NCBI GenBank assembly: GCA_025359915.1
Contig: JANYDE010000162.1
Coordinates: 1-53,404 of the forward strand
Source of the DNA: Chamaesiphon sp. 336R_metabinner_41
GTDB lineage: Bacteria; Cyanobacteriota; Cyanobacteriia; Cyanobacteriales; Chamaesiphonaceae
Length of the DNA stretch: 53,404 nt
Direction: 5' to 3'
Shown piece after piece: positions 1-53,404 of this stretch (its first letter is position 1; each line of letters starts with the position of its first letter). The notes beneath the pieces are model-generated. The model was not told where the DNA came from, ran no database searches, and saw nothing but the letters and a program-made list of their open reading frames with translations. Made by a program: the position numbers and the translations under genes.

Positions 1-138
1 TATACATTACTTGTACGGATATATCGATTTCTTCACTAATTTTAGTTGATTTTAGCCGATTTCATTGAACTTGACTAACTTTTTATTGTTTATATCTCTC
101 TCTGTGTCTGGGTTTTGGCTTTTGTCAGCAAGCCCTAA
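1..138 (-). mobile_element. Candidate IS terminus at the left edge
   Basis: Read on the minus strand, 138 to 125 is TTAGGGCTTGCTGA. The identical 14 bases occur at 53268-53281 on the plus strand, at the other edge of the window. Here they interrupt a TnpB reading frame exactly where the conserved KTAVI segment should continue into the catalytic domain, and they supply the premature stop. I infer the terminal inverted repeat of an insertion sequence whose body lies to the left, outside the window. Nothing coding is visible in 1-124. The family cannot be named from this end alone. Confidence 0.45.
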
Positions 139-616
139 TTACTGCTGTTTTTGGTGATAATCCTTGAGGCAAATACTCATGAGTCTTTAATATTCCTAAT
201 CGTGGTAATCCAATACTACGTGTACCAACTTTAATTGTCCCTTCTAATGTACAGCTATCATGTTGACCTTTGCACTTAAAGCTAGGAAAACCGACTGTTC
301 TCCCGCCAATTGTTTTCTTTTTGAAGAAATCTGAAAAGGCGGCTGACAAATACTTAAGTGCATATTGAGGGCTAGTTTTAGAAACTTCATAGTACCACTC
401 GTATTCTGGCTTGACGAATTCGACTAAAAGTTTGTGCAGATCGATCGCACTGGGGAATTTTAGTTTTTCCAATGGGAATTCTTGATTATGTTCGAGGATT
501 CGCCGACATAAATCTAGTCCCCAATTCCAGGCATGACGAGCTACTCTAACATGTTTAGCTACTTGAGTTCGTTGATAGTTATTTAGGTTTAGTTCGGTTT
601 TAAAACTAATCCTCAT
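125..616 (-). pseudogene. tnpB: Truncated TnpB (IS605 OrfB-type) N-terminal fragment
   Basis: The 163-residue frame matches the N-terminal third of TnpB, the RNA-guided nuclease of IS200/IS605 and IS607 elements. It starts MRISFKTELNLN, has the RNA-binding helix-turn-helix region (YQRTQVAKHVRVARHAWNWGL, about 14-34) and the GGRTVGFPSFK segment near residue 104. Intact TnpB proteins are about 380-430 residues. Here the frame stops just after PKTAVI, so the three RuvC acidic motifs and the zinc ribbon are all missing. The last few codons belong to a sequence resembling an IS end (125-138). The start ATG at 614-616 overlaps the stop of an upstream frame as ATGA, as in operons of the IS607 type. 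This protein differs clearly from the intact TnpB at 1205-2389, so it comes from another element. It cannot be an active nuclease. Confidence 0.8.
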
Positions 617-660
617 AATTGCTTGGCTACCTCCTTCAATTCCTCTACAATCTTTTTATC
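613..660 (-). pseudogene. Possible C-terminal remnant of an ORF coupled to the truncated tnpB
   Basis: On the minus strand, 16 codons read PDKKIVEELKEVAKQL and stop at TGA 613-615, which overlaps the tnpB start as ATGA. The segment looks like a charged amphipathic C-terminal helix. It is open back to the tnpA stop at 736-738, but the upstream part runs through the hairpin at 666-683 and looks like element-end DNA. One reading is that the IS605 element inserted into the gene that preceded tnpB and left only its tail. It may equally be a chance open frame. Confidence 0.25.
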
Positions 661-665
661 AGGAA

Positions 666-683
666 GCGGGGTAAAAACCCCGC
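666..683. repeat. Hairpin at the presumed left end of the IS605 element
   Basis: GCGGGGT-AAAA-ACCCCGC is a perfect 7-bp stem with a 4-base loop, 53 bp beyond the 3' end of tnpA. Its place fits the left-end palindrome that a Y1 transposase recognises. It lacks the extrahelical T seen in the right-end hairpin, so it may instead be a terminator or belong to another element. Confidence 0.4.
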
Positions 684-735
684 ACTTCAGGGCGGCTTTG
701 CCAGAGCAAACGGAGTTTGCCAGTATGCGCTGCGA

Positions 736-1155
736 CTAAGCACTAATATTTTCGGCAGTCGGTTTGTCCTGGTTTTGGATATAGGCTTTTAAAACTTCAA
801 TCGGGGCACCGCCAACTGAAGAGGCAAAATAACTAGGACTCCATAGAGCCTCTTTCCCATAAGGTTTTTTGAAGCCAGCTTGACCGTATTTACGGCTAGA
901 AACACCTTTAAAAGAATTAACTAGTTGAGATATAGACAACTTAGGTGGATACTCTATTAGCACATGAATATGGTCTGTTTCTCCGTTAAACTCTTCAACC
1001 TTGCAATCCATTTTCTGAGCTACCTCTTTAAAGGATGTTTCAATTACAGCTAAACTCTCAGCCGTCAAGACAGACCTGCGATATTTAGTCACGCATACTA
1101 AATGGACTCTTAGAGCTGAAACACTGTGACGCTCACGTCTTAATTGACTTGACAT
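736..1155 (-). CDS. tnpA: IS200/IS605 Y1 transposase TnpA
   Basis: TnpA cuts and rejoins single-stranded DNA at the ends of IS200/IS605 elements. The 139-residue protein is the normal size. The HUH metal-binding motif is H62-I-H64 in DHIHVLIEYPP. The catalytic tyrosine is Y125 in AYIQNQ, with Q129 one helical turn later, as in active enzymes. The N-terminal HLVCVTKYRR strand and the WSPSYFASSVGG segment are also typical. The start codon lies 49 bp from the start of tnpB, which is transcribed the other way, so the two genes share a promoter region. All visible catalytic residues are present. Confidence 0.93.
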   Translation of the reverse strand: MSSQLRRERHSVSALRVHLVCVTKYRRSVLTAESLAVIETSFKEVAQKMDCKVEEFNGETDHIHVLIEYPPKLSISQLVNSFKGVSSRKYGQAGFKKPYGKEALWSPSYFASSVGGAPIEVLKAYIQNQDKPTAENISA

Positions 1156-1204
1156 TTAGTGCAGACCAATATATGATTTACTTACTGACCAATTCTAGCA
1201 CAGC

Positions 1205-2389
1205 ATGAAAGCACGCTACCAGTATCGATTCTATCCAACCGACCAACAACAGCAGAGTTTAGCTCAGTTGTTTGGTTGTGTTCGAGTTGTGTGGAACGAC
1301 GCACTAGCGATGTGTAAGCAGGCGGAAAAACTTCCAGGATTTAACAAGCTTTCAGCTTTGTTAACTCAAACCAAAAAGACTATCGAGAGAAGCTGGTTAG
1401 CGGATGTCTCCGCAGTACCATTGCAACAGTCTCTTCGGAATCTAGATGTTGCCTATCGAAACTTTTTTAATTCTCGCAATGGGAAAAGAAAAGGCGGAAA
1501 AATGGGCATACCTAAATTCAAAAAGAAGACTAACAAACAGTCAGCCGAGTTTACCAAAGCTGCATTTTCTATCGACGGAAAAAAGGTCTACTTAGCTAAG
1601 ATTGGAGACTTGCAGCCAATTTGGTCTAGAGATCTGCCGAGCATACCAAGTTCGGTCACAGTAATTAAAGACTGTGCTAATCGGTACTTTCTGAGTTTTG
1701 TGGTGGAAGTTGAACCTATCTATAGTGAAGCTAAAAACCAAAGTATCGGCATAGATTTAGGTATTAAAACTTTTGCGGTAATGAGTAACGGTGAAAAGGC
1801 TTTTAGCCCTGATTACTCTAATACAGATCGTAAAATTCGGAAGCTGCAACGCAAGCTAGCTAGACAGCAAAAAGACTCAAAACGGAGAAGATTGACTCGT
1901 GTTCGGATAGCTAAACTTCACAATAGAACTGCCGATACTCGCAAGGATTTCTTGCACAAACTATCGACTAAAATAGTTAGTGAAAATCAAACTATTGTTT
2001 TGGAAGATTTGAATGTTGCTGGGATGGTTAAAAACCGCAAGCTCTCAAGAGCAATCAGTCAACAAGGTTGGGGTGAGTTTAGGAGTTTGTGTGAAGCCAA
2101 ATGTGAAAAGTTCGGTAGAGCATTTCAGGTAATTAGCAGATGGGCACCGACTAGTCAGGTTTGTTCTATTTGTGGCTTTCGATGGGGCAAAATTGACCTT
2201 TCTGTTCGCTCTGTTGTTTGCTTGAATTGCCACACCGAACACGACCGCGATGAGAATGCTTCAAAAAATATAGAAATGGTCGGCACAGGGAATTGGCACG
2301 ACCTAAAATGGGCGGGGAGCGATAGTAAGACTACCTCGGTAGCAAATTGCGATGATCTGCCAAGAATCACTGTGGCTTCAGCCCAGTGA
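1205..2389 (+). CDS. tnpB: TnpB RNA-guided endonuclease of the IS605 element
   Basis: This 394-residue protein is full length for TnpB, the transposon-encoded RuvC nuclease ancestral to Cas12. Residues 1-60 form the helix-turn-helix start (YQYRFYPTDQQQQSLAQLFG). The catalytic core is intact: RuvC-I aspartate D184 in GIDLGIKTFAV, RuvC-II glutamate E267 in VLEDLNVAGM, and the RuvC-III aspartate in HDRDENASKN (347-349). The zinc ribbon between them has C320-x2-C323 and C339-x2-C342. Known TnpB proteins use an omega RNA transcribed across the 3' end of tnpB and the right end of the element, and cut the donor site so that the element is kept. Here the right-end hairpin overlaps the last codons, which fits an omega RNA starting inside the gene. 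Confidence 0.93.
   Translation: MKARYQYRFYPTDQQQQSLAQLFGCVRVVWNDALAMCKQAEKLPGFNKLSALLTQTKKTIERSWLADVSAVPLQQSLRNLDVAYRNFFNSRNGKRKGGKMGIPKFKKKTNKQSAEFTKAAFSIDGKKVYLAKIGDLQPIWSRDLPSIPSSVTVIKDCANRYFLSFVVEVEPIYSEAKNQSIGIDLGIKTFAVMSNGEKAFSPDYSNTDRKIRKLQRKLARQQKDSKRRRLTRVRIAKLHNRTADTRKDFLHKLSTKIVSENQTIVLEDLNVAGMVKNRKLSRAISQQGWGEFRSLCEAKCEKFGRAFQVISRWAPTSQVCSICGFRWGKIDLSVRSVVCLNCHTEHDRDENASKNIEMVGTGNWHDLKWAGSDSKTTSVANCDDLPRITVASAQ
2368..2388 (+). repeat. Right-end imperfect palindrome with extrahelical T
   Basis: CACTG-T-GGC-TTCA-GCC-CAGTG folds into an 8-bp stem with a 4-base loop and one unpaired T at 2373. A stem with a single bulged T is the shape that the IS608 TnpA is known to bind at element ends. 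It overlaps the last seven tnpB codons, and the stop codon TGA is 2387-2389. The cleavage site should lie a few bases further right. Confidence 0.6.
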
Positions 2390-2430
2390 GTATTTCAATC
2401 TTGTGACTTCTACTACCATAGAGTAGCTGG

Positions 2431-2537
2431 TAGGTTGGGTTGAAGAATGAAACCCAACATTTCTAGGGTGTTGGTGTGTTCGTTTGGTTGTCTCTTTACA
2501 GAGAGGCTCCGCCAACGCTATCGCTCTACCCAACCTA
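2431..2537. repeat. Composite intergenic repeat with AGGCTCCGCCAACG palindrome
   Basis: GTTGGGTT at 2434-2441 pairs with AACCCAAC at 2451-2458. TAGGTTGGG at 2431-2439 can also pair with CCCAACCTA at 2528-2536. The AGGCTCCGCCAACG motif (2501-2517, GAGAGGCTCCGCCAACG) sits between. The same three parts recur at 51598-51650, so this is a dispersed unit. It fills the gap between tnpB and the 3' end of glyS. Confidence 0.55.
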
Positions 2538-2548
2538 TGATTTGTCTG

Positions 2549-4693
2549 CTATTTAACGATTGATCCAAAGTCAGCCAAGACTCGCGCATGATTGCGAACC
2601 AACCCTAATAGATTCAATCGGTTGGTTTTGATCTCTGGATTTGAGTCCATGACTAATACGCTATCATCGCCATCAAAAAAGCTGCTAATTGCGGGTGTAA
2701 GTTGCGCTAGAGCATCGATAAGTTGTTGATAATTACGCGAAGCTTGAGCAGCTTTTGTCTGTGGTTCCAGGGCAATTAAACCATCGTAGACAGCTTGCTC
2801 TGAGGATTTTTGGAACAGGCTGATTTGGACTACTTGGGTAGGTGCTAATTGTTGGGTATCTAGGTTTCCTTGGGCAGCTAATTTACTCGATCGATTGACG
2901 GTTGCATAGATATTTTCTAAGGTACCGTTATCGCGAATCTGTTGGAGAAATACGGCTCGATCGCGAGTATCAAGTAAGTCTGTGAGGGCGCGTTGAGTGT
3001 ATTCTGGGTCGTTTTCACCTAAGACGGCATTGACGAGATCGTAGTCGATGTGTTTGTCTTCTTGGAGGAGATTTCGCAATCTTTGAATAAAGAAATCTTG
3101 TAATTGTTGGGTGAGTTCGGCGGGGTTGATTTGGGGGCGGACTTGTTGAAATTTGGTGACTATTTTAGCGATTAATTGTTCGAGATTTATACCTAAGTTG
3201 GCATTCCAGGCAATATTGACGATCGCATTTGCTGCACGTCTGAGGGCGAAGGGATCGGATGAACCTGTGGGTAACATGCCCAAGCCAAAGATACAGACTA
3301 ATGTATCGAGCCTGTCAGCAATGCCGACGATTTGTCCAGTTAAGGTTTGGGGGAGGCTATCTTCGGCATTGCGGGGTAAATAATGCTCGACAATTGCAGT
3401 GGCGACTGCGATCGATTCACCATTGGAGATCGCATATTTAGATCCCATTATCCCTTGGAGTTCGGGGAATTCGCCCACCATTTGGGTGACGAGATCGGCT
3501 TTACAGAGTAAGGCTGCGCGGGAGATATTTTGACAGTCGGTAGGATTGAGTTTTAATTGAGAGGCGATCGAGTTAGCATTAGTAACGATTCGATCGGCCT
3601 TCAATTTTACCGATCCTAAATCGGCTTGGAAAGTTACGGTTTCTAGTTTGGGTAAATAGTCGGCTAATGGTTGCGCTAAGTCGGCATTATAGAAATATTG
3701 TCCGTCGGCTAATCTCGCCCGCACGACTCGGCCATTTCCGGCGGCGATAATCTCTGACTTTGCCGGATCGCCATTGGAGATCGTGATAAAGTGCGGTAAT
3801 AATTTCTGTTTGCTGGCATCGGTAAAGATCGGGAAATATCGCTGATGTGTCACCATTACCGTGGTAATTACTTCGGTGGGTAACGCCAGAAATTCATCAT
3901 CAAATTTACCGACTACGGCGGTGGGATATTCGACTAGATTGACTACTTCGGCGAGTAAATCAGGATAAACTTCAGCCACCCCACCCATTTTCGCCGCCGC
4001 AGCTTGAATCTGTTGCTCGATATCGGTTTTACGTTGGTTTTGGTCTACATTTACGAAACCATCTGCCAAGGTTTTTACATACTCAGCGGCTGAAACGACG
4101 GAAACTGGTTCGGGATGGAGTACCCGATGAGTGCGGGAAATACGATCGCTTTTAACTATATCCTCAGCATTGACGATTTCGATCGGTAAAATATCCTCAT
4201 TCCATAATGCCACCAACCAGCGAATTGGACGCGGAAATTTCAACTCTCCATCCGCCCAGCGCATTAAGCGTTTACCTTCCAATTTAAAAATCCATTGGGG
4301 GATTAACTCGGTTAAAATCTCCCTAGTATCTCTTCCCGCGATCGTTTTCGTGATAAAAATAAATTCACCCTTATCAGTCGGACGTAATTCGAGACTAGAT
4401 ACATCCACCCCTTGCTTCTTCGCAAACCCAATCGCGGCGGGAGTCGGTACGCCATCCTTATAAGCAGCAGCCGCCGGAGGGCCTTTGATTTCCTCCACCC
4501 GATCGACCTGCCGATCTGGTAAATTAGTGATAATCGCGGACAGACGGCGTGGCGTAGCATATATTTTTACCGTGCTAGTCAAAGCCTCAATCGCCAAACT
4601 CGCCGGAATCATCTGCTCCCACTGACGAATCGCGTCGCTGATAAACCCTGCGGGCAAATCTTCAGTACCGACTTCCAACAAAAAATCAGACAT
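2549..4693 (-). CDS. glyS: Glycine--tRNA ligase beta subunit
   Basis: This is the beta subunit of the bacterial alpha2-beta2 glycyl-tRNA synthetase, which charges tRNA-Gly in the cytoplasm. Its 714 residues match the usual length. The start [17 protein letters not shown] is the highly conserved N-terminus of GlyS, and [20 protein letters not shown] (about 69-88), [12 protein letters not shown] and [10 protein letters not shown] are family signatures. The C-terminal part is the HD-related and tRNA anticodon-binding region. The alpha subunit gene glyQ is not in the window, so the two subunits are encoded apart. The gene is divergent from the lipid kinase at 4930, leaving a 236-bp gap. Confidence 0.96.
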
Positions 4694-4929
4694 ATCGAAA
4701 AATTAATAATTACAGCTAAAAATATAAATTTAAGAGAAACTCGATCGGAGATCTACCAGTCTATATTATCGATCGAACTGGGTTGAATTCTCCAAAATGC
4801 TAGAGAGGAGGGCGGGTTTGAATTAAATCTCTAGTACAAACACTATTATTAGCATAAACAAATCCAGCTACAGATCATACAAGTATCCCCTCTGCGTTCT
4901 CTGCGCCTCTGCGGTAAAAGAATTCTTAA
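4694..4929. other. Divergent intergenic region with CTCTGCG repeat
   Basis: The gap between the two divergent starts must hold both promoters, but I see no convincing -35/-10 pair. GAGGGCGGGTTT at 4809-4820 resembles the GGGCGGGTTT arm of the inverted repeat at 30492-30548. TCTGCGTTCTCTGCGCCTCT at 4891-4910 is a CTCTGCG-type motif that recurs in many bacterial genomes. Confidence 0.4.
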
Positions 4930-5886
4930 ATGCGTGCTAGCCTAACAACTAATCCTCAAGTCCTAATTATCTACAACCCAGCAGCGGGACAATCGACCAA
5001 TTTACAGAATACACTCGATCGAGTCGCAAATCTGTGGCGCGATCAGGGTTGGCAAGTCCAGATCGCCGCAACCACCGCCCCAGGTGATGCCACCATCAAG
5101 GCACAGCAAGCCGCGCAAGCAGGCTATCATGCCGTAATTGCTGCCGGAGGTGACGGCACGGTTAACGAGGTGATGAATGGCTTGGTAGGCACCTCCACCG
5201 CTCTGGGCACATTGCCATTAGGTACCGTGAATATTTGGGCGCGAGAAATGGGGCTGTCGATGGATATGCTCAAAGCTGCCGAAAGTTTACGCAAGTCAGA
5301 ATTAGCCCAAATCGACGTAGGTATGGCGGGAAATCGCTATTTCTTGCTGATGGCAGGAATTGGCTTTGATGCGGCTGTCACGGCGACTGTATCGGCATCT
5401 GAGAAGAAAATGCTAGGTGCGATCGCCTATGTCAAACAAGCAATCCAAGTTGCCTGGAATTTTCGCGGGGTGCGGTTGAAACTGCGGATCGACGGGAAGA
5501 AGGTGCGGGGTAAAATCTTGATGGTGGTAATCGGCAATAGTCAACTCTATGGCGGAGTTGTAAAATTCACTGCCCATGCGACGATCGATGATGGATTATT
5601 AGATGTGTGCGTGATTAAGGGTAGGGGGATGTTGTCTGCACCGCAGCGGTTAATTTCGATTTTTACTCGTAACTATAATCGCGATCCACAGGTGAAATAT
5701 TATCAAGCCAAACAAATCGAGATTCGTCCCAAACGCGAGAAGGCTCTCCCTGTGCAAATAGACGGGGATTATCTCGGTACGACACCAATGAGTTTTCGAG
5801 TGGTGCCCAGTAGTCTCTGGATCTTAGTTCCGCCAAATGCCGATCGATCTTTGTGGCAATCTGGAGATCGATATTTGCCAAATTAG
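4930..5886 (+). CDS. Diacylglycerol kinase family lipid kinase (YegS/DgkB type)
   Basis: The protein is predicted to phosphorylate a lipid such as diacylglycerol with ATP at the membrane surface. Residues 10-20 (QVLIIYNPAAG) start the DAGK catalytic domain. GGDGTVNE at 73-80 is the nucleotide-binding signature, and LPLGTVNIWARE near 95-106 corresponds to the usual PLGTxNxxA motif. The C-terminal half carries the second beta domain with QIDGDYLG and FRVVPSSLWILVP, as in YegS and DgkB. At 318 residues the length is normal and no membrane segment is evident. The substrate cannot be told from sequence. A strong hairpin at 5894-5924 ends the unit. Confidence 0.88.
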   Translation: MRASLTTNPQVLIIYNPAAGQSTNLQNTLDRVANLWRDQGWQVQIAATTAPGDATIKAQQAAQAGYHAVIAAGGDGTVNEVMNGLVGTSTALGTLPLGTVNIWAREMGLSMDMLKAAESLRKSELAQIDVGMAGNRYFLLMAGIGFDAAVTATVSASEKKMLGAIAYVKQAIQVAWNFRGVRLKLRIDGKKVRGKILMVVIGNSQLYGGVVKFTAHATIDDGLLDVCVIKGRGMLSAPQRLISIFTRNYNRDPQVKYYQAKQIEIRPKREKALPVQIDGDYLGTTPMSFRVVPSSLWILVPPNADRSLWQSGDRYLPN

Positions 5887-5893
5887 TGGGAAA

Positions 5894-5924
5894 GATCCCC
5901 GACTTCTCAAAGAAGTCGGGGATC
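5894..5924. terminator. Strong hairpin between convergent genes
   Basis: GATCCCCGACTTCT and AGAAGTCGGGGATC form a perfect 14-bp stem with the loop CAA. It lies 7 bp after the lipid kinase stop and 17 bp from the stop of the convergent gene. There is no clear T-run, so it is either a bidirectional terminator of the hairpin-only kind or a repeat serving as one. Confidence 0.65.
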
Positions 5925-5941
5925 TGGCGTGGCGTAAAGAT

Positions 5942-6241
5942 CTAAGCTTCTGCTGTTGCTTCTGTGGAAGTATCACCTTCTGCTACAGCATCTTCAGAAA
6001 CTTCCGGCTCCGCAGCTTTGATGACTGGGGGCTTGGCTTTGCTGGGCTTAGGACCTCTCATCAGCGCGAGATTCTCTGGTGCTTTGGGTTCTTCTCTTTT
6101 ATTTGAATCTCTTCTACCACCTTTATCTGCACCGCGATTGGAGCTACTTTTCTTAGCAGGTGCTTCAGAAGATCTGGGCGTACCGTCGTTCTCAACTGGG
6201 GGATTTTGACGATCGGCTTTTTTGATTGGACGGTCTACCAT
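5942..6241 (-). CDS. Small disordered charged protein, conserved hypothetical
   Basis: This 99-residue protein has no recognisable fold. The first 60 residues are basic and polar (Lys, Arg, Ser, Asn), a short motif ENLALMRGPKPSKAKPP follows at about 56-72, and the tail is acidic with Glu and Ala (EVSEDAVAEGDTSTEATAEA). Such composition points to a disordered protein that could bind nucleic acid or ribosomes, but that is inference. The ATG at 6239-6241 starts the frame, and no signal peptide or membrane helix is visible. It is convergent with the lipid kinase gene. Confidence 0.6.
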   Translation of the reverse strand: MVDRPIKKADRQNPPVENDGTPRSSEAPAKKSSSNRGADKGGRRDSNKREEPKAPENLALMRGPKPSKAKPPVIKAAEPEVSEDAVAEGDTSTEATAEA

Positions 6242-6386
6242 TGTTCGGTTTTGAATTACTATTGGTATCTTAGCTTGTCGGGGAGCAATCTCCTAAGATT
6301 GTCTACAACAACCAACCTCGGATCTACTTTACATTAGTTTGCGCGATCGAGATCTCTGGGTTCTTCTTCTATTATACTAAGTCCCC

Positions 6387-6884
6387 ATGCACGATCGAGT
6401 AGAACGAATTGAATCGGTAAAGGCGGGTAGTCTGAGTGGACTTGCCGCCGGAATAAGCTATTGTCTAGTGATGACGATAGATCGGTTTGTGCTGAATGGA
6501 TATGCTAGATTCTCTTTCCCTTCGGGAGGCTTCGCCAACAGAGAGGCTATGCCAACGATCGTCAGTCTGGGTTTAGAATTAGCGATCGCGGTTATCTGTG
6601 GCTTTCTATTTGGTGTCACTTATCGTTATATCATTCGGACCGATCGCAACGATCATCTCAATTCTGGTGCGGTGTTAGCTTTCGGTTTGGTGCGGGGTTT
6701 AGCTCAGATAGATGTAAATGAATTCGAGTTATCCCAACTCTGGCTGGATGGTTTAATTGTAGGCAAAAGTATCTTATTGTTTGCGATCTCTCGTCATATT
6801 CTCGATTATGCGCTGGCGGCGAGTTGGATTTTACCATTTGCTCAACAGGGTAGAAATTCAACCTCAGTTTTATCCAGACACTAG
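6387..6884 (+). CDS. Conserved hypothetical membrane protein with repeat-derived insert
   Basis: The 165-residue protein has about four hydrophobic segments, including residues 15-30, 57-80 (LELAIAVICGFLFGVTYRYI) and 90-102, and is probably in the inner or thylakoid membrane. No enzymatic motif is recognised. Residues 44-57 (FPSGGFANREAMPT) are encoded by two copies of the dispersed palindromic repeat (6526-6557), so this hydrophilic loop between membrane segments was probably gained by repeat insertion. The length of relatives without the insert would test this. The gene stands alone between divergent and convergent neighbours. Confidence 0.6.
   Translation: MHDRVERIESVKAGSLSGLAAGISYCLVMTIDRFVLNGYARFSFPSGGFANREAMPTIVSLGLELAIAVICGFLFGVTYRYIIRTDRNDHLNSGAVLAFGLVRGLAQIDVNEFELSQLWLDGLIVGKSILLFAISRHILDYALAASWILPFAQQGRNSTSVLSRH
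6526..6557. repeat. Two AGGCTnCGCCAAC-type repeats inside a gene
   Basis: GAGGCTTCGCCAACA (6526-6540) is followed directly by GAGAGGCTATGCCAACG (6541-6557). Both are variants of the GAGAGGCTCCGCCAACG repeat that is intergenic at 2501 and 51616. They lie in frame in the membrane-protein gene. Confidence 0.6.
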
Positions 6885-6926
6885 TACTGCGTAAATCTAT
6901 TTCAGCCCCTCAGTACTAGCTATCCA

Positions 6927-7679
6927 CTATCCACTATTTAAGTCTGCTTTGATTTGTGACCATTCTCGATCGGATAATGGCTGAATCTCAAATTTTATCT
7001 GAAAATGTCTTTGAGCAGCCTGAGTCAGAGCACCAATAATTTGCGAGTTAGCCAACTGAAAAATAGACGTGGGTGGTTGTGAAATGATCTCACCAAATAC
7101 TCGTTCAAATAAATCCAAATCTGGCTCCAGTCGCATTGAACCATGTTGTAGAATCGCCCCTGATTTGATTAATTGAGCACTGCCAATTAGTTTGTATCCA
7201 TCTGCACAAACTAGATCCGCACTTGTTGCCATACCAAAACAATTGGGATTGTGAATATAACCTCTGCCAGCATTCCCATAGTTTAAATCAACACCGATCG
7301 ATCTCCACCCATCGATCAGGAATTGACAAATTTGTTGATACACTTCGACTCTTTTTCCTACAAATCCCGATCCGATAATTGCATATGTCAAATCCCCTTG
7401 ATGCAAGACACCGCGTCCACCAGTCGGACGTTTGACAAGATCTACCGCAGCAGATTGCCAAACTAGAGATTGCCACTGCTCAGGATAGTAGCGTTGGTGA
7501 TATCCGAGCGAAATAGTCGGATTTGACCAAGTATAAAAACGTAATGTCGGTGGAATTTTGCCTAAAACATGTTGCTGTAATAACCATCGATCGATCGACA
7601 TCTGGATTAGTCCCGTAGTCTCAATCGGTGGAATTAATCGCCAAGTTGGTGCTAAATCAATCGATCGATCTATATTCAC
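6927..7679 (-). CDS. Lipoate-protein ligase A family protein
   Basis: The protein belongs to the biotin/lipoate A/B ligase family, which attaches or transfers lipoyl (or octanoyl) groups to carrier domains such as those of the glycine cleavage H protein and pyruvate dehydrogenase E2. The fold signature RPTGGRGVLHQGDLTYAI is at 84-101. The family lysine is probably K162 in GYKLIGSAQ. At 250 residues it lacks the extra C-terminal domain of E. coli LplA, as is usual for the short LplA, LipM and LipL types. C146 (NPNCFG) is in the area where LipM-type octanoyltransferases carry their cysteine, so transferase activity is an alternative. The genome's lipB and lipA are not in the window. Confidence 0.8.
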   Translation of the reverse strand: MNIDRSIDLAPTWRLIPPIETTGLIQMSIDRWLLQQHVLGKIPPTLRFYTWSNPTISLGYHQRYYPEQWQSLVWQSAAVDLVKRPTGGRGVLHQGDLTYAIIGSGFVGKRVEVYQQICQFLIDGWRSIGVDLNYGNAGRGYIHNPNCFGMATSADLVCADGYKLIGSAQLIKSGAILQHGSMRLEPDLDLFERVFGEIISQPPTSIFQLANSQIIGALTQAAQRHFQIKFEIQPLSDREWSQIKADLNSG

Positions 7680-7854
7680 TTAAGTACTTAGTAATAAATA
7701 ATGCTCTGGACATTTTCTTAATGATTCGACCTGGCTCTCAGATATTTTATTGCTAGGATTGGACTACTTTTTTAATATTAATTGTTAGAAATGTTACCAC
7801 GGAATAATTGTATCTATTTTTATTTTTAGTCGATCGAAATCAAGAAATGTAGGA

Positions 7855-7860
7855 TATAAT
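7855..7860 (+). promoter_or_regulatory. Candidate -10 box of the His-rich protein gene
   Basis: TATAAT at 7855-7860 lies 67 bp before the start of the secreted His-rich protein gene and is a perfect -10 consensus. No good -35 hexamer is seen 16-18 bp upstream, so it may need an activator or be fortuitous. The rest of 7680-7927 is AT-rich with no other clear signal. Confidence 0.35.
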
Positions 7861-7927
7861 CTCGGCACATGGAATTTCTGAAATTTCTGAAGTTGTTGTT
7901 CTTTAACGTTATCTGCACGTCCTCAAC

Positions 7928-8332
7928 ATGAAAACAAAATTGTTCTCTTCCATCCTAGCAATCGGTACCCTATCTAGCGGGGTTTTGCTCAATGTCACAC
8001 CCGTTGCTGCTGGTGGTGGTAGCTTTAAGGGTAATTGTTCTAATGGCGGTTTTCCCCGTCAACATCAGCCGGACAATCACCATCCGAATCAGCCAAATCC
8101 CGAACATGCTCATCACGGTGAGCATCATACCAACCAGCCAAATTCCGAAAATTATCACCATGAAGATCTCCATTCTAACCAGCCTAAGCTAGAACTTTCT
8201 CACCACAACGATCTTCATTTCAACAACCAGCCTAGTTATCACCATGCTACCCTCGGTATCGATGTTAAGCCGGCTCAAACTGCTTATAAGTACGATTACA
8301 GTAGAGCAGGTGGTGCCCACAAAGGACATTAA
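7928..8332 (+). CDS. Secreted His/Asn/Pro-rich tandem-repeat protein
   Basis: The first 28 residues are a clear signal peptide (MKTKLFSSILAIGTLSSGVLLNVTPVAA), so the protein is exported. The mature part contains 18 histidines in about 106 residues. Residues from about 51 to 108 form nearly four tandem units of 15 residues: HHPNQPNPEHAHHGE, HHTNQPNSENYHHED, LHSNQPKLELSHHND, and LHFNNQPSYHHA. The shared core is a His or Leu-His pair, then NQP, then acidic residues and HH. Such spacing suggests divalent-metal binding (Zn, Cu or Ni) in the periplasm or outside the cell, which is inference. I do not recognise the family. The gene is alone, with a TATAAT box upstream and a long hairpin 58 bp downstream. 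Confidence 0.7.
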   Translation: MKTKLFSSILAIGTLSSGVLLNVTPVAAGGGSFKGNCSNGGFPRQHQPDNHHPNQPNPEHAHHGEHHTNQPNSENYHHEDLHSNQPKLELSHHNDLHFNNQPSYHHATLGIDVKPAQTAYKYDYSRAGGAHKGH

Positions 8333-8390
8333 CTTGATAGTTATATTTAAGCTCACATCTTGCACCAGTTTAAAAATACTATTACTGATC

Positions 8391-8468
8391 GTAGATCCAG
8401 GGTACCCACAAGGGGCACCCCTACAGGTTAATTGTGTAGGGGTGCCCCTTGTGGGTACTCGGATCTAC
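8391..8468. repeat. Long hairpin (about 34-bp stem)
   Basis: The arms are 8391-8425 and 8435-8468 with a 9-base loop, nearly perfect except near the CCAGG/CTCGG region. The core is GTAGGGGTGCCCCTTGTGGG. A half copy (20 of 25 bases identical to 8436-8460) lies at 39396-39420, so this is a dispersed element. It may also terminate the His-rich gene's transcript. Confidence 0.7.
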
Positions 8469-8544
8469 GCTTTTACTCGCACCTGTATGAAAGCTATTAG
8501 TATCTTCTGTGTCTGAGAAAGGAGTCAGCTTTTCAGGGTAAATT

Positions 8545-10191
8545 ATGCATCAAAACAAACGACGGTCTAATTTTCAACGGATCCAGCGCAGCCGGAAAAT
8601 GTTGCTGGTTGGATCGATTTTACCTATTTCGCTACTTTCTAATAGTGCTGTCAGAGCAGAGTCTGCGGCATCAAAAGTCAATGAACTAGTATCCAATCCT
8701 CTGCTTCAGGTAGCCCAGACAGATGGAGCTAGAATACCTACGTCAGCAGCAGATCTAGTCCCTCAAGCTACTAAATTTATTGATGTGACTGGTTATTGGG
8801 CAGAGCCTTTTATTAGTGCCCTAATTGCGAAAGGAATTTTGCAAGGCTATCCTGACGGCACATTTAAGCCAAGTCAGCTAGTAACTAGGGCTGAGTTTGC
8901 GGCGATTCTCGACAAAGCTTTTAATCTTCAGCCGACGAGATCTGGGAAAAAGTTTGCCGATATTCCCCAGACTTATTGGGCAGCAAAAGTAATTGACAAA
9001 GCTTATAAAAGTGGATTTATATCGGGTTATAACGATCGAACTTTTGCACCGAATCAGCCGATTCTGCGGATTGAAAGCTTAGTTTCGGTCATCAACGGCA
9101 GTAAGCTCGAACCTACTGGTAAATTAGAACTCGATGGCGTATTTGGTGACGCGGCTCAAATTCCTAGTTACGGTCAGAATGCAATTGTCGCCGCGACCCA
9201 AAGGTGTCTAGCGGTGGGAGTTGATTATGATAATAGTAAGCTGCCAGGTGGTAATTTTCAAGCCGATCGAGCTGCCACTCGTGCGGAGATATCGGCTTTA
9301 ATCCATCAGGTTTTGGTCAGTGTTGGCAGGTTGAGTGCGTTGGAATCAACCAATCCCGCTAATAAATATATTGCCTCCTGTCCTGGCGGTACCTATGTTC
9401 CGATTGTGGCTAATGCCCTCCCACCACAGCCAGTAGTAGAGCCAGTTCAACCGACCAAGATCGATCCTGGCAGTGTTTTTACCAATTATGGCTCTCCAGT
9501 GGGTGGTCTCAACAGTCCCAGTGCTTTTGGATCCAATTGGGGCGATGTATTTGCTGGCGTAGGATACCAGCGGACTACTCGCCCAGCAATTTTCAGCGTA
9601 GCAAATGCGAAGGGACAAGGGATTGAGGATGGAGTGTTGGCATTTGGCGTTGGATTGGGTGATTCCCGCAGGCTGGTAGGTCTGGAAACAGTTGCGACAT
9701 CCAATAGTACGGTACGGCGGGGCTTTTTTAATGAAGGGGCAATTAGTCTCAAACTTCACAAGCAGTTTGGCGAAAACTTTGCCCTGGCGGTTGGTGCTGA
9801 CAATGCGATCACTTATGGCAATGACAGCGATGTCGGTCAAAGTTACTATGGGGTCGCCAGTTCGATTTTAAATCCTAGTACCAATATCGGCTTTTTGAGT
9901 AACACGACTGTCTCTCTAGGTATTGGGAATGGTCGATTCCGTAGTGTCGGGGATGTTCGACTCGATCGCAGTACCATCGGGATCTTCGGCAGTATTGGGA
10001 CTCGGCTTTCTCCCAATTTGTCTCTAGTTGCTGACTGGGATGGTCAAGATTTGGGTATCGGTCTTCCCATCGGCTTTTCGATAGGAGATAATTTTGGTAT
10101 TCAAGTCATGCCAGGAATAGTCGATCTCGTAAATAGAGAAACTGGCGGTAGTCGCTTTGTCATCAGTGGCGGTGTGGGCTATCGTTTCTAG
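8545..10191 (+). CDS. SLH-domain protein with C-terminal beta-barrel
   Basis: The protein is predicted to sit in the outer membrane and contact peptidoglycan. Residues 1-39 look like a signal peptide with a long basic start (QNKRRSNFQRIQRSRKML, then a hydrophobic stretch ending AVRA). Three S-layer homology motifs follow: about 78-120 (YWAEPFISALIAKGILQGYPDGTF begins it), 137-180 (YWAAKVIDKAYKSGFISGYND) and a weaker one at 200-260. SLH domains in cyanobacteria bind pyruvylated cell-wall polymer. Residues about 310-548 alternate polar and hydrophobic with many Gly and end in YRF, typical of an outer-membrane barrel. It resembles cyanobacterial SLH porins but has more SLH motifs and a smaller barrel. 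A GAAAGGAG stretch lies about 20 bp before the ATG. Confidence 0.8.
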   Translation: MHQNKRRSNFQRIQRSRKMLLVGSILPISLLSNSAVRAESAASKVNELVSNPLLQVAQTDGARIPTSAADLVPQATKFIDVTGYWAEPFISALIAKGILQGYPDGTFKPSQLVTRAEFAAILDKAFNLQPTRSGKKFADIPQTYWAAKVIDKAYKSGFISGYNDRTFAPNQPILRIESLVSVINGSKLEPTGKLELDGVFGDAAQIPSYGQNAIVAATQRCLAVGVDYDNSKLPGGNFQADRAATRAEISALIHQVLVSVGRLSALESTNPANKYIASCPGGTYVPIVANALPPQPVVEPVQPTKIDPGSVFTNYGSPVGGLNSPSAFGSNWGDVFAGVGYQRTTRPAIFSVANAKGQGIEDGVLAFGVGLGDSRRLVGLETVATSNSTVRRGFFNEGAISLKLHKQFGENFALAVGADNAITYGNDSDVGQSYYGVASSILNPSTNIGFLSNTTVSLGIGNGRFRSVGDVRLDRSTIGIFGSIGTRLSPNLSLVADWDGQDLGIGLPIGFSIGDNFGIQVMPGIVDLVNRETGGSRFVISGGVGYRF

Positions 10192-10288
10192 CGGATCTCT
10201 TGCTGTGGATTTCTGATATCAGTCGATGCATGATTTTTCATATTTGAAACTCACAAATCCCCCAGTCCCCCAGTCTCCTCATCCCTCA

Positions 10289-10924
10289 ATGCGTTTACCA
10301 TTACCTCAATTTAATACTGGTGCCAAAAATCCTCAGCATATCGCTGAGGTGATTGAGACATCTACCTGTGAATTTCTGGCGCAATGTCTGGAACCTGAAG
10401 ATCTCAAATTAGCGGTAATGCCAACTTTTGGTAGTATCGTCAAAGCCGCTGATGAGGAATCGGGCAATCGAATTTTTGCGGTAGTCTATCATGCTACCAC
10501 CGCGCCGATCGATTCCGTCCATCGCGCTCGTGCGTTGGGGATGTCCCTTGATGAATTGCGGGAGGAGCAACCCCAGATTTTTGCGATGCTCAAAACTGAG
10601 TTTAAAGCCGCTATTATCGGTTTTGAGGACAACAAGGGGCAAATGTATCAATACCTACCGCCACGTCCGCCCCAAATCCACCAGGGGGTATATCAGTGCG
10701 ATCCAGAGGAGATTATTAAATTTAGCGAACAGTTAGAATTTTTGCGGACGCTGTTGCAGGTACAAGGTGCGCCAGTGGAGGCTCTCACTGCTGCGACTAT
10801 TCGCGAAATTCATCAGCTCAGAGCGCGAGATCGATCGTGGCTAGTTACGGCAGGACGCACTGTCAGTCTGATTCTCAAGGATGATTATGATAGATTGCGC
10901 TATGTTTTATCCCAAATCCGTTAG
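10289..10924 (+). CDS. HAS-barrel domain protein, conserved in cyanobacteria
   Basis: The start at 10289 (MRLPLPQF) is preferred over an in-frame ATG at 10226, because the intervening codons come from a CCCCCAGT tandem repeat and look non-coding. That gives 211 residues. The middle part resembles the HAS barrel found at the N-terminus of HerA-type ATPases and ATP synthase subunits, here without the ATPase. AVMPTFGSIVKAADEE and IFAVVYHATTAPIDSVHRARALG are the most conserved-looking parts. The function is unknown. The stop codon ends exactly one base before the thiL ATG, so the two genes are probably translationally coupled. Confidence 0.65.
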   Translation: MRLPLPQFNTGAKNPQHIAEVIETSTCEFLAQCLEPEDLKLAVMPTFGSIVKAADEESGNRIFAVVYHATTAPIDSVHRARALGMSLDELREEQPQIFAMLKTEFKAAIIGFEDNKGQMYQYLPPRPPQIHQGVYQCDPEEIIKFSEQLEFLRTLLQVQGAPVEALTAATIREIHQLRARDRSWLVTAGRTVSLILKDDYDRLRYVLSQIR

Positions 10925-11944
10925 ATGCTAATTAGTGATCGAGGCGAACAAGAACTATTAAAATTGATTCAACCTTATTGTCTCCCAAATACGATCGGCG
11001 ATGATGGGGCTGTTTTGCATCCACCCGCAGGTTGTGAGCTGGTGGTGACTACGGATGTTTTGGTTGATGGGGTGCATTTTAGCGATCAAACCACAACCGC
11101 TTTCGATGTAGGCTGGAGAGCGGTTGCCGCGAATTTATCCGATCTGGCGGCGATGGGTGCGGTACCATTGGGGATCACGGTGGGACTTAGTTTACCACCC
11201 CAATTACCTGTGGTGTGGTTGGAGCAGCTTTATACAGGGATGCAGGCTTGTCTGGAACGATATGGCACGGGAATAATTGGTGGAGATTTGACTCGATCGA
11301 GTATTATTACGGTAGCAATTACGGCTCTAGGTGCAGTTAAAGCGGATCGGATTATTGCTCGATCGACTGCACGAGTTGGTGACTCGATCTTGGTGACGGG
11401 TTATCATGGTGATTCCCACGCTGGTTTACAGTTACTTCTCGATCCTCAGTTAAGTCGGGATCTGAGGATGTTTACGGATGCAGCCGATTTACAGGTACAT
11501 CGCCAAAGATTAATTACAGCACATCAACGCCCTCAACCGCGATTAGATATTCTCCCGATCATCGAAGAATTGAGAGCGGGTGCGAGTGAGATCTTCCCAA
11601 TTTCGGGGATGGATAGTAGTGATGGTTTAGCAGATGCGATCGATCAAATTTGTCGATCGAGTCGAGTAGGAGCTATACTGACTCGATCGAGTCTACCGAT
11701 CTCGCCATCCCTATCCCAACTGTTTCCAGATACCGCCGTATCATCTGCTCTGTATGGCGGGGAAGACTTTGAACTAGTATTATGCCTACCCGCACCAATT
11801 GCAATGGCTTTAGTCGATAAAATCGGTAGAGATGCTGCAATTATCGGCACAATTACTCGATCGCCAGATATTATACTAGTCGATGATAGTGGTAAATATC
11901 CAACTATTGAGATCGATCGACAATCTGGATTTCAGCATTTTTAA
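10925..11944 (+). CDS. thiL: Thiamine-monophosphate kinase
   Basis: ThiL phosphorylates thiamine monophosphate with ATP to give thiamine diphosphate, the last step of the pathway. The 339-residue protein has the AIR-synthase-like fold. Metal-binding acids are in IGDDGAVL (26-33) and TTDVLVDGVHF (42-52), followed by GWRAVAANLSDLAAMGA (60-76), GGDLTRSS, the DSSDGLAD motif and the C-terminal YGGEDFEL motif, all as in E. coli ThiL. Its ATG follows the preceding stop with no gap. No TPP riboswitch is evident upstream, and an element 5' of the preceding gene would have to control both. Confidence 0.95.
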   Translation: MLISDRGEQELLKLIQPYCLPNTIGDDGAVLHPPAGCELVVTTDVLVDGVHFSDQTTTAFDVGWRAVAANLSDLAAMGAVPLGITVGLSLPPQLPVVWLEQLYTGMQACLERYGTGIIGGDLTRSSIITVAITALGAVKADRIIARSTARVGDSILVTGYHGDSHAGLQLLLDPQLSRDLRMFTDAADLQVHRQRLITAHQRPQPRLDILPIIEELRAGASEIFPISGMDSSDGLADAIDQICRSSRVGAILTRSSLPISPSLSQLFPDTAVSSALYGGEDFELVLCLPAPIAMALVDKIGRDAAIIGTITRSPDIILVDDSGKYPTIEIDRQSGFQHF

Positions 11945-11962
11945 AGACTATGCTGGTTGAAT

Positions 11963-12296
11963 TACTGCGTAGATCTTTACCCCACCCCAGCCCTCCCCTT
12001 TACAAGGGGAGGGAGCCAGAAGCCCCCCTGTCTTGTCGTTGTCTTGACGCACACAAATGGGAGGTTCCCTCCCATTTGTGTGCGTTGGCGTAAGCCTGCC
12101 GTAGGCACAGCCTTCCCGTTCGCGTAGCGTCTCCGTAAGGAGAAGGGAGTTGCGTTGCTTTTTTATATCTCCTGTCGGAGAGGCTATTGCGGAGGCAAAA
12201 GCTCCGCTACCGCCAACGGGGGGAACCCTAGATATAAAAACGCCGCTTTATAAGGGGGGTTGGGGGGGTAACGCCATCTCAAAGCGAAGTCTAGTC
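11963..12296. repeat. Repeat-filled intergenic region
   Basis: The 371-bp gap after thiL is a mosaic of dispersed repeats. TACTGCGTAGATCTTTACCC with CACCCCAGCCCTCCCC (11963-11998) is one arm of the family seen complete at 40877-41060 and 51403-51578. CTGTCTTGTCGTT (12029-12041) recurs at 14099. A perfect 18-bp stem (12047-12064 with 12068-12085, loop TTC) contains CACACAAATGGGAGG. GCCTGCCGTAGGCA near 12094 recurs near 28495. CTTTATAAGGGGGGTTGGGG with AAAGCGAAGTCTAG (12246-12293) recurs at 51689-51736. No gene is supported here. Confidence 0.65.
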
Positions 12297-12315
12297 CCTT
12301 CCAATTCCCTGACAA

Positions 12316-13251
12316 ATGCATTTTTACCAATCAGATCCCAATCTCACAACATTAGCAGAGCAAGCTCTTGCAGATATTTGGACAGAATTCCCTGATTTAA
12401 ACCGCGAACAAATTGCCATAACGTGGCTGGTTTACGATCGACCAATTCCAGTGAATACTGGAGGAGCGATTACCGCCGATGAGTTGTGGAAATATCCAGT
12501 TAGAGGATTTAACTATCGCGGTAGCGAGCGGATTTATCCAGCGAGTATTGCCAAATTATTTTACTTGTTAGCCATGCAAGAATGGCTCCAACAAGGGATG
12601 GCGGAACCTTCTGCCGAACTCGATCGAGCGATGCGGGATATGATTGTAGATTCTAGTAATGATGCTACGAGTCTCGTCGTTGATACCCTGACAGGTACCA
12701 CTAGTGGGCCAGAATTATCCCCAGGGCCATTTACCACCTGGAAAGCGCAGCGTAACCTGATTAACCGCTATTATCAATCCCTTCGCTGGTCGGAATTAGA
12801 CTCAATTAATATCAACCAAAAGACGTGGAGCGATGGCCCTTATGGACGCGAGCGGATATTTGTTGGGGAAATGCGCGAAAATCGAAATATGCTGACCACA
12901 GATGCCGTAGCTAGACTCATGCATAGTATCATCGGTGGGGCGGCTGTGAGTGGAGATCGATCGAGTCAAATGATGAAACTACTCCAGCGCGATCTCAGTT
13001 TAGCAACAATCACCCCTGATTCAGGCGAAGAGAACCAGGTAAATGGCTTCTTGGGAGCAGGTTTACCACCGGAGAGCCAGATCTGGTCGAAAGCAGGTTG
13101 GACATCCCAGGCGCGCCATGATGCGGCTTATATTGAATTGCCCGATCGATCGCCTTATTTACTAATTGTATTTACGGAAGGAACAGCTAATAGTCAAAAT
13201 CGGCATATTCTCCCAACGATATCTGAGCGATTGGCTACACTTATGTCTTAA
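12316..13251 (+). CDS. Beta-lactamase-like serine hydrolase
   Basis: The fold is that of class A beta-lactamases and penicillin-binding transpeptidases. The three motifs are present: S77-I-A-K80 (SxxK nucleophile and base), S113-S-N115 (SxN) and K259-A-G261 (KTG equivalent). The 311-residue protein has no visible signal peptide, which is odd for an enzyme acting on peptidoglycan or antibiotics, so it may be cytoplasmic or the true start may differ. Its role could be cleavage of a small amide or ester rather than drug resistance. Upstream is a repeat block rather than a promoter I can identify. Confidence 0.8.
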   Translation: MHFYQSDPNLTTLAEQALADIWTEFPDLNREQIAITWLVYDRPIPVNTGGAITADELWKYPVRGFNYRGSERIYPASIAKLFYLLAMQEWLQQGMAEPSAELDRAMRDMIVDSSNDATSLVVDTLTGTTSGPELSPGPFTTWKAQRNLINRYYQSLRWSELDSININQKTWSDGPYGRERIFVGEMRENRNMLTTDAVARLMHSIIGGAAVSGDRSSQMMKLLQRDLSLATITPDSGEENQVNGFLGAGLPPESQIWSKAGWTSQARHDAAYIELPDRSPYLLIVFTEGTANSQNRHILPTISERLATLMS

Positions 13252-13384
13252 ATCGAGACATTCGAGTGAGGGGATTTTAGTTAGGAAACTATATAATCAA
13301 TTATCCAGTCTAAAACCTAATCAGGATTTGAACTGCCAGTACTAAGTAACGTCACTAATATTTGAAGAGTAATCAGTACCCGAT

Positions 13385-14044
13385 ATGATCCCACCTGTTA
13401 ATGTAGCACCTATTCCACAACTAAATAACTCGAACCCAAACGCTCAACAAAGCATCAGTCAGGATCGAGCAACTAGAAAGATTTCTAGCAAAAATTTTGC
13501 GTCGAATTGGAAAACCCAATCGCCTGTAAATAGCCCCGATCTCAATAGCACTCCCAAACTTCAGATTGCCCAATCTGAACTACCTGGTGGTTCTACTCAA
13601 ACTCCGCCAACACCAAGCATCCGAGACACAGGTAACGGCTATCCATCTAGAATTCCTCAAAACTATTTTGGCCCAGCAATTGGCTTTGGTACTGGTTCAT
13701 CCTCTTTTGGGATAGTTAGCAGATTCCCCTTTGCCGAAAATTACTCCATCCGTCCATCCGTAGTTTTTGGTTCTGGTGGAACCACTTTGCGAGTTCCTGT
13801 GACTTACGATTTCGCGCTGGGCGATAAAGAACCATTTGAGCGCAATCCACTGTTAACCTTTAATGCAGGTGGTGGGGTTCAATTTAGTTCTGGCGGTGGG
13901 ACTGTTCAAGGTGATAAATTTAGCTTATTGGGCACCATTGGTCTTGATATCAACTTGTATGAAGGTATTGCCATCGCCGTCAGCTACAATACCAATTTTG
14001 GTAATGTTAATGGTACTAATATTGGGATTGGATTTGAGTTTTAA
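13385..14044 (+). CDS. Outer-membrane beta-barrel-like protein, start uncertain
   Basis: Residues about 95-219 have the alternating Gly-rich strands of a small outer-membrane barrel (FGPAIGFGTGSSSFGIVSRF, VVFGSGGTTLRVPVTYDF) and end in GIGFEF, the C-terminal Phe expected by the BAM machinery. The first 70 residues are polar, rich in Asn, Ser and Pro. No signal peptide is seen, although KLQIAQSELPGG near residue 60 looks like the region just after a signal cleavage site in related proteins. An in-frame TAA lies five codons before this ATG, so no further upstream start exists. Either the signal peptide was lost by rearrangement or the protein is not exported. TATAAT at 13292-13297 may be part of its promoter. 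Confidence 0.6.
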   Translation: MIPPVNVAPIPQLNNSNPNAQQSISQDRATRKISSKNFASNWKTQSPVNSPDLNSTPKLQIAQSELPGGSTQTPPTPSIRDTGNGYPSRIPQNYFGPAIGFGTGSSSFGIVSRFPFAENYSIRPSVVFGSGGTTLRVPVTYDFALGDKEPFERNPLLTFNAGGGVQFSSGGGTVQGDKFSLLGTIGLDINLYEGIAIAVSYNTNFGNVNGTNIGIGFEF

Positions 14045-14084
14045 ATATAGTAATTACATTTAATTCCGCATCACTGAGGTTAAC

Positions 14085-14167
14085 TTATAAGGGCGGTACT
14101 GTCTTGTCGTTTTTTATTCTGGAGGAACCCCAGACTAAAAACTCCACTTTGTGCCCGCCCTTATTAA
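14085..14167. repeat. Inverted repeat between convergent genes
   Basis: TTATAAGGGCGG (14085-14096) pairs with CCGCCCTTATTAA (14155-14167), and TTTTTA with CTGG pairs inside around GGAGGAACCCC. CTGTCTTGTCGTT at 14099-14111 is identical to 12029-12041. The unit fills the space between the barrel gene and the convergent kinase gene and could end both transcripts. Confidence 0.55.
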
Positions 14168-14170
14168 GAT

Positions 14171-15415
14171 TCAAGCTTCTCTAATTGGTAACTGGATCAC
14201 AAATTCTGTCCAGCCTTTGCTACTTGAAACCTTGATTTTGCCATTTAACTGTTGAACTAATTTTTGGACTAGTGATAGTCCCAAACCACTACCCTGTTGC
14301 GATCGATTACTCCCAGGAATGCGATAGAATTGCTCGAAAATATGTGGTAGATGTTGCGCTGAGATTGTAGCCTGATTCTTAATCTCGATCGTCAACCAGT
14401 CTGAATTTGGATCTCCATGAAGATCGACCAAAATTTCTCCTTCGACATGAGTATATTTACACGCATTGTTTAGCAGTTCTATAAATATTTTGGTCAAACA
14501 AATTCTATCTGTCGTGACTGTTGGCAGCCAATCAGAGAGTGAAGTAACCAATTTCTGTTGAGAGATATCAGCTCGATGAATAAAAGGCTCGATTGTTGTT
14601 GATAGCCAACTTCTAATTTCTACAGATTCAAGATTGATATTATCGATCGCTAGTTCCAATCGTTGCAGATCTAAGATATTATTAATTAATTCGACTTCTC
14701 GATCGCATTCCTGCTCCAAGATTGCTAGATATTTTTCCGCTGGATGCCCTGATAACAAACCATCAATATCGGCATCCATTTTTAAGCTAGTTTTTAGCAT
14801 CCGCATCGCCATTTTAATATTCATCAATGGTGCCCGCAGATCGTGGGAAATATTATTGATAAACTCGTCCTTTTTGTGGCAAATAGTCTCTAATTCATCA
14901 ACTCGTTCGATCGATTCAGCCAGATATAATAATGGCGATGAACTGGATACATTAGATTCACGACTATCGGCAAATTCTCTCAACATATTCATCGCCGCAA
15001 CTAATTGCTGTCCCAAAGCTTGTACCCAAGATAAATCTTGCGCTGTCCAAATACTATTGAGATTTCCCGACAAACAAATTCGTCCCCATAATCCACTCTG
15101 ATTGTTACCATAAAGATCGGGCTGTTCGACTAAGGGAATAAAGACATATCGATCGCAAATATTAACATCCATAACTGTCGTCATCGCGGTAAATTCAACA
15201 ATTTCGCGCTGATGTAACCGCAGATCGATCTCTTGCGCTTTTTCTGGTTCTAAATTTAATGTTAATTGTCCCAGATCTGGTAACTGCGCGATCGTCAACC
15301 ATCGATGTAACTGTGGTTGATATTGCTGAATTAATACCCCATCCAGCACCAAGATTTCTTGAATTTGGGCGGCGGTAAGTTGACACAGATAAGTTGAGTC
15401 GGTATGACTGAGCAT
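14171..15415 (-). CDS. Soluble sensor histidine kinase
   Basis: The 414-residue protein has no membrane segment. Residues 1-150 form a GAF-like sensor region, where CDRYVFIPLV and GLWGRICLSG match the strand pattern. The dimerisation and phosphoacceptor box is NNISHDLRAPLMNIK, with H191 as the phosphorylated histidine. The ATPase domain follows with N box ELLNNACKYT, the F box HIFEQFYRIPGSN and G box GSGLGLSL. It should autophosphorylate and pass the phosphate to a response regulator, none of which is adjacent, so it is an orphan kinase. The signal is unknown. A GGGAGAT heptamer repeat lies just upstream of the start. Confidence 0.9.
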   Translation of the reverse strand: MLSHTDSTYLCQLTAAQIQEILVLDGVLIQQYQPQLHRWLTIAQLPDLGQLTLNLEPEKAQEIDLRLHQREIVEFTAMTTVMDVNICDRYVFIPLVEQPDLYGNNQSGLWGRICLSGNLNSIWTAQDLSWVQALGQQLVAAMNMLREFADSRESNVSSSSPLLYLAESIERVDELETICHKKDEFINNISHDLRAPLMNIKMAMRMLKTSLKMDADIDGLLSGHPAEKYLAILEQECDREVELINNILDLQRLELAIDNINLESVEIRSWLSTTIEPFIHRADISQQKLVTSLSDWLPTVTTDRICLTKIFIELLNNACKYTHVEGEILVDLHGDPNSDWLTIEIKNQATISAQHLPHIFEQFYRIPGSNRSQQGSGLGLSLVQKLVQQLNGKIKVSSSKGWTEFVIQLPIREA

Positions 15416-15423
15416 CGGGGGAT

Positions 15424-15444
15424 GGGAGATGGGAGATGGGAGAT
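15424..15444. repeat. Heptamer tandem repeat GGGAGAT x3
   Basis: Three perfect GGGAGAT units lie 8 bp upstream of the kinase start, in the gap between that gene and the divergent HEAT-repeat gene. Heptamer repeats of this kind (STRR) are known in cyanobacteria. Confidence 0.75.
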
Positions 15445-15515
15445 AGGGAAATCCGTCTAGTTCAGAGATTAATAAAATTTGTTACAATCTGGGAACAAAG
15501 CATGATAAAAAGGAT

Positions 15516-16190
15516 ATGAGCGAGCGAGAGCCAGCAGAAATAGCGTCATTAGCCACAAAATTGGAGAGTCCAGATTTGCGCGATCGCATGGTAGCATTAG
15601 CATCACTGCGAGATTTTCCCGCCGATGTTGCCCTACCATTGATCAAAAAGGTACTTAATGATGAAAGCTTACAACTGCGATCGATGGCAGTATTTGCACT
15701 AGGTGTCAAGGTTACACCAGAATCTTACCCGATTTTGATCGAGATCCTGGCAAATGACCCCGATTATGGGATTCGCGCTGATGCAGCAGGTGCGCTCGGC
15801 TACTTAGAAGATATACGCGCCTTTGAAGCACTCGTCAGGGCATTTTATGAAGATACTGATTGGTTAGTAAGATTTAGTGCGGCTGTCTCCCTGGGAAATC
15901 TCAAGGATCCACGCGCTTTTGATGTATTGATGCGGGCACTAGATTCGCCCGAAGTTGTGCTTCAGCAGGCGGCTATTGCGGCATTAGGTGAGATTAAAGC
16001 GATTGCTGCTGTCGATCGACTATTATTATTTATCGAGTCTGAAGACTGGCTCGTGCGTCAACGCCTAGCTGAATCATTAGGACAATTACCAACCCCGAAA
16101 AGTATCTCCGCACTCAAGTATCTCACCAAAGACAGTCATCCTCACGTAGCGGCGGCGGCGACTATCTGTTTGCAACGGATGGAAGAATAG
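15516..16190 (+). CDS. HEAT-repeat protein, NblB/phycobilin-lyase-like
   Basis: The 224-residue protein consists of about six PBS-lyase-type HEAT repeats, each with the pattern DxxxxVRxxAAxALGxLxD (GIRADAAGALGYLEDIRA, LVRFSAAVSLGNLKDPRA, VLQQAAIAALGEIKA). This subfamily includes NblB, needed for phycobilisome degradation under nutrient stress, and the CpcE/CpcF and PecE/PecF bilin lyases. The even distribution and short length favour NblB-like rather than a lyase subunit. The next gene on the same strand, 151 bp on, is a CpcS/CpeS lyase-like gene, so both may act on phycobiliproteins, but an intervening inverted repeat makes co-transcription uncertain. Confidence 0.8.
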   Translation: MSEREPAEIASLATKLESPDLRDRMVALASLRDFPADVALPLIKKVLNDESLQLRSMAVFALGVKVTPESYPILIEILANDPDYGIRADAAGALGYLEDIRAFEALVRAFYEDTDWLVRFSAAVSLGNLKDPRAFDVLMRALDSPEVVLQQAAIAALGEIKAIAAVDRLLLFIESEDWLVRQRLAESLGQLPTPKSISALKYLTKDSHPHVAAAATICLQRMEE

Positions 16191-16207
16191 ATTTCTGAAA
16201 GAAATCA

Positions 16208-16340
16208 GGGGATAGGGAATAGGGGATAGAGGATAGGCGATCAGAAGTTATACTAGTTAACGGTTTAAATAAAAATTTTAAGACAATTAATTATTAAGAA
16301 GATATATTCCCTGTTCCCTGTCCCCTATCCCCTATCCTCT
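16208..16340. repeat. Inverted pair of GGGGATA-type repeats before the lyase gene
   Basis: A G-rich run of GGGGATAGGG-type units (16208-16237) is matched in inverted orientation by CCCTGTCCCCTATCCCCTAT (16316-16335) and flanking bases up to 16340. The right arm ends one base before the ATG at 16342, so the repeat occupies the place of a ribosome binding site. Confidence 0.6.
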
Positions 16341-16341
16341 A

Positions 16342-16875
16342 ATGAATATCCGCGAATTTTTTGAGTTAAGTGCTGGTAAATGGTTTTCCCAAAAGACTAG
16401 CCAACACTTAACATTGAAACAGTCAGAGCATGGAAAGTCCGATTTAGTCATTGAGATATTACCTACTGATAATCCCCAAGTCACCAACCTCTGTCAACAA
16501 GCAAGTATCGAGCCTAGCTCAATTTGGGGCGGCGTAAAATACACCTGGAAAGGAACAGTCGCATGGGATGCACAAACCCAAAATCCGGCAAATCAACAGG
16601 GTGAATCGATCGCAATTGCCATTCCCGATGCTCCAGAAGCTAGAACTGGTAAACTAGTTCATGCCTCTAGTACTAATGACAAATCTCCCCAAGTCGCTCG
16701 ATATACGATGGGTGATGACAATGCGCTGACTCTAATCACAAAACACGAACATACCTGCTCCGAAGAACGAGTTTGGTTCGAGAGCGATAACGTTCGAGTT
16801 CGCACCACCATTATCACCCAGGCGAATGGTGAATCATTGGCTTCCTTTTATTCTGAGATTCGGATGGGAAAATAG
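16342..16875 (+). CDS. CpcS/CpeS-family phycobiliprotein chromophore lyase
   Basis: Proteins of this family attach phycocyanobilin or related bilins to conserved Cys residues (Cys-84 type) of phycobiliproteins and have a lipocalin-like barrel. The 177-residue length is typical. Family features seen are the start MNIREFFELSAGKWFSQKT, the SIWGGVKYTWKGTVAW segment near residue 60, and the C-terminal strand pattern EERVWFESDNVRVRTTI and SFYSEIRMG. Which paralogue it is (CpcS, CpcU, CpeS or CpeU) cannot be decided by reading. It is consistent with the pcyA gene at 51.9 kb that makes the bilin. No usual Shine-Dalgarno sequence lies upstream because a repeat abuts the start. Confidence 0.85.
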   Translation: MNIREFFELSAGKWFSQKTSQHLTLKQSEHGKSDLVIEILPTDNPQVTNLCQQASIEPSSIWGGVKYTWKGTVAWDAQTQNPANQQGESIAIAIPDAPEARTGKLVHASSTNDKSPQVARYTMGDDNALTLITKHEHTCSEERVWFESDNVRVRTTIITQANGESLASFYSEIRMGK

Positions 16876-16917
16876 CTTTAGGCTTTTGGATTTAGGGGAA
16901 AGGGGCTTACCCACCCC

Positions 16918-16955
16918 GATAGAGCCGTAGGCTCTATCGCCCCTCCGAGGAGGGG
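16918..16955. repeat. Two adjacent hairpins downstream of the lyase gene
   Basis: GATAGAGCC-GTA-GGCTCTATC (16918-16938) is a perfect 9-bp stem and CCCCTCC-GA-GGAGGGG (16940-16955) a 7-bp stem. They lie 43 bp after the lyase stop and could terminate its transcript. The second resembles the end hairpins of the element at 40877-41060. Confidence 0.6.
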
Positions 16956-17059
16956 ACTTTCTACTCCCAACTCCCAACTTCCCCTTATCTATTGCCAAAG
17001 TTATGTCGAAATGTAACAATGCGGTTGGGATATTATTATTAGGTAAATTTTAAAAATAC

Positions 17060-18121
17060 GTGCAATCAAATCTAGTCGAACCAGTCAATCATAGTGCAGA
17101 TACGTTTGAGCGAGAACGGCTCCCCTTCACCATTCAAGATGTCCGAGCAGCGATCCCCAAACATTGTTTTGAGTCTTCTGTCTGGAAATCGTTATCTTAT
17201 TTCTTCCGCGATGTCGTAATTGTAGCTGGATTGTACGCGATCGCTTACAAATTAGATAATTGGTTATTTTACCCAGTATTCTGGTTCTTACAAGCCACCA
17301 TGTTTTGGGCATTGTTCGTAATCGGACATGATTGCGGACATGGTTCATTCTCCCGCTATAAGTGGCTGAATAACTTAGTCGGACACATTACCCACTCATT
17401 TATTCTCGTACCTTATCACGGTTGGCGGATCAGTCATCGGACGCACCACCACAATACTGGGAATATCGAAACCGACGAAAGTTGGTACCCAGTATCTGAA
17501 GGTAAATATGATGATATGAAGGGATGGGAGAAATTTCTCCGGTTCGACCTGACTTTATTACTCGCTTATCCATTATACTTATTCCGTCGATCGCCTGAGC
17601 GTCCAGGCGGTTCCCATTTTCACCCAGCTAGCCCTTTATTTCGCGAGTCGGAAAAATGGGACGTAATTACTAGCAGTATTTGCTGTGCGGTAATGGTTGG
17701 TTTAGTGGCTGCGGGTACATTTACCTGGGGTTGGCTGTGGTTAGTTAAATTCTATCTCATGCCTTATTTGGGATTTGTCGTCTGGTTGGATTTAGTAACC
17801 TTCCTCCATCACACCGATGACGATTTACCTTGGTATCGCGGTAAAGATTGGTACTTCCTCAAAGGTGCAATTTCGACGATCGATCATGATTATGGTTTGA
17901 TTAATGATATCCACCACAATATCGGCACCCACGTCGCTCATCATATCTTCCTAACTATCCCTCACTACCACCTCCTAGAGGCGACAGAGGCGATCAAACC
18001 AGTCTTAGGCGAATATTATCATAAATCCGATCGTTCCATCTGGGCAGCCTTCTGGGATGCCAAGGAGAACTGTCATTTTGTGACCAATACGGGGACGAAG
18101 ATTTACTATCAGTCTAAGTAA
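17060..18121 (+). CDS. desB: Omega-3 (delta-15) acyl-lipid fatty acid desaturase
   Basis: DesB adds the omega-3 double bond to acyl chains of membrane lipids, using ferredoxin in the thylakoid and plasma membranes. The 353-residue protein has the three histidine boxes that bind the di-iron centre: H90-DCGH94, H126-RTHH130 and H291-VAHH295. The sequence around them (LVPYHGWRISHRTHH, DESWYPVSE, YLFRRSPERPG, WLDLVTFLHHT, DWYFLKGAISTIDHDYG) matches DesB rather than the omega-6 enzyme DesA. The start is GTG at 17060. In other cyanobacteria desB is induced by cold. The region upstream contains an AT-rich TATTATTATT stretch at 17031-17040 that may include the -10 box. No other desaturase gene is near. 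Confidence 0.93.
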   Translation: MQSNLVEPVNHSADTFERERLPFTIQDVRAAIPKHCFESSVWKSLSYFFRDVVIVAGLYAIAYKLDNWLFYPVFWFLQATMFWALFVIGHDCGHGSFSRYKWLNNLVGHITHSFILVPYHGWRISHRTHHHNTGNIETDESWYPVSEGKYDDMKGWEKFLRFDLTLLLAYPLYLFRRSPERPGGSHFHPASPLFRESEKWDVITSSICCAVMVGLVAAGTFTWGWLWLVKFYLMPYLGFVVWLDLVTFLHHTDDDLPWYRGKDWYFLKGAISTIDHDYGLINDIHHNIGTHVAHHIFLTIPHYHLLEATEAIKPVLGEYYHKSDRSIWAAFWDAKENCHFVTNTGTKIYYQSK

Positions 18122-18146
18122 TGTGATTGCCGAAACAGAATATCTA

Positions 18147-18244
18147 GTCTGAACTGTGATGACAATGATTGAATGACGAACTATGATTAGTCGCTAGAAG
18201 GCAATCATAGTCTATCCTTTAATCATTCTAATCACAGTTGAGAC
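18147..18244. repeat. MITE-like element, copy 1 (98 bp)
   Basis: The ends GTCTGAACTGTGAT (18147-18160) and ATCACAGTTGAGAC (18231-18244) are inverted repeats with one mismatch. The pairing continues inward through ATGATT and AATCAT. The right 27 bases are the same as those of the 99-bp element at 26261-26359 except for one base. No protein is encoded. It lies between desB and the thioredoxin gene. Confidence 0.65.
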
Positions 18245-18323
18245 GTTATTAAGGGTCAATCATCAAGCAACTCGATCGATCTTGCTTTACTCTAGAAGGT
18301 AATAATATTAGGAGTTTATCAAA

Positions 18324-18647
18324 GTGGGTAGCGTTACAGTCATCAGTGATTCACAATTTGAGAGTGAAGTTTTAAAAGCCGAATTACCTGTCCTAGTATA
18401 CCTTTGGGCGGCATGGTGCGGGCCTTGTCGATTGGTTTCACCCTCGATCGATTGGATTGCGACTAATTATGCCGATCGAGTTAAAGTAGTGAAGATGGAA
18501 ATAGATCCAAATCCTGAAACTGTTAAAGCGTATAAGGTAGAAGGCGTTCCCGCAATTCGACTGTTTAAGGGCGATGAAGTCGTTCACTCTTGGGAAGGCG
18601 CGATTAGTAAAGCGAAATTAACCACGATGCTCGATAGTAATCTTTAA
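18324..18647 (+). CDS. Thioredoxin
   Basis: This 107-residue protein is a standard single-domain thioredoxin, reducing protein disulfides with electrons from ferredoxin- or NADPH-thioredoxin reductase. The active site W31-C-G-P-C35 is intact. The cis-proline motif is present as GVPAIRLF, and the preceding FESEVL and LVYLWAAWCGPC strands fit. The start is GTG at 18324 with AGGAG at 18310-18314, which decides the start. It is 95 bp upstream of the start of an aminotransferase gene on the same strand. In cyanobacteria several thioredoxin types exist (m, x, y and others), and I do not assign the type. Confidence 0.92.
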   Translation: MGSVTVISDSQFESEVLKAELPVLVYLWAAWCGPCRLVSPSIDWIATNYADRVKVVKMEIDPNPETVKAYKVEGVPAIRLFKGDEVVHSWEGAISKAKLTTMLDSNL

Positions 18648-18742
18648 TATAATTAAAGATCTAGTTGTTCATGAATATTTTTTAATTATCGTTGAGTTGG
18701 TGCGTTACGCTCCGCGATAACACACCCTACGATATTTATTTT

Positions 18743-19906
18743 ATGCGTTTTTCTCAACGTCTCCAACCATTGAAAAGTAATGTATTCGCTGATATGGATC
18801 GAGCGAAGGGAAGAGCGCGGGAACTGGGACAGAAAATAATCGATCTATCTTTGGGTTCGTCAGATTTACCAACACCAGCTCATGTAATTGCCGCGATTCA
18901 ATCGGCTTTAATCGATCCGAGTACTCACGGTTATTTACTATTTAATGGTACCCGATTATTTCGGGAAGCTGTGGCAAATTGGTACACGAATAAATATGGG
19001 ATAAATGTCGATCCAGAAACAGAAGTATTGCCGCTGATTGGTTCGCAAGAAGGTACCGCACATTTACCCTTAGCCATTCTCGAACCTGGGGATATCGCTT
19101 TGCTAATGGATCCTGGCTATCCCTCCCACGCAGGCGGTGTGTATTTGGCTGGAGGTGAAATTTATTCGATGCCCTTATTAGCGGAGAATGGATTCTTGCC
19201 TGTATTGGCTGATATTCCGCCTGCAACCCTAGCGAAATCACGAATGATGGTATTGAGCTATCCGCATAATCCTACCACCGCGATCGCGCCCCTAGCCTTC
19301 TTTGAGGCGGCGGTGGCTTTTTGTCAGCAACATGATATTGTGTTGGTGCATGATTTCCCTTATGGGGATATGGTATTTAGCGATATTCAGGTACCATCGA
19401 TATTGCAAGCCGATCGATCGAAAAGTGTCTCGATCGAGTTTTTTACGATGTCGAAGTCGTATAATATGGGTGGGTTTAGAATCGGTTATGCGATCGGTAA
19501 TCGGGAATTAATTCAAGCTTTACGCCAAGTTAAGGCGGTGGTCGATTTTAATCAGTATTTAGGTATTTTACACGGTGCTGCTGCCGCGCTTGGTGGCGAG
19601 CAAAGTTGTGTCAAGAATACGGTTGATACGTTTAAACAGCGGCGAGATACGTTTGTGAAAGCTTTGGCGGGTATTGGCTGGGATGTGCCTACGCCGGATG
19701 CGACGATGTATATCTGGGCTAAGTTACCGCCAAAATGGGAGCATGATTCGATCGGGTTTTGTACGGAATTAGTCTGTCAAACTGGTGTCGCTGCTTCTCC
19801 TGGCGTGGGCTTTGGCAAGTGTGGTGAGGGTTATGTGCGGTTTGCTTTGGTACATGAGCCTGCTAAATTGCAATTGGCTGTCGATCGAATCGCAACTTTT
19901 TTGTGA
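18743..19906 (+). CDS. PLP-dependent aminotransferase (LL-diaminopimelate/aspartate type)
   Basis: This is a fold-type I aminotransferase. ATG at 18743 (MRFSQRLQPLKSNVFADMD) is preferred over an upstream in-frame ATG at 18692, whose first 17 codons look non-coding and come from a repeat-like stretch. That gives 387 residues. The cofactor lysine is in TMSKSYNMGGFRIGYAIGN (K238 in this numbering). LLMDPGYPSH, the SYPHNPTTA motif and VHDFPYGD are the other PLP-site elements. The sequence resembles LL-diaminopimelate aminotransferases of lysine synthesis and related succinyl-DAP and alanine aminotransferases. The exact substrate cannot be read. It may share a transcript with thioredoxin. Confidence 0.82.
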   Translation: MRFSQRLQPLKSNVFADMDRAKGRARELGQKIIDLSLGSSDLPTPAHVIAAIQSALIDPSTHGYLLFNGTRLFREAVANWYTNKYGINVDPETEVLPLIGSQEGTAHLPLAILEPGDIALLMDPGYPSHAGGVYLAGGEIYSMPLLAENGFLPVLADIPPATLAKSRMMVLSYPHNPTTAIAPLAFFEAAVAFCQQHDIVLVHDFPYGDMVFSDIQVPSILQADRSKSVSIEFFTMSKSYNMGGFRIGYAIGNRELIQALRQVKAVVDFNQYLGILHGAAAALGGEQSCVKNTVDTFKQRRDTFVKALAGIGWDVPTPDATMYIWAKLPPKWEHDSIGFCTELVCQTGVAASPGVGFGKCGEGYVRFALVHEPAKLQLAVDRIATFL

Positions 19907-19927
19907 ATATTTATATTTATATTTATC

Positions 19928-20797
19928 TCAACCCAGTCCTGCTTGATTTGATTTAGGAATGACTAATCGCATTCCACTCTTTTTCCCATCGCTATCGCCA
20001 TGATAACGAGGGATAATATGAATTGTGGCATGATTCATGGCTTGTCCTCCGGCTTTATTGATATTCATCCCCACATTAAAGCCATCGGGTTGAAATTCTT
20101 GGGTGAGAATTGATTGAACTTTATTCGCCATCAACCAGCAAGCTGATTGTTCTTTGGCTGGTAGCTCAAAATAATTGCTAATATGTCGTTTTGGAACGAT
20201 TAAGACGTGCCCTTTGTTGAGTGGATATCCATCGAACATTGCGTAGGCGGTGGCTGATTCTGTGAGTAAGTTTATTTTGCGATGGGGATTGCAGAAGATG
20301 CAATTATTCGGTGAATTCCATTGGTGGTTGTAATGGACATATTCATAAATCTCGCAGTATTCATTTAACTGAATAGATTTGAATGGCAGTTTGACAGTGC
20401 ATTGATACGTTGGTTTCTTATGAACGTAATGTTCTCGAAATCCTTCTTTCCGTAAATCTCGCCTGACTGCATAATATGCCTTACCTCCAGGCTTGAGTAA
20501 ATGCGCTATATTCATCAATACATCCGCCTGAATTTCTGGCATTAATACATTGAGGACATAACAGCAAACGATCGAATCAAATTTACCTTCAGGATATGTA
20601 TTCGCATAGTATGGATCGTAGCCAGTAATATCAAAACCCTTTTGTTGCAAAAATTTTACATCATTTCCCAATCCACAGCCAAAATCAAGAATGCGTCCTG
20701 TGAGTAAATTTTGTGCTAATAAAAACTGGACTGGTGACGATAACTTGATTCGATCGATCGCAGTAAGATGACTAAAACTGTTTGCTTGTTTCCTCAT
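19928..20797 (-). CDS. Fusion of SAM methyltransferase and HIT-family domain
   Basis: Two unrelated domains are joined in 289 residues. Residues about 15-155 are a class I SAM-dependent methyltransferase: motif I DFGCGLGNDV (38-47), the acidic loop GYDPYY (59-64) and LLKPGGKAYYAVRR (100-113). Residues about 163-280 are a HIT-family domain: a zinc-type C166-x2-C169, GHVLIVPKRHISNYFEL (196-212) and the histidine-triad region QAMNHATIHIIPRYHGD (252-268). The triad normally reads HxHxH, and its middle His is the nucleophile that takes the nucleotide in hydrolysis. Here it reads H256-A-T258-I-H260, checked on the DNA. So the HIT half may have lost hydrolase activity or use another mechanism. The substrate is unknown; a nucleotide-linked one is implied by HIT. 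It is convergent with the aminotransferase gene. Confidence 0.83.
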   Translation of the reverse strand: MRKQANSFSHLTAIDRIKLSSPVQFLLAQNLLTGRILDFGCGLGNDVKFLQQKGFDITGYDPYYANTYPEGKFDSIVCCYVLNVLMPEIQADVLMNIAHLLKPGGKAYYAVRRDLRKEGFREHYVHKKPTYQCTVKLPFKSIQLNEYCEIYEYVHYNHQWNSPNNCIFCNPHRKINLLTESATAYAMFDGYPLNKGHVLIVPKRHISNYFELPAKEQSACWLMANKVQSILTQEFQPDGFNVGMNINKAGGQAMNHATIHIIPRYHGDSDGKKSGMRLVIPKSNQAGLG

Positions 20798-20905
20798 TTA
20801 AAATTAACGATTGCGGCTAAAATAATTGATTAGTAACAATTTTGCCGAACGATATTCTTCAATCTCTATTGCAATTTTAACATCATAATCCAACTTGATA
20901 TTTAA

Positions 20906-21412
20906 TCAAACCAATTTATCAATTAGTCCACTAATTGATTTCTGAATCTTTTGCTTCCGCGACCACTTTTCAAAAGCTTTGTTGTAGGTTTGTCCTTGAC
21001 GTTGATAAAAGAATTTCCAGGCATCCAAACCAAAGCCCATACTCCAGCAAACTAGCACGTACAAAGACCAAAGTGTCCCGATTCCGGTCAGGAAATTCAG
21101 GGCAATCAAGCAGGTATTGGTAATTACATATTTACCTGCTTTTTCCTGAAACTTCGATCGACGATAGATCTCAAACTCTCGAAATTTCTCGCTGCTAGTC
21201 TGTTGAGTCAGCCACTTAGTTTCAGCCAGCTTGAGGGTATCTGGCGAAATTCGCAATTCATCAGCAATTTCTAATAACTGCGCGTAAGATAATTCTGTAT
21301 CTGAATGAGGATATTGCGCCAAAGCAATATTTAGGATCTGTTGAACAGCTTCCTGATTGTAGGCGCGAGTTAAAGACTGTTCGGATGAGTTCATATCTAT
21401 TCGATTCGCCAA
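20906..21412 (-). CDS. 2TM-domain protein
   Basis: The 168-residue protein has a soluble N-terminal half (to about 75) that looks like a helical DNA-binding or signalling region (EAVQQILNIALAQ, YAQLLEIADELRISPDTLKLA) and a C-terminal 2TM domain with two hydrophobic segments at about 94-118 and 120-137 (VITNTCLIALNFLTGIGTLW, LYVLVCWSMGFGLDAWKFF). The form is known in cyanobacteria, sometimes with permuted or HTH-like N-termini. The function is unknown. The ATG at 21410-21412 gives the full frame, but M7 (MNSSEQ) is also possible. The AGGCTCCGCCAACG repeat is 4 bp upstream of the start. Confidence 0.7.
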   Translation of the reverse strand: MANRIDMNSSEQSLTRAYNQEAVQQILNIALAQYPHSDTELSYAQLLEIADELRISPDTLKLAETKWLTQQTSSEKFREFEIYRRSKFQEKAGKYVITNTCLIALNFLTGIGTLWSLYVLVCWSMGFGLDAWKFFYQRQGQTYNKAFEKWSRKQKIQKSISGLIDKLV

Positions 21413-21431
21413 GGCGAGGCTCCGCCAACGA
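21411..21431. repeat. AGGCTCCGCCAACG repeat
   Basis: CAAGGCGAGGCTCCGCCAAC lies at 21411-21430. With TTCG and GAA on the sides it forms a palindrome. It abuts the start codon of the 2TM-domain gene and is one of six or more copies in the window. Confidence 0.6.
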
Positions 21432-21540
21432 ACTAATGGCTAAGTAAGTGGATAGACAAATATCTACCCCTAAATTATGACATTTTTAACTGAGAGCGGA
21501 TGAATCGCTTGTTACCCAAATCCCCGTACTTGACAGCAGT

Positions 21541-21750
21541 TTAGCCGACTATTTTCCACCAGCCAAAACTAGGGCCGATCCAGCGCACCATAAACCACCC
21601 AAATACCAATAACCAAACCCCAATCCAAGCACCTTGAGTACTAACTCGCACAAAGTCTTCTGACTGGGTTGTTGTCAGCGGGAGCCACGCAACAATCCTT
21701 TTTCCTTCGGGCTTTCCGTTATTCTCTTTCCGTCTTTTTGCATCACCCAT
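21541..21750 (-). CDS. DUF2839 family small membrane protein
   Basis: This 69-residue protein starts MGDAKRRKENNGKPEGKRI, the typical start of DUF2839, and ends in a single hydrophobic segment (WIGVWLLVFGWFMVRWIG, about 42-60). The family is small, found in cyanobacteria and plastids, and has no known function. It should lie in the membrane with its basic N-terminus in the cytoplasm. The gene is monocistronic, 151 bp from the moaB 3' end. Confidence 0.85.
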   Translation of the reverse strand: MGDAKRRKENNGKPEGKRIVAWLPLTTTQSEDFVRVSTQGAWIGVWLLVFGWFMVRWIGPSFGWWKIVG

Positions 21751-21834
21751 TACTATTTCTTGATCGACTCTACGTATTTAAAGAATCTAGATAGTATGCA
21801 AGAGTGTTGTCAAGCTTTGGTAACTAATTTTAAT

Positions 21835-21900
21835 GCGAAGATCTTTATCCCGCCCTAACCCTCCTCTTGGAAAGTAGTTCTAAGGGGGTTGGGGGTAAAA
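21835..21900. repeat. Partial long-inverted-repeat copy
   Basis: GCGAAGATCTTTATCCCGCC then CTAACCCTCC (21835-21864) and AAGGGGGTTGGGGGTAA (21882-21898) are diverged versions of the arms of the family complete at 40877-41060 and 51403-51578. They fill the gap at the moaB 3' end. Confidence 0.45.
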
Positions 21901-21901
21901 A

Positions 21902-22426
21902 CTATCCCAACTGAGTGACCAAATGTATTAGTTCGGGCAAAATGAGTTTTTCCATCCCTAGTTGTACTGCACCACGGGAGCCAGGAAGAGAGAAAACTAG
22001 CAAATGCTTGTATGTCCCGGCGATGGCGCGGGAGCTGATGGCGCGGGAGCCGATCTCTTGATAACTGAGAAACCGAAAAATTTCCCCAAATCCAGGTAAG
22101 GTTTTGGTGAGACAATTAGCGATCGCATCGTAAGTACAATCGCGGGGAGATATACCCGTACCGCCATTGAAAACGATCACTTGAATTGGCGGTATGCTGT
22201 TTGCTGCGATGTCTAGTTGGGCGCGAATCTGGGTCGGTTCGTCAGGGATAATTTGATAATGACCAACTTTATGTCCCGCAGCTAGCAGTAGTTGTTTGAT
22301 TAATTCACCACTGCTATCTGTTTCAGGTGTGCGCGTGTCACTGACTGTGATTACCGCACAATTAATCGAGATCGCCTTGTGGCACGCTTGCGTGATGGAA
22401 GTCGGATCTGGATGAGGTTGGGACAT
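21902..22426 (-). CDS. moaB: Molybdenum cofactor biosynthesis protein B
   Basis: MoaB/MogA proteins adenylylate molybdopterin before molybdate insertion. The 174-residue protein has the MoCF-binding fold with VITVSDTRTPETDSSG (25-40), VIVFNGGTGISPRDCTYDAI (83-102, with the GGTG loop) and VFSLPGSRGAVQLGMEKLILPEL near 144-166. The start region HPDPTSITQACHKAISINCAV fits the short MoaB type. The gene begins 6 bp after the psb28 stop on the same strand, so the two are probably co-transcribed, though no functional link is known. MoCo enzymes such as nitrate reductase are the likely end users. Confidence 0.93.
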   Translation of the reverse strand: MSQPHPDPTSITQACHKAISINCAVITVSDTRTPETDSSGELIKQLLLAAGHKVGHYQIIPDEPTQIRAQLDIAANSIPPIQVIVFNGGTGISPRDCTYDAIANCLTKTLPGFGEIFRFLSYQEIGSRAISSRAIAGTYKHLLVFSLPGSRGAVQLGMEKLILPELIHLVTQLG

Positions 22427-22432
22427 CGCTAA

Positions 22433-22771
22433 TTACTCAGCTTTTTTCAACCCGAGTCCATTTGCTTCGGAATAGCGTTCCATGAATCGCATGAACCGAT
22501 CCCACTCTGCACTAGAATTCATGATGTACAAGACTTCTAGTGCTTCTGGTTTGCCATTGACAAATTTTGCTTTGACTTCACGGGTGGTAATCTCACCTTC
22601 TTCGTCAAGCATGTACATTCCAGTCACTTCTTCGTTGACTTCGTTACCCAGGATTGCTGGCTTCTCGAAGTAGAATGAAGCGGTGCTTTGTTCGCCTGAT
22701 TTTGATCTGGTGAGTTTGACATCCGGAACTACGGGTTCAGTGATGCCTACCGAAAACTGAATTTGCGCCAT
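22433..22771 (-). CDS. psb28: Photosystem II assembly protein Psb28
   Basis: Psb28 binds the PSII assembly intermediate around CP47 and cytochrome b559 on the cytoplasmic side, and it leaves before the mature complex forms. The 112-residue protein is the normal size. The start [20 protein letters not shown], the FYFEKPAIL segment and the C-terminal [24 protein letters not shown] are conserved family features, close to the Psb28-1 type. It is transcribed with moaB and is divergent from bioF over 56 bp, so the two promoters must overlap there. Confidence 0.96.
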
Positions 22772-22827
22772 GAAAATTTTTGTTTAATATTTATTAATAT
22801 ATCTTAGCTTGATCGAGAGTTCCAAAA

Positions 22828-24012
22828 TTGACTGACTTAAATCCTTATGACTGGATCGATCGATCTTTGGAGACGATCGAACGAGCGAATTGGTATCGAT
22901 CGACTCAAGTTATGACTAGTTTACCTGGAACTGAGGTGGTGATTGACGGTCGATCTTTGATTAATTTTGGTAGTAATGATTATCTTGGCTTGGCTAGTGA
23001 TGAGCGAGTGATTCGGGCGGCAATTCAGGCGACACAAGCATTTGGTACGGGGGCGACTGGTTCGCGGCTGATGAGCGGACACAAGCAAGTCCATCAAGAT
23101 TTGGAATTGGCGATTGCAACGTTAAAGGGCACTGAAGCTGCTTTAGTCTTTAGTTCGGGCTACTTAGCCAATTTGGGCACAATCGCGGCTCTAGTGGGCA
23201 AGAAAGACCTAATCCTGAGCGATCGACTCAATCATTCCAGTCTCAAAAATGGCGCGTTGCTCAGTGGTGCCACAACGATCGAATATCAGCATTGCGATAT
23301 CGACGATCTCCGCCAACATTTGCAGGTACATCGAGCCAATTACCGTCGCTGTTTGATTATTACAGATACCGTTTTTAGTATGGATGGGGATATCTGTCCG
23401 TTGCCAGATATTCTGGATCTGTCGATCGAATACAGCTCGATGTTATTAGTAGATGAAGCTCATGCCACAGGTATCTTTGGAGCCACTGGAGCGGGAGTTG
23501 TCGAGCATGATCATCTGGCAGGAAAACCACTGATCGAGATCGGGACATTGAGCAAAGCCATCGGTAGTTTGGGTGGCTATGTCGCTGGTAGCAATAGTCT
23601 GATCAATTTTCTCAAGAATCGCTGTGCGAGTTGGATTTATACCACCGGATTATCCCCTGCCGATACCGCTGCGGCACTTACCTCGATCGAAATCATTACC
23701 ACCACGCCCCAACTCCGTCAACAATTGTGGCAAAATATAGATTACTTAAAACAACTATTCAATCGACAACTCCCACAACTTCGACTAATTCCATCGGTAT
23801 CGCCAATTATCTGTCTCGAACTACCAGATGCTCAAAGGGCGATCTTGATCGGTAGTAAACTCAAGCAAGCAGGCATCTTTGCCCCTGCAATTCGTCCGCC
23901 AACCGTACCCACTAGTAGAATTAGACTATCGCTGATGGCAACTCATCAACGATCGCAATTAGATCGATTGGTTAATACGATTGACCTCATATTTAGCGAA
24001 GCTAAAAATTGA
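22828..24012 (+). CDS. bioF: 8-amino-7-oxononanoate synthase
   Basis: BioF joins pimeloyl-ACP (or pimeloyl-CoA) with alanine, the first step of the biotin ring pathway. The 394-residue protein is an alpha-oxoamine synthase: GSNDYLGLA (48-56), [13 protein letters not shown] (73-85), [23 protein letters not shown] (208-218) and the PLP lysine K243 in [13 protein letters not shown]. Related AOS enzymes such as KBL and 5-aminolevulinate synthase differ in these motifs, and biotin synthesis is the most likely role. The start is TTG at 22828; alternatives inside are less likely because residues 1-25 read as real coding ([20 protein letters not shown]). No other bio gene is adjacent. Confidence 0.92.
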
Positions 24013-24151
24013 ATCCAATCGATATCTATCCATCTACCACGCTTGACAAAGTAACCCTAAAAAAATCACAATAGTTCACACAGAGTGTCAATTAAAAGAT
24101 CTCTTAATTAATGTATGCTCTAGTTCAACTCCCCCTCACCCCTTACAAGTT

Positions 24152-26056
24152 TTGGCAAAACCAACCTCTCGCTTTGATTATGAACAGGCAACCCAGATCA
24201 CTAAACAATTAGTGAATCAGATGCCCCAGTGGTTGCGACTGCCATTTATCCGAAGTTGGGTGTTTTGGGCCATTATCACTCTAGGTATTTCTGGGGGACT
24301 AGTTTATCTAGCCTTAGGTTTATTATTAAATCCGAAAGCAGTCCCAAACTGTCCCGAAATGTTTGTGCCAATGTCCTCAGCATCGCTGCGAGTTTATTGT
24401 GGACAACTAGCTGCCAGCAAACAAACATTGCCAGACTTAGTTACGGCAATGAATCTAGTCAAAGACATTGCCCCAAACGATCCAACACATAGTTATGTTG
24501 AGAGCAATGTCCAAAAATGGTCACTAGCAATTCTTCGATTGGCAGAATCTAGTTATCAAGATGGTAAATACGATGAAGCGTTGAATGCAGCTAAAAAAGT
24601 ACCGAATACTGTACCCGCTTACAAGATTGTCGCCAAAAGAATGGGACAATGGGATGAAACTTGGAAAAAAGCATTAGCCTTTGATCGAGAGACTAGAGAA
24701 CTCTTGAATACTTCCAAGTGGGTGAATGCCTATGCGATCGCCGTTAAATTAACTCACTTAAATAATAACTACTGGGCGACAACAAAATATCAAGAATTAG
24801 CAGACTTAGTTCAAATCGCCAAAGCTGATAGTTCCAAATTAGACGAAGCACATCAATTAGTTAAAAGTACCGAAATCAAGCCACTACTCAAAGCCGTAGA
24901 GATGGCAGGTAAAATTGATGTCAAAAGTTTTGCTCATGCTGAAGCTCAAACTATTATCGCCACCGCAGCGACACAGATGCTCAAATTGGCGAAAGCTAGA
25001 CTCGATGCGAATGACTGGAAAGGCGCGCTCGAAATTGCCAACAAAACGCCTGACTCCCCAGAGCTAAAAGTCGAACGTGAAAATATCATCAATCTATCCC
25101 AATCGCAGTCACATGCTGTCAATGGTACTATTTCTGAATTAGAAACAGCGATTTCTCTCCTTCAGAGCATTAAATCAGATAGTCCCTTATACGCGAAAGC
25201 GCAGAAGTTTTCAGGTGCTTGGCAAATAGAAATTCAGGATCTCGCTGGACTCCAACGCGCTCGTAGTGTTGCGGCGACTGGTACCGTCACCGATCTCCAA
25301 TCCGCAATTACCGAGGCTCAAAATATCCCCACCAACCATCCTCGTGGTAAAGAAGCTACCCAAGTCGTAACTGAGTGGCGCAAGCAAATTGAAACAGTCG
25401 AAGACACCCCATATGTTCAAGCTGCGGACACCCTCGCCGCAGGTAACACCATCGAAGGAGTCCAAAATGCGATCGCTCAATTGAGTCAAATTCGCCCAGG
25501 ACGCGCCCTCTACGCTCCTTCTCAAGTCAAAATCAAACAATGGACTGCTGACGTTCAGAGAGCCGAAGATGGCCCAATCCTCGAACAAGCGGATAGCTTG
25601 GCAAATGGTGGAGATCTGGCAGGGGCGATTAATATGGCGCAAAGAATTGGCTCAGGTAGAGCAATGTCCGCACAGCGTCAAGAACGGGTGAATGATTGGC
25701 AAGCTCAACTTCAAGCTGTAAATAATCTCGCCGCCGCCCAAAAACTCGCCCAAAATGGTACACCAGAATCATTACTAGGAGCAATTCAAGCCGCAGCTAG
25801 AGTCCCGAAAAGTTCGTCACTACGAACTCAGGCTCAGTCGGCGATGGATAATTGGAGTGGACAAATGCTAGAAGTAGCCCAAAGTGTTGCCACCAGCGAC
25901 CTGCGCCGAGCAATTTCGATCGCTAAAGTCATTCCTAGCCGCACTTCAGCCTATACTCCCGCTCAGAATTTTATGCAACAATGGCAACAGCAACTCACTC
26001 CGACTGTGGTTCCTGGTATGCCAAAATCGACTGATGACAATGGTTTACCAAATTAG
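24152..26056 (+). CDS. Membrane-anchored repeat protein, conserved in cyanobacteria
   Basis: The 634-residue protein starts at TTG 24152 with a cytoplasmic arm, then one strong membrane helix at about 34-57 (SWVFWAIITLGISGGLVYLALGLLL begins it). The remaining 570 residues are helical with repeats of about 60-65 residues. Many units share LxxAIxxAxxIPxxxPxxxxAQxxxxxWxxQI (examples WQIEIQDLAGLQRA, WRKQIETVEDT, WTADVQRAED, WQAQLQAVNN, WSGQMLEVAQSV), in the style of TPR-like solenoids. It likely acts as a scaffold on the outer face of the inner membrane. I do not recognise a specific function. Several of the units are close in sequence, suggesting recent internal duplication. Confidence 0.7.
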   Translation: MAKPTSRFDYEQATQITKQLVNQMPQWLRLPFIRSWVFWAIITLGISGGLVYLALGLLLNPKAVPNCPEMFVPMSSASLRVYCGQLAASKQTLPDLVTAMNLVKDIAPNDPTHSYVESNVQKWSLAILRLAESSYQDGKYDEALNAAKKVPNTVPAYKIVAKRMGQWDETWKKALAFDRETRELLNTSKWVNAYAIAVKLTHLNNNYWATTKYQELADLVQIAKADSSKLDEAHQLVKSTEIKPLLKAVEMAGKIDVKSFAHAEAQTIIATAATQMLKLAKARLDANDWKGALEIANKTPDSPELKVERENIINLSQSQSHAVNGTISELETAISLLQSIKSDSPLYAKAQKFSGAWQIEIQDLAGLQRARSVAATGTVTDLQSAITEAQNIPTNHPRGKEATQVVTEWRKQIETVEDTPYVQAADTLAAGNTIEGVQNAIAQLSQIRPGRALYAPSQVKIKQWTADVQRAEDGPILEQADSLANGGDLAGAINMAQRIGSGRAMSAQRQERVNDWQAQLQAVNNLAAAQKLAQNGTPESLLGAIQAAARVPKSSSLRTQAQSAMDNWSGQMLEVAQSVATSDLRRAISIAKVIPSRTSAYTPAQNFMQQWQQQLTPTVVPGMPKSTDDNGLPN

Positions 26057-26244
26057 ACCATCGCGCTCAACATCAGGATATTTTGGATACCTGTAGATCG
26101 ATCGAGCAGCATGTATTTGCTGATGTTTCACCACTCGATCTCCAGCGTCGCTATCGATACCTAACAGTCAGACAGGGAGTAAGGATCGAGACTGAGTGGT
26201 TGGCTTGGTGTGATGAAGCGATTGCCTTTGTCAAACAATTTTAG
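26056..26244 (+). pseudogene. Remnant resembling a PadR-type regulator C-terminus
   Basis: A frame without a start codon reads DHRAQHQDILDTCRSIEQHV, then FADVSPLDLQRRYRYLTVRQ, then GVRIETEWLAWCDEAIAFVKQF, ending at TAG 26242-26244. The RYLTVRQG and EWLAWCDEAI parts resemble the C-terminal helices of PadR-family repressors as I remember them. The N-terminal winged helix is missing, and the open frame runs upstream into the end of the preceding gene in a different frame. It looks like a decayed gene tail left after a deletion. Homology was judged by eye only. Confidence 0.35.
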
Positions 26245-26260
26245 ATGCCTAATATTAACT

Positions 26261-26359
26261 GTCTGAACTATGATTTTTCGGATTTAATAAATGGACTAAG
26301 ATTTTCCGATAGTAGCTCATCACAGTCCATCATTTAATCATTCTAATCACAGTTCAGAC
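26261..26359. repeat. MITE-like element, copy 2 (99 bp)
   Basis: GTCTGAACTATGATT (26261-26275) and AATCACAGTTCAGAC (26345-26359) are terminal inverted repeats. ATGGACT (26291-26297) and AGTCCAT (26324-26330) form an internal stem. The right end (TTTAATCATTCTAATCACAG onward, from 26333) matches copy 1 at 18147-18244. It lies between the pseudogene remnant and the 3' end of galE. Confidence 0.65.
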
Positions 26360-26389
26360 AGCAAGTAGGAGTCAATGATTTACAACTTA

Positions 26390-27388
26390 CTAACCGTGGC
26401 GTTTTTTGTGCCATTGCCAAGCGTGAGCGATGATATCTTCCAGCTTGGGAAATTCAGGATTCCAGCCGAGAACTTTGCGGACTCGATCGCTACTACCGAC
26501 TAAGATAGAAGGATCGCCAGCTCGTCTGTCGCCATAGACGACTTTAATCTCTTTACCAGTAACTTGTTTGGCGGTTTCAATTACTTCTTTGACTGAGTAG
26601 CCATTGCCATTACCCAAGTTAAATACTTGACTATCGCCACCTGCAAGGAGATAACCCAATCCTAAAACATGAGCCGTAGCTAAATCCTGAACGTGGATAT
26701 AGTCACGAATACAAGTACCATCGGGAGTAGGATAATCAGTACCATAAACCGAAATATGCTCCCGCTTGCCCATTGCCGCAAATAGCACCAGCGGCACCAA
26801 GTGAGTCTCCGGCGTATGATCTTCGCCTAATCGTCCACTAGGATCGGCTCCAGAGGCGTTGAAATACCGAAAACGAACTGATTTGAATCCGTAGGCAGTA
26901 TCGAAGTCAGAGAGGATATTTTCGACCATTAGTTTGCTAGTCGCATAGGGACTAATTGGCGCGAAGGGACAATCTTCGACAATCGGCGTGGTTTCGGGAA
27001 TTCCATACACCGCGCAGGTGGATGAGAAGACTAGTTTATGAATATTTGCAGCACGCATTGCTTCGAGCAGATTCAGCGTGCCGACGACATTATTTTCATA
27101 GTACATGGCTGGTTTTTCGACGGATTCACCCACGGCGATGTAAGCGGCAAAGTGCATCACCGCATCGATCTTATGAGTTGCGAAAACTTTGTCTAATGAA
27201 GCTCTGTCACGGGTATCACCGACAAATAGTTCTACACCTAAAACGCTATCGACTAATTCTTTGTGCCCATACTCTAAATTATCAAAAATCACTACCTCAT
27301 AACCCGCTTGTTTCAAGGCTAAGACGGCGTGGGAGCCAATATATCCAGCTCCACCTGTTACTAAAATTGTTGACTTTTGCTCGGACAT
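26390..27388 (-). CDS. galE: UDP-glucose 4-epimerase
   Basis: GalE interconverts UDP-glucose and UDP-galactose using bound NAD, feeding galactose into glycolipids and exopolysaccharide. The 332-residue protein has the Rossmann motif GGAGYIG (12-18), the NAD-binding HFAAYIAVGESV (79-90), the SST of FSSTCAVYG near 122-129 and the catalytic Y148-x3-K152. FRYFNASGADPSG and the DYIHVQDLATAH segment are typical of bacterial GalE. The gene is divergent from gloB, leaving about 100 bp between starts. Confidence 0.95.
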   Translation of the reverse strand: MSEQKSTILVTGGAGYIGSHAVLALKQAGYEVVIFDNLEYGHKELVDSVLGVELFVGDTRDRASLDKVFATHKIDAVMHFAAYIAVGESVEKPAMYYENNVVGTLNLLEAMRAANIHKLVFSSTCAVYGIPETTPIVEDCPFAPISPYATSKLMVENILSDFDTAYGFKSVRFRYFNASGADPSGRLGEDHTPETHLVPLVLFAAMGKREHISVYGTDYPTPDGTCIRDYIHVQDLATAHVLGLGYLLAGGDSQVFNLGNGNGYSVKEVIETAKQVTGKEIKVVYGDRRAGDPSILVGSSDRVRKVLGWNPEFPKLEDIIAHAWQWHKKRHG

Positions 27389-27495
27389 CTGGATTAGCTA
27401 ATAAATTATGGTAGTCACATAGCTAGTGTACCCATGTGATGGTACAGAGGTTGATAATAGAAGTATTCAGATTGAGAATCTTCCCCACCACTTGT

Positions 27496-28293
27496 ATGGA
27501 AATCATCCGCATCGCTGTTCTTTCGGACAATTATATCTTTTTGATGCTCGACTTAGAACGTAAAATTGCCGCCGTTGTCGATCCTGCGGAGGCTGCACCA
27601 GTACTAGCAGAATTAGCTCGTCATCAAGTCGAACTCGTAGCAATTTTCAACACCCATCATCATGGAGATCATGTCGGTGGAAATAAAGAATTAATCGCCG
27701 CATTTCCCAACGTCTGCGTGTACGGTGGTGCCGAAGATCGGGGGAGAATTCCCGGACAACAGGTATACTTAGGTGATGGCGATCGAGTCCAATTTGGCGA
27801 TTATCCAGGGGATAGGCTCCGCCAACGAATTGGTGAAGTATTCTTTATCCCTGGGCATACTCGCGCTCATATTGCCTACTATTTCCCGCCAATTGAGGAT
27901 AATGTTCCAGGTGAATTATTCTGCGGGGATACAATCTTTGCGGGTGGCTGCGGCAGATTATTTGAAGGTACTCCCGCCCAGATGGTAGCATCGATGACGA
28001 AGTTGCGACAGTTGCCAGACAACACGCGAATCTGGTGCGCTCATGAATATACCTTAGGCAATCTCAAATTTGCCGTCACCGTAGATCCTGAGAATCAAGA
28101 ACTTCACCAGCGATTAGTCGATGTCACCGAATTACGCACAAATCTTGTTCCGACTGTACCCACTTCGCTAGGGCTAGAAAAACGCACAAACCCTTTCCTC
28201 CGCTGGGATGTCGCTGCACTCCAAGCCAGCGTATCCAGTCATGATGGTGTCGAAACTTTCGCTCGAATTCGCGGACGAAAAGACCAATTTTAG
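27496..28293 (+). CDS. gloB: Hydroxyacylglutathione hydrolase (glyoxalase II)
   Basis: GloB hydrolyses S-lactoylglutathione to lactate and glutathione, completing methylglyoxal detoxification. ATG at 27496 ([15 protein letters not shown]) is chosen over an in-frame ATG at 27436 because homologues begin here, giving 265 residues. The metallo-beta-lactamase fold has the THHHGDH motif (53-59) binding two metals, then [30 protein letters not shown] and the C-terminal [12 protein letters not shown]. The C-terminal KRTNPFLR near the glutathione site is conserved. Codons 27799-27828 give the extra peptide [10 protein letters not shown], part of which comes from the dispersed GGCTCCGCCAACG repeat inserted in frame between GDRVQFG and [11 protein letters not shown]. 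It may form a surface loop. Confidence 0.93.
27811..27827. repeat. AGGCTCCGCCAACG repeat inside gloB
   Basis: GATAGGCTCCGCCAACG (27811-27827) is within the gloB coding frame and matches the intergenic copies at 2501, 21411 and 51616 at 15 or more of 17 bases. Confidence 0.65.
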
Positions 28294-28648
28294 CCAAAAC
28301 TCGGACTTTTCCAGCATCCTAAAAGTTAGAAAATGTTGATATTAAGCTCAAGGCTAAATTTATGTTGAATCGACTTCTGGCGTTGATGATGCTTCCATCC
28401 GAAACGCGGGGTACTCCGATTAGCGGTGAGAGTAGTCACTCTATTGAAAGGGCACACTCGAACCTCTCGGCGCGGCTATTGCTCTTGGCGTTAGCCTGCC
28501 GTAGGCACTGGCAAAAGCTCCGCTGCTGCTAACGAGTTTCGTTATTGTTTCGCTGCTTACTGTTTGCCAAAGCCTTGCGCTAAACTAGGGAGTTATAAGC
28601 TATCTCTAGATCTCGCCCCACATCCCCCAAATCTCCTAGACTCCAATT
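28294..28648. other. Intergenic region with repeat fragments, no gene supported
   Basis: The 355-bp gap between gloB and lepA holds GCCTGCCGTAGGCACTGG near 28495, which matches 12094 and is itself palindromic, and AAAAGCTCCGCTGCTGCTAACG near 28515, related to the AGGCTCCGCCAACG family. A small frame from 28362 ends inside these repeats and is not supported as a gene. The lepA promoter must lie in the last 100 bp. Confidence 0.4.
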
Positions 28649-30463
28649 ATGACGAACGTTCCTGTTTCGCGAATTCGTAACTTTTCGATCATTGCCCATA
28701 TCGATCATGGTAAATCTACCTTGGCCGATCGATTGTTGCAGGATACGGGTACAGTCAGCAACCGAGAAATGAAGGAGCAGTTTCTCGACAACATGGATTT
28801 GGAGCGAGAGCGGGGAATTACGATCAAGCTTCAGGCGGCGCGGATGAATTATACCGCCCTAGATGGTCAGGAATACGTCTTAAATCTGATTGACACCCCT
28901 GGGCACGTAGACTTCTCCTATGAGGTGTCTAGAAGCCTACTAGCTTGCGAGGGTGCGTTGTTGGTGGTGGATGCTTCCCAGGGTGTGGAGGCGCAGACGT
29001 TGGCGAATGTGTATTTGGCGTTGGAGAGTAATTTAGAGATTATTCCAGTGCTAAATAAAATCGATTTACCTGGAGCGGAGCCGGAGCGAATTCGGGCGGA
29101 GATTGAGGAAATTATCGGGTTGGATTGCAGTGGGGCGATTTTAACTTCGGCGAAGCAGGGAATTGGGATTCAGGAAATTTTAGAATCGGTGGTGCTATTA
29201 GTACCACCACCTAGAGATACGATTAACGAGCCGTTACGCGCTTTGATTTTTGATAGCTATTATGACAGTTATCGCGGGGTGATTGTCTACTTCCGTGTCA
29301 TGGATGGAAGTGTCAAACGCGGTGATAAAGTTCACTTGATGGCGAGTGGAAAGGAATATGTGATCGATGAACTCGGTATTCTTTGCCCGATGCAAGTTCA
29401 AGTAGACGAGCTGCACGCGGGGGAAGTAGGCTATTTCGCTGCGTCGATTAAGGCGGTTGGGGATGCGCGGGTAGGGGATACGATTACCCTCGTCAGTAAT
29501 CAAGCTACTGAAGCTTTACCTGGTTATGCGGAAGCGAAACCGATGGTATTTTGTGGTCTGTTTCCAACGGATGCCGATCAATATCCAGAGTTGCGAGATG
29601 CACTTGATAAATTGCGGTTAAATGATGCGGCATTAAATTATGAGCCAGAAACATCCAGCGCGATGGGGTTTGGTTTCCGCTGTGGATTCTTGGGATTGCT
29701 GCACATGGAAATCGTCCAAGAACGATTGGAGCGGGAATATAATTTAGACTTAATTACGACTGCGCCATCAGTAGTTTATCGAGTAACTGATAATCACGGT
29801 GTGGCAACTTATATCGATAATCCCAGTACGCTCCCCGATCCCAATCATCGTCAAAAGATTGAGGAACCTTACGTCAAACTAGAGATGATTACGCCCGAAG
29901 AATATGTCGGGACATTGATGGAACTCTGTCAAAATCGGCGGGGTGAATTCAAGGATATGAAATACTTGACAAAAGGGCGAACAACGGTAATTTACGAGAT
30001 GCCTTTAGCTGAAGTTGTAACTGATTTCTTCGATCGCATGAAATCAAATACACGCGGTTATGCCAGCATGGAATATCAGATGATCGGCTATCGTGAAAAT
30101 CATCTCGTCAAACTAGATCTAATGATCAATGGCGATCCTGTCGATGCTCTCGCGATGATTGTCCACCGCGATAAAGCCTATAATGTCGGTCGCGCCATGA
30201 CTGAAAAATTAAAAGAATTAATCCCCCGTCACCAATTCAAAGTCCCAATTCAAGCCGCAATTGGTAGCAAAATTATCGCCAGTGAAAATATCCCCGCACT
30301 GCGCAAAGATGTCCTAGCAAAATGCTATGGTGGTGACATTTCACGGAAGAAGAAACTCCTCCAAAAGCAAGCCAAAGGTAAAAAACGGATGAAATCTGTC
30401 GGTACTGTAGATGTTCCCCAAGAAGCATTTATGGCTGTCTTAAAATTAAATAAAGACGGTTAA
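28649..30463 (+). CDS. lepA: Elongation factor 4 (LepA)
   Basis: LepA is a translational GTPase that binds ribosomes and is thought to aid assembly and back-translocation under stress. The 604-residue protein has G1 [14 protein letters not shown] (about 16-29), G2 ERGITIK, G3 [17 protein letters not shown]4 NKIDLPGA and G5 TSAKQGIG. It then has the LepA-specific C-terminal domain with [16 protein letters not shown] and the tail [19 protein letters not shown]. All canonical motifs are intact. It is monocistronic. The distance to the next gene is filled with an inverted repeat and a heptamer repeat. Confidence 0.97.
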
Positions 30464-30491
30464 TCTAATCTTTACTTGTTCGGATCTGTAG

Positions 30492-30548
30492 GGGCGGGTT
30501 TATGCTAGTAATTTATGCTGCACTATGAACACTGGAACAAACCCGCCC
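30492..30548. repeat. GGGCGGGTTT inverted repeat
   Basis: GGGCGGGTTT (30492-30501) pairs with AAACCCGCCC (30539-30548), a 10-bp stem with a 37-base loop. A single arm like it is at 4809-4820. It lies 28 bp after the lepA stop and may terminate its transcript. Confidence 0.6.
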
Positions 30549-30577
30549 TAACCCACAAGAAATATAATTATTGATTT

Positions 30578-30624
30578 AACTATCAACTATCAACTATCAA
30601 CTATCAACTATCAACTATCAACTA
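30578..30624. repeat. Heptamer tandem repeat AACTATC x6
   Basis: Six perfect AACTATC units and a partial seventh lie 7 bp upstream of the GTG start of the HAD-family gene. The related GTTGATA array is at 49284-49304. Such STRR-type heptamers are known in cyanobacteria. Confidence 0.85.
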
Positions 30625-30631
30625 ATTAAGT

Positions 30632-31336
30632 GTGGTTTTAAAAGCAGTTTTATTTGATTTCAATGGCGTAATTATTAAGGACGAATTAATTCATCGAGAA
30701 TTGATTGATGAATTATTATTGGCTGAAAATCTACCACCACAAGGCAAGGAATTTTGGCAAGTATCAGTAGGTAGGAGTGACAGAGCCTGCCTCTATGAAC
30801 TGCTAAAATTGCGGGGAAGATTTGTGACTGATGAATATCTGGATAAACTAATTGCTAAAAAAGCGATCGCATATCGTCAGCGATTGGAGCAATTAGATAC
30901 TTTACCAATTTATCCTGAGGTGGTCGATTTTATCAAACAGATGTCTGAAAGTGGCTATAAATTAGCGGTGGTGACTGGGGCAATTCGATCGGAAGTAGAG
31001 TTAGTATTAGAGCAGGCTGGGATCGATCGCTATTTTGAGACGATCGTACCTGGTGATGAAATTAAGCAGAGTAAACCAGATCCAGAAGGTTATTTATTAG
31101 CAGTCGATCGATTAAATAAATTGTACCCCGATCTGGACTTATTCTCATCTGAGTGTATCGCGATCGAGGATACATTCGCTGGACTTCAAGCTGTCAAATC
31201 AGCAGGGATTCAAGCCGTAGCTATTGCAAATACTTATCCCTTCCACATGCTGCAACGACGGGCAAATTGGACGATCGATCGGTTTGAAGATCTGGAATTC
31301 GATCGAGTCAATAGTTTTTTTGAATCTGTAGGATAG
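30632..31336 (+). CDS. HAD-superfamily hydrolase (beta-phosphoglucomutase-like)
   Basis: The protein is a HAD subfamily I phosphatase or phosphomutase of 234 residues. Motif I is FDFNGVII: D9 is the nucleophile, but N11 replaces the usual second Asp (D-x-D), which in phosphatases acts as general acid. Motif II is AVVTGA, motif III the lysine in KQSKPDPEGY, and motif IV IEDTFAGLQA. The cap domain lies between motifs I and II. An Asn at the second position occurs in a cyanobacterial group of these proteins as I remember it. The substrate is unknown. The start is GTG at 30632, and a heptamer repeat is just upstream. Confidence 0.85.
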   Translation: MVLKAVLFDFNGVIIKDELIHRELIDELLLAENLPPQGKEFWQVSVGRSDRACLYELLKLRGRFVTDEYLDKLIAKKAIAYRQRLEQLDTLPIYPEVVDFIKQMSESGYKLAVVTGAIRSEVELVLEQAGIDRYFETIVPGDEIKQSKPDPEGYLLAVDRLNKLYPDLDLFSSECIAIEDTFAGLQAVKSAGIQAVAIANTYPFHMLQRRANWTIDRFEDLEFDRVNSFFESVG

Positions 31337-31525
31337 AAACTAAGACTAGCTGTCAATTTAGGTAGCCTTAGTTTTGCGTTAATTACTTTAGAATATTTGT
31401 GAAGTGTTGAGTTCCGTACCTGAAGTTGCGATATTATTGAATGTATCAGGTTGGAATGCTTGGCAATAGCATTACTAACTACTAATATCGGCAAGTGTTA
31501 CTCTCCAGGCTAGTAGGGGGTTAAA

Positions 31526-31789
31526 ATGCAGACAGTAATATGCTTAATTACGCTCATGTTTGTGAATGGGGCTTATCTGTTTATTTCTTTTAATATGGAA
31601 TCAATGATTCCAGATGCTGATAATGAGCAGGTAGAAGAAGTCATTGTTTCCTCAATTATCAATACGGAGTTCGATCCTGCTGATATTCTGGATCTGGATA
31701 TCCTTGATTTTGCTGTTGATGAGTTAGATAACGGCGAGCCAGATAGTTCTGCATCTCGCAGTCCTCATCTGGTACACGATCGCGTCTAG
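31526..31789 (+). CDS. Small acidic protein with N-terminal hydrophobic segment
   Basis: The 87-residue frame starts MQTVICLITLMFVNGAYLFI, either an uncleaved signal-anchor or a signal peptide. The rest is strongly acidic with Asp, Glu and Ile-Leu pairs (DPADILDLDILDFAVDELD). I do not recognise it. It could be an intermembrane or periplasmic acidic protein, or a non-coding frame. A GGGGG with TTAAA stretch is just upstream of the ATG. It is 178 bp before the NRPS-like gene on the same strand, so it could share its regulation. Confidence 0.45.
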   Translation: MQTVICLITLMFVNGAYLFISFNMESMIPDADNEQVEEVIVSSIINTEFDPADILDLDILDFAVDELDNGEPDSSASRSPHLVHDRV

Positions 31790-31967
31790 GATTGTGATTT
31801 ATGATACATCAAATCAACTAGTAGCGATAGACTGGTTTGTGAATCCGTTTGGTTAGGTTTTGGATACACTGATATATGCGACGATGATAGTCCAGATCGA
31901 ACAGAATGCTGGCAAAAGTAGTCATGCAGTCATATCCTTATTAATCTTCCTCCACTAGCCCCATCAG

Positions 31968-34900
31968 ATGACTTTGAGCGAAAATTTAAAACATTCCCAT
32001 TCCCAGGTAAATGTTCGAGTGGAATGTCTGCATCAGTTATTTGAGATTCAAGCAGATATTCACACGGATAATCCAGCAATTGTCTATCAGTCACAGGAAA
32101 TTAGTTACGGTGAAGTGGAGGCTCGATCGAATCAATTAGCGAATTTTCTCCGCAAACAGGGAGTAAAATGTGGTTCGCGGGTGGGATTGTTATTACCAAG
32201 ATCGCCAGAATTATACATCGCGATTTTGGCAATTTTGAAAGCGGGTGGAGCTTATGTACCCCTCGATCCTGAGTATCCAGCCGATCGAATTGAATACATT
32301 CTAGCCGATTGTGGGATCGAAACCATTGTGACCACGACTGGGTTAGCGGGTGCTAAGTATTTAACAACCACCAATATTGTCTGTGTGGATAGTTGTGTTG
32401 AGGAGTTAGCTTTAGAATCTACCGCTCGGTTGGCGCGAGATTTAGTACAGGTGGGCGAGCGGGATTTAAGTTACGTTATTTATACTTCTGGTTCCACAGG
32501 AAGACCAAAGGGTGTAGAGATCGAACATCGGAGTAGCCGCAATTATATTCAGGTGGTGAATCAAGCGGTTTATCACGTTACTCCACTCGATCGAGTATAT
32601 CAGGGTTTCTCGATCGCCTTTGATGCGTCGGTAGAAGAGGTGTGGTGTACCTTCGCTGCTGGTGCGGCGTTGATTGTTGGTTCCGTGGAGCAGACGCGCT
32701 CTGGGGTCGATTTGGCGTACTTTCTGACAGAGCAACAGGCGACGGTGTTGTCTTGCGTACCGACGTTGTTGGCGATGATGGAGATTGAGGTACCGACGAT
32801 TCGGTTATTGATTCTCGGTGGGGAGCAATGTCCGCAGGAGCTGGCGACGCGATGGTGTAATGATGCGCGGCGGGTGGTGAATACTTATGGACCGACTGAG
32901 GCTACAGTGGTAACAACATGGCATGAATGTCATCCAAATCGAACGATTACGATCGGGAAACCTTTGCCGACTTATCAAGTTTACATCTTAGATGAAGAGT
33001 TGGAGCCAGTCGAGCCAGGAGAGGAGGGAGAAATTCATATTGGCGGCGTTTGTTTGGCGCGGGGTTATGTCAATCGTCCTGATTTGACGGCGGAGAAATT
33101 TATTCCCAATCCGTTTACATTTAGTCCTGAAACTTCGGATAGGTTGTATAAGACGGGAGATTTAGGGATTTGGACAGCCGAGGGAGAAATTCAATTTTTA
33201 GGACGAATTGATGGACAGGTAAAGTTACGTGGTTTTCGGATCGAGCTGTCGGAAATCGAATCGGTAATCATGCAATGTACGGGTGTGAGTGCGGCGGTAG
33301 TTGCTGTTAAACAGGTAGTCGAAATTGACAGACTGATTGCCTATCTTGTACCGAAAAAAGATTGTGAATTAGATCTAGCTGAAATCTGGGATACGATGCG
33401 ATCGCGTTTACCCATTTATATGGTACCTGCGAGTTTAGAAATCGTTGATACATTGCCAACTTTGCCTAGTGGTAAAGTAGACCGAAAAAATTTGCCCACA
33501 CCTCAAAACTTCGGAGCAAATATTCCTGGTAAAATTGCTGGAAGGATACCAAGTAATGATGTCGAACAAAAAATCGCCATCGCTTGGGAAGCAATATTTG
33601 GAACTACGGGTATCTCGATCGATGATGAATTTTTCAACCAATTAGGCGGACACTCATTACTCGCCGCAGTGATGGTATCCAAATTGCGAGAACAGCCACA
33701 ATTTCAGGATCTTGCTGTTGTTGATGTGTATCAATATCCCACGATCGCGCAACTAGCCGCCGCCTTAACTCAACGGTGGCATCAACGTAGTTTAGATCGA
33801 TCCAAATCGCCAGATACATCTCATTCAATCCAAGTAGCTTTACCAACTGTCAAAACAACAAAAGAAAAGACAATTAACGCGCTGTGGGCGAGTCTTGGTG
33901 TTTACCTAATCTACATCATTTATAGTCTTCCCCTGCTAATCCCTGGCTTTGTTTACTATCAACTTGTCGATGCAAATGAAGACCTCAGTCGAATTGTAGC
34001 AGGTGCGATTGCTGGAGCCTTGATCGTGAGTATTTATCCAGCCTTAATTGTCCTCAGTATCGCAGTCAAATGGTTAGTAATCGGTCGATTCAAACCTGGT
34101 AAATACCGATTGTGGAGTACTTATTATTGGCGGTTCTGGTTTGTGCGTCAGGTGCTATCTTTTGCACCAATTTTTCTCCTCACTGGTTCGCCATTGCTCA
34201 ATTGGTATTGTCGGCTGATGGGTGCGAAAATTGGTAAAGATGTCTACCTCGGAACTAGTGATTTTTTAGCTTATGACTTACTCAGTATTGGCGACGGTAG
34301 CAGTATTGGTAGCGATAGCAGTTTAATCGGTTGCGAGGTGGTAGATGGTTGGCTGAAAATCGATCGGATTACCATCGGGAAAGACTGTGTTGTCGGTACA
34401 AATAGTGTTTTGGGGCTAAATAGTCAATTAGCAGATGATACCGAATTAGGCGATTTATCCTATCTCCCAGACACCAAAATTATTCCCACAGGGGAAGCTT
34501 GGAGCGGTTCGCCAGCACGTTATCAAGCATCAACCAGTGCAACCAGCGAGCGATTCCCCTTTGGACAAGCACGACGGGGAATGCCATTCTTATTATCGAT
34601 CGGTTATGCGATCGGTACAATCGTTCAATTACTCGTTCCGGCGATCGCGGCGATGCCAGGATTTCTGCTATGGTGTAAGCTGATTGGCAATGACAATTGG
34701 TATCTATGGCTCTTACCGTCTGCCTTGTTCGGGAGTATGTCTTTCATCGGCGTATTCTGCCTAGAAGTAGTCATCCTCAAACATTTTCTACTGGGAAAAG
34801 TGCGCCCAGGTACCTACCCCCTCCATAGTAGCTTTGGATTGCGCCATTGGTTGATCGATCGATTGATGAGTATGAGCTTAGAGATGATACCGACGCTATA

Positions 34901-35978
34901 TTCTACCCTCTATCTCTTACCCTGGCTGCGAATGCTCGGCGCGAAAATTGGCGCACGCGCAGAAATATCTACTGTCAGTCACTTTACCCCAGATTTAATC
35001 TCGATCGGGTCGGAAAGTTTTATCGCCGACAGTGTATCCCTCGGAGCCAGTCAAGTCAAACATGGATGGCTCCAACTTGCACATACTTATGTCGGATCTC
35101 AAGCCTTCGTCGGCAATGGTGCATTAGTACCAGGACATGGAAATGTTGCCGATAACTGTTTAATTGGCTGTATGTCAGTTCCCCCAACAGATGGTAGCTT
35201 GATGAAACCCGATACTGCCTGGATGGGTTCGCCAGCCATCTACATCCCTCACCGTCAAGTCATCGACGAATATAGTGCAGCGGAAACTTATAAACCCCGT
35301 CGTCGTGTCTATTTACAGCGATTAGCGATCGAATTTTGTCGGGTTACTCTGCCTGGTACCATGCATTTTATCATCCTGCTGATGATGGAAGTCACCATGT
35401 TAAATCTACCAGATTATTTACACTGGTCGAGTATTGGCTTTATTTTCCCACTAATTTATGGTACTGCGTCGATCGGTTCAGCTTTCTTTATTATCGCCCT
35501 CAAATGGTTGGTAGTCGGACGTTATCAACCAGGTACGATTCCCCTCTGGAGTAACTTTGTCTGGCGCACTGAACTAATCACCGGATTATACGAATCAATG
35601 ATTGTCTCTGGCTGTCTGGGCTTCCTGCTCGGTACCCCATTTGCGGCGATAATCCTCCGCCTAATGGGAATGCGGATTGGTACGGGCGTATATATTGAGA
35701 CAACCGACTTTACAGAATTTGACCTGATCTCGATCGGCGATCATGTTACGCTCAATAATGGTTGTACCCTGCAAACTCACCTATTTGAAGATCGGGTAAT
35801 GAAAATGGAGCGGGTGCGATTGGAAGATCGTTGTCAACTCGGAACAGCCGCCGTCGTGCTGTATGATTCGCTCTTAGCCGCTGATGTCTCGTTGCATCCG
35901 ATGTCCCTAATTATGAAAGGGGAACGGGTACCAGCAGCTACTGCGTGGGAAGGAATTCCCGCAAGTCGAGTGTATTAA
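31968..35978 (+). CDS. Pls/PosA-type single-module NRPS, poly-amino-acid synthetase candidate
   Basis: The 1336-residue protein has three parts. Residues about 15-510 are an adenylation domain (YVIYTSGSTGRPKG, NTYGPTEATVV, YKTGDLG, LRGFRIELSEIES, LPSGKVDR). Next comes a carrier domain with phosphopantetheine serine S563 in GGHSL. Residues about 640-1336 hold three similar repeats, each with two membrane helices followed by a left-handed beta-helix acyltransferase-like part (MGAKIGKDVYLG, LGAKIGARAEIS and MGMRIGTGVYIE start them). Pls, the poly-epsilon-lysine synthetase of Streptomyces, has the same plan and about 1319 residues. The A-domain selectivity residues read as D219, A220, E223, S262, I282, G284, T306, V314, V315 and K503 (DAESIGTVVK). 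This resembles a lysine code reported for bacitracin synthetase, from memory. I infer polymerisation of a basic amino acid at the membrane. There is no separate condensation or thioesterase domain. A cytochrome b gene follows 22 bp later. Confidence 0.86.
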   Translation: MTLSENLKHSHSQVNVRVECLHQLFEIQADIHTDNPAIVYQSQEISYGEVEARSNQLANFLRKQGVKCGSRVGLLLPRSPELYIAILAILKAGGAYVPLDPEYPADRIEYILADCGIETIVTTTGLAGAKYLTTTNIVCVDSCVEELALESTARLARDLVQVGERDLSYVIYTSGSTGRPKGVEIEHRSSRNYIQVVNQAVYHVTPLDRVYQGFSIAFDASVEEVWCTFAAGAALIVGSVEQTRSGVDLAYFLTEQQATVLSCVPTLLAMMEIEVPTIRLLILGGEQCPQELATRWCNDARRVVNTYGPTEATVVTTWHECHPNRTITIGKPLPTYQVYILDEELEPVEPGEEGEIHIGGVCLARGYVNRPDLTAEKFIPNPFTFSPETSDRLYKTGDLGIWTAEGEIQFLGRIDGQVKLRGFRIELSEIESVIMQCTGVSAAVVAVKQVVEIDRLIAYLVPKKDCELDLAEIWDTMRSRLPIYMVPASLEIVDTLPTLPSGKVDRKNLPTPQNFGANIPGKIAGRIPSNDVEQKIAIAWEAIFGTTGISIDDEFFNQLGGHSLLAAVMVSKLREQPQFQDLAVVDVYQYPTIAQLAAALTQRWHQRSLDRSKSPDTSHSIQVALPTVKTTKEKTINALWASLGVYLIYIIYSLPLLIPGFVYYQLVDANEDLSRIVAGAIAGALIVSIYPALIVLSIAVKWLVIGRFKPGKYRLWSTYYWRFWFVRQVLSFAPIFLLTGSPLLNWYCRLMGAKIGKDVYLGTSDFLAYDLLSIGDGSSIGSDSSLIGCEVVDGWLKIDRITIGKDCVVGTNSVLGLNSQLADDTELGDLSYLPDTKIIPTGEAWSGSPARYQASTSATSERFPFGQARRGMPFLLSIGYAIGTIVQLLVPAIAAMPGFLLWCKLIGNDNWYLWLLPSALFGSMSFIGVFCLEVVILKHFLLGKVRPGTYPLHSSFGLRHWLIDRLMSMSLEMIPTLYSTLYLLPWLRMLGAKIGARAEISTVSHFTPDLISIGSESFIADSVSLGASQVKHGWLQLAHTYVGSQAFVGNGALVPGHGNVADNCLIGCMSVPPTDGSLMKPDTAWMGSPAIYIPHRQVIDEYSAAETYKPRRRVYLQRLAIEFCRVTLPGTMHFIILLMMEVTMLNLPDYLHWSSIGFIFPLIYGTASIGSAFFIIALKWLVVGRYQPGTIPLWSNFVWRTELITGLYESMIVSGCLGFLLGTPFAAIILRLMGMRIGTGVYIETTDFTEFDLISIGDHVTLNNGCTLQTHLFEDRVMKMERVRLEDRCQLGTAAVVLYDSLLAADVSLHPMSLIMKGERVPAATAWEGIPASRVY

Positions 35979-36000
35979 TTAGTCGGAAGAAGTACATTTA

Positions 36001-36621
36001 ATGAAATCGATAACTAAAATAAAATTGATCGGACAGCCGAAGATCGTCAAAATTTTCCATTGGGTTAATATTATCAGTCTATTTGGGATGATTGCCAGTG
36101 GATTGCAAATTTATAATGCCAATCCCGTATTTGGTGGACGGGAAGGATTGCATATTCCCTGGCTAATTACTTTAGGTGGCTGGTTGGCTGGTGGCAGAAA
36201 TTGGCATTTTGCAATGATGTGGATTTATGGTTTGAATTTATTAAGTTATGGTATTTATATCTTCTGGACAAGACGATGGCATGATCGATTTGTAGCTGCT
36301 CAAGATCTTAAAGCTCTCCAACTTAGTAGCAATCCCAACCGCCGAAACTATGCTTGGCATCGGATTGTTTATACCAGTATTATTCCAATTTTATTACTGG
36401 CGATCGCTAGTGGTTTATCCATGTATCAACCCGTCCAATTTTATTGGTTATCCAGTTTGTTTGGAGATTGGCAAGCACTACGCACTGCTCATTTCATGAC
36501 AGTTCCATTGGTATTAATATTCACATTCATTCATTCTAGTTTAGCCTTGGGAATTGGCAAAGGTAGAATTTCTACTGCATTTCTAAATCTAAAAGCCCCA
36601 ACATTAACTGATGCCGAATAA
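36001..36621 (+). CDS. Cytochrome b (prokaryotic b561/YdhU-like) membrane subunit
   Basis: This 206-residue protein has four membrane segments, at about 18-36, 66-90, 124-141 and 161-182. Histidines in or next to them are H20, H69, H164 and H178, positions suited to bind two hemes b as in cytochrome b561 and the membrane subunits of formate dehydrogenase, thiosulfate reductase and molybdenum oxidoreductases. The usual partner is a molybdopterin or Fe-S subunit, and none is next to it. It starts 22 bp after the NRPS stop and so is probably co-transcribed, though a link in function is not known. Confidence 0.78.
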   Translation: MKSITKIKLIGQPKIVKIFHWVNIISLFGMIASGLQIYNANPVFGGREGLHIPWLITLGGWLAGGRNWHFAMMWIYGLNLLSYGIYIFWTRRWHDRFVAAQDLKALQLSSNPNRRNYAWHRIVYTSIIPILLLAIASGLSMYQPVQFYWLSSLFGDWQALRTAHFMTVPLVLIFTFIHSSLALGIGKGRISTAFLNLKAPTLTDAE

Positions 36622-36634
36622 GTAACAACGTGGG

Positions 36635-37078
36635 TTAATTATTAATGATCAACTGATTCAAAAAATCAGCCCATTCAGCCGCCATCGGAATTTCAGTAAA
36701 GGGAACATCGATTATGTTGTCATCATCAACAAGCTGAAACTTAAGGTTGATTTCATTGCCACTGACTGGTAAACTATCTAAATTATTAGCATAATCTATT
36801 GGCAGGGCAATCTGTTTATTATCAACAACTAATTGAACTTGCTTAACTCGATCGAGACTGAATGTTTGCAGATCTTTCGGCTCATTCTTAGTCGGTTTGC
36901 CCCAGCTAATTTCCCGATCCTTCAGTCCCATCACCGCATAGATATCATACTTACATCGATCGAATCCCACCGCCCAACGTTTATAAGCTTCAATCTTTTG
37001 GTATTCATTAGAACCCGCTCTCGCCAACCAAATAAATATTCCCAATAACGGGAGCCACATCAAACCTCTTTCCATCAA
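36635..37078 (-). CDS. Membrane-anchored hypothetical protein
   Basis: The 147-residue frame starts with a hydrophobic segment (WLPLLGIFIWLARAG, about 8-22) and continues as a soluble domain of about 120 residues with alternating strands (VKQVQLVVDNKQIALPI, INLKFQLVDDDNIIDVPF). No motif or family is recognised. The stop is convergent with the cytochrome b gene (14 bp apart). It lies 14 bp downstream of the RecC-like gene on the same strand and is probably in its operon. Confidence 0.6.
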   Translation of the reverse strand: MMERGLMWLPLLGIFIWLARAGSNEYQKIEAYKRWAVGFDRCKYDIYAVMGLKDREISWGKPTKNEPKDLQTFSLDRVKQVQLVVDNKQIALPIDYANNLDSLPVSGNEINLKFQLVDDDNIIDVPFTEIPMAAEWADFLNQLIINN

Positions 37079-37092
37079 AAGTCTCCTGGGGA

Positions 37093-39216
37093 TTAAAATG
37101 AACTTGTGCCATGTACCAGCGTCAAGAGCGTACCGATTTGTTCTTGTCCATTAATAGCTAAATCGCTATTACATAAATACAATTGATCGTTTACCCGATG
37201 CAGCAAATCGCGTAAGATTCGCTCCAGACGTTGCTCGTCGCTAGCTTGAGTATCAGCTTCCGTCCAAGGTGTAGCAACTCGATCCTTCAGTAATAGATTA
37301 GCACCGTAGAGGGTCGCTGCTCCAGCTTCCGCCCACAGCGGAGAACCGACATCCAACCAAAAATGATAAGCATGAGATCGCTTGCTGGCGCGGTATTGGA
37401 AAATATTTGAGAGGGTGACGGCGGCGCGTTGTGGTTGCAATTGTCCGACGGGATAAGGATTCGCACTAATTGTACCTTGGCGGAGCAGGAGCATAAATTG
37501 AGCGGTAATTTGATGCGCCGAGGTGAGATATTCGAGCGGATTGTGAGTCCGCTCGGCTACTAGCCAATAGTGCTGGGCGGTTTCCATCAGCTCCCGCAGC
37601 GGAGAAAGTCTGTCGAAGGGCAAATAACTACCCTGCTGGAAAAAATACCCAATCGCATCTGTTAATAGATTTAGCGGCGATGGCTGTTGCGCTCGGACTC
37701 GCTCTACCCACGCGAGGATGCGATCGTAAGCCCTCGTAGTACTCGAACCGAGTCGATCCCATCGGGGGAAGTTTGTATAGGGTAGCAGGCGCGGCTGGGA
37801 TAGGGAGGGGGCATAACAGTAGTCGGCAAGTAACCCCGCTCGCACGGGATCGATTGATGTCCGAATCGGATGATGAGCGGGATAGATGGGGCTGAGGGTG
37901 ACGAGTAAATCGGCAATTTCATCGCGACTGGTAAGCTGTCCGAGATTAGGATATGTTAATGCCATCAAGGTGAGCAGAGCGCGAACACCTGGATCACTAT
38001 TTAAGGGCAGTTGGGCACTCAGGGAGGCGATCGGGATCTGATGCTGTGCGAAAATATTGGTAATTGTCGATCGCGAAATTGCATCCAATCCTGGCGCGAT
38101 CATTGCAAGATCACTGGGTGCGACTTTTCCGCTGGTAATTAATTCGATCGCTTGTAATGCCGTAGTTTTGAGCATTTCACCACGAGTACGAGTTTGGATC
38201 GATCGAATCCCATTCGGTAAAATTGGCGGTGTACCTGGGTTGAGCACAGCTCGGACGATCGAGTCTACACTAGTTGTGGTAGCTTTGTCGGAAAATAAGG
38301 GAGTGGAGATCGAGTCTAGGTAAAGGGGGGGGTTGGGATGTGGGGTGTGGGGTGTGGGGGTGTTGGGGTTAATACATCTGGCTTTCAAGCCTAATAAATA
38401 TTGAGGATCGGCACTTAAACCTAGACGTACCATCCCGTTGGGATTATAACTAAAAGCACCCCAGACACCAGCATCTAACAAAAAATCGCAGATCTGTCGC
38501 CCGATCGCGGGATAATCATCAACATCATCGGCGAGTAGCGTCCAGTATCGACTTCCGAGCTGCCGTTGATATTCAGGATGTGGCAATAGATATCGCCAAT
38601 ATAATTCCGTCATGATCCCATAAGTTAGGAGTCCTCGATCGAGACACCAATCTCGCCACTCCGCCGCCAAAGACTCCACACAACTATAAATCTCACTATC
38701 CCCAGATCCAAACCCCTGGAGCAGGATTTCCGGCACAGATTCCAGTGGCGTACAACTATAAGCAGCCAATTGGAGTAAATCCAAAATCCGCCGCACAAAT
38801 CGGTACTCAGAGGGAGCTATCTCCCGCCAATTCAGAGATGCTAGAGCCGACTTCCACAATTTTGTTGCCAGCTCCTGCTCCGTCTCAGGACGCAATCTTA
38901 GCGGTAAAAAAGCAGGTAGGTTTAATTTCTGAATCAGAAGAGGATAAAATAACAACACCTCATCTTGAATAAATCCGATCGTCGTTTTCGCCGCAATTGG
39001 ATATTTACCGTGAGTCTTGACTGTTAATCGATCGACCAAATCTCGCTTACTATCATCATTACCCGCCAACATCAAAATTTTGGCATCGCGGTTTGAATGT
39101 TCATCCAGCACAACTCGCTGATCCAACCACTGACAAAATTGAGAAACCAGCGCATCCGTCTTCCCGCTGCGCGTTCCCCCCTCAATCCAAATCGCCTTAC
39201 TCACATCTCGTACCAA
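37093..39216 (-). CDS. RecB/RecC-like (AddB-type) helicase-family ATPase
   Basis: The 707-residue protein begins with a Walker A motif GGTRSGKT (13-20) of a UvrD/Rep-type helicase, then AKILMLAGND and LLADDVDDYPAIGRQICDFL, which resembles a Walker B region. The remainder follows the helicase domain order of the recombinase family seen only in cyanobacteria, but I see no clean C-terminal motif VI. It may be a degenerate partner like AddB or RecC rather than an active helicase. A heptamer repeat GGGGTGT (38335-38363) lies in frame and encodes the Pro/Thr/His/Asn-rich stretch NPNTPTPHTPHPNPP, probably a linker. The protein likely acts in recombination or repair. Confidence 0.65.
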   Translation of the reverse strand: MVRDVSKAIWIEGGTRSGKTDALVSQFCQWLDQRVVLDEHSNRDAKILMLAGNDDSKRDLVDRLTVKTHGKYPIAAKTTIGFIQDEVLLFYPLLIQKLNLPAFLPLRLRPETEQELATKLWKSALASLNWREIAPSEYRFVRRILDLLQLAAYSCTPLESVPEILLQGFGSGDSEIYSCVESLAAEWRDWCLDRGLLTYGIMTELYWRYLLPHPEYQRQLGSRYWTLLADDVDDYPAIGRQICDFLLDAGVWGAFSYNPNGMVRLGLSADPQYLLGLKARCINPNTPTPHTPHPNPPLYLDSISTPLFSDKATTTSVDSIVRAVLNPGTPPILPNGIRSIQTRTRGEMLKTTALQAIELITSGKVAPSDLAMIAPGLDAISRSTITNIFAQHQIPIASLSAQLPLNSDPGVRALLTLMALTYPNLGQLTSRDEIADLLVTLSPIYPAHHPIRTSIDPVRAGLLADYCYAPSLSQPRLLPYTNFPRWDRLGSSTTRAYDRILAWVERVRAQQPSPLNLLTDAIGYFFQQGSYLPFDRLSPLRELMETAQHYWLVAERTHNPLEYLTSAHQITAQFMLLLRQGTISANPYPVGQLQPQRAAVTLSNIFQYRASKRSHAYHFWLDVGSPLWAEAGAATLYGANLLLKDRVATPWTEADTQASDEQRLERILRDLLHRVNDQLYLCNSDLAINGQEQIGTLLTLVHGTSSF
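38335..38363. repeat. GGGGTGT heptamers inside a coding region
   Basis: GGGATGT, GGGGTGT, GGGGTGT and an expanded GGGGGTGT follow each other. They are in frame on the minus strand and encode Pro, Thr, His and Asn codons in the RecC-like protein. Confidence 0.65.
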
Positions 39217-39395
39217 TATATATTTACTATCGATCGTCTTAGGCTAATAATCTAATGGTGAGTGCGTTTCATCCCCCTCCCTCCCCTACAAGGCTAGCGT
39301 GTACACACATATTTGAGTTGGTGCGGAGATCTCTAGCCTGACAACCCTAGGAATTTTGCATCTGGATAAAAGATGTGAGTTTACACAACTAACCC

Positions 39396-39420
39396 GTAGG
39401 AGTGCCCTTCATGGGTACCC
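39396..39420. repeat. Half copy of the long hairpin repeat upstream of pxcA
   Basis: GTAGGAGTGCCCTTCATGGG (and TACCC) matches 20 of 25 bases of the 8436-8460 arm. It lies 32 bp before the pxcA ATG, in a stretch that keeps an open reading frame into the gene. Confidence 0.55.
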
Positions 39421-39451
39421 ATCATCACTCGATCCTTACGATTTATTCCCT

Positions 39452-40858
39452 ATGGAAAGCTTTTTTAACAATAGATTCAGCCAATACTGGCGCAAAGCAA
39501 ATCAATGGTTTTATCGTACAGCCGATCGAGCACTAGATGAAGCCTACAAAGCAGCTCTGAAAATCAAAGCCATCGAAGACGAACATTTTGGCGGCGGTAA
39601 AATCGCCACATCCCTAGAATATAGCAACAATCAAGTCACCACCTATTTTCAGAACGATCTCAATAAATACCTAAATATTGCCCGCATCCGCCTCGCCGAA
39701 TTTCAGACTAGCCGCACCGTCACCGGAAATAACTACCCCCAACCACCCGATACCCAACAATTTGATAGTCGAGGATCTAATGATATCAATTCATATACTC
39801 AAGACATCGAATATGAAGCCAGAATCTTGGAAAAACTCAGCTTCATTGATGATGTACTAACTCGTTATGCTGACAGCACCACCCAAATAGAAGAGTTACC
39901 AGCTCAAAGATCCAGCTTTGGACAACGAGCCATCGATAGTATCTTGCCCCCAGTCGCAGGTGATTCCCTGACATTCAATCGCCCCCAGTCAGATAACTCT
40001 AGGAACAATCCAGCCGACTCACTAAATCGTCGAGATAGCATAAATCGAATCGATGAGAACATCAATAAACGTGCAATTATTGATCCATCCCTAATTTCCA
40101 CCTTTCGCCGAATTCAGCAAGATCTCAACCCCAAAGCTGAAACTCAAGTCATCGAAAACTACCGCTTCAACCAGGGTAAAACGAGAACAGCACTGCGATT
40201 CATCCTGATGCTAATTCTAGTACCCCTCCTCGTCCAATATATCTCCAAGATCGTCATCGTCGGTCCCGCCATAAATATTTATCGCAGCTATCGCCATGCC
40301 GATGTCTTCCTCAATGTCAACCTCGAAAAAGAGGCATTCGAGGAAATGGAAATGTTTGAAAAGAAACTCAAATTCCAGCACATGGTAGGATTGGCACCCC
40401 AGCTCACCACCGAGCAAATGGAAGAAAAAATCACAGAAAAAGCCGAAGAAATCAAAGTAAGCTTCTACCGTCAAAGTGCCGAAGCCGTCAAAAACTGGTT
40501 TGCCGACTTACTCGCCATTATTGCCTTTGCCTGGTTGATTACCAACAGCAAACAACAGATCGCCGTGCTCAAATCCTTCATCGACGATCTCATCTCTGGA
40601 CTCAGCGATACAGCCAAAGCCTTTATCATCATCCTCCTCACCGATACCTTCGTCGGCTTTCACTCCCCCCACGGCTGGGAAGTAATCCTCGCAGGCACCG
40701 CCAAACATCTCGGCATCCCCGAAAACCACGAATTCAACTCTCTCTTCATCGCCACCTTCCCCGTACTCATCGACACCATCTTCAAATACTGGATCTTCCG
40801 CTACCTCACTGGGCAATCCCCATCCGCCGTAGCCACATACAAATCCATGAATGAGTAG
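39452..40858 (+). CDS. pxcA: Proton extrusion protein PxcA (CemA homologue)
   Basis: PxcA is needed for light-induced proton extrusion at the plasma membrane, and its homologue in plastids is CemA. The start at 39452 (MESFFNNRFSQYWRKANQW) is chosen because it begins with the conserved region. An open frame back to TTG 39356 adds 32 codons that run through a repeat and look non-coding. That gives 468 residues. The DRALDEAYKAALKIKAIE segment is the conserved N-terminal motif. The middle 110-260 is variable and polar. The C-terminus has four hydrophobic segments (LRFILMLILVPLLVQYISKI, WFADLLAIIAFAWLI, AFIIILLTDTFVGFH, SLFIATFPVLIDTIF) and ends with the conserved SPSAVATYKSMNE. It faces away from the RecC-like gene. 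Confidence 0.92.
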   Translation: MESFFNNRFSQYWRKANQWFYRTADRALDEAYKAALKIKAIEDEHFGGGKIATSLEYSNNQVTTYFQNDLNKYLNIARIRLAEFQTSRTVTGNNYPQPPDTQQFDSRGSNDINSYTQDIEYEARILEKLSFIDDVLTRYADSTTQIEELPAQRSSFGQRAIDSILPPVAGDSLTFNRPQSDNSRNNPADSLNRRDSINRIDENINKRAIIDPSLISTFRRIQQDLNPKAETQVIENYRFNQGKTRTALRFILMLILVPLLVQYISKIVIVGPAINIYRSYRHADVFLNVNLEKEAFEEMEMFEKKLKFQHMVGLAPQLTTEQMEEKITEKAEEIKVSFYRQSAEAVKNWFADLLAIIAFAWLITNSKQQIAVLKSFIDDLISGLSDTAKAFIIILLTDTFVGFHSPHGWEVILAGTAKHLGIPENHEFNSLFIATFPVLIDTIFKYWIFRYLTGQSPSAVATYKSMNE

Positions 40859-40876
40859 TAGATAAGGCTCGGTGAA

Positions 40877-41060
40877 AAAATCCCCTCTTGGGAGGGGTGT
40901 CCGAAGGACGGGGTGGGTAGATCTTCGCTGCAACCCTCCAACTCAGAGTACTCTGACATCGCTAGTAAAATCGAATTGTGAAAATAGTTGAAAGGTTGTG
41001 GTTGTACCGCGAAGATCTACCCACCCCGCCCGTTGGGCACCCCTCCCAAGAGGGGATTTT
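40877..41060. repeat. Long inverted-repeat element (184 bp) with terminal hairpins
   Basis: The left arm 40877-40928 and right arm 41010-41060 are near-perfect inverted repeats with an 81-base centre. The outer part of each arm is a hairpin (CCCCTC-TTG-GGAGGGG). CGAAGATCTACCCACCCCG (41010-41028) is the core of the inner part. A diverged complete copy is at 51403-51578, and parts are at 11963 and 21835. It fills the gap between pxcA and the first pilin gene. I see no encoded protein, so it is MITE-like. Confidence 0.7.
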
Positions 41061-41213
41061 CCTGAGGAGATGAGGGTATTTTCTAGCGATACTTATACTG
41101 TTCAGCAGCTATGTAAAAAAAAAGTTTTGATCGGGTGATAGGTAATCCGAAAAAAGTGGGTAAGCTGAGGACACGAAGCAAACGAACCCCCAACCCGAAC
41201 GGAATTATTTAAA

Positions 41214-41765
41214 ATGAGAACTGAACTAAAAGCTAAATTCATCCAACACCTCAACCGCAAACAAAGCGAAAAAGGTTTTACACTTGTAGAACTCTTAGTT
41301 GTAATTATTATTATCGGTATTCTCGCTGCAATTGCACTGCCTAACTTCCTGAACCAAGGTGCAAAAGCGAAGCAAACTGAAGCTAAACAAAACAGTGGTA
41401 TGGCAAACCGTGTCCAAACCGTCTACCGTTCTGAAAATTCTACCTTTGCTGACACATTCGATAAATTAGCGATGGGTACTATCGCTGGTGCCACTGGTAC
41501 CGCCAGCACTACTAATTATAGCTATACACTAACTGGTGCTGCTGATTTTGCCAGCTTGACTTCTCAAGCCAATGATACTGCACTCAAATCTTATAGTGCT
41601 GCTAATGGTCGCTATGTAAACGGTGACACAAAGAGTGTTATTGCTGCTGTTATTTGTGAAGCAATCACTCCAGGTACAACTCCATTAGCTGCACCAACTG
41701 ATAATGCATCAACATCATTAGCTCCTTCTTGCGATGCTAGTTTGGCGAAGACACTAGGAGAATAA
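41214..41765 (+). CDS. pilA: Type IV pilin-like protein, copy 1
   Basis: The prepilin signal is MRTELKAKFIQHLNRKQSEKG, with cleavage after G21 by PilD. The mature protein starts F-T-L-V-E (E26, the conserved Glu5) followed by the hydrophobic helix LLVVIIIIGILAAIALPNF. The C-terminal globular part ends with two cysteines (VICEAI and APSCDAS) that can form the D-region disulfide loop. It resembles cyanobacterial PilA of about 165-185 residues and should form pili for twitching motility and DNA uptake. The neighbour on the same strand is a second, similar pilin. A strong terminator follows 165 bp after the stop. Confidence 0.93.
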   Translation: MRTELKAKFIQHLNRKQSEKGFTLVELLVVIIIIGILAAIALPNFLNQGAKAKQTEAKQNSGMANRVQTVYRSENSTFADTFDKLAMGTIAGATGTASTTNYSYTLTGAADFASLTSQANDTALKSYSAANGRYVNGDTKSVIAAVICEAITPGTTPLAAPTDNASTSLAPSCDASLAKTLGE

Positions 41766-41929
41766 TTTAGTAATTTGACATTAGTTTGGTCTAACGACTT
41801 CTACATTGTCAAATATGTGATAAACAATTATTTTCACACTGACTGCCCATTTAAATGAATAGATAAACAAACGGCTTAATCTCTTAATCGATTACCTTCT
41901 ATCTTATCTCTATTCGTCTGATGGAAAGG

Positions 41930-41961
41930 AAATAGGTAGCCATGCATGGCTACCTATTTTT
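41930..41961 (+). terminator. Hairpin terminator between the two pilin genes
   Basis: AAATAGGTAGCCATG (41930-41944) and CATGGCTACCTATTT (41945-41959) form a 15-bp self-complementary palindrome that can fold with a short TGCA loop, followed by TT. It ends transcription of the first pilin, giving each pilin its own transcript or reduced readthrough. Confidence 0.75.
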
Positions 41962-42024
41962 ATGTGAATTTAATAGTTCAATTTATGAATTATCATTCAA
42001 GTAACTCTATCATAAATATCTAGA

Positions 42025-42573
42025 ATGAAAACTGAAGTAAAAGCTAAATTTATTCAATACTTCAACTACAAACAAAGTGGAAAAGGTTTTACACTTGTAG
42101 AACTGTTAGTTGTAATTATTATCATCGGTATTCTTGCAGCAATTGCCTTGCCGAACTTCCTCAGCCAAGGTGCAAAAGCCAAGCAAACTGAAGCTCGCCA
42201 AAATATTGGAGCAGTCAACCGCGCTCAAACACTTTATCGTGGTGAAAATGGTACTTTTGCTGACACCTTTGATAAGCTAGCTATCGGTGCTATCTCTGGT
42301 TCCACTGGTACTGCTAGCACTACGAACTATAGTTACAATCTAACCGCCACAGCCGACAATACGACATTAATTGCTACCGCCCAAGATACTGCACTCAAAG
42401 CTTATAGCGGTGGCAATAACCGTCATATCAATAGTGCAAATACTAGTGTAATCGCTTCGGTTATTTGTGAAGCATTAACGCCTGGTATAACACCAGCATC
42501 ATTACCAATAGTTAATTTGCCATCTTCGGGTCCAACCTGTCCAGCTAGTGGCTACATCCAGTTAGGAAGTTAA
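42025..42573 (+). CDS. pilA: Type IV pilin-like protein, copy 2
   Basis: This 182-residue protein has the same leader length (cleavage after G21), the same 50-residue N-terminus with few changes, and the same middle motif GTFADTFDKLAIGAISGSTGTASTTNYSYNL as copy 1. It also ends with the two-cysteine loop (VICEAL and GPTCPAS). The C-terminal third differs most, as expected if it is the exposed surface. It arose by tandem duplication of copy 1, and the two could form heteropolymeric or alternative pili. The glycosyltransferase gene follows on the same strand after 138 bp. Confidence 0.92.
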   Translation: MKTEVKAKFIQYFNYKQSGKGFTLVELLVVIIIIGILAAIALPNFLSQGAKAKQTEARQNIGAVNRAQTLYRGENGTFADTFDKLAIGAISGSTGTASTTNYSYNLTATADNTTLIATAQDTALKAYSGGNNRHINSANTSVIASVICEALTPGITPASLPIVNLPSSGPTCPASGYIQLGS

Positions 42574-42711
42574 TCTATTTGACGACTATTCTATTTTTAG
42601 TCCCTACCTTCCCGCCTCCGTAATTTTACAGATAATCCATTACAATTAAATATTTTATTAAGTATTTACCCCGATCTACTCGTAATTTTTTGCAAATATA
42701 CTTAAGGTGAA

Positions 42712-44922
42712 ATGTGCAAAAGTTATCTACCGACCAAGCAATATTTATTTATGTCCCAACTCCTAGCTAAAAAAGTCTCAATTACAACAGATCTAGAAAT
42801 TCAATCTAGTGAATTTTATGAATCAGAAATCTTAGCTAATGAGACAATTACAACTAACTATTGGTATTTGGGTATTAGCTATTTATTAGCAGAAAGAGAA
42901 GAGGACGCTCAAGCTGCTTGGTTTGTGCCTTTTTCGGCAGCTAGTTCAACTGAAGTAGATAGTTTAACTGATGAGTTGTTAGCCACCTTAGATCTAGCTG
43001 CAAATCATCAATTTCAGGGAAGACATTTTGAGCAAGCATGGTTAATTCGTCAGCATATGTGGACAATAGCACCAGATCGCTTGGAGAATATTTTAGAGCT
43101 AGTAGTCTTAATTCACAAACTAGGTAAACTCACATCCGCCGCATTAATTGAGTGGGAAATTAGCGAACTACTAGCAACAGCAACAGTTGGAAGTATTGAT
43201 GAATATTTAATCGAGCGAGTACTCAGAGCATTAATAGATCTACACAGTGAACTAAGTATCAAGATTATTGGACATTGTATAGAACTAACTAAATCGAACC
43301 GTGATATCATCATTTCAAAAGCACTTGCTAGTGCATTTAAGTTGTTCCATCGGGACAATATTATGCCATTTGCCGTTAAGCTTGCAGAAGTTTGCAATCG
43401 GATTAAGCCAGATAATTTAGGAACGCTTCAGATTCTAATAGATTTCTATACACTAACTGATTCTTATGCTATGGCAACTGAGACTGCCGAGCAGTATTAT
43501 CGACTATCAACCGAAATTCCTGATCAATTGTGCGGTATTTATCTAATTCAAAAAGCTCGTTTTACGGCTGGTGACTGGAGAGATTCCCAAGAAATTGTCG
43601 ATCTCCATCGTCAATTATTAGCAGAAGCTATTCAATTATCACCTCAAAATCTAAGTTATTGGCACAATCAGATACTACTAATTTCTTCATTCTTTTTGCC
43701 TTATATTGAAGATAATCCTCAAGTCAATAAACCACTTCAGAATCAGCTAGCAACTATTTATCAATCAAATATTATCTTAAAACATATCGATCTAGAACAA
43801 GAAGAATTAACACTCAAGAAGAAAACTGGTTGTTTACGCATTGGTTATATTGGCTCTACCTTCAAAATTCATTCAGTTGGTTGGTTGAACCGATGGCTAA
43901 TTCATCATCACGATCGAGAATCTTTTCAGATTTTCGTCTACGGTATCAATATCAATAGAGACGATAAATTTAACAATCAATGGTTTCGAGATAAAGTAGA
44001 TGTTACTTACTATTTTGATGGAACTCCACCCGAAGTTGTTGCCCAAATTAAATCGGATGAAATTGATATTTTAATCGATGTCGATAGTCTGACTTACGAT
44101 ACTACCTGCTATATAATGGGGTGTAAGCCAGCTCCAGTACAAATATCTTGGTTGGGCTGGGATTCAACTGGTATCCCTGCTGTAGACTACTTTATCGCCG
44201 ATCCTTACGTGCTTCCAGATGTTGCTCAGGAATACTATCAGGAGCAAATTTGGCGATTACCCCAGACATATTTAGCTGTTGATGGATTTGAAGTAGGGAT
44301 TCCCACACTTCGACGTGCAGATCTGGATATTCCGAATGATGCAGTTATTTATCTTAGCAGTCAGTCTGGCTACAAACGCCATCCAGATTGCATTAAAGCG
44401 CAGATGGAAATTATTAAGGCTGTCCCAAATAGTTACTTCTTGATTAAAGGAAAGAGCGATCCTGAAACTATTCAAAACTTCTTTGGTAAATTAGCCGCAG
44501 AAGTGGGCATTAGTTTAGATCGATTGCGTTTTCTAGATCGAGATGTTGATGAATATACGCATCGGGCTAATTTGGCGATCGCGGATATAGTTTTAGACAC
44601 TTTCCCCTATAATGGTGCCACCACGACGCTAGAAACCCTGTGGATGGGCATCCCGATGGTGACACAGGTAGGGCAACAATTCGCCGCGCGAAATAGTTAT
44701 ACCTTTATGCTCAATGCGGGGATTGAGGAAGGGATTGCTTGGAGTCAGGCGGAATATATCGAATGGGGGATAAAATTAGGACTCGATCGAGATTTACGAG
44801 CCAAAATTGCTGGTAAACTGCGATCGGGTAGAACTACTGCACCTGTCTGGAATGCCAAACAATTCACCCTAGACATGGAGCAAGCTTATCGGAAAATGTG
44901 GGCAAAATATGTTAGTAATTAA
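42712..44922 (+). CDS. SPINDLY/OGT-type O-linked N-acetylglucosaminyltransferase-like (GT41)
   Basis: Residues about 1-370 are helical repeats (TPR-like, such as [20 protein letters not shown] and [20 protein letters not shown]). Residues 375-736 match the OGT C-terminal domain: [17 protein letters not shown] (380-396), [32 protein letters not shown] (about 465-496, with the APVQISWLG signature), and the UDP-sugar-binding [23 protein letters not shown] near 638-660. In bacteria such enzymes put a single sugar on Ser or Thr of proteins. The position directly after two pilins suggests pilin glycosylation, which is inference. The start at 42712 has AAGG seven bases upstream; M14 (42751) is an alternative. 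The end overlaps the ridA stop by 4 bp. Confidence 0.85.
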
Positions 44923-45311
44923 TTATTAATTACAGCAATACAATCAATCTCAACTAGCACATCTTTTGGCAACCGAGCGACTTCGACACAAGCACGAGCG
45001 GGAGCGGTTGCTTCGTCAAAGTAACGAGCGTAGACTCCATTTACTGTCGCAAAATCATTCATATCTTTGAGATACACACCTGTCTTGACTATATCTTCAA
45101 AAGTTGCACCAGCTTCTTTGAGAATCGCGGCGAGATTTGCCATTACCTGTTCGGTTTGTTTGGCGACATCGCCATCATAAACTAGTTGATTGGTGCTCGG
45201 ATCGATCGCAATTTGTCCAGATACGAATAGCATTTTACCAGTTGCTACTATTGCTTGATTATATGGGCCGACTGGTGCGGGTGCTAGATTGGTTTGGATG
45301 ATTTGTTTCAT
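44919..45311 (-). CDS. ridA: RidA/YjgF-family enamine/imine deaminase
   Basis: RidA hydrolyses reactive 2-aminoacrylate and other imines made by PLP enzymes, limiting damage. The 130-residue protein has the trimer-forming start ([18 protein letters not shown]), [15 protein letters not shown] (30-44), [16 protein letters not shown] (79-94), and the substrate-site R106 in [13 protein letters not shown] with the late E121 of VEIDCIAV. It is 130 residues, the standard length. A heptamer repeat GTGGATA begins 3 bp upstream of its start. Its 3' end overlaps the glycosyltransferase gene. Confidence 0.94.
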
Positions 45312-45313
45312 TG

Positions 45314-45340
45314 GTGGATAGTGGATAGTGAATAGTGGAT
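45314..45340. repeat. Heptamer repeat GTGGATA x4
   Basis: GTGGATA, GTGGATA, GTGAATA, GTGGAT lie directly before the ridA start codon, taking the place of an ordinary leader. A second run of CAATTCT units is at 45449-45468, in the same intergenic region. Confidence 0.75.
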
Positions 45341-45448
45341 GAGATGTTGGTGTGTTCCGGTGCTCTTTGCTGAAGAATTAACGAAGAGCAGACTCCCCAT
45401 GTTAACAACCCAATTATCAATTCCTTGTATTGAGCGTAGTCGAAATGT

Positions 45449-45468
45449 CAATTCTCAATTCTCAATTA
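45449..45468. repeat. CAATTCT tandem repeat
   Basis: CAATTCT, CAATTCT, CAATTA lie 3 bp downstream of the helicase gene's stop (minus strand). The run is a third type of heptamer in the window. Confidence 0.6.
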
Positions 45469-45470
45469 AT

Positions 45471-46976
45471 TTAATACTTTAATTTACCATCGGGATCTGA
45501 GGATGGAGAATCGGCATCTACTTCGGCAACTTTGCGTGATGGTTCAACGTTTTGATTATACCTGATAGGTAATTGAATTACTTTTGCTGGTTCTGGTTTT
45601 TTCTCTTCTGGCATTTCACCGCGTCGTCTAGCGGAGACACGTTCTTCGCTGGTACCTTCACTGATTACCTCATATAAGATGGCTTGTTTATCAGCTTTGC
45701 CTTTGCGCAAAATTCGTCCCAATCTTTGGATATATTCACGGGGAGAAGCGGTACCGGATAAAATTACCGCAATACTCGCAGCGGGGACATCGACACCTTC
45801 ATTCAATACTTGAGAGGCAACTAAAACATTATAAGTTCCTTCTCGGAAGTGAGTCAGAATATCATGACGTTCTTTAACAGGAGTATGATGAGTAATGGCG
45901 GGAATTAATAGGCTTTGGGCAATTCGATAAACGGTGGCATTATCACTGGTGAAAATTAGAGTTGCTTCGGGATAATGTCGATCGAGTATTTCGGCGAGAA
46001 TCCTCAGTTTACCATTAGTTGACAGCGTAATTTCTTTAGCTTCTCGATGGGCTAACATCGCCCGTCTGCCTTCTATCGATCGACAACTCGCTTTGATGAA
46101 TTTTTGCCAGCCATCGATACTGCCAAAGAAGATCTTTTGACTGCGCAAAAAGATATCTCGCTCTTCAATTAATTTATGATAGCGGCTAAGTTCTTCATCA
46201 CTTAATTTAACTTTGATTTGTTCGACTCGATAGGGAGCTAAAGCCGAACCTGCCAGATCTGCGGCGGTTTGCCGATAGACTTCCTTGCCAATTAATGCGT
46301 CTAAATCTAGATGTTTGCCATCGCTACGTTCGGGAGTTGCACTCAATCCCAATCGATAAGGTGCGATCGAATATTCAGCAACTACCCGATAAAAATCTGT
46401 CGGCAAATGATGGCATTCATCACAGATTAATAAACCATATAAATGGCCCAAAGATTCGATCTGAATTGCTGCACTATCATACGTCGAAATCAAAATCGGC
46501 GTGCGATCTCGCGAACCGCCACCGAGTAACCCAATTTCTGTCCCTGGAAATGCTGTCAATAACTGGGCATACCATTGATGCATCAGATCGATCGTCGGTA
46601 CCAAAATCAACGTGCTGCGGGGGGTAGAAACCATCGCAAGCTGGGCAACCAGCGTTTTACCCGCTCCAGTCGGCAATACGATTACACCCTGCCTTCCTGC
46701 CTGTTTCCAGGCTAGTAGAGCCGCCGATTGATGGGGATAAGGTTCGAGACTAAGCTGGGAGTCTAATTCGAGCGAGACAAAGGCTTTGGCTTTATCAATA
46801 AAATCGGTGTTTTCTTGCTGGAGTGCCTCGATGACTTCCCGATAGTTAATGCCTGGAATCCGAAATTTCTCAATTCGATCGTCCCATGTAGCATAATCCA
46901 TCCAGCCTCTACCTCGTGGTGGTGGATGTAGGATCAATGTCCCTCGATCGTAGGTGAGAATTGGCACTCTTGCCAT
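45471..46976 (-). CDS. XPB-like superfamily II DNA helicase
   Basis: The protein is an SF2 helicase of the XPB/Ssl2 group in 501 residues. Walker A is LPTGAGKT (101-108), motif II is DECHH (186-190), motif III is SAT (212-214), and motif VI is QRLGRILRKGKADKQ. The N-terminal region (1-80) resembles the damage-recognition part of bacterial XPB (PGINYREVIEALQ, SLEPYPHQSAALLAW). The C-terminal 60 residues are charged and Pro-rich. In bacteria the partner is often a Bax1-type nuclease; none is adjacent. The likely role is DNA repair or transcription-related unwinding. Confidence 0.88.
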   Translation of the reverse strand: MARVPILTYDRGTLILHPPPRGRGWMDYATWDDRIEKFRIPGINYREVIEALQQENTDFIDKAKAFVSLELDSQLSLEPYPHQSAALLAWKQAGRQGVIVLPTGAGKTLVAQLAMVSTPRSTLILVPTIDLMHQWYAQLLTAFPGTEIGLLGGGSRDRTPILISTYDSAAIQIESLGHLYGLLICDECHHLPTDFYRVVAEYSIAPYRLGLSATPERSDGKHLDLDALIGKEVYRQTAADLAGSALAPYRVEQIKVKLSDEELSRYHKLIEERDIFLRSQKIFFGSIDGWQKFIKASCRSIEGRRAMLAHREAKEITLSTNGKLRILAEILDRHYPEATLIFTSDNATVYRIAQSLLIPAITHHTPVKERHDILTHFREGTYNVLVASQVLNEGVDVPAASIAVILSGTASPREYIQRLGRILRKGKADKQAILYEVISEGTSEERVSARRRGEMPEEKKPEPAKVIQLPIRYNQNVEPSRKVAEVDADSPSSDPDGKLKY

Positions 46977-47038
46977 AGAAATTTAGTCAAATTTACGCAC
47001 ACCTTATCGTAGCGCAACTCTTGACCAGCACTGGAGAA

Positions 47039-47377
47039 TTAACTCGCATAGGTTGTACTGGCGGCGATTTCATTTAACCAGGCATCTTGCCCGATAGCAA
47101 CTGCAATGGCAATCCCTGCGGAGGCATTGGCTAGGAAGCTTTTTTCGGTGGATTTGTAATTAATATGATTGGCGATCGACAAAACAAAAATTGAAATTCC
47201 GAATACCATTAGTAATGTGATTACAGATGTCAGTGATAAAATTTGACTATCGGCTTGACTGGCATCTCCAACCCAGATTTTTGACCAATGAGCTGCAATT
47301 TTCCAGATAAAAACTCTACTTGCTGCGCAAAAATACGCGCCTGAAAAATAAGCAATAATGCCAGGTATACACTCCAT
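47039..47377 (-). CDS. Small membrane protein, hypothetical
   Basis: The 112-residue protein has about three hydrophobic segments (IPGIIAYFSGAYFCAASRVFI, LTSVITLLMVFGISIFVLSI, ASAGIAIAVAIG). No motif or family is recognised and it has no obvious charge pattern. The ATG is at 47375-47377. It is between the helicase and another small membrane gene, all on the minus strand. Confidence 0.5.
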   Translation of the reverse strand: MECIPGIIAYFSGAYFCAASRVFIWKIAAHWSKIWVGDASQADSQILSLTSVITLLMVFGISIFVLSIANHINYKSTEKSFLANASAGIAIAVAIGQDAWLNEIAASTTYAS

Positions 47378-47453
47378 TAGTTTTTGGGTTTGAGGGTGTG
47401 GATTTGAGGTCGATAAATCTACCTACTGACTAGTATTCCCAATTTATGATTTA

Positions 47454-47735
47454 CTATCTCCATCGATCGCGTTCTAGATCGTAGATCGCTTTTTCCCAAT
47501 GCCAATCAGCGGATTTGTCTGGGTGTTTGAGTCGAGATTGTTGGATGAGCCGAGTGGCAATCTTTTGCTTGCCACCTAATAGTTTTAGTAATTTACGTTC
47601 TAGGTGTAAGTGTTGTGGTCGAATATTGCGGTTGCTTGGTTTACTTCGTCCATCAGTATTGAGTTGATAACGTTGCATCCAAGCTAAAAATAGTAGGCAA
47701 AATCCTAACCCGATCGCGATCGCAGCACCAGTCAT
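47454..47735 (-). CDS. Small membrane-anchored hypothetical protein
   Basis: The 93-residue protein has an N-terminal membrane segment (AIAIGLGFCLLFLAWM, about 4-19) and a basic helical soluble tail (LHLERKLLKLLGGKQKIATRL, WHWEKAIYDLERDRWR). It is probably conserved in cyanobacteria, but I do not recognise a function. The gene is 76 bp from the previous small gene on the same strand. Confidence 0.55.
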   Translation of the reverse strand: MTGAAIAIGLGFCLLFLAWMQRYQLNTDGRSKPSNRNIRPQHLHLERKLLKLLGGKQKIATRLIQQSRLKHPDKSADWHWEKAIYDLERDRWR

Positions 47736-47901
47736 AAATGTAAATTTTGATATCTAGTTTAAATATCAATGCGATATATATCATAGCTCAAACTAGAATT
47801 GTATTCCATCCGTGAAAACACTGAATAGACACAAATATTTGTTAGATGTAAATTATCTTAGCCTTAGATTCTGGGAATCACCTATCATAGGCAATATCTA
47901 G

Positions 47902-49281
47902 CTATTTATCATTCCAAATATTTTTCCAAAATTGATTGTTAGTATCAGATTTTTGCGGTGCATTTGGAAAATCTATCTTACTATTGATATCGCGAATACT
48001 CCATCCAGTCAGATTTGCTAAGTTACTAGCTTCTTTCTCCAAGCGGGGACGGAGCGTCTGTTGATATTTTTTTCCAGCATCACAAGTGAAATCGCCTTTG
48101 AAGGGATGATTCATCACATAACGACCTTGAAAATTTTCCTGATTTCCAGTTTCTTGAAACATGAGATCTTCAGGGAATTTATCGCGGGTATAACGAACAT
48201 GAATTCGAGTAATAAAAGTATTTCCAGAAGACATTGAACGGCGACGGATGGAAGAATTTGTAGGCATACTCTCACCATTGTCCTCCCAAAATACGCCAGC
48301 ATCTTTTAGTTCTGTCGATGTCGGTGGTTCGCTGGCACAAGGATCGCAGTTAGAGACATTCCAGGCATATTCAAGAAATGCAACTTTTTTCTGTTCTCGT
48401 TCGTATACCTTCTGAAATGTTGCTTTATAAAAGGATCCAAATTCGGATTTCACATATTCAGGTATCGCGTTACCAGTTGGTACTTTTACAGTCCGGTAAT
48501 TGGTTAATTCTACTTGTCCTTTGGGTGAGAGCATATATATCACCAAATCCTGTTCACCACGAGAATTAATCATCCCTAAGCGAATTGGCAGCATAAATTT
48601 AGGTGATGAATAGGCAATTTGAATTGGACGTAATATTTTAGAGCCAGTTTTGTTCAATTCTTCGATGTCAATTTTGGCGACGAAAAATTTGAGTTTTTGC
48701 TTGATATATGGACTAAGTAATTCACTAGCACCTTTAGGGATATTGTAGCCACTACGACGCAGCCATGTTTCCAATCCATTTGATTCTTTGGCACTGAGAA
48801 TCACAATTTCATATTCTTTGACTTTGAAGCGATCTTCGACTGTGACACCTAGATCAGCTTTCGACTTTATCTTCGATTGTTGTGGAGCTGCTGAACGTGG
48901 CATTGATGCTGACTGTTCCATTCTATCAGACATTACGGGTGCGCAAGGATCGGGATCGAAATATTCAACTAGTCGCGGCTGACTAAATGCGTCTAATTTG
49001 TCGATTGTCGATCGTTTGCCGACATGTACTTGCTCTCTTTTAATTGCGACGGGAACGGGTACGATCATCGCAAAATCTTTGACAGCACCTTGAAAATCAT
49101 TTGCCATTGTCAAGATGGTTCGATCGCCATTTCGAGCGATTACGACCTGAGATGCTTTATTAAATAATTTCGCATCGGCACCGCCAACATAAAAGCCACA
49201 AAAAGCGATCGCCTGAGTCACACAAGCAAGTATCATTATCCAAGCAAGGCAGAAACTAATAATGATTCGAGATATTTTCAT
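47902..49281 (-). CDS. DUF2330-domain protein, secreted or membrane-anchored
   Basis: The first 26 residues are a signal peptide (ISRIIISFCLAWIMILAC then VTQAIA), followed by FCGFYVGGADAKLFNKASQV, the DUF2330 start. The body has conserved-looking segments KDFAMIVPVPVAIKREQVHVG and FDPDPCAPV. It also has cysteines that could form disulfides (C27, NCDPCASE, FTCDAGKK). It is 459 residues and likely periplasmic. The family has no known function. An RnfD-like gene lies directly upstream on the same strand, so the two are probably an operon. A GTTGATA heptamer repeat separates them. Confidence 0.75.
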   Translation of the reverse strand: MKISRIIISFCLAWIMILACVTQAIAFCGFYVGGADAKLFNKASQVVIARNGDRTILTMANDFQGAVKDFAMIVPVPVAIKREQVHVGKRSTIDKLDAFSQPRLVEYFDPDPCAPVMSDRMEQSASMPRSAAPQQSKIKSKADLGVTVEDRFKVKEYEIVILSAKESNGLETWLRRSGYNIPKGASELLSPYIKQKLKFFVAKIDIEELNKTGSKILRPIQIAYSSPKFMLPIRLGMINSRGEQDLVIYMLSPKGQVELTNYRTVKVPTGNAIPEYVKSEFGSFYKATFQKVYEREQKKVAFLEYAWNVSNCDPCASEPPTSTELKDAGVFWEDNGESMPTNSSIRRRSMSSGNTFITRIHVRYTRDKFPEDLMFQETGNQENFQGRYVMNHPFKGDFTCDAGKKYQQTLRPRLEKEASNLANLTGWSIRDINSKIDFPNAPQKSDTNNQFWKNIWNDK

Positions 49282-49283
49282 TA

Positions 49284-49304
49284 GTTGATAGTTGATAGTT
49301 GATA
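49284..49304. repeat. Heptamer tandem repeat GTTGATA x3
   Basis: Three perfect GTTGATA units begin 3 bp upstream of the DUF2330 start, between it and the RnfD-like gene. They are the reverse complement of the AACTATC class found at 30578-30624 (TATCAAC). Confidence 0.8.
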
Positions 49305-49338
49305 GCTTACTTATATTGCTGTCTAAATTAAAAATAAT

Positions 49339-50220
49339 CTAAGTTTTAGATCCTGATAATTGGATCGACTTCCAATCAAAGCGAGGTGCTAGCCATAGTT
49401 TGTCAAATAAAATTGTTAGAGGTGAGATTGTAAATAAGGCAATAAATATTGCTTCGTTAATATAGAAATAATTACGCAGAATGAAGGCTAATCCGGCAAT
49501 CGATATCGACCAGATAATTCGAGCCGATCGATCGTTGGGAATCGATCGCGGATCGGTAATCATAAATAAGGTAAATAATAATAGCGAACCGCTCATTAAT
49601 TTATGAACACTCACATCCCATGTCCATCCTAGCCAGATATTTCTACTAACTTCTAATAAAGCATAGGTAGCAAAGAAAGCCACACTAGTATCCCCTCTAC
49701 CTACTCGTTTGAGCACAATGCCGCCCATGCCGATAAATAGAAGTAAATACCACCAATCATCACCCCACTGTCCAGGTGAAATCCAGGCATCAGGAGTCAA
49801 AATCAAGGCGATAATTATCCCAAAATTAGCAGGATTAAACCAATGCTTACCATTGGCAGTAAAAATAAATTTACTCGCGATCGCCAACACACCAGCTAAA
49901 ATCATGGTACTGACTCGATCGGCACGCAATAATAAAGCTAATCCTAAACTAGTAATTAGAGCACTCTTGAGTGCAGGGAACGGATTCTCAGTAGGTTTAG
50001 ATAGACTAGTTAGTACTAGCTGAGTCAAACAACAAGTACTGACTAAAGTAAATATTAATTCCGGTTTAATCGACCAATCTCTAGTCATAATACCCAATCC
50101 CAGAAAGGTTGCCAAAAAACCGATCTGATAATCTCGCGGATCCTCGAACATAGTTTTTATAGGTACGATGCTGCAATCTAAGATACAAGCTCTGGCGATC
50201 GAGTTCCCCGCTTTCGACAA
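49339..50220 (-). CDS. RnfD/NqrB-like membrane protein
   Basis: The protein has eight or nine membrane segments and matches the RnfD/NqrB family, subunits of ion-translocating electron transport complexes that bind flavin. Residues NPFPALKSALITSLGLALLLRAD (about 78-100), GKHWFNPANFGIIIALILTPDAWISPGQWG (near 124-153) and FMITDPRSIPNDRSARIIWS are typical. The likely start is M24 at 50151 (MFEDPRDYQIGFLA); the 23 upstream codons from 50220 look non-coding. The usual partner subunits RnfA, B, C, E and G are not here. The single D-like subunit next to DUF2330 points to a different, stand-alone role in cyanobacteria, possibly a flavin- or electron-linked membrane function. Confidence 0.78.
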   Translation of the reverse strand: MSKAGNSIARACILDCSIVPIKTMFEDPRDYQIGFLATFLGLGIMTRDWSIKPELIFTLVSTCCLTQLVLTSLSKPTENPFPALKSALITSLGLALLLRADRVSTMILAGVLAIASKFIFTANGKHWFNPANFGIIIALILTPDAWISPGQWGDDWWYLLLFIGMGGIVLKRVGRGDTSVAFFATYALLEVSRNIWLGWTWDVSVHKLMSGSLLLFTLFMITDPRSIPNDRSARIIWSISIAGLAFILRNYFYINEAIFIALFTISPLTILFDKLWLAPRFDWKSIQLSGSKT

Positions 50221-50296
50221 ATAACTTTAGATTTTGTCCCTAACGCCATATGATGGTGTCAAAATTAAGATTCTTTAAATAATTGCAGCTAAATTT

Positions 50297-50806
50297 ATGA
50301 ATAACACCAGAAGGGGAAACAATCATCCAATTAGCGCAGATCATCCGGCTCACGCACCGCGATTAAAACGGATGCGTCAATTGAGTCAGTTACTTGATAG
50401 TGCAATTGCCATTCCAGGTACGAAACAACGGATTGGCTTAGATCCAATTTTGGGCTTGATTCCTGGTGGTGGCGATACTGTTAGTGCCTTATTATCGGGC
50501 TATATTATCGTCGAAGCCGCGCAGATGGGTTTACCGCGTAAAGCATTGGTGCAAATGGTGTTAAACATCGTGGTAGATACCGTTGCGGGTTCCGTACCAG
50601 TCGTTGGCGATATCTTTGATGTGGTTTCCAAAGCCAACTTGCGGAATATGCAAATTGTCGAAATTCACGCCAAAGCACCCGTCGCCACTGCCAAAGTCGA
50701 TAAATTATTCATCGGGTTACTAATCGTCGGCTTAATTATCTTCGCGCTAGCGGTTGGTGGTATCGCCGTGCTGGTATGGAGTTCGATCGCCAACTTATTT
50801 AGATAA
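50297..50806 (+). CDS. DUF4112 family membrane protein
   Basis: The 169-residue protein has the DUF4112 region (about 25-130): LSQLLDSAIAIPGTKQRIGLDPILGLIPGGGDTVSALLSG and VDTVAGSVPVVGDIFDVVSKAN. The glycine-rich GLIPGGGD turn is the family hallmark. A C-terminal hydrophobic segment follows (LFIGLLIVGLIIFALAVGGIAVLVW). The function is unknown. It is divergent from the RnfD-like gene and 63 bp upstream of the DUF2996 gene on the same strand. Confidence 0.85.
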   Translation: MNNTRRGNNHPISADHPAHAPRLKRMRQLSQLLDSAIAIPGTKQRIGLDPILGLIPGGGDTVSALLSGYIIVEAAQMGLPRKALVQMVLNIVVDTVAGSVPVVGDIFDVVSKANLRNMQIVEIHAKAPVATAKVDKLFIGLLIVGLIIFALAVGGIAVLVWSSIANLFR

Positions 50807-50869
50807 TCGATCGATCTGGACTTGCGGTAAAATTGAATTGAAGGTTCCAAAACAGTGTAAGCGATCGAT

Positions 50870-51391
50870 ATGGTAGAAGAATCCCCCGATAGCGTAGTTC
50901 CCGTAGCCAAAACCGCAGGGAAAAAAGCTAAACCAGCCGCTACAGCCGTGACTGCATCTGCGCTAGATCCTGCTACACCGGAACAAAGCGTTCCAGCTAA
51001 AAAGGAAAAACCCCCCGCAGTTGAAGCAAAACCTTTTACAGAATTCATTCAACAAGACTACTTACCCGCCCTCACTCAAGCCCTAGTTGAGAAAGGAGTC
51101 ACCGATCTCCAGATCGCTCTAGAACAGGCTAAAATCTCCGTCAAGGGCTTTGAAACGGCCCCTGTGTGCAGTCAAGTGATCGGGAGCTGGGATGGCGGTA
51201 AACGTCAATTTAACATCTACTTCTTTGAAGATAATATCCAAGGTAAACGCGCGATTTCTTGTGTGGAGAGAGCCAGTAAGTCCAGTACGATCGAGTCATT
51301 CCTGATCGATGAGCGTAAAATTACCCTCGATCTGCTTGTATCAGGATTGGTGCTGAGGCTTAATAGTCAGAAGTGGTTGCTACGGAATTAG
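50870..51391 (+). CDS. DUF2996 domain protein
   Basis: The first 60 residues are Ala-, Pro- and Lys-rich and disordered (KTAGKKAKPAATAVTAS, KKEKPPAVEAKP). The DUF2996 domain follows from about 58 to 173 (FTEFIQQDYLPALTQALVEKGVTDLQ begins it, then WDGGKRQFNIYFFEDNIQGKRAISC). The family is confined to cyanobacteria and plastid-containing organisms, and its role is unknown to me. It is close behind the DUF4112 gene, so they may share a transcript. Confidence 0.82.
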   Translation: MVEESPDSVVPVAKTAGKKAKPAATAVTASALDPATPEQSVPAKKEKPPAVEAKPFTEFIQQDYLPALTQALVEKGVTDLQIALEQAKISVKGFETAPVCSQVIGSWDGGKRQFNIYFFEDNIQGKRAISCVERASKSSTIESFLIDERKITLDLLVSGLVLRLNSQKWLLRN

Positions 51392-51402
51392 TTATTTGAG
51401 TT

Positions 51403-51578
51403 GCTGCGTAGATCTCTACCCCACCCCAGCCCTCCCATTATAAAGCTACTGTGTATACACAAGTAGAAACTAGCTTCGTTTGAGATGGTGTTACCCCCCA
51501 AACCCCCCTAATAAAGGGGGGCTTTACCTCCTCCCCTTTCCAAGGGGAGGACTGAGGTGGGGTAAAGATCTCCGCTGC
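51403..51578. repeat. Long inverted-repeat element, second copy
   Basis: The left arm is GCTGCGTAGATCTCTACCCC with ACCCCAGCCCTCCC (51403-51436), and the right arm 51544-51578 is its imperfect complement (GGGGAGGACTGAGGTGGGGT and AAAGATCTCCGCTGC). The centre holds GTGTATACAC and CCCCCCTAATAAAGGGGGG hairpins. It is a relative of the element at 40877-41060 with a different centre. Confidence 0.65.
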
Positions 51579-51597
51579 ACAATCGATTGTTGAGTGT

Positions 51598-51650
51598 GTT
51601 GGGTTTTTTCGTTCCGAGAGGCTCCGCCAACGAGGCTCAACCCAACCTAC
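51598..51650. repeat. GTTGGGTT hairpin enclosing an AGGCTCCGCCAACG repeat
   Basis: GTTGGGTT (51598-51605) and AACCCAACCTAC (51639-51650) flank GAGAGGCTCCGCCAACG (51616-51632). It is the same composite as at 2431-2537. The rest of the 513-bp gap to pcyA contains CCCTTTATAAGGGGGGTTGG (51687-51706) and AGCGAAGTCTAG, matching 12244-12293. No gene is supported in this gap. Confidence 0.6.
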
Positions 51651-51922
51651 AAAATTATTTTTCTTTCTTCAATAGATCAGCCCTGCCCTTTATAAGGGGG
51701 GTTGGGGGGAGTAAGCCCATCAACAGCGAAGTCTAGCCTACTTGCGGATACACGGCTGGCTTTAGGCTATCTAAACAAAGATGAAGTTTTACTCAAGTAA
51801 ATAGCCGATCCTGCTAATATCTGTTAGGGATGTGGTGCTGTGAGAATAGATAAGCTGCATCAACCTCGATCCGAATTGTCACGCAGATCGAGCATGTCAC
51901 AAATTTGGATCGCTTATTTATT

Positions 51923-52654
51923 ATGATGGAAACTAGTACCCAATCACTGAGATCGCGCCAGCATAATCTAATTCAGCAGCTCGCCAATGCGATCGAATCT
52001 GTCTGGGCAAAACACCTAGATCTTTCACCCTACCATCTTCCCTCAGAATTGGGATATGTCGAGGGAAAATTGGAAGGTGAAAAACTAGTCATCGAAAATA
52101 AGTGCTACCAAACTCCTCAATTTCGGAAACTCCACCTCGAACTCGCTCAAGTCGGCAAGAATCTAGATATTCTCCACTGTGTGATGTTTCCCCATCCTGA
52201 ATATGCACTACCAATGTTTGGGACGGATATCGTTGCTGGGCGCGGTCAAATTAGCGCAGCAATTGCCGACTTATCGCCACTAAATGCACGGCGAGTATTG
52301 CCCGAAAATTATCAAATTCCCCTCCATCAATTACCAACCCATAACTTCAGTCAACCCCGCGAATTACCCGCCTGGGCAGATATTTTCTCGGAGTTTTGCT
52401 TCTTTGTCCGTCCTACTAGTCCAGAAGAAGAACAATGGTTTCTAGACAGAGTTACCGCAATGCTAACTATTCACTGTCAACAAGCGGCTCAAGCTATTCC
52501 GGTTAGTAGTACTGAGCGTGCTGAAATCTTGATTGCTCAGAATTATTATTCTACAAAGCAACAGCAAAATGATAAAACTCGACGAGTTTTAGAAAAAGCG
52601 TTTGGGAACGAGTGGGCAGAAAACTATATGACTACCGTGTTATTTGATAGTTAA
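51923..52654 (+). CDS. pcyA: Phycocyanobilin:ferredoxin oxidoreductase
   Basis: PcyA reduces biliverdin IXalpha to phycocyanobilin with four electrons from ferredoxin, giving the chromophore of phycocyanin and phytochromes. The frame is open from TTG 51905; ATG at 51923 (MMETSTQSLR) is the likely start and gives 243 residues. The active-site residues equivalent to Synechocystis E76, H88 and D105 are present as E73, H85 and D102 from this start (in LHLELAQV, ILHCVMFP and FGTDIVAG). The C-terminus ENYMTTVLF is conserved. The gene is 4 bp from the next one, which suggests translational coupling. It supports the identity of the organism as a phycobilisome-bearing cyanobacterium. Confidence 0.95.
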   Translation: MMETSTQSLRSRQHNLIQQLANAIESVWAKHLDLSPYHLPSELGYVEGKLEGEKLVIENKCYQTPQFRKLHLELAQVGKNLDILHCVMFPHPEYALPMFGTDIVAGRGQISAAIADLSPLNARRVLPENYQIPLHQLPTHNFSQPRELPAWADIFSEFCFFVRPTSPEEEQWFLDRVTAMLTIHCQQAAQAIPVSSTERAEILIAQNYYSTKQQQNDKTRRVLEKAFGNEWAENYMTTVLFDS

Positions 52655-52658
52655 TTTT

Positions 52659-53264
52659 ATGGCTTACAACAACTTTACGCTCGAAACTGTTAAGCATCAG
52701 TTTGAATTAAATTTGCTAGATATTCCGTTTTGCGAATCCCTTCCTACCGCAAATCCTCAACCAGAATTTCTGACAATCTTTAAACAGTGGTTTATTTTGG
52801 CACAAAGGGCTAAATCTGAAAAGGCTAAGTCTGAACTATTAGTTAGCCCAATTTTGACCGAGGTGGGGCGATTAGTTCAAGATCGAGTGCAGTTATTTTC
52901 TGGAGAAGAGTTTAATGTAGATAGAGATCGAGGTCTGAACGGATTTTGCGATTTTCTCTTGAGTAAATCGAATGCTCCGTACATTATTGAGGCTCCTATT
53001 GTAATGTTAGTGGAGGCGAAAAAAGGAGAATTAGATGTTGGATTGGGTCAATGTATCGCTGAGATGGTTGCTGCTCAAATATTTAATACCAGTGAGGGCA
53101 AAGATATTCCCGTGATTTATGGTAGTGTCACCAGTGGTAAACTCTGGCAGTTTCTTAAACTAGAAGGCAAAGACGTAACTATTGATATTAATGAATATCA
53201 AGTTACCCCAGTCGAACGCATCCTGGGTATTCTCAAATGGATGGTGGGCAACAATCAAAACTAA
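52659..53264 (+). CDS. PD-(D/E)XK nuclease-like protein
   Basis: The start ATG at 52659 (MAYNNFTLETVKHQ) is chosen over TTG 52644, which would overlap the end of pcyA. That gives 201 residues. The core resembles a restriction-endonuclease-like fold: E67 in ILTEVG, D98 in GFCDFLL, E119-A-K121 in LVEAKKGE, and Q131 in GQCIAEM. The order E, D, ExK, then Q after a helix fits PD-(D/E)XK enzymes of the type found in restriction and repair systems. There is no methyltransferase or helicase next to it. It begins only 4 bp after pcyA, which makes co-transcription likely but does not explain the function. Confidence 0.7.
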   Translation: MAYNNFTLETVKHQFELNLLDIPFCESLPTANPQPEFLTIFKQWFILAQRAKSEKAKSELLVSPILTEVGRLVQDRVQLFSGEEFNVDRDRGLNGFCDFLLSKSNAPYIIEAPIVMLVEAKKGELDVGLGQCIAEMVAAQIFNTSEGKDIPVIYGSVTSGKLWQFLKLEGKDVTIDINEYQVTPVERILGILKWMVGNNQN

Positions 53265-53267
53265 TAA

Positions 53268-53404
53268 TTAGGGCTTGCTGAATAAGTCAATAAAATGGCA
53301 TTCAATTCGATCGATCGAATTGAATCCATCAGCAATTAGGAGCCGATCGGCATCAGTTATAATTTTTATTAATCATCCAAACTCAAATATCACAAAAAAA
53401 GTGT
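53268..53404 (+). mobile_element. Candidate IS terminus at the right edge
   Basis: TTAGGGCTTGCTGA (53268-53281) is identical to the reverse complement of 125-138. After it the two ends diverge (here ATAAGTCAATAAAATGG). ATTCAATTCGATC with GATCGAATTGAAT (53300-53325) is a perfect 26-bp palindrome. The body of the element should lie to the right, beyond the window. Confidence 0.45.

Follow-up and report, generated by a model that had tools for sequence, protein, structure and literature searches.

Which polymer is made by a cyanobacterial synthetase built like the poly-lysine synthetase of Streptomyces is the question raised by the locus described here. The window, a stretch of 53,404 nucleotides from Chamaesiphon sp. 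336R_metabinner_41 (contig JANYDE010000162.1), carries a long gene for which a first-pass annotation had proposed a Pls-type enzyme with a lysine-like specificity code. As suggested by our comparative analysis of its domains, substrate pocket and homologues, the gene is likely to encode a stand-alone epsilon-poly-L-lysine synthetase belonging to a lineage of its own. The gene and the parts of its product are as follows.

31968..35978, plus strand: Pls/PosA-family single-module synthetase with adenylation (A), carrier (T) and membrane terminal domains, 1336 aa, ATG start
32040..33494, plus strand: adenylation domain, residues 25-509 (Pfam, NCBIfam, pocket alignment); its pocket residues D219, A220, E223, S262, I282, G284, T306, V314, V315 and K503 read DAESIGTVVK
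33573..33767, plus strand: carrier (T) domain, residues 536-600 (Pfam)
33654-33656, plus strand: phosphopantetheine serine S563 of the T domain (aligned homologues)
33861..34553, plus strand: first repeat of the terminal domain, residues 632-862, with a pair of membrane helices ahead of a hexapeptide-like stretch
34563..35267, plus strand: second repeat of the terminal domain, residues 866-1100, with a pair of membrane helices
35301..35975, plus strand: third repeat of the terminal domain, residues 1112-1336, with a less clear helix pair
35772..35795, plus strand: QTHLFEDR motif, residues 1269-1276, candidate catalytic site

The Pfam scan of the ORF protein placed AMP-binding at residues 25-367, AMP-binding_C at 429-503 and PP-binding at 536-600, and the carrier serine S563 (GGHSL) was kept in 26/26 aligned family members, in agreement with the A domain, the T domain with S563 and the 1336 residues described in the first-pass annotation. 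Its assignment of the protein to the Pls plan was likewise borne out by the NCBIfam model TIGR02353 ('Pls/PosA family NRPS' terminal domain), which matched residues 648-1332 with 627.2 bits against a curated cut-off of 423.1. Neither a canonical condensation domain nor a thioesterase was detected in the ORF protein by the Pfam scan, and the condensation motif HHxxxD[GA] was absent from all 26 aligned proteins; condensation signatures in place of LbH repeats had been named by that annotation as counter-evidence. The own genome contains one gene of the phosphopantetheinyl transferase family (PF01648).

The three repeats proposed for the terminal domain proved to be real: when residues 632-862, 866-1100 and 1112-1336 were compared as profiles with hhalign, the E values were 5.6e-39, 1.3e-44 and 1.1e-31. 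The claim of two membrane helices in each repeat held clearly for repeats 1 and 2, in which helix pairs were revealed by the hydropathy scan (19-residue window, threshold 1.6), and is only probable for repeat 3, in which residues 1158-1184 were flagged and the stretch at about 1126-1144 stayed under the threshold with a peak of 1.49. The scan also flagged residues 1203-1235, as well as residues 433-451 inside the A domain, the latter being surely false. The acyltransferase-like LbH part was represented by a weak Pfam Hexapep match at residues 787-816 (E 6.3e-5, 22.9 bits, below the cut-off of 27). Together with the beta-helix model published for the terminal domain of PosA (PMC10522769, section 13), this match weakly suggests a beta-helix fold for the window protein. 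An AlphaFold2 model of residues 619-1336, built from four sequences, had a mean pLDDT of 32.3, and no fold search was based on it. A single histidine in the terminal domain of the window protein, H1271, is invariant among the homologues (26/26), as are Q1269, D1275 and R1276 of the same QTHLFEDR motif (26/26); H1271 with D1275 and R1276 may therefore form the catalytic site.

The pocket letters DAESIGTVVK given in the first-pass annotation were confirmed by alignment. The lysine code of bacitracin synthetase, DAESIGSVCK, lies two residues away, against the single residue given in that annotation. All ten letters recur in the actinomycete homologues L091 and L094, whose genes both precede one for an M1 metallopeptidase, and in three further actinomycete proteins. 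The solved A domain of an epsilon-poly-lysine synthase (7wew) matches by eye at 9/9 readable positions, its pocket having been read from a printed alignment with L094 that does not cover the tenth position (lysine). The lysine prediction is thus stronger than the earlier reader had thought, the pocket being letter for letter that of L091, L094 and, over nine positions, 7wew. According to PMC8117764, a pocket identical or highly similar to that of Pls speaks strongly for lysine. PMC10522769 links code position 2 to the chain length of the substrate, lysine going with Ala, ornithine with Met, and diaminobutyrate or diaminopropionate with Phe. Among the ten positive genomes of the window's family, DAESIGTVVK was found in 9/9 readable copies, with the tenth letter of the G392 copy read in a second reading frame; outside the family the pockets were DAESIGTVIK (G035), DFEYIGTVTK (G042) and DFEYVGTVTK (G542).

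Descent was followed in A-domain trees from which the ten pocket columns were left out, with 21 rows at first and 26 rows after five were added, and in a terminal-domain tree of 21 rows. The references came from one plasmid collection (of its 69 matching records 15 were retrieved, and 14 of these entered the trees); Embleya L096, with its match in two reading frames, and the copies of G392 and G390 were left out. In the 21-row A-domain tree Chamaesiphon joined the DFEY/DFEC (diaminobutyrate/diaminopropionate-type) group with a support of 96/93, and in the 26-row tree the eight family rows came out as a single clade (96/94) next to the DFE group (97/95); both placements are to be read with the long branches of Strep_NBC00060, G035 and G542 in mind, and with a software warning of two long branches meeting. 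The A-domain data reject a single clade of lysine codes (p-AU 0.0147 with 21 rows, 0.00284 with 26 rows); the result was borderline for the terminal domain (p-AU 0.0525, 21 rows), in whose tree Chamaesiphon had no firm link to any group. The clustering with Pls that the first-pass annotation had expected in support of its reading was therefore not recovered for the A domain, which lies off the actinomycete lysine-code clade; the Pls side of the trees consists of five proteins with the Pls pocket, two of them adjoining an M1 peptidase gene, and none is a biochemically confirmed full-length Pls. The same annotation had stated that grouping with enzymes known to make another product would refute its reading; the A-domain tree shows such a grouping, whereas the pocket does not. 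Over the 30 of 34 pocket-shell positions that could be mapped, the actinomycete lysine-code rows agreed with the window at 21-22 positions and the DFEY/DFEC rows at 16-21; over the 21 positions left after removal of the code, the counts were 12-13 and 13-16. Since the shell without the code is no closer to the lysine-code clade, the likeness to Pls is confined to the code letters. The shared lysine code is either convergent or an ancestral retention.

The genes around the synthetase are the following.

28649-30463: lepA, by which, along with the HAD gene, this locus is recognised in G391 and, beside a pls remnant, in G388
30632..31336, plus strand: HAD-family hydrolase, upstream (profile matches)
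31526..31789, plus strand: acidic ORF of 87 aa, upstream of pls
36001..36621, plus strand: cytochrome b561-type gene, 22 bp downstream of pls

The order lepA-HAD-pls is common to the window and G391, and no conserved neighbour was found in the loci compared, where the neighbours, as far as visible, vary among copies. A cytochrome b in place of a polymer-degrading gene after pls had been correctly described: the gene is of the b561 type, and no Pld-like or peptidase gene was recognised adjacent. A pls-peptidase operon has been described for Pls (PMC8117764), and posA is given as a single-gene operon in PMC10522769. Three candidate partners were dropped. The cytochrome b561 gene had no match in 17 other loci, although several of these stop at pls or close to it. 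The 87-aa acidic ORF, considered as a neutralising partner, had its sole match among 13 loci at the G388 remnant locus; in G391 nothing between HAD and pls matched it, and the remaining loci do not cover that stretch. A transporter partner varied by copy, with an MFS_2 symporter after pls in G389 and an HlyD-type adaptor in G390. An ORF resembling the G389 symporter was noticed by eye after pls in G391.

The three named loci all came from two Chamaesiphon metagenome bins, and L009 showed 91% identity to the window protein over 1336 residues. Within the genus, 6/9 genomes passed the TIGR02353 cut-off and 8/9 matched at 248 bits or more. Within the family, 10/11 genomes matched at E 1e-25 or better, including the broken copies of G386 and G392 and one C-terminal piece (G390); among genomes with a completeness of 90% or more and a contamination of 5% or less, all seven matched, and the one family genome without a match (G393) is 82% complete. 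The order sample gave matches in 13/388 genomes, of which three lay outside the family (3/377: G042, G542 and G571), the match in G571 being a partial terminal domain of 286 aa that ends at the contig end and does not cover the pocket. In the phylum sample the cut-off was passed in 3/386 genomes (own, G035 and G042); in both of these samples two candidates were scored per genome. At E 0.001, 319/386 genomes of the phylum sample matched TIGR02353, nearly all over short stretches and under the cut-off. The proteins behind these matches are probably ordinary hexapeptide proteins, and the counts were for this reason restricted to hits that exceed the cut-off or reach E 1e-25. The control over 14 known genomes at the strict limits gave one match, in Corynebacterium glutamicum.

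Given the tree, the most obvious competitor of lysine is a shorter diamino acid, and a diaminobutyrate or diaminopropionate polymer, or one of mixed composition, would fit an A domain whose sister group is the DFEY/DFEC type, the predicted users of such substrates, one of which (L088) adjoins genes for a diaminobutyrate transaminase and an aspartate kinase. We consider it unlikely, since the bulky Phe that goes with short substrates at code position 2 (PMC10522769) is replaced by Ala in all nine readable family copies, and no precursor gene was recognised among the scanned window neighbours. Quite unlikely, too, is epsilon-poly-beta-lysine or another basic substrate such as arginine, in favour of which PMC10522769 describes, within the same family, a beta-lysine type pocket with Gly at code position 2 (DGESISVVNK) as well as a homologue modestly active with arginine. 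The window pocket differs both from DGESISVVNK and from the DSECYGGVTK of the arginine-using homologue, and a search of the own genome for lysine 2,3-aminomutase (TIGR00238) gave no match, whereas the control search matched in 9/14 genomes, eight of them over the cut-off.

A different doubt concerns not the substrate but the gene itself, which might be recently acquired or decaying and of little function. Two genomes of the genus have broken copies: an insertion sequence carrying a DDE transposase and bounded by 18-base inverted ends interrupts the one in G386, and a small insertion with stops the one in G392. G387 has a deletion remnant besides a full-length copy reaching the contig end, and G388 has two short pls remnants at the lepA-HAD place and a full-length copy elsewhere. 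Against this reading stand the matches in 10/11 family genomes and the dN/dS values (NG86) of 0.065-0.143 in six pairwise comparisons (0.065 against G389), of which the widest are near saturation, as dS spans 0.41 to 2.06; the pls gene is under purifying selection. The single A-domain clade of the eight family rows and a G+C content of 0.461 in the gene against 0.438 in the window also speak against it. We therefore judge this last explanation very unlikely. In our overall weighing, the A-domain placement, the shell counts, the lack of a recognised Pld-like gene and of a conserved neighbour in the loci compared, and the broken copies and remnants were counted against a lysine synthetase.

If the gene encodes an epsilon-poly-L-lysine synthetase, the A domain would activate L-lysine as the adenylate and load it onto the phosphopantetheine arm of S563. 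The membrane terminal domain, with three fused repeats and one invariant QTH..EDR site, would join the lysines via the epsilon-amine and pass the polycation out of the cytoplasm. On a wider scale, Chamaesiphon and its sister genus may have evolved or kept a pocket identical to that of Pls apart from the actinobacterial Pls clade, with epsilon-poly-lysine made across the clade and serving perhaps as a cationic glue or deterrent in rock-attached films, a proposal that we put forward tentatively and with less than even confidence. Should the product be confirmed, photosynthetic bacteria would become a home of poly-lysine synthesis, and the family would have the lysine pocket on two distinct branches, which aids the reading of specificity across it. 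The natural role of such polymers would also become testable, in a group in which the gene is nearly universal and two copies are broken.

Homologues from cyanobacteria with pockets of this kind have been published before, as clusters 45 and 52 of species unnamed in the text of PMC10522769 used here. No paper on a Chamaesiphon Pls/PosA-type enzyme was found among the matches listed, in a search outside which most subscription journals lie. The unbroken code string also returned no paper, and misses are possible in that search, since PMC10522769 prints its codes with spaces.

Among the known systems, Streptomyces Pls shares with the window protein the plan of A, T and terminal domains as well as the pocket (9/9 readable positions in 7wew, 10/10 in the Pls-like L091 and L094), and the Pls-like proteins L090, L091, L094 and L097 are 27.6-30.1% identical to it in the terminal domain and 37.4-39.0% in the A domain. 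The window protein differs from Pls in lying on another A-domain branch and in having no recognised peptidase gene next to its own. PosA, the delta-poly-L-ornithine synthetase of Acinetobacter, has the same architecture and QTH..EDR motif and differs in its pocket, DMEHNGTVSK, with an A-domain identity of 39.0%. Closest in the A domain are the gamma-poly-diaminobutyrate and beta-poly-diaminopropionate type enzymes (L084, L086 and L088; 46.2-48.2% identity), which form its sister group and which differ from the window protein in the Phe at code position 2 and, in the case of L088, in the adjacent precursor genes.

The pls gene is interrupted or reduced to fragments at several of the loci compared. 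In the three-contig Chamaesiphon genome G386, an insertion sequence interrupts pls at L073:7132-8471, accompanied by an apparent 5-base target duplication, as read by eye. Deletion remnants of pls, of which no more than short segments close to the N-terminus and at the C-terminal end survive, were found in two genomes (L075:10583-11408 and L077:9752-10009), both of which carry a full-length pls elsewhere. An isolated stretch of 44 residues resembling the last part of pls in another cyanobacterium (G103, L082:7087-7218) is possibly a relic of the gene.

Five more AMP-binding domains are encoded in the genome from which the window derives, all of them on one contig (G000:C74 34021-63779) in open frames of 1107-2696 residues, which probably represent a separate peptide cluster.

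Directly after the homologues of Sphingomonas and Rhizobium lies a gene annotated as 4'-phosphopantetheinyl transferase:

L085:6450-7007, annotated 4'-phosphopantetheinyl transferase
L092:6507-7124, annotated 4'-phosphopantetheinyl transferase

The IMG/VR contig L102 is filed as viral (regions of interest 2-2344 and 3875-7960). Genes judged by eye to resemble the portal, head and virion genes of Mu-type phages adjoin its synthetase; this is probably a prophage beside a host gene. This synthetase is full-length and of PosA type, with the pocket DMEHNGTVSK.
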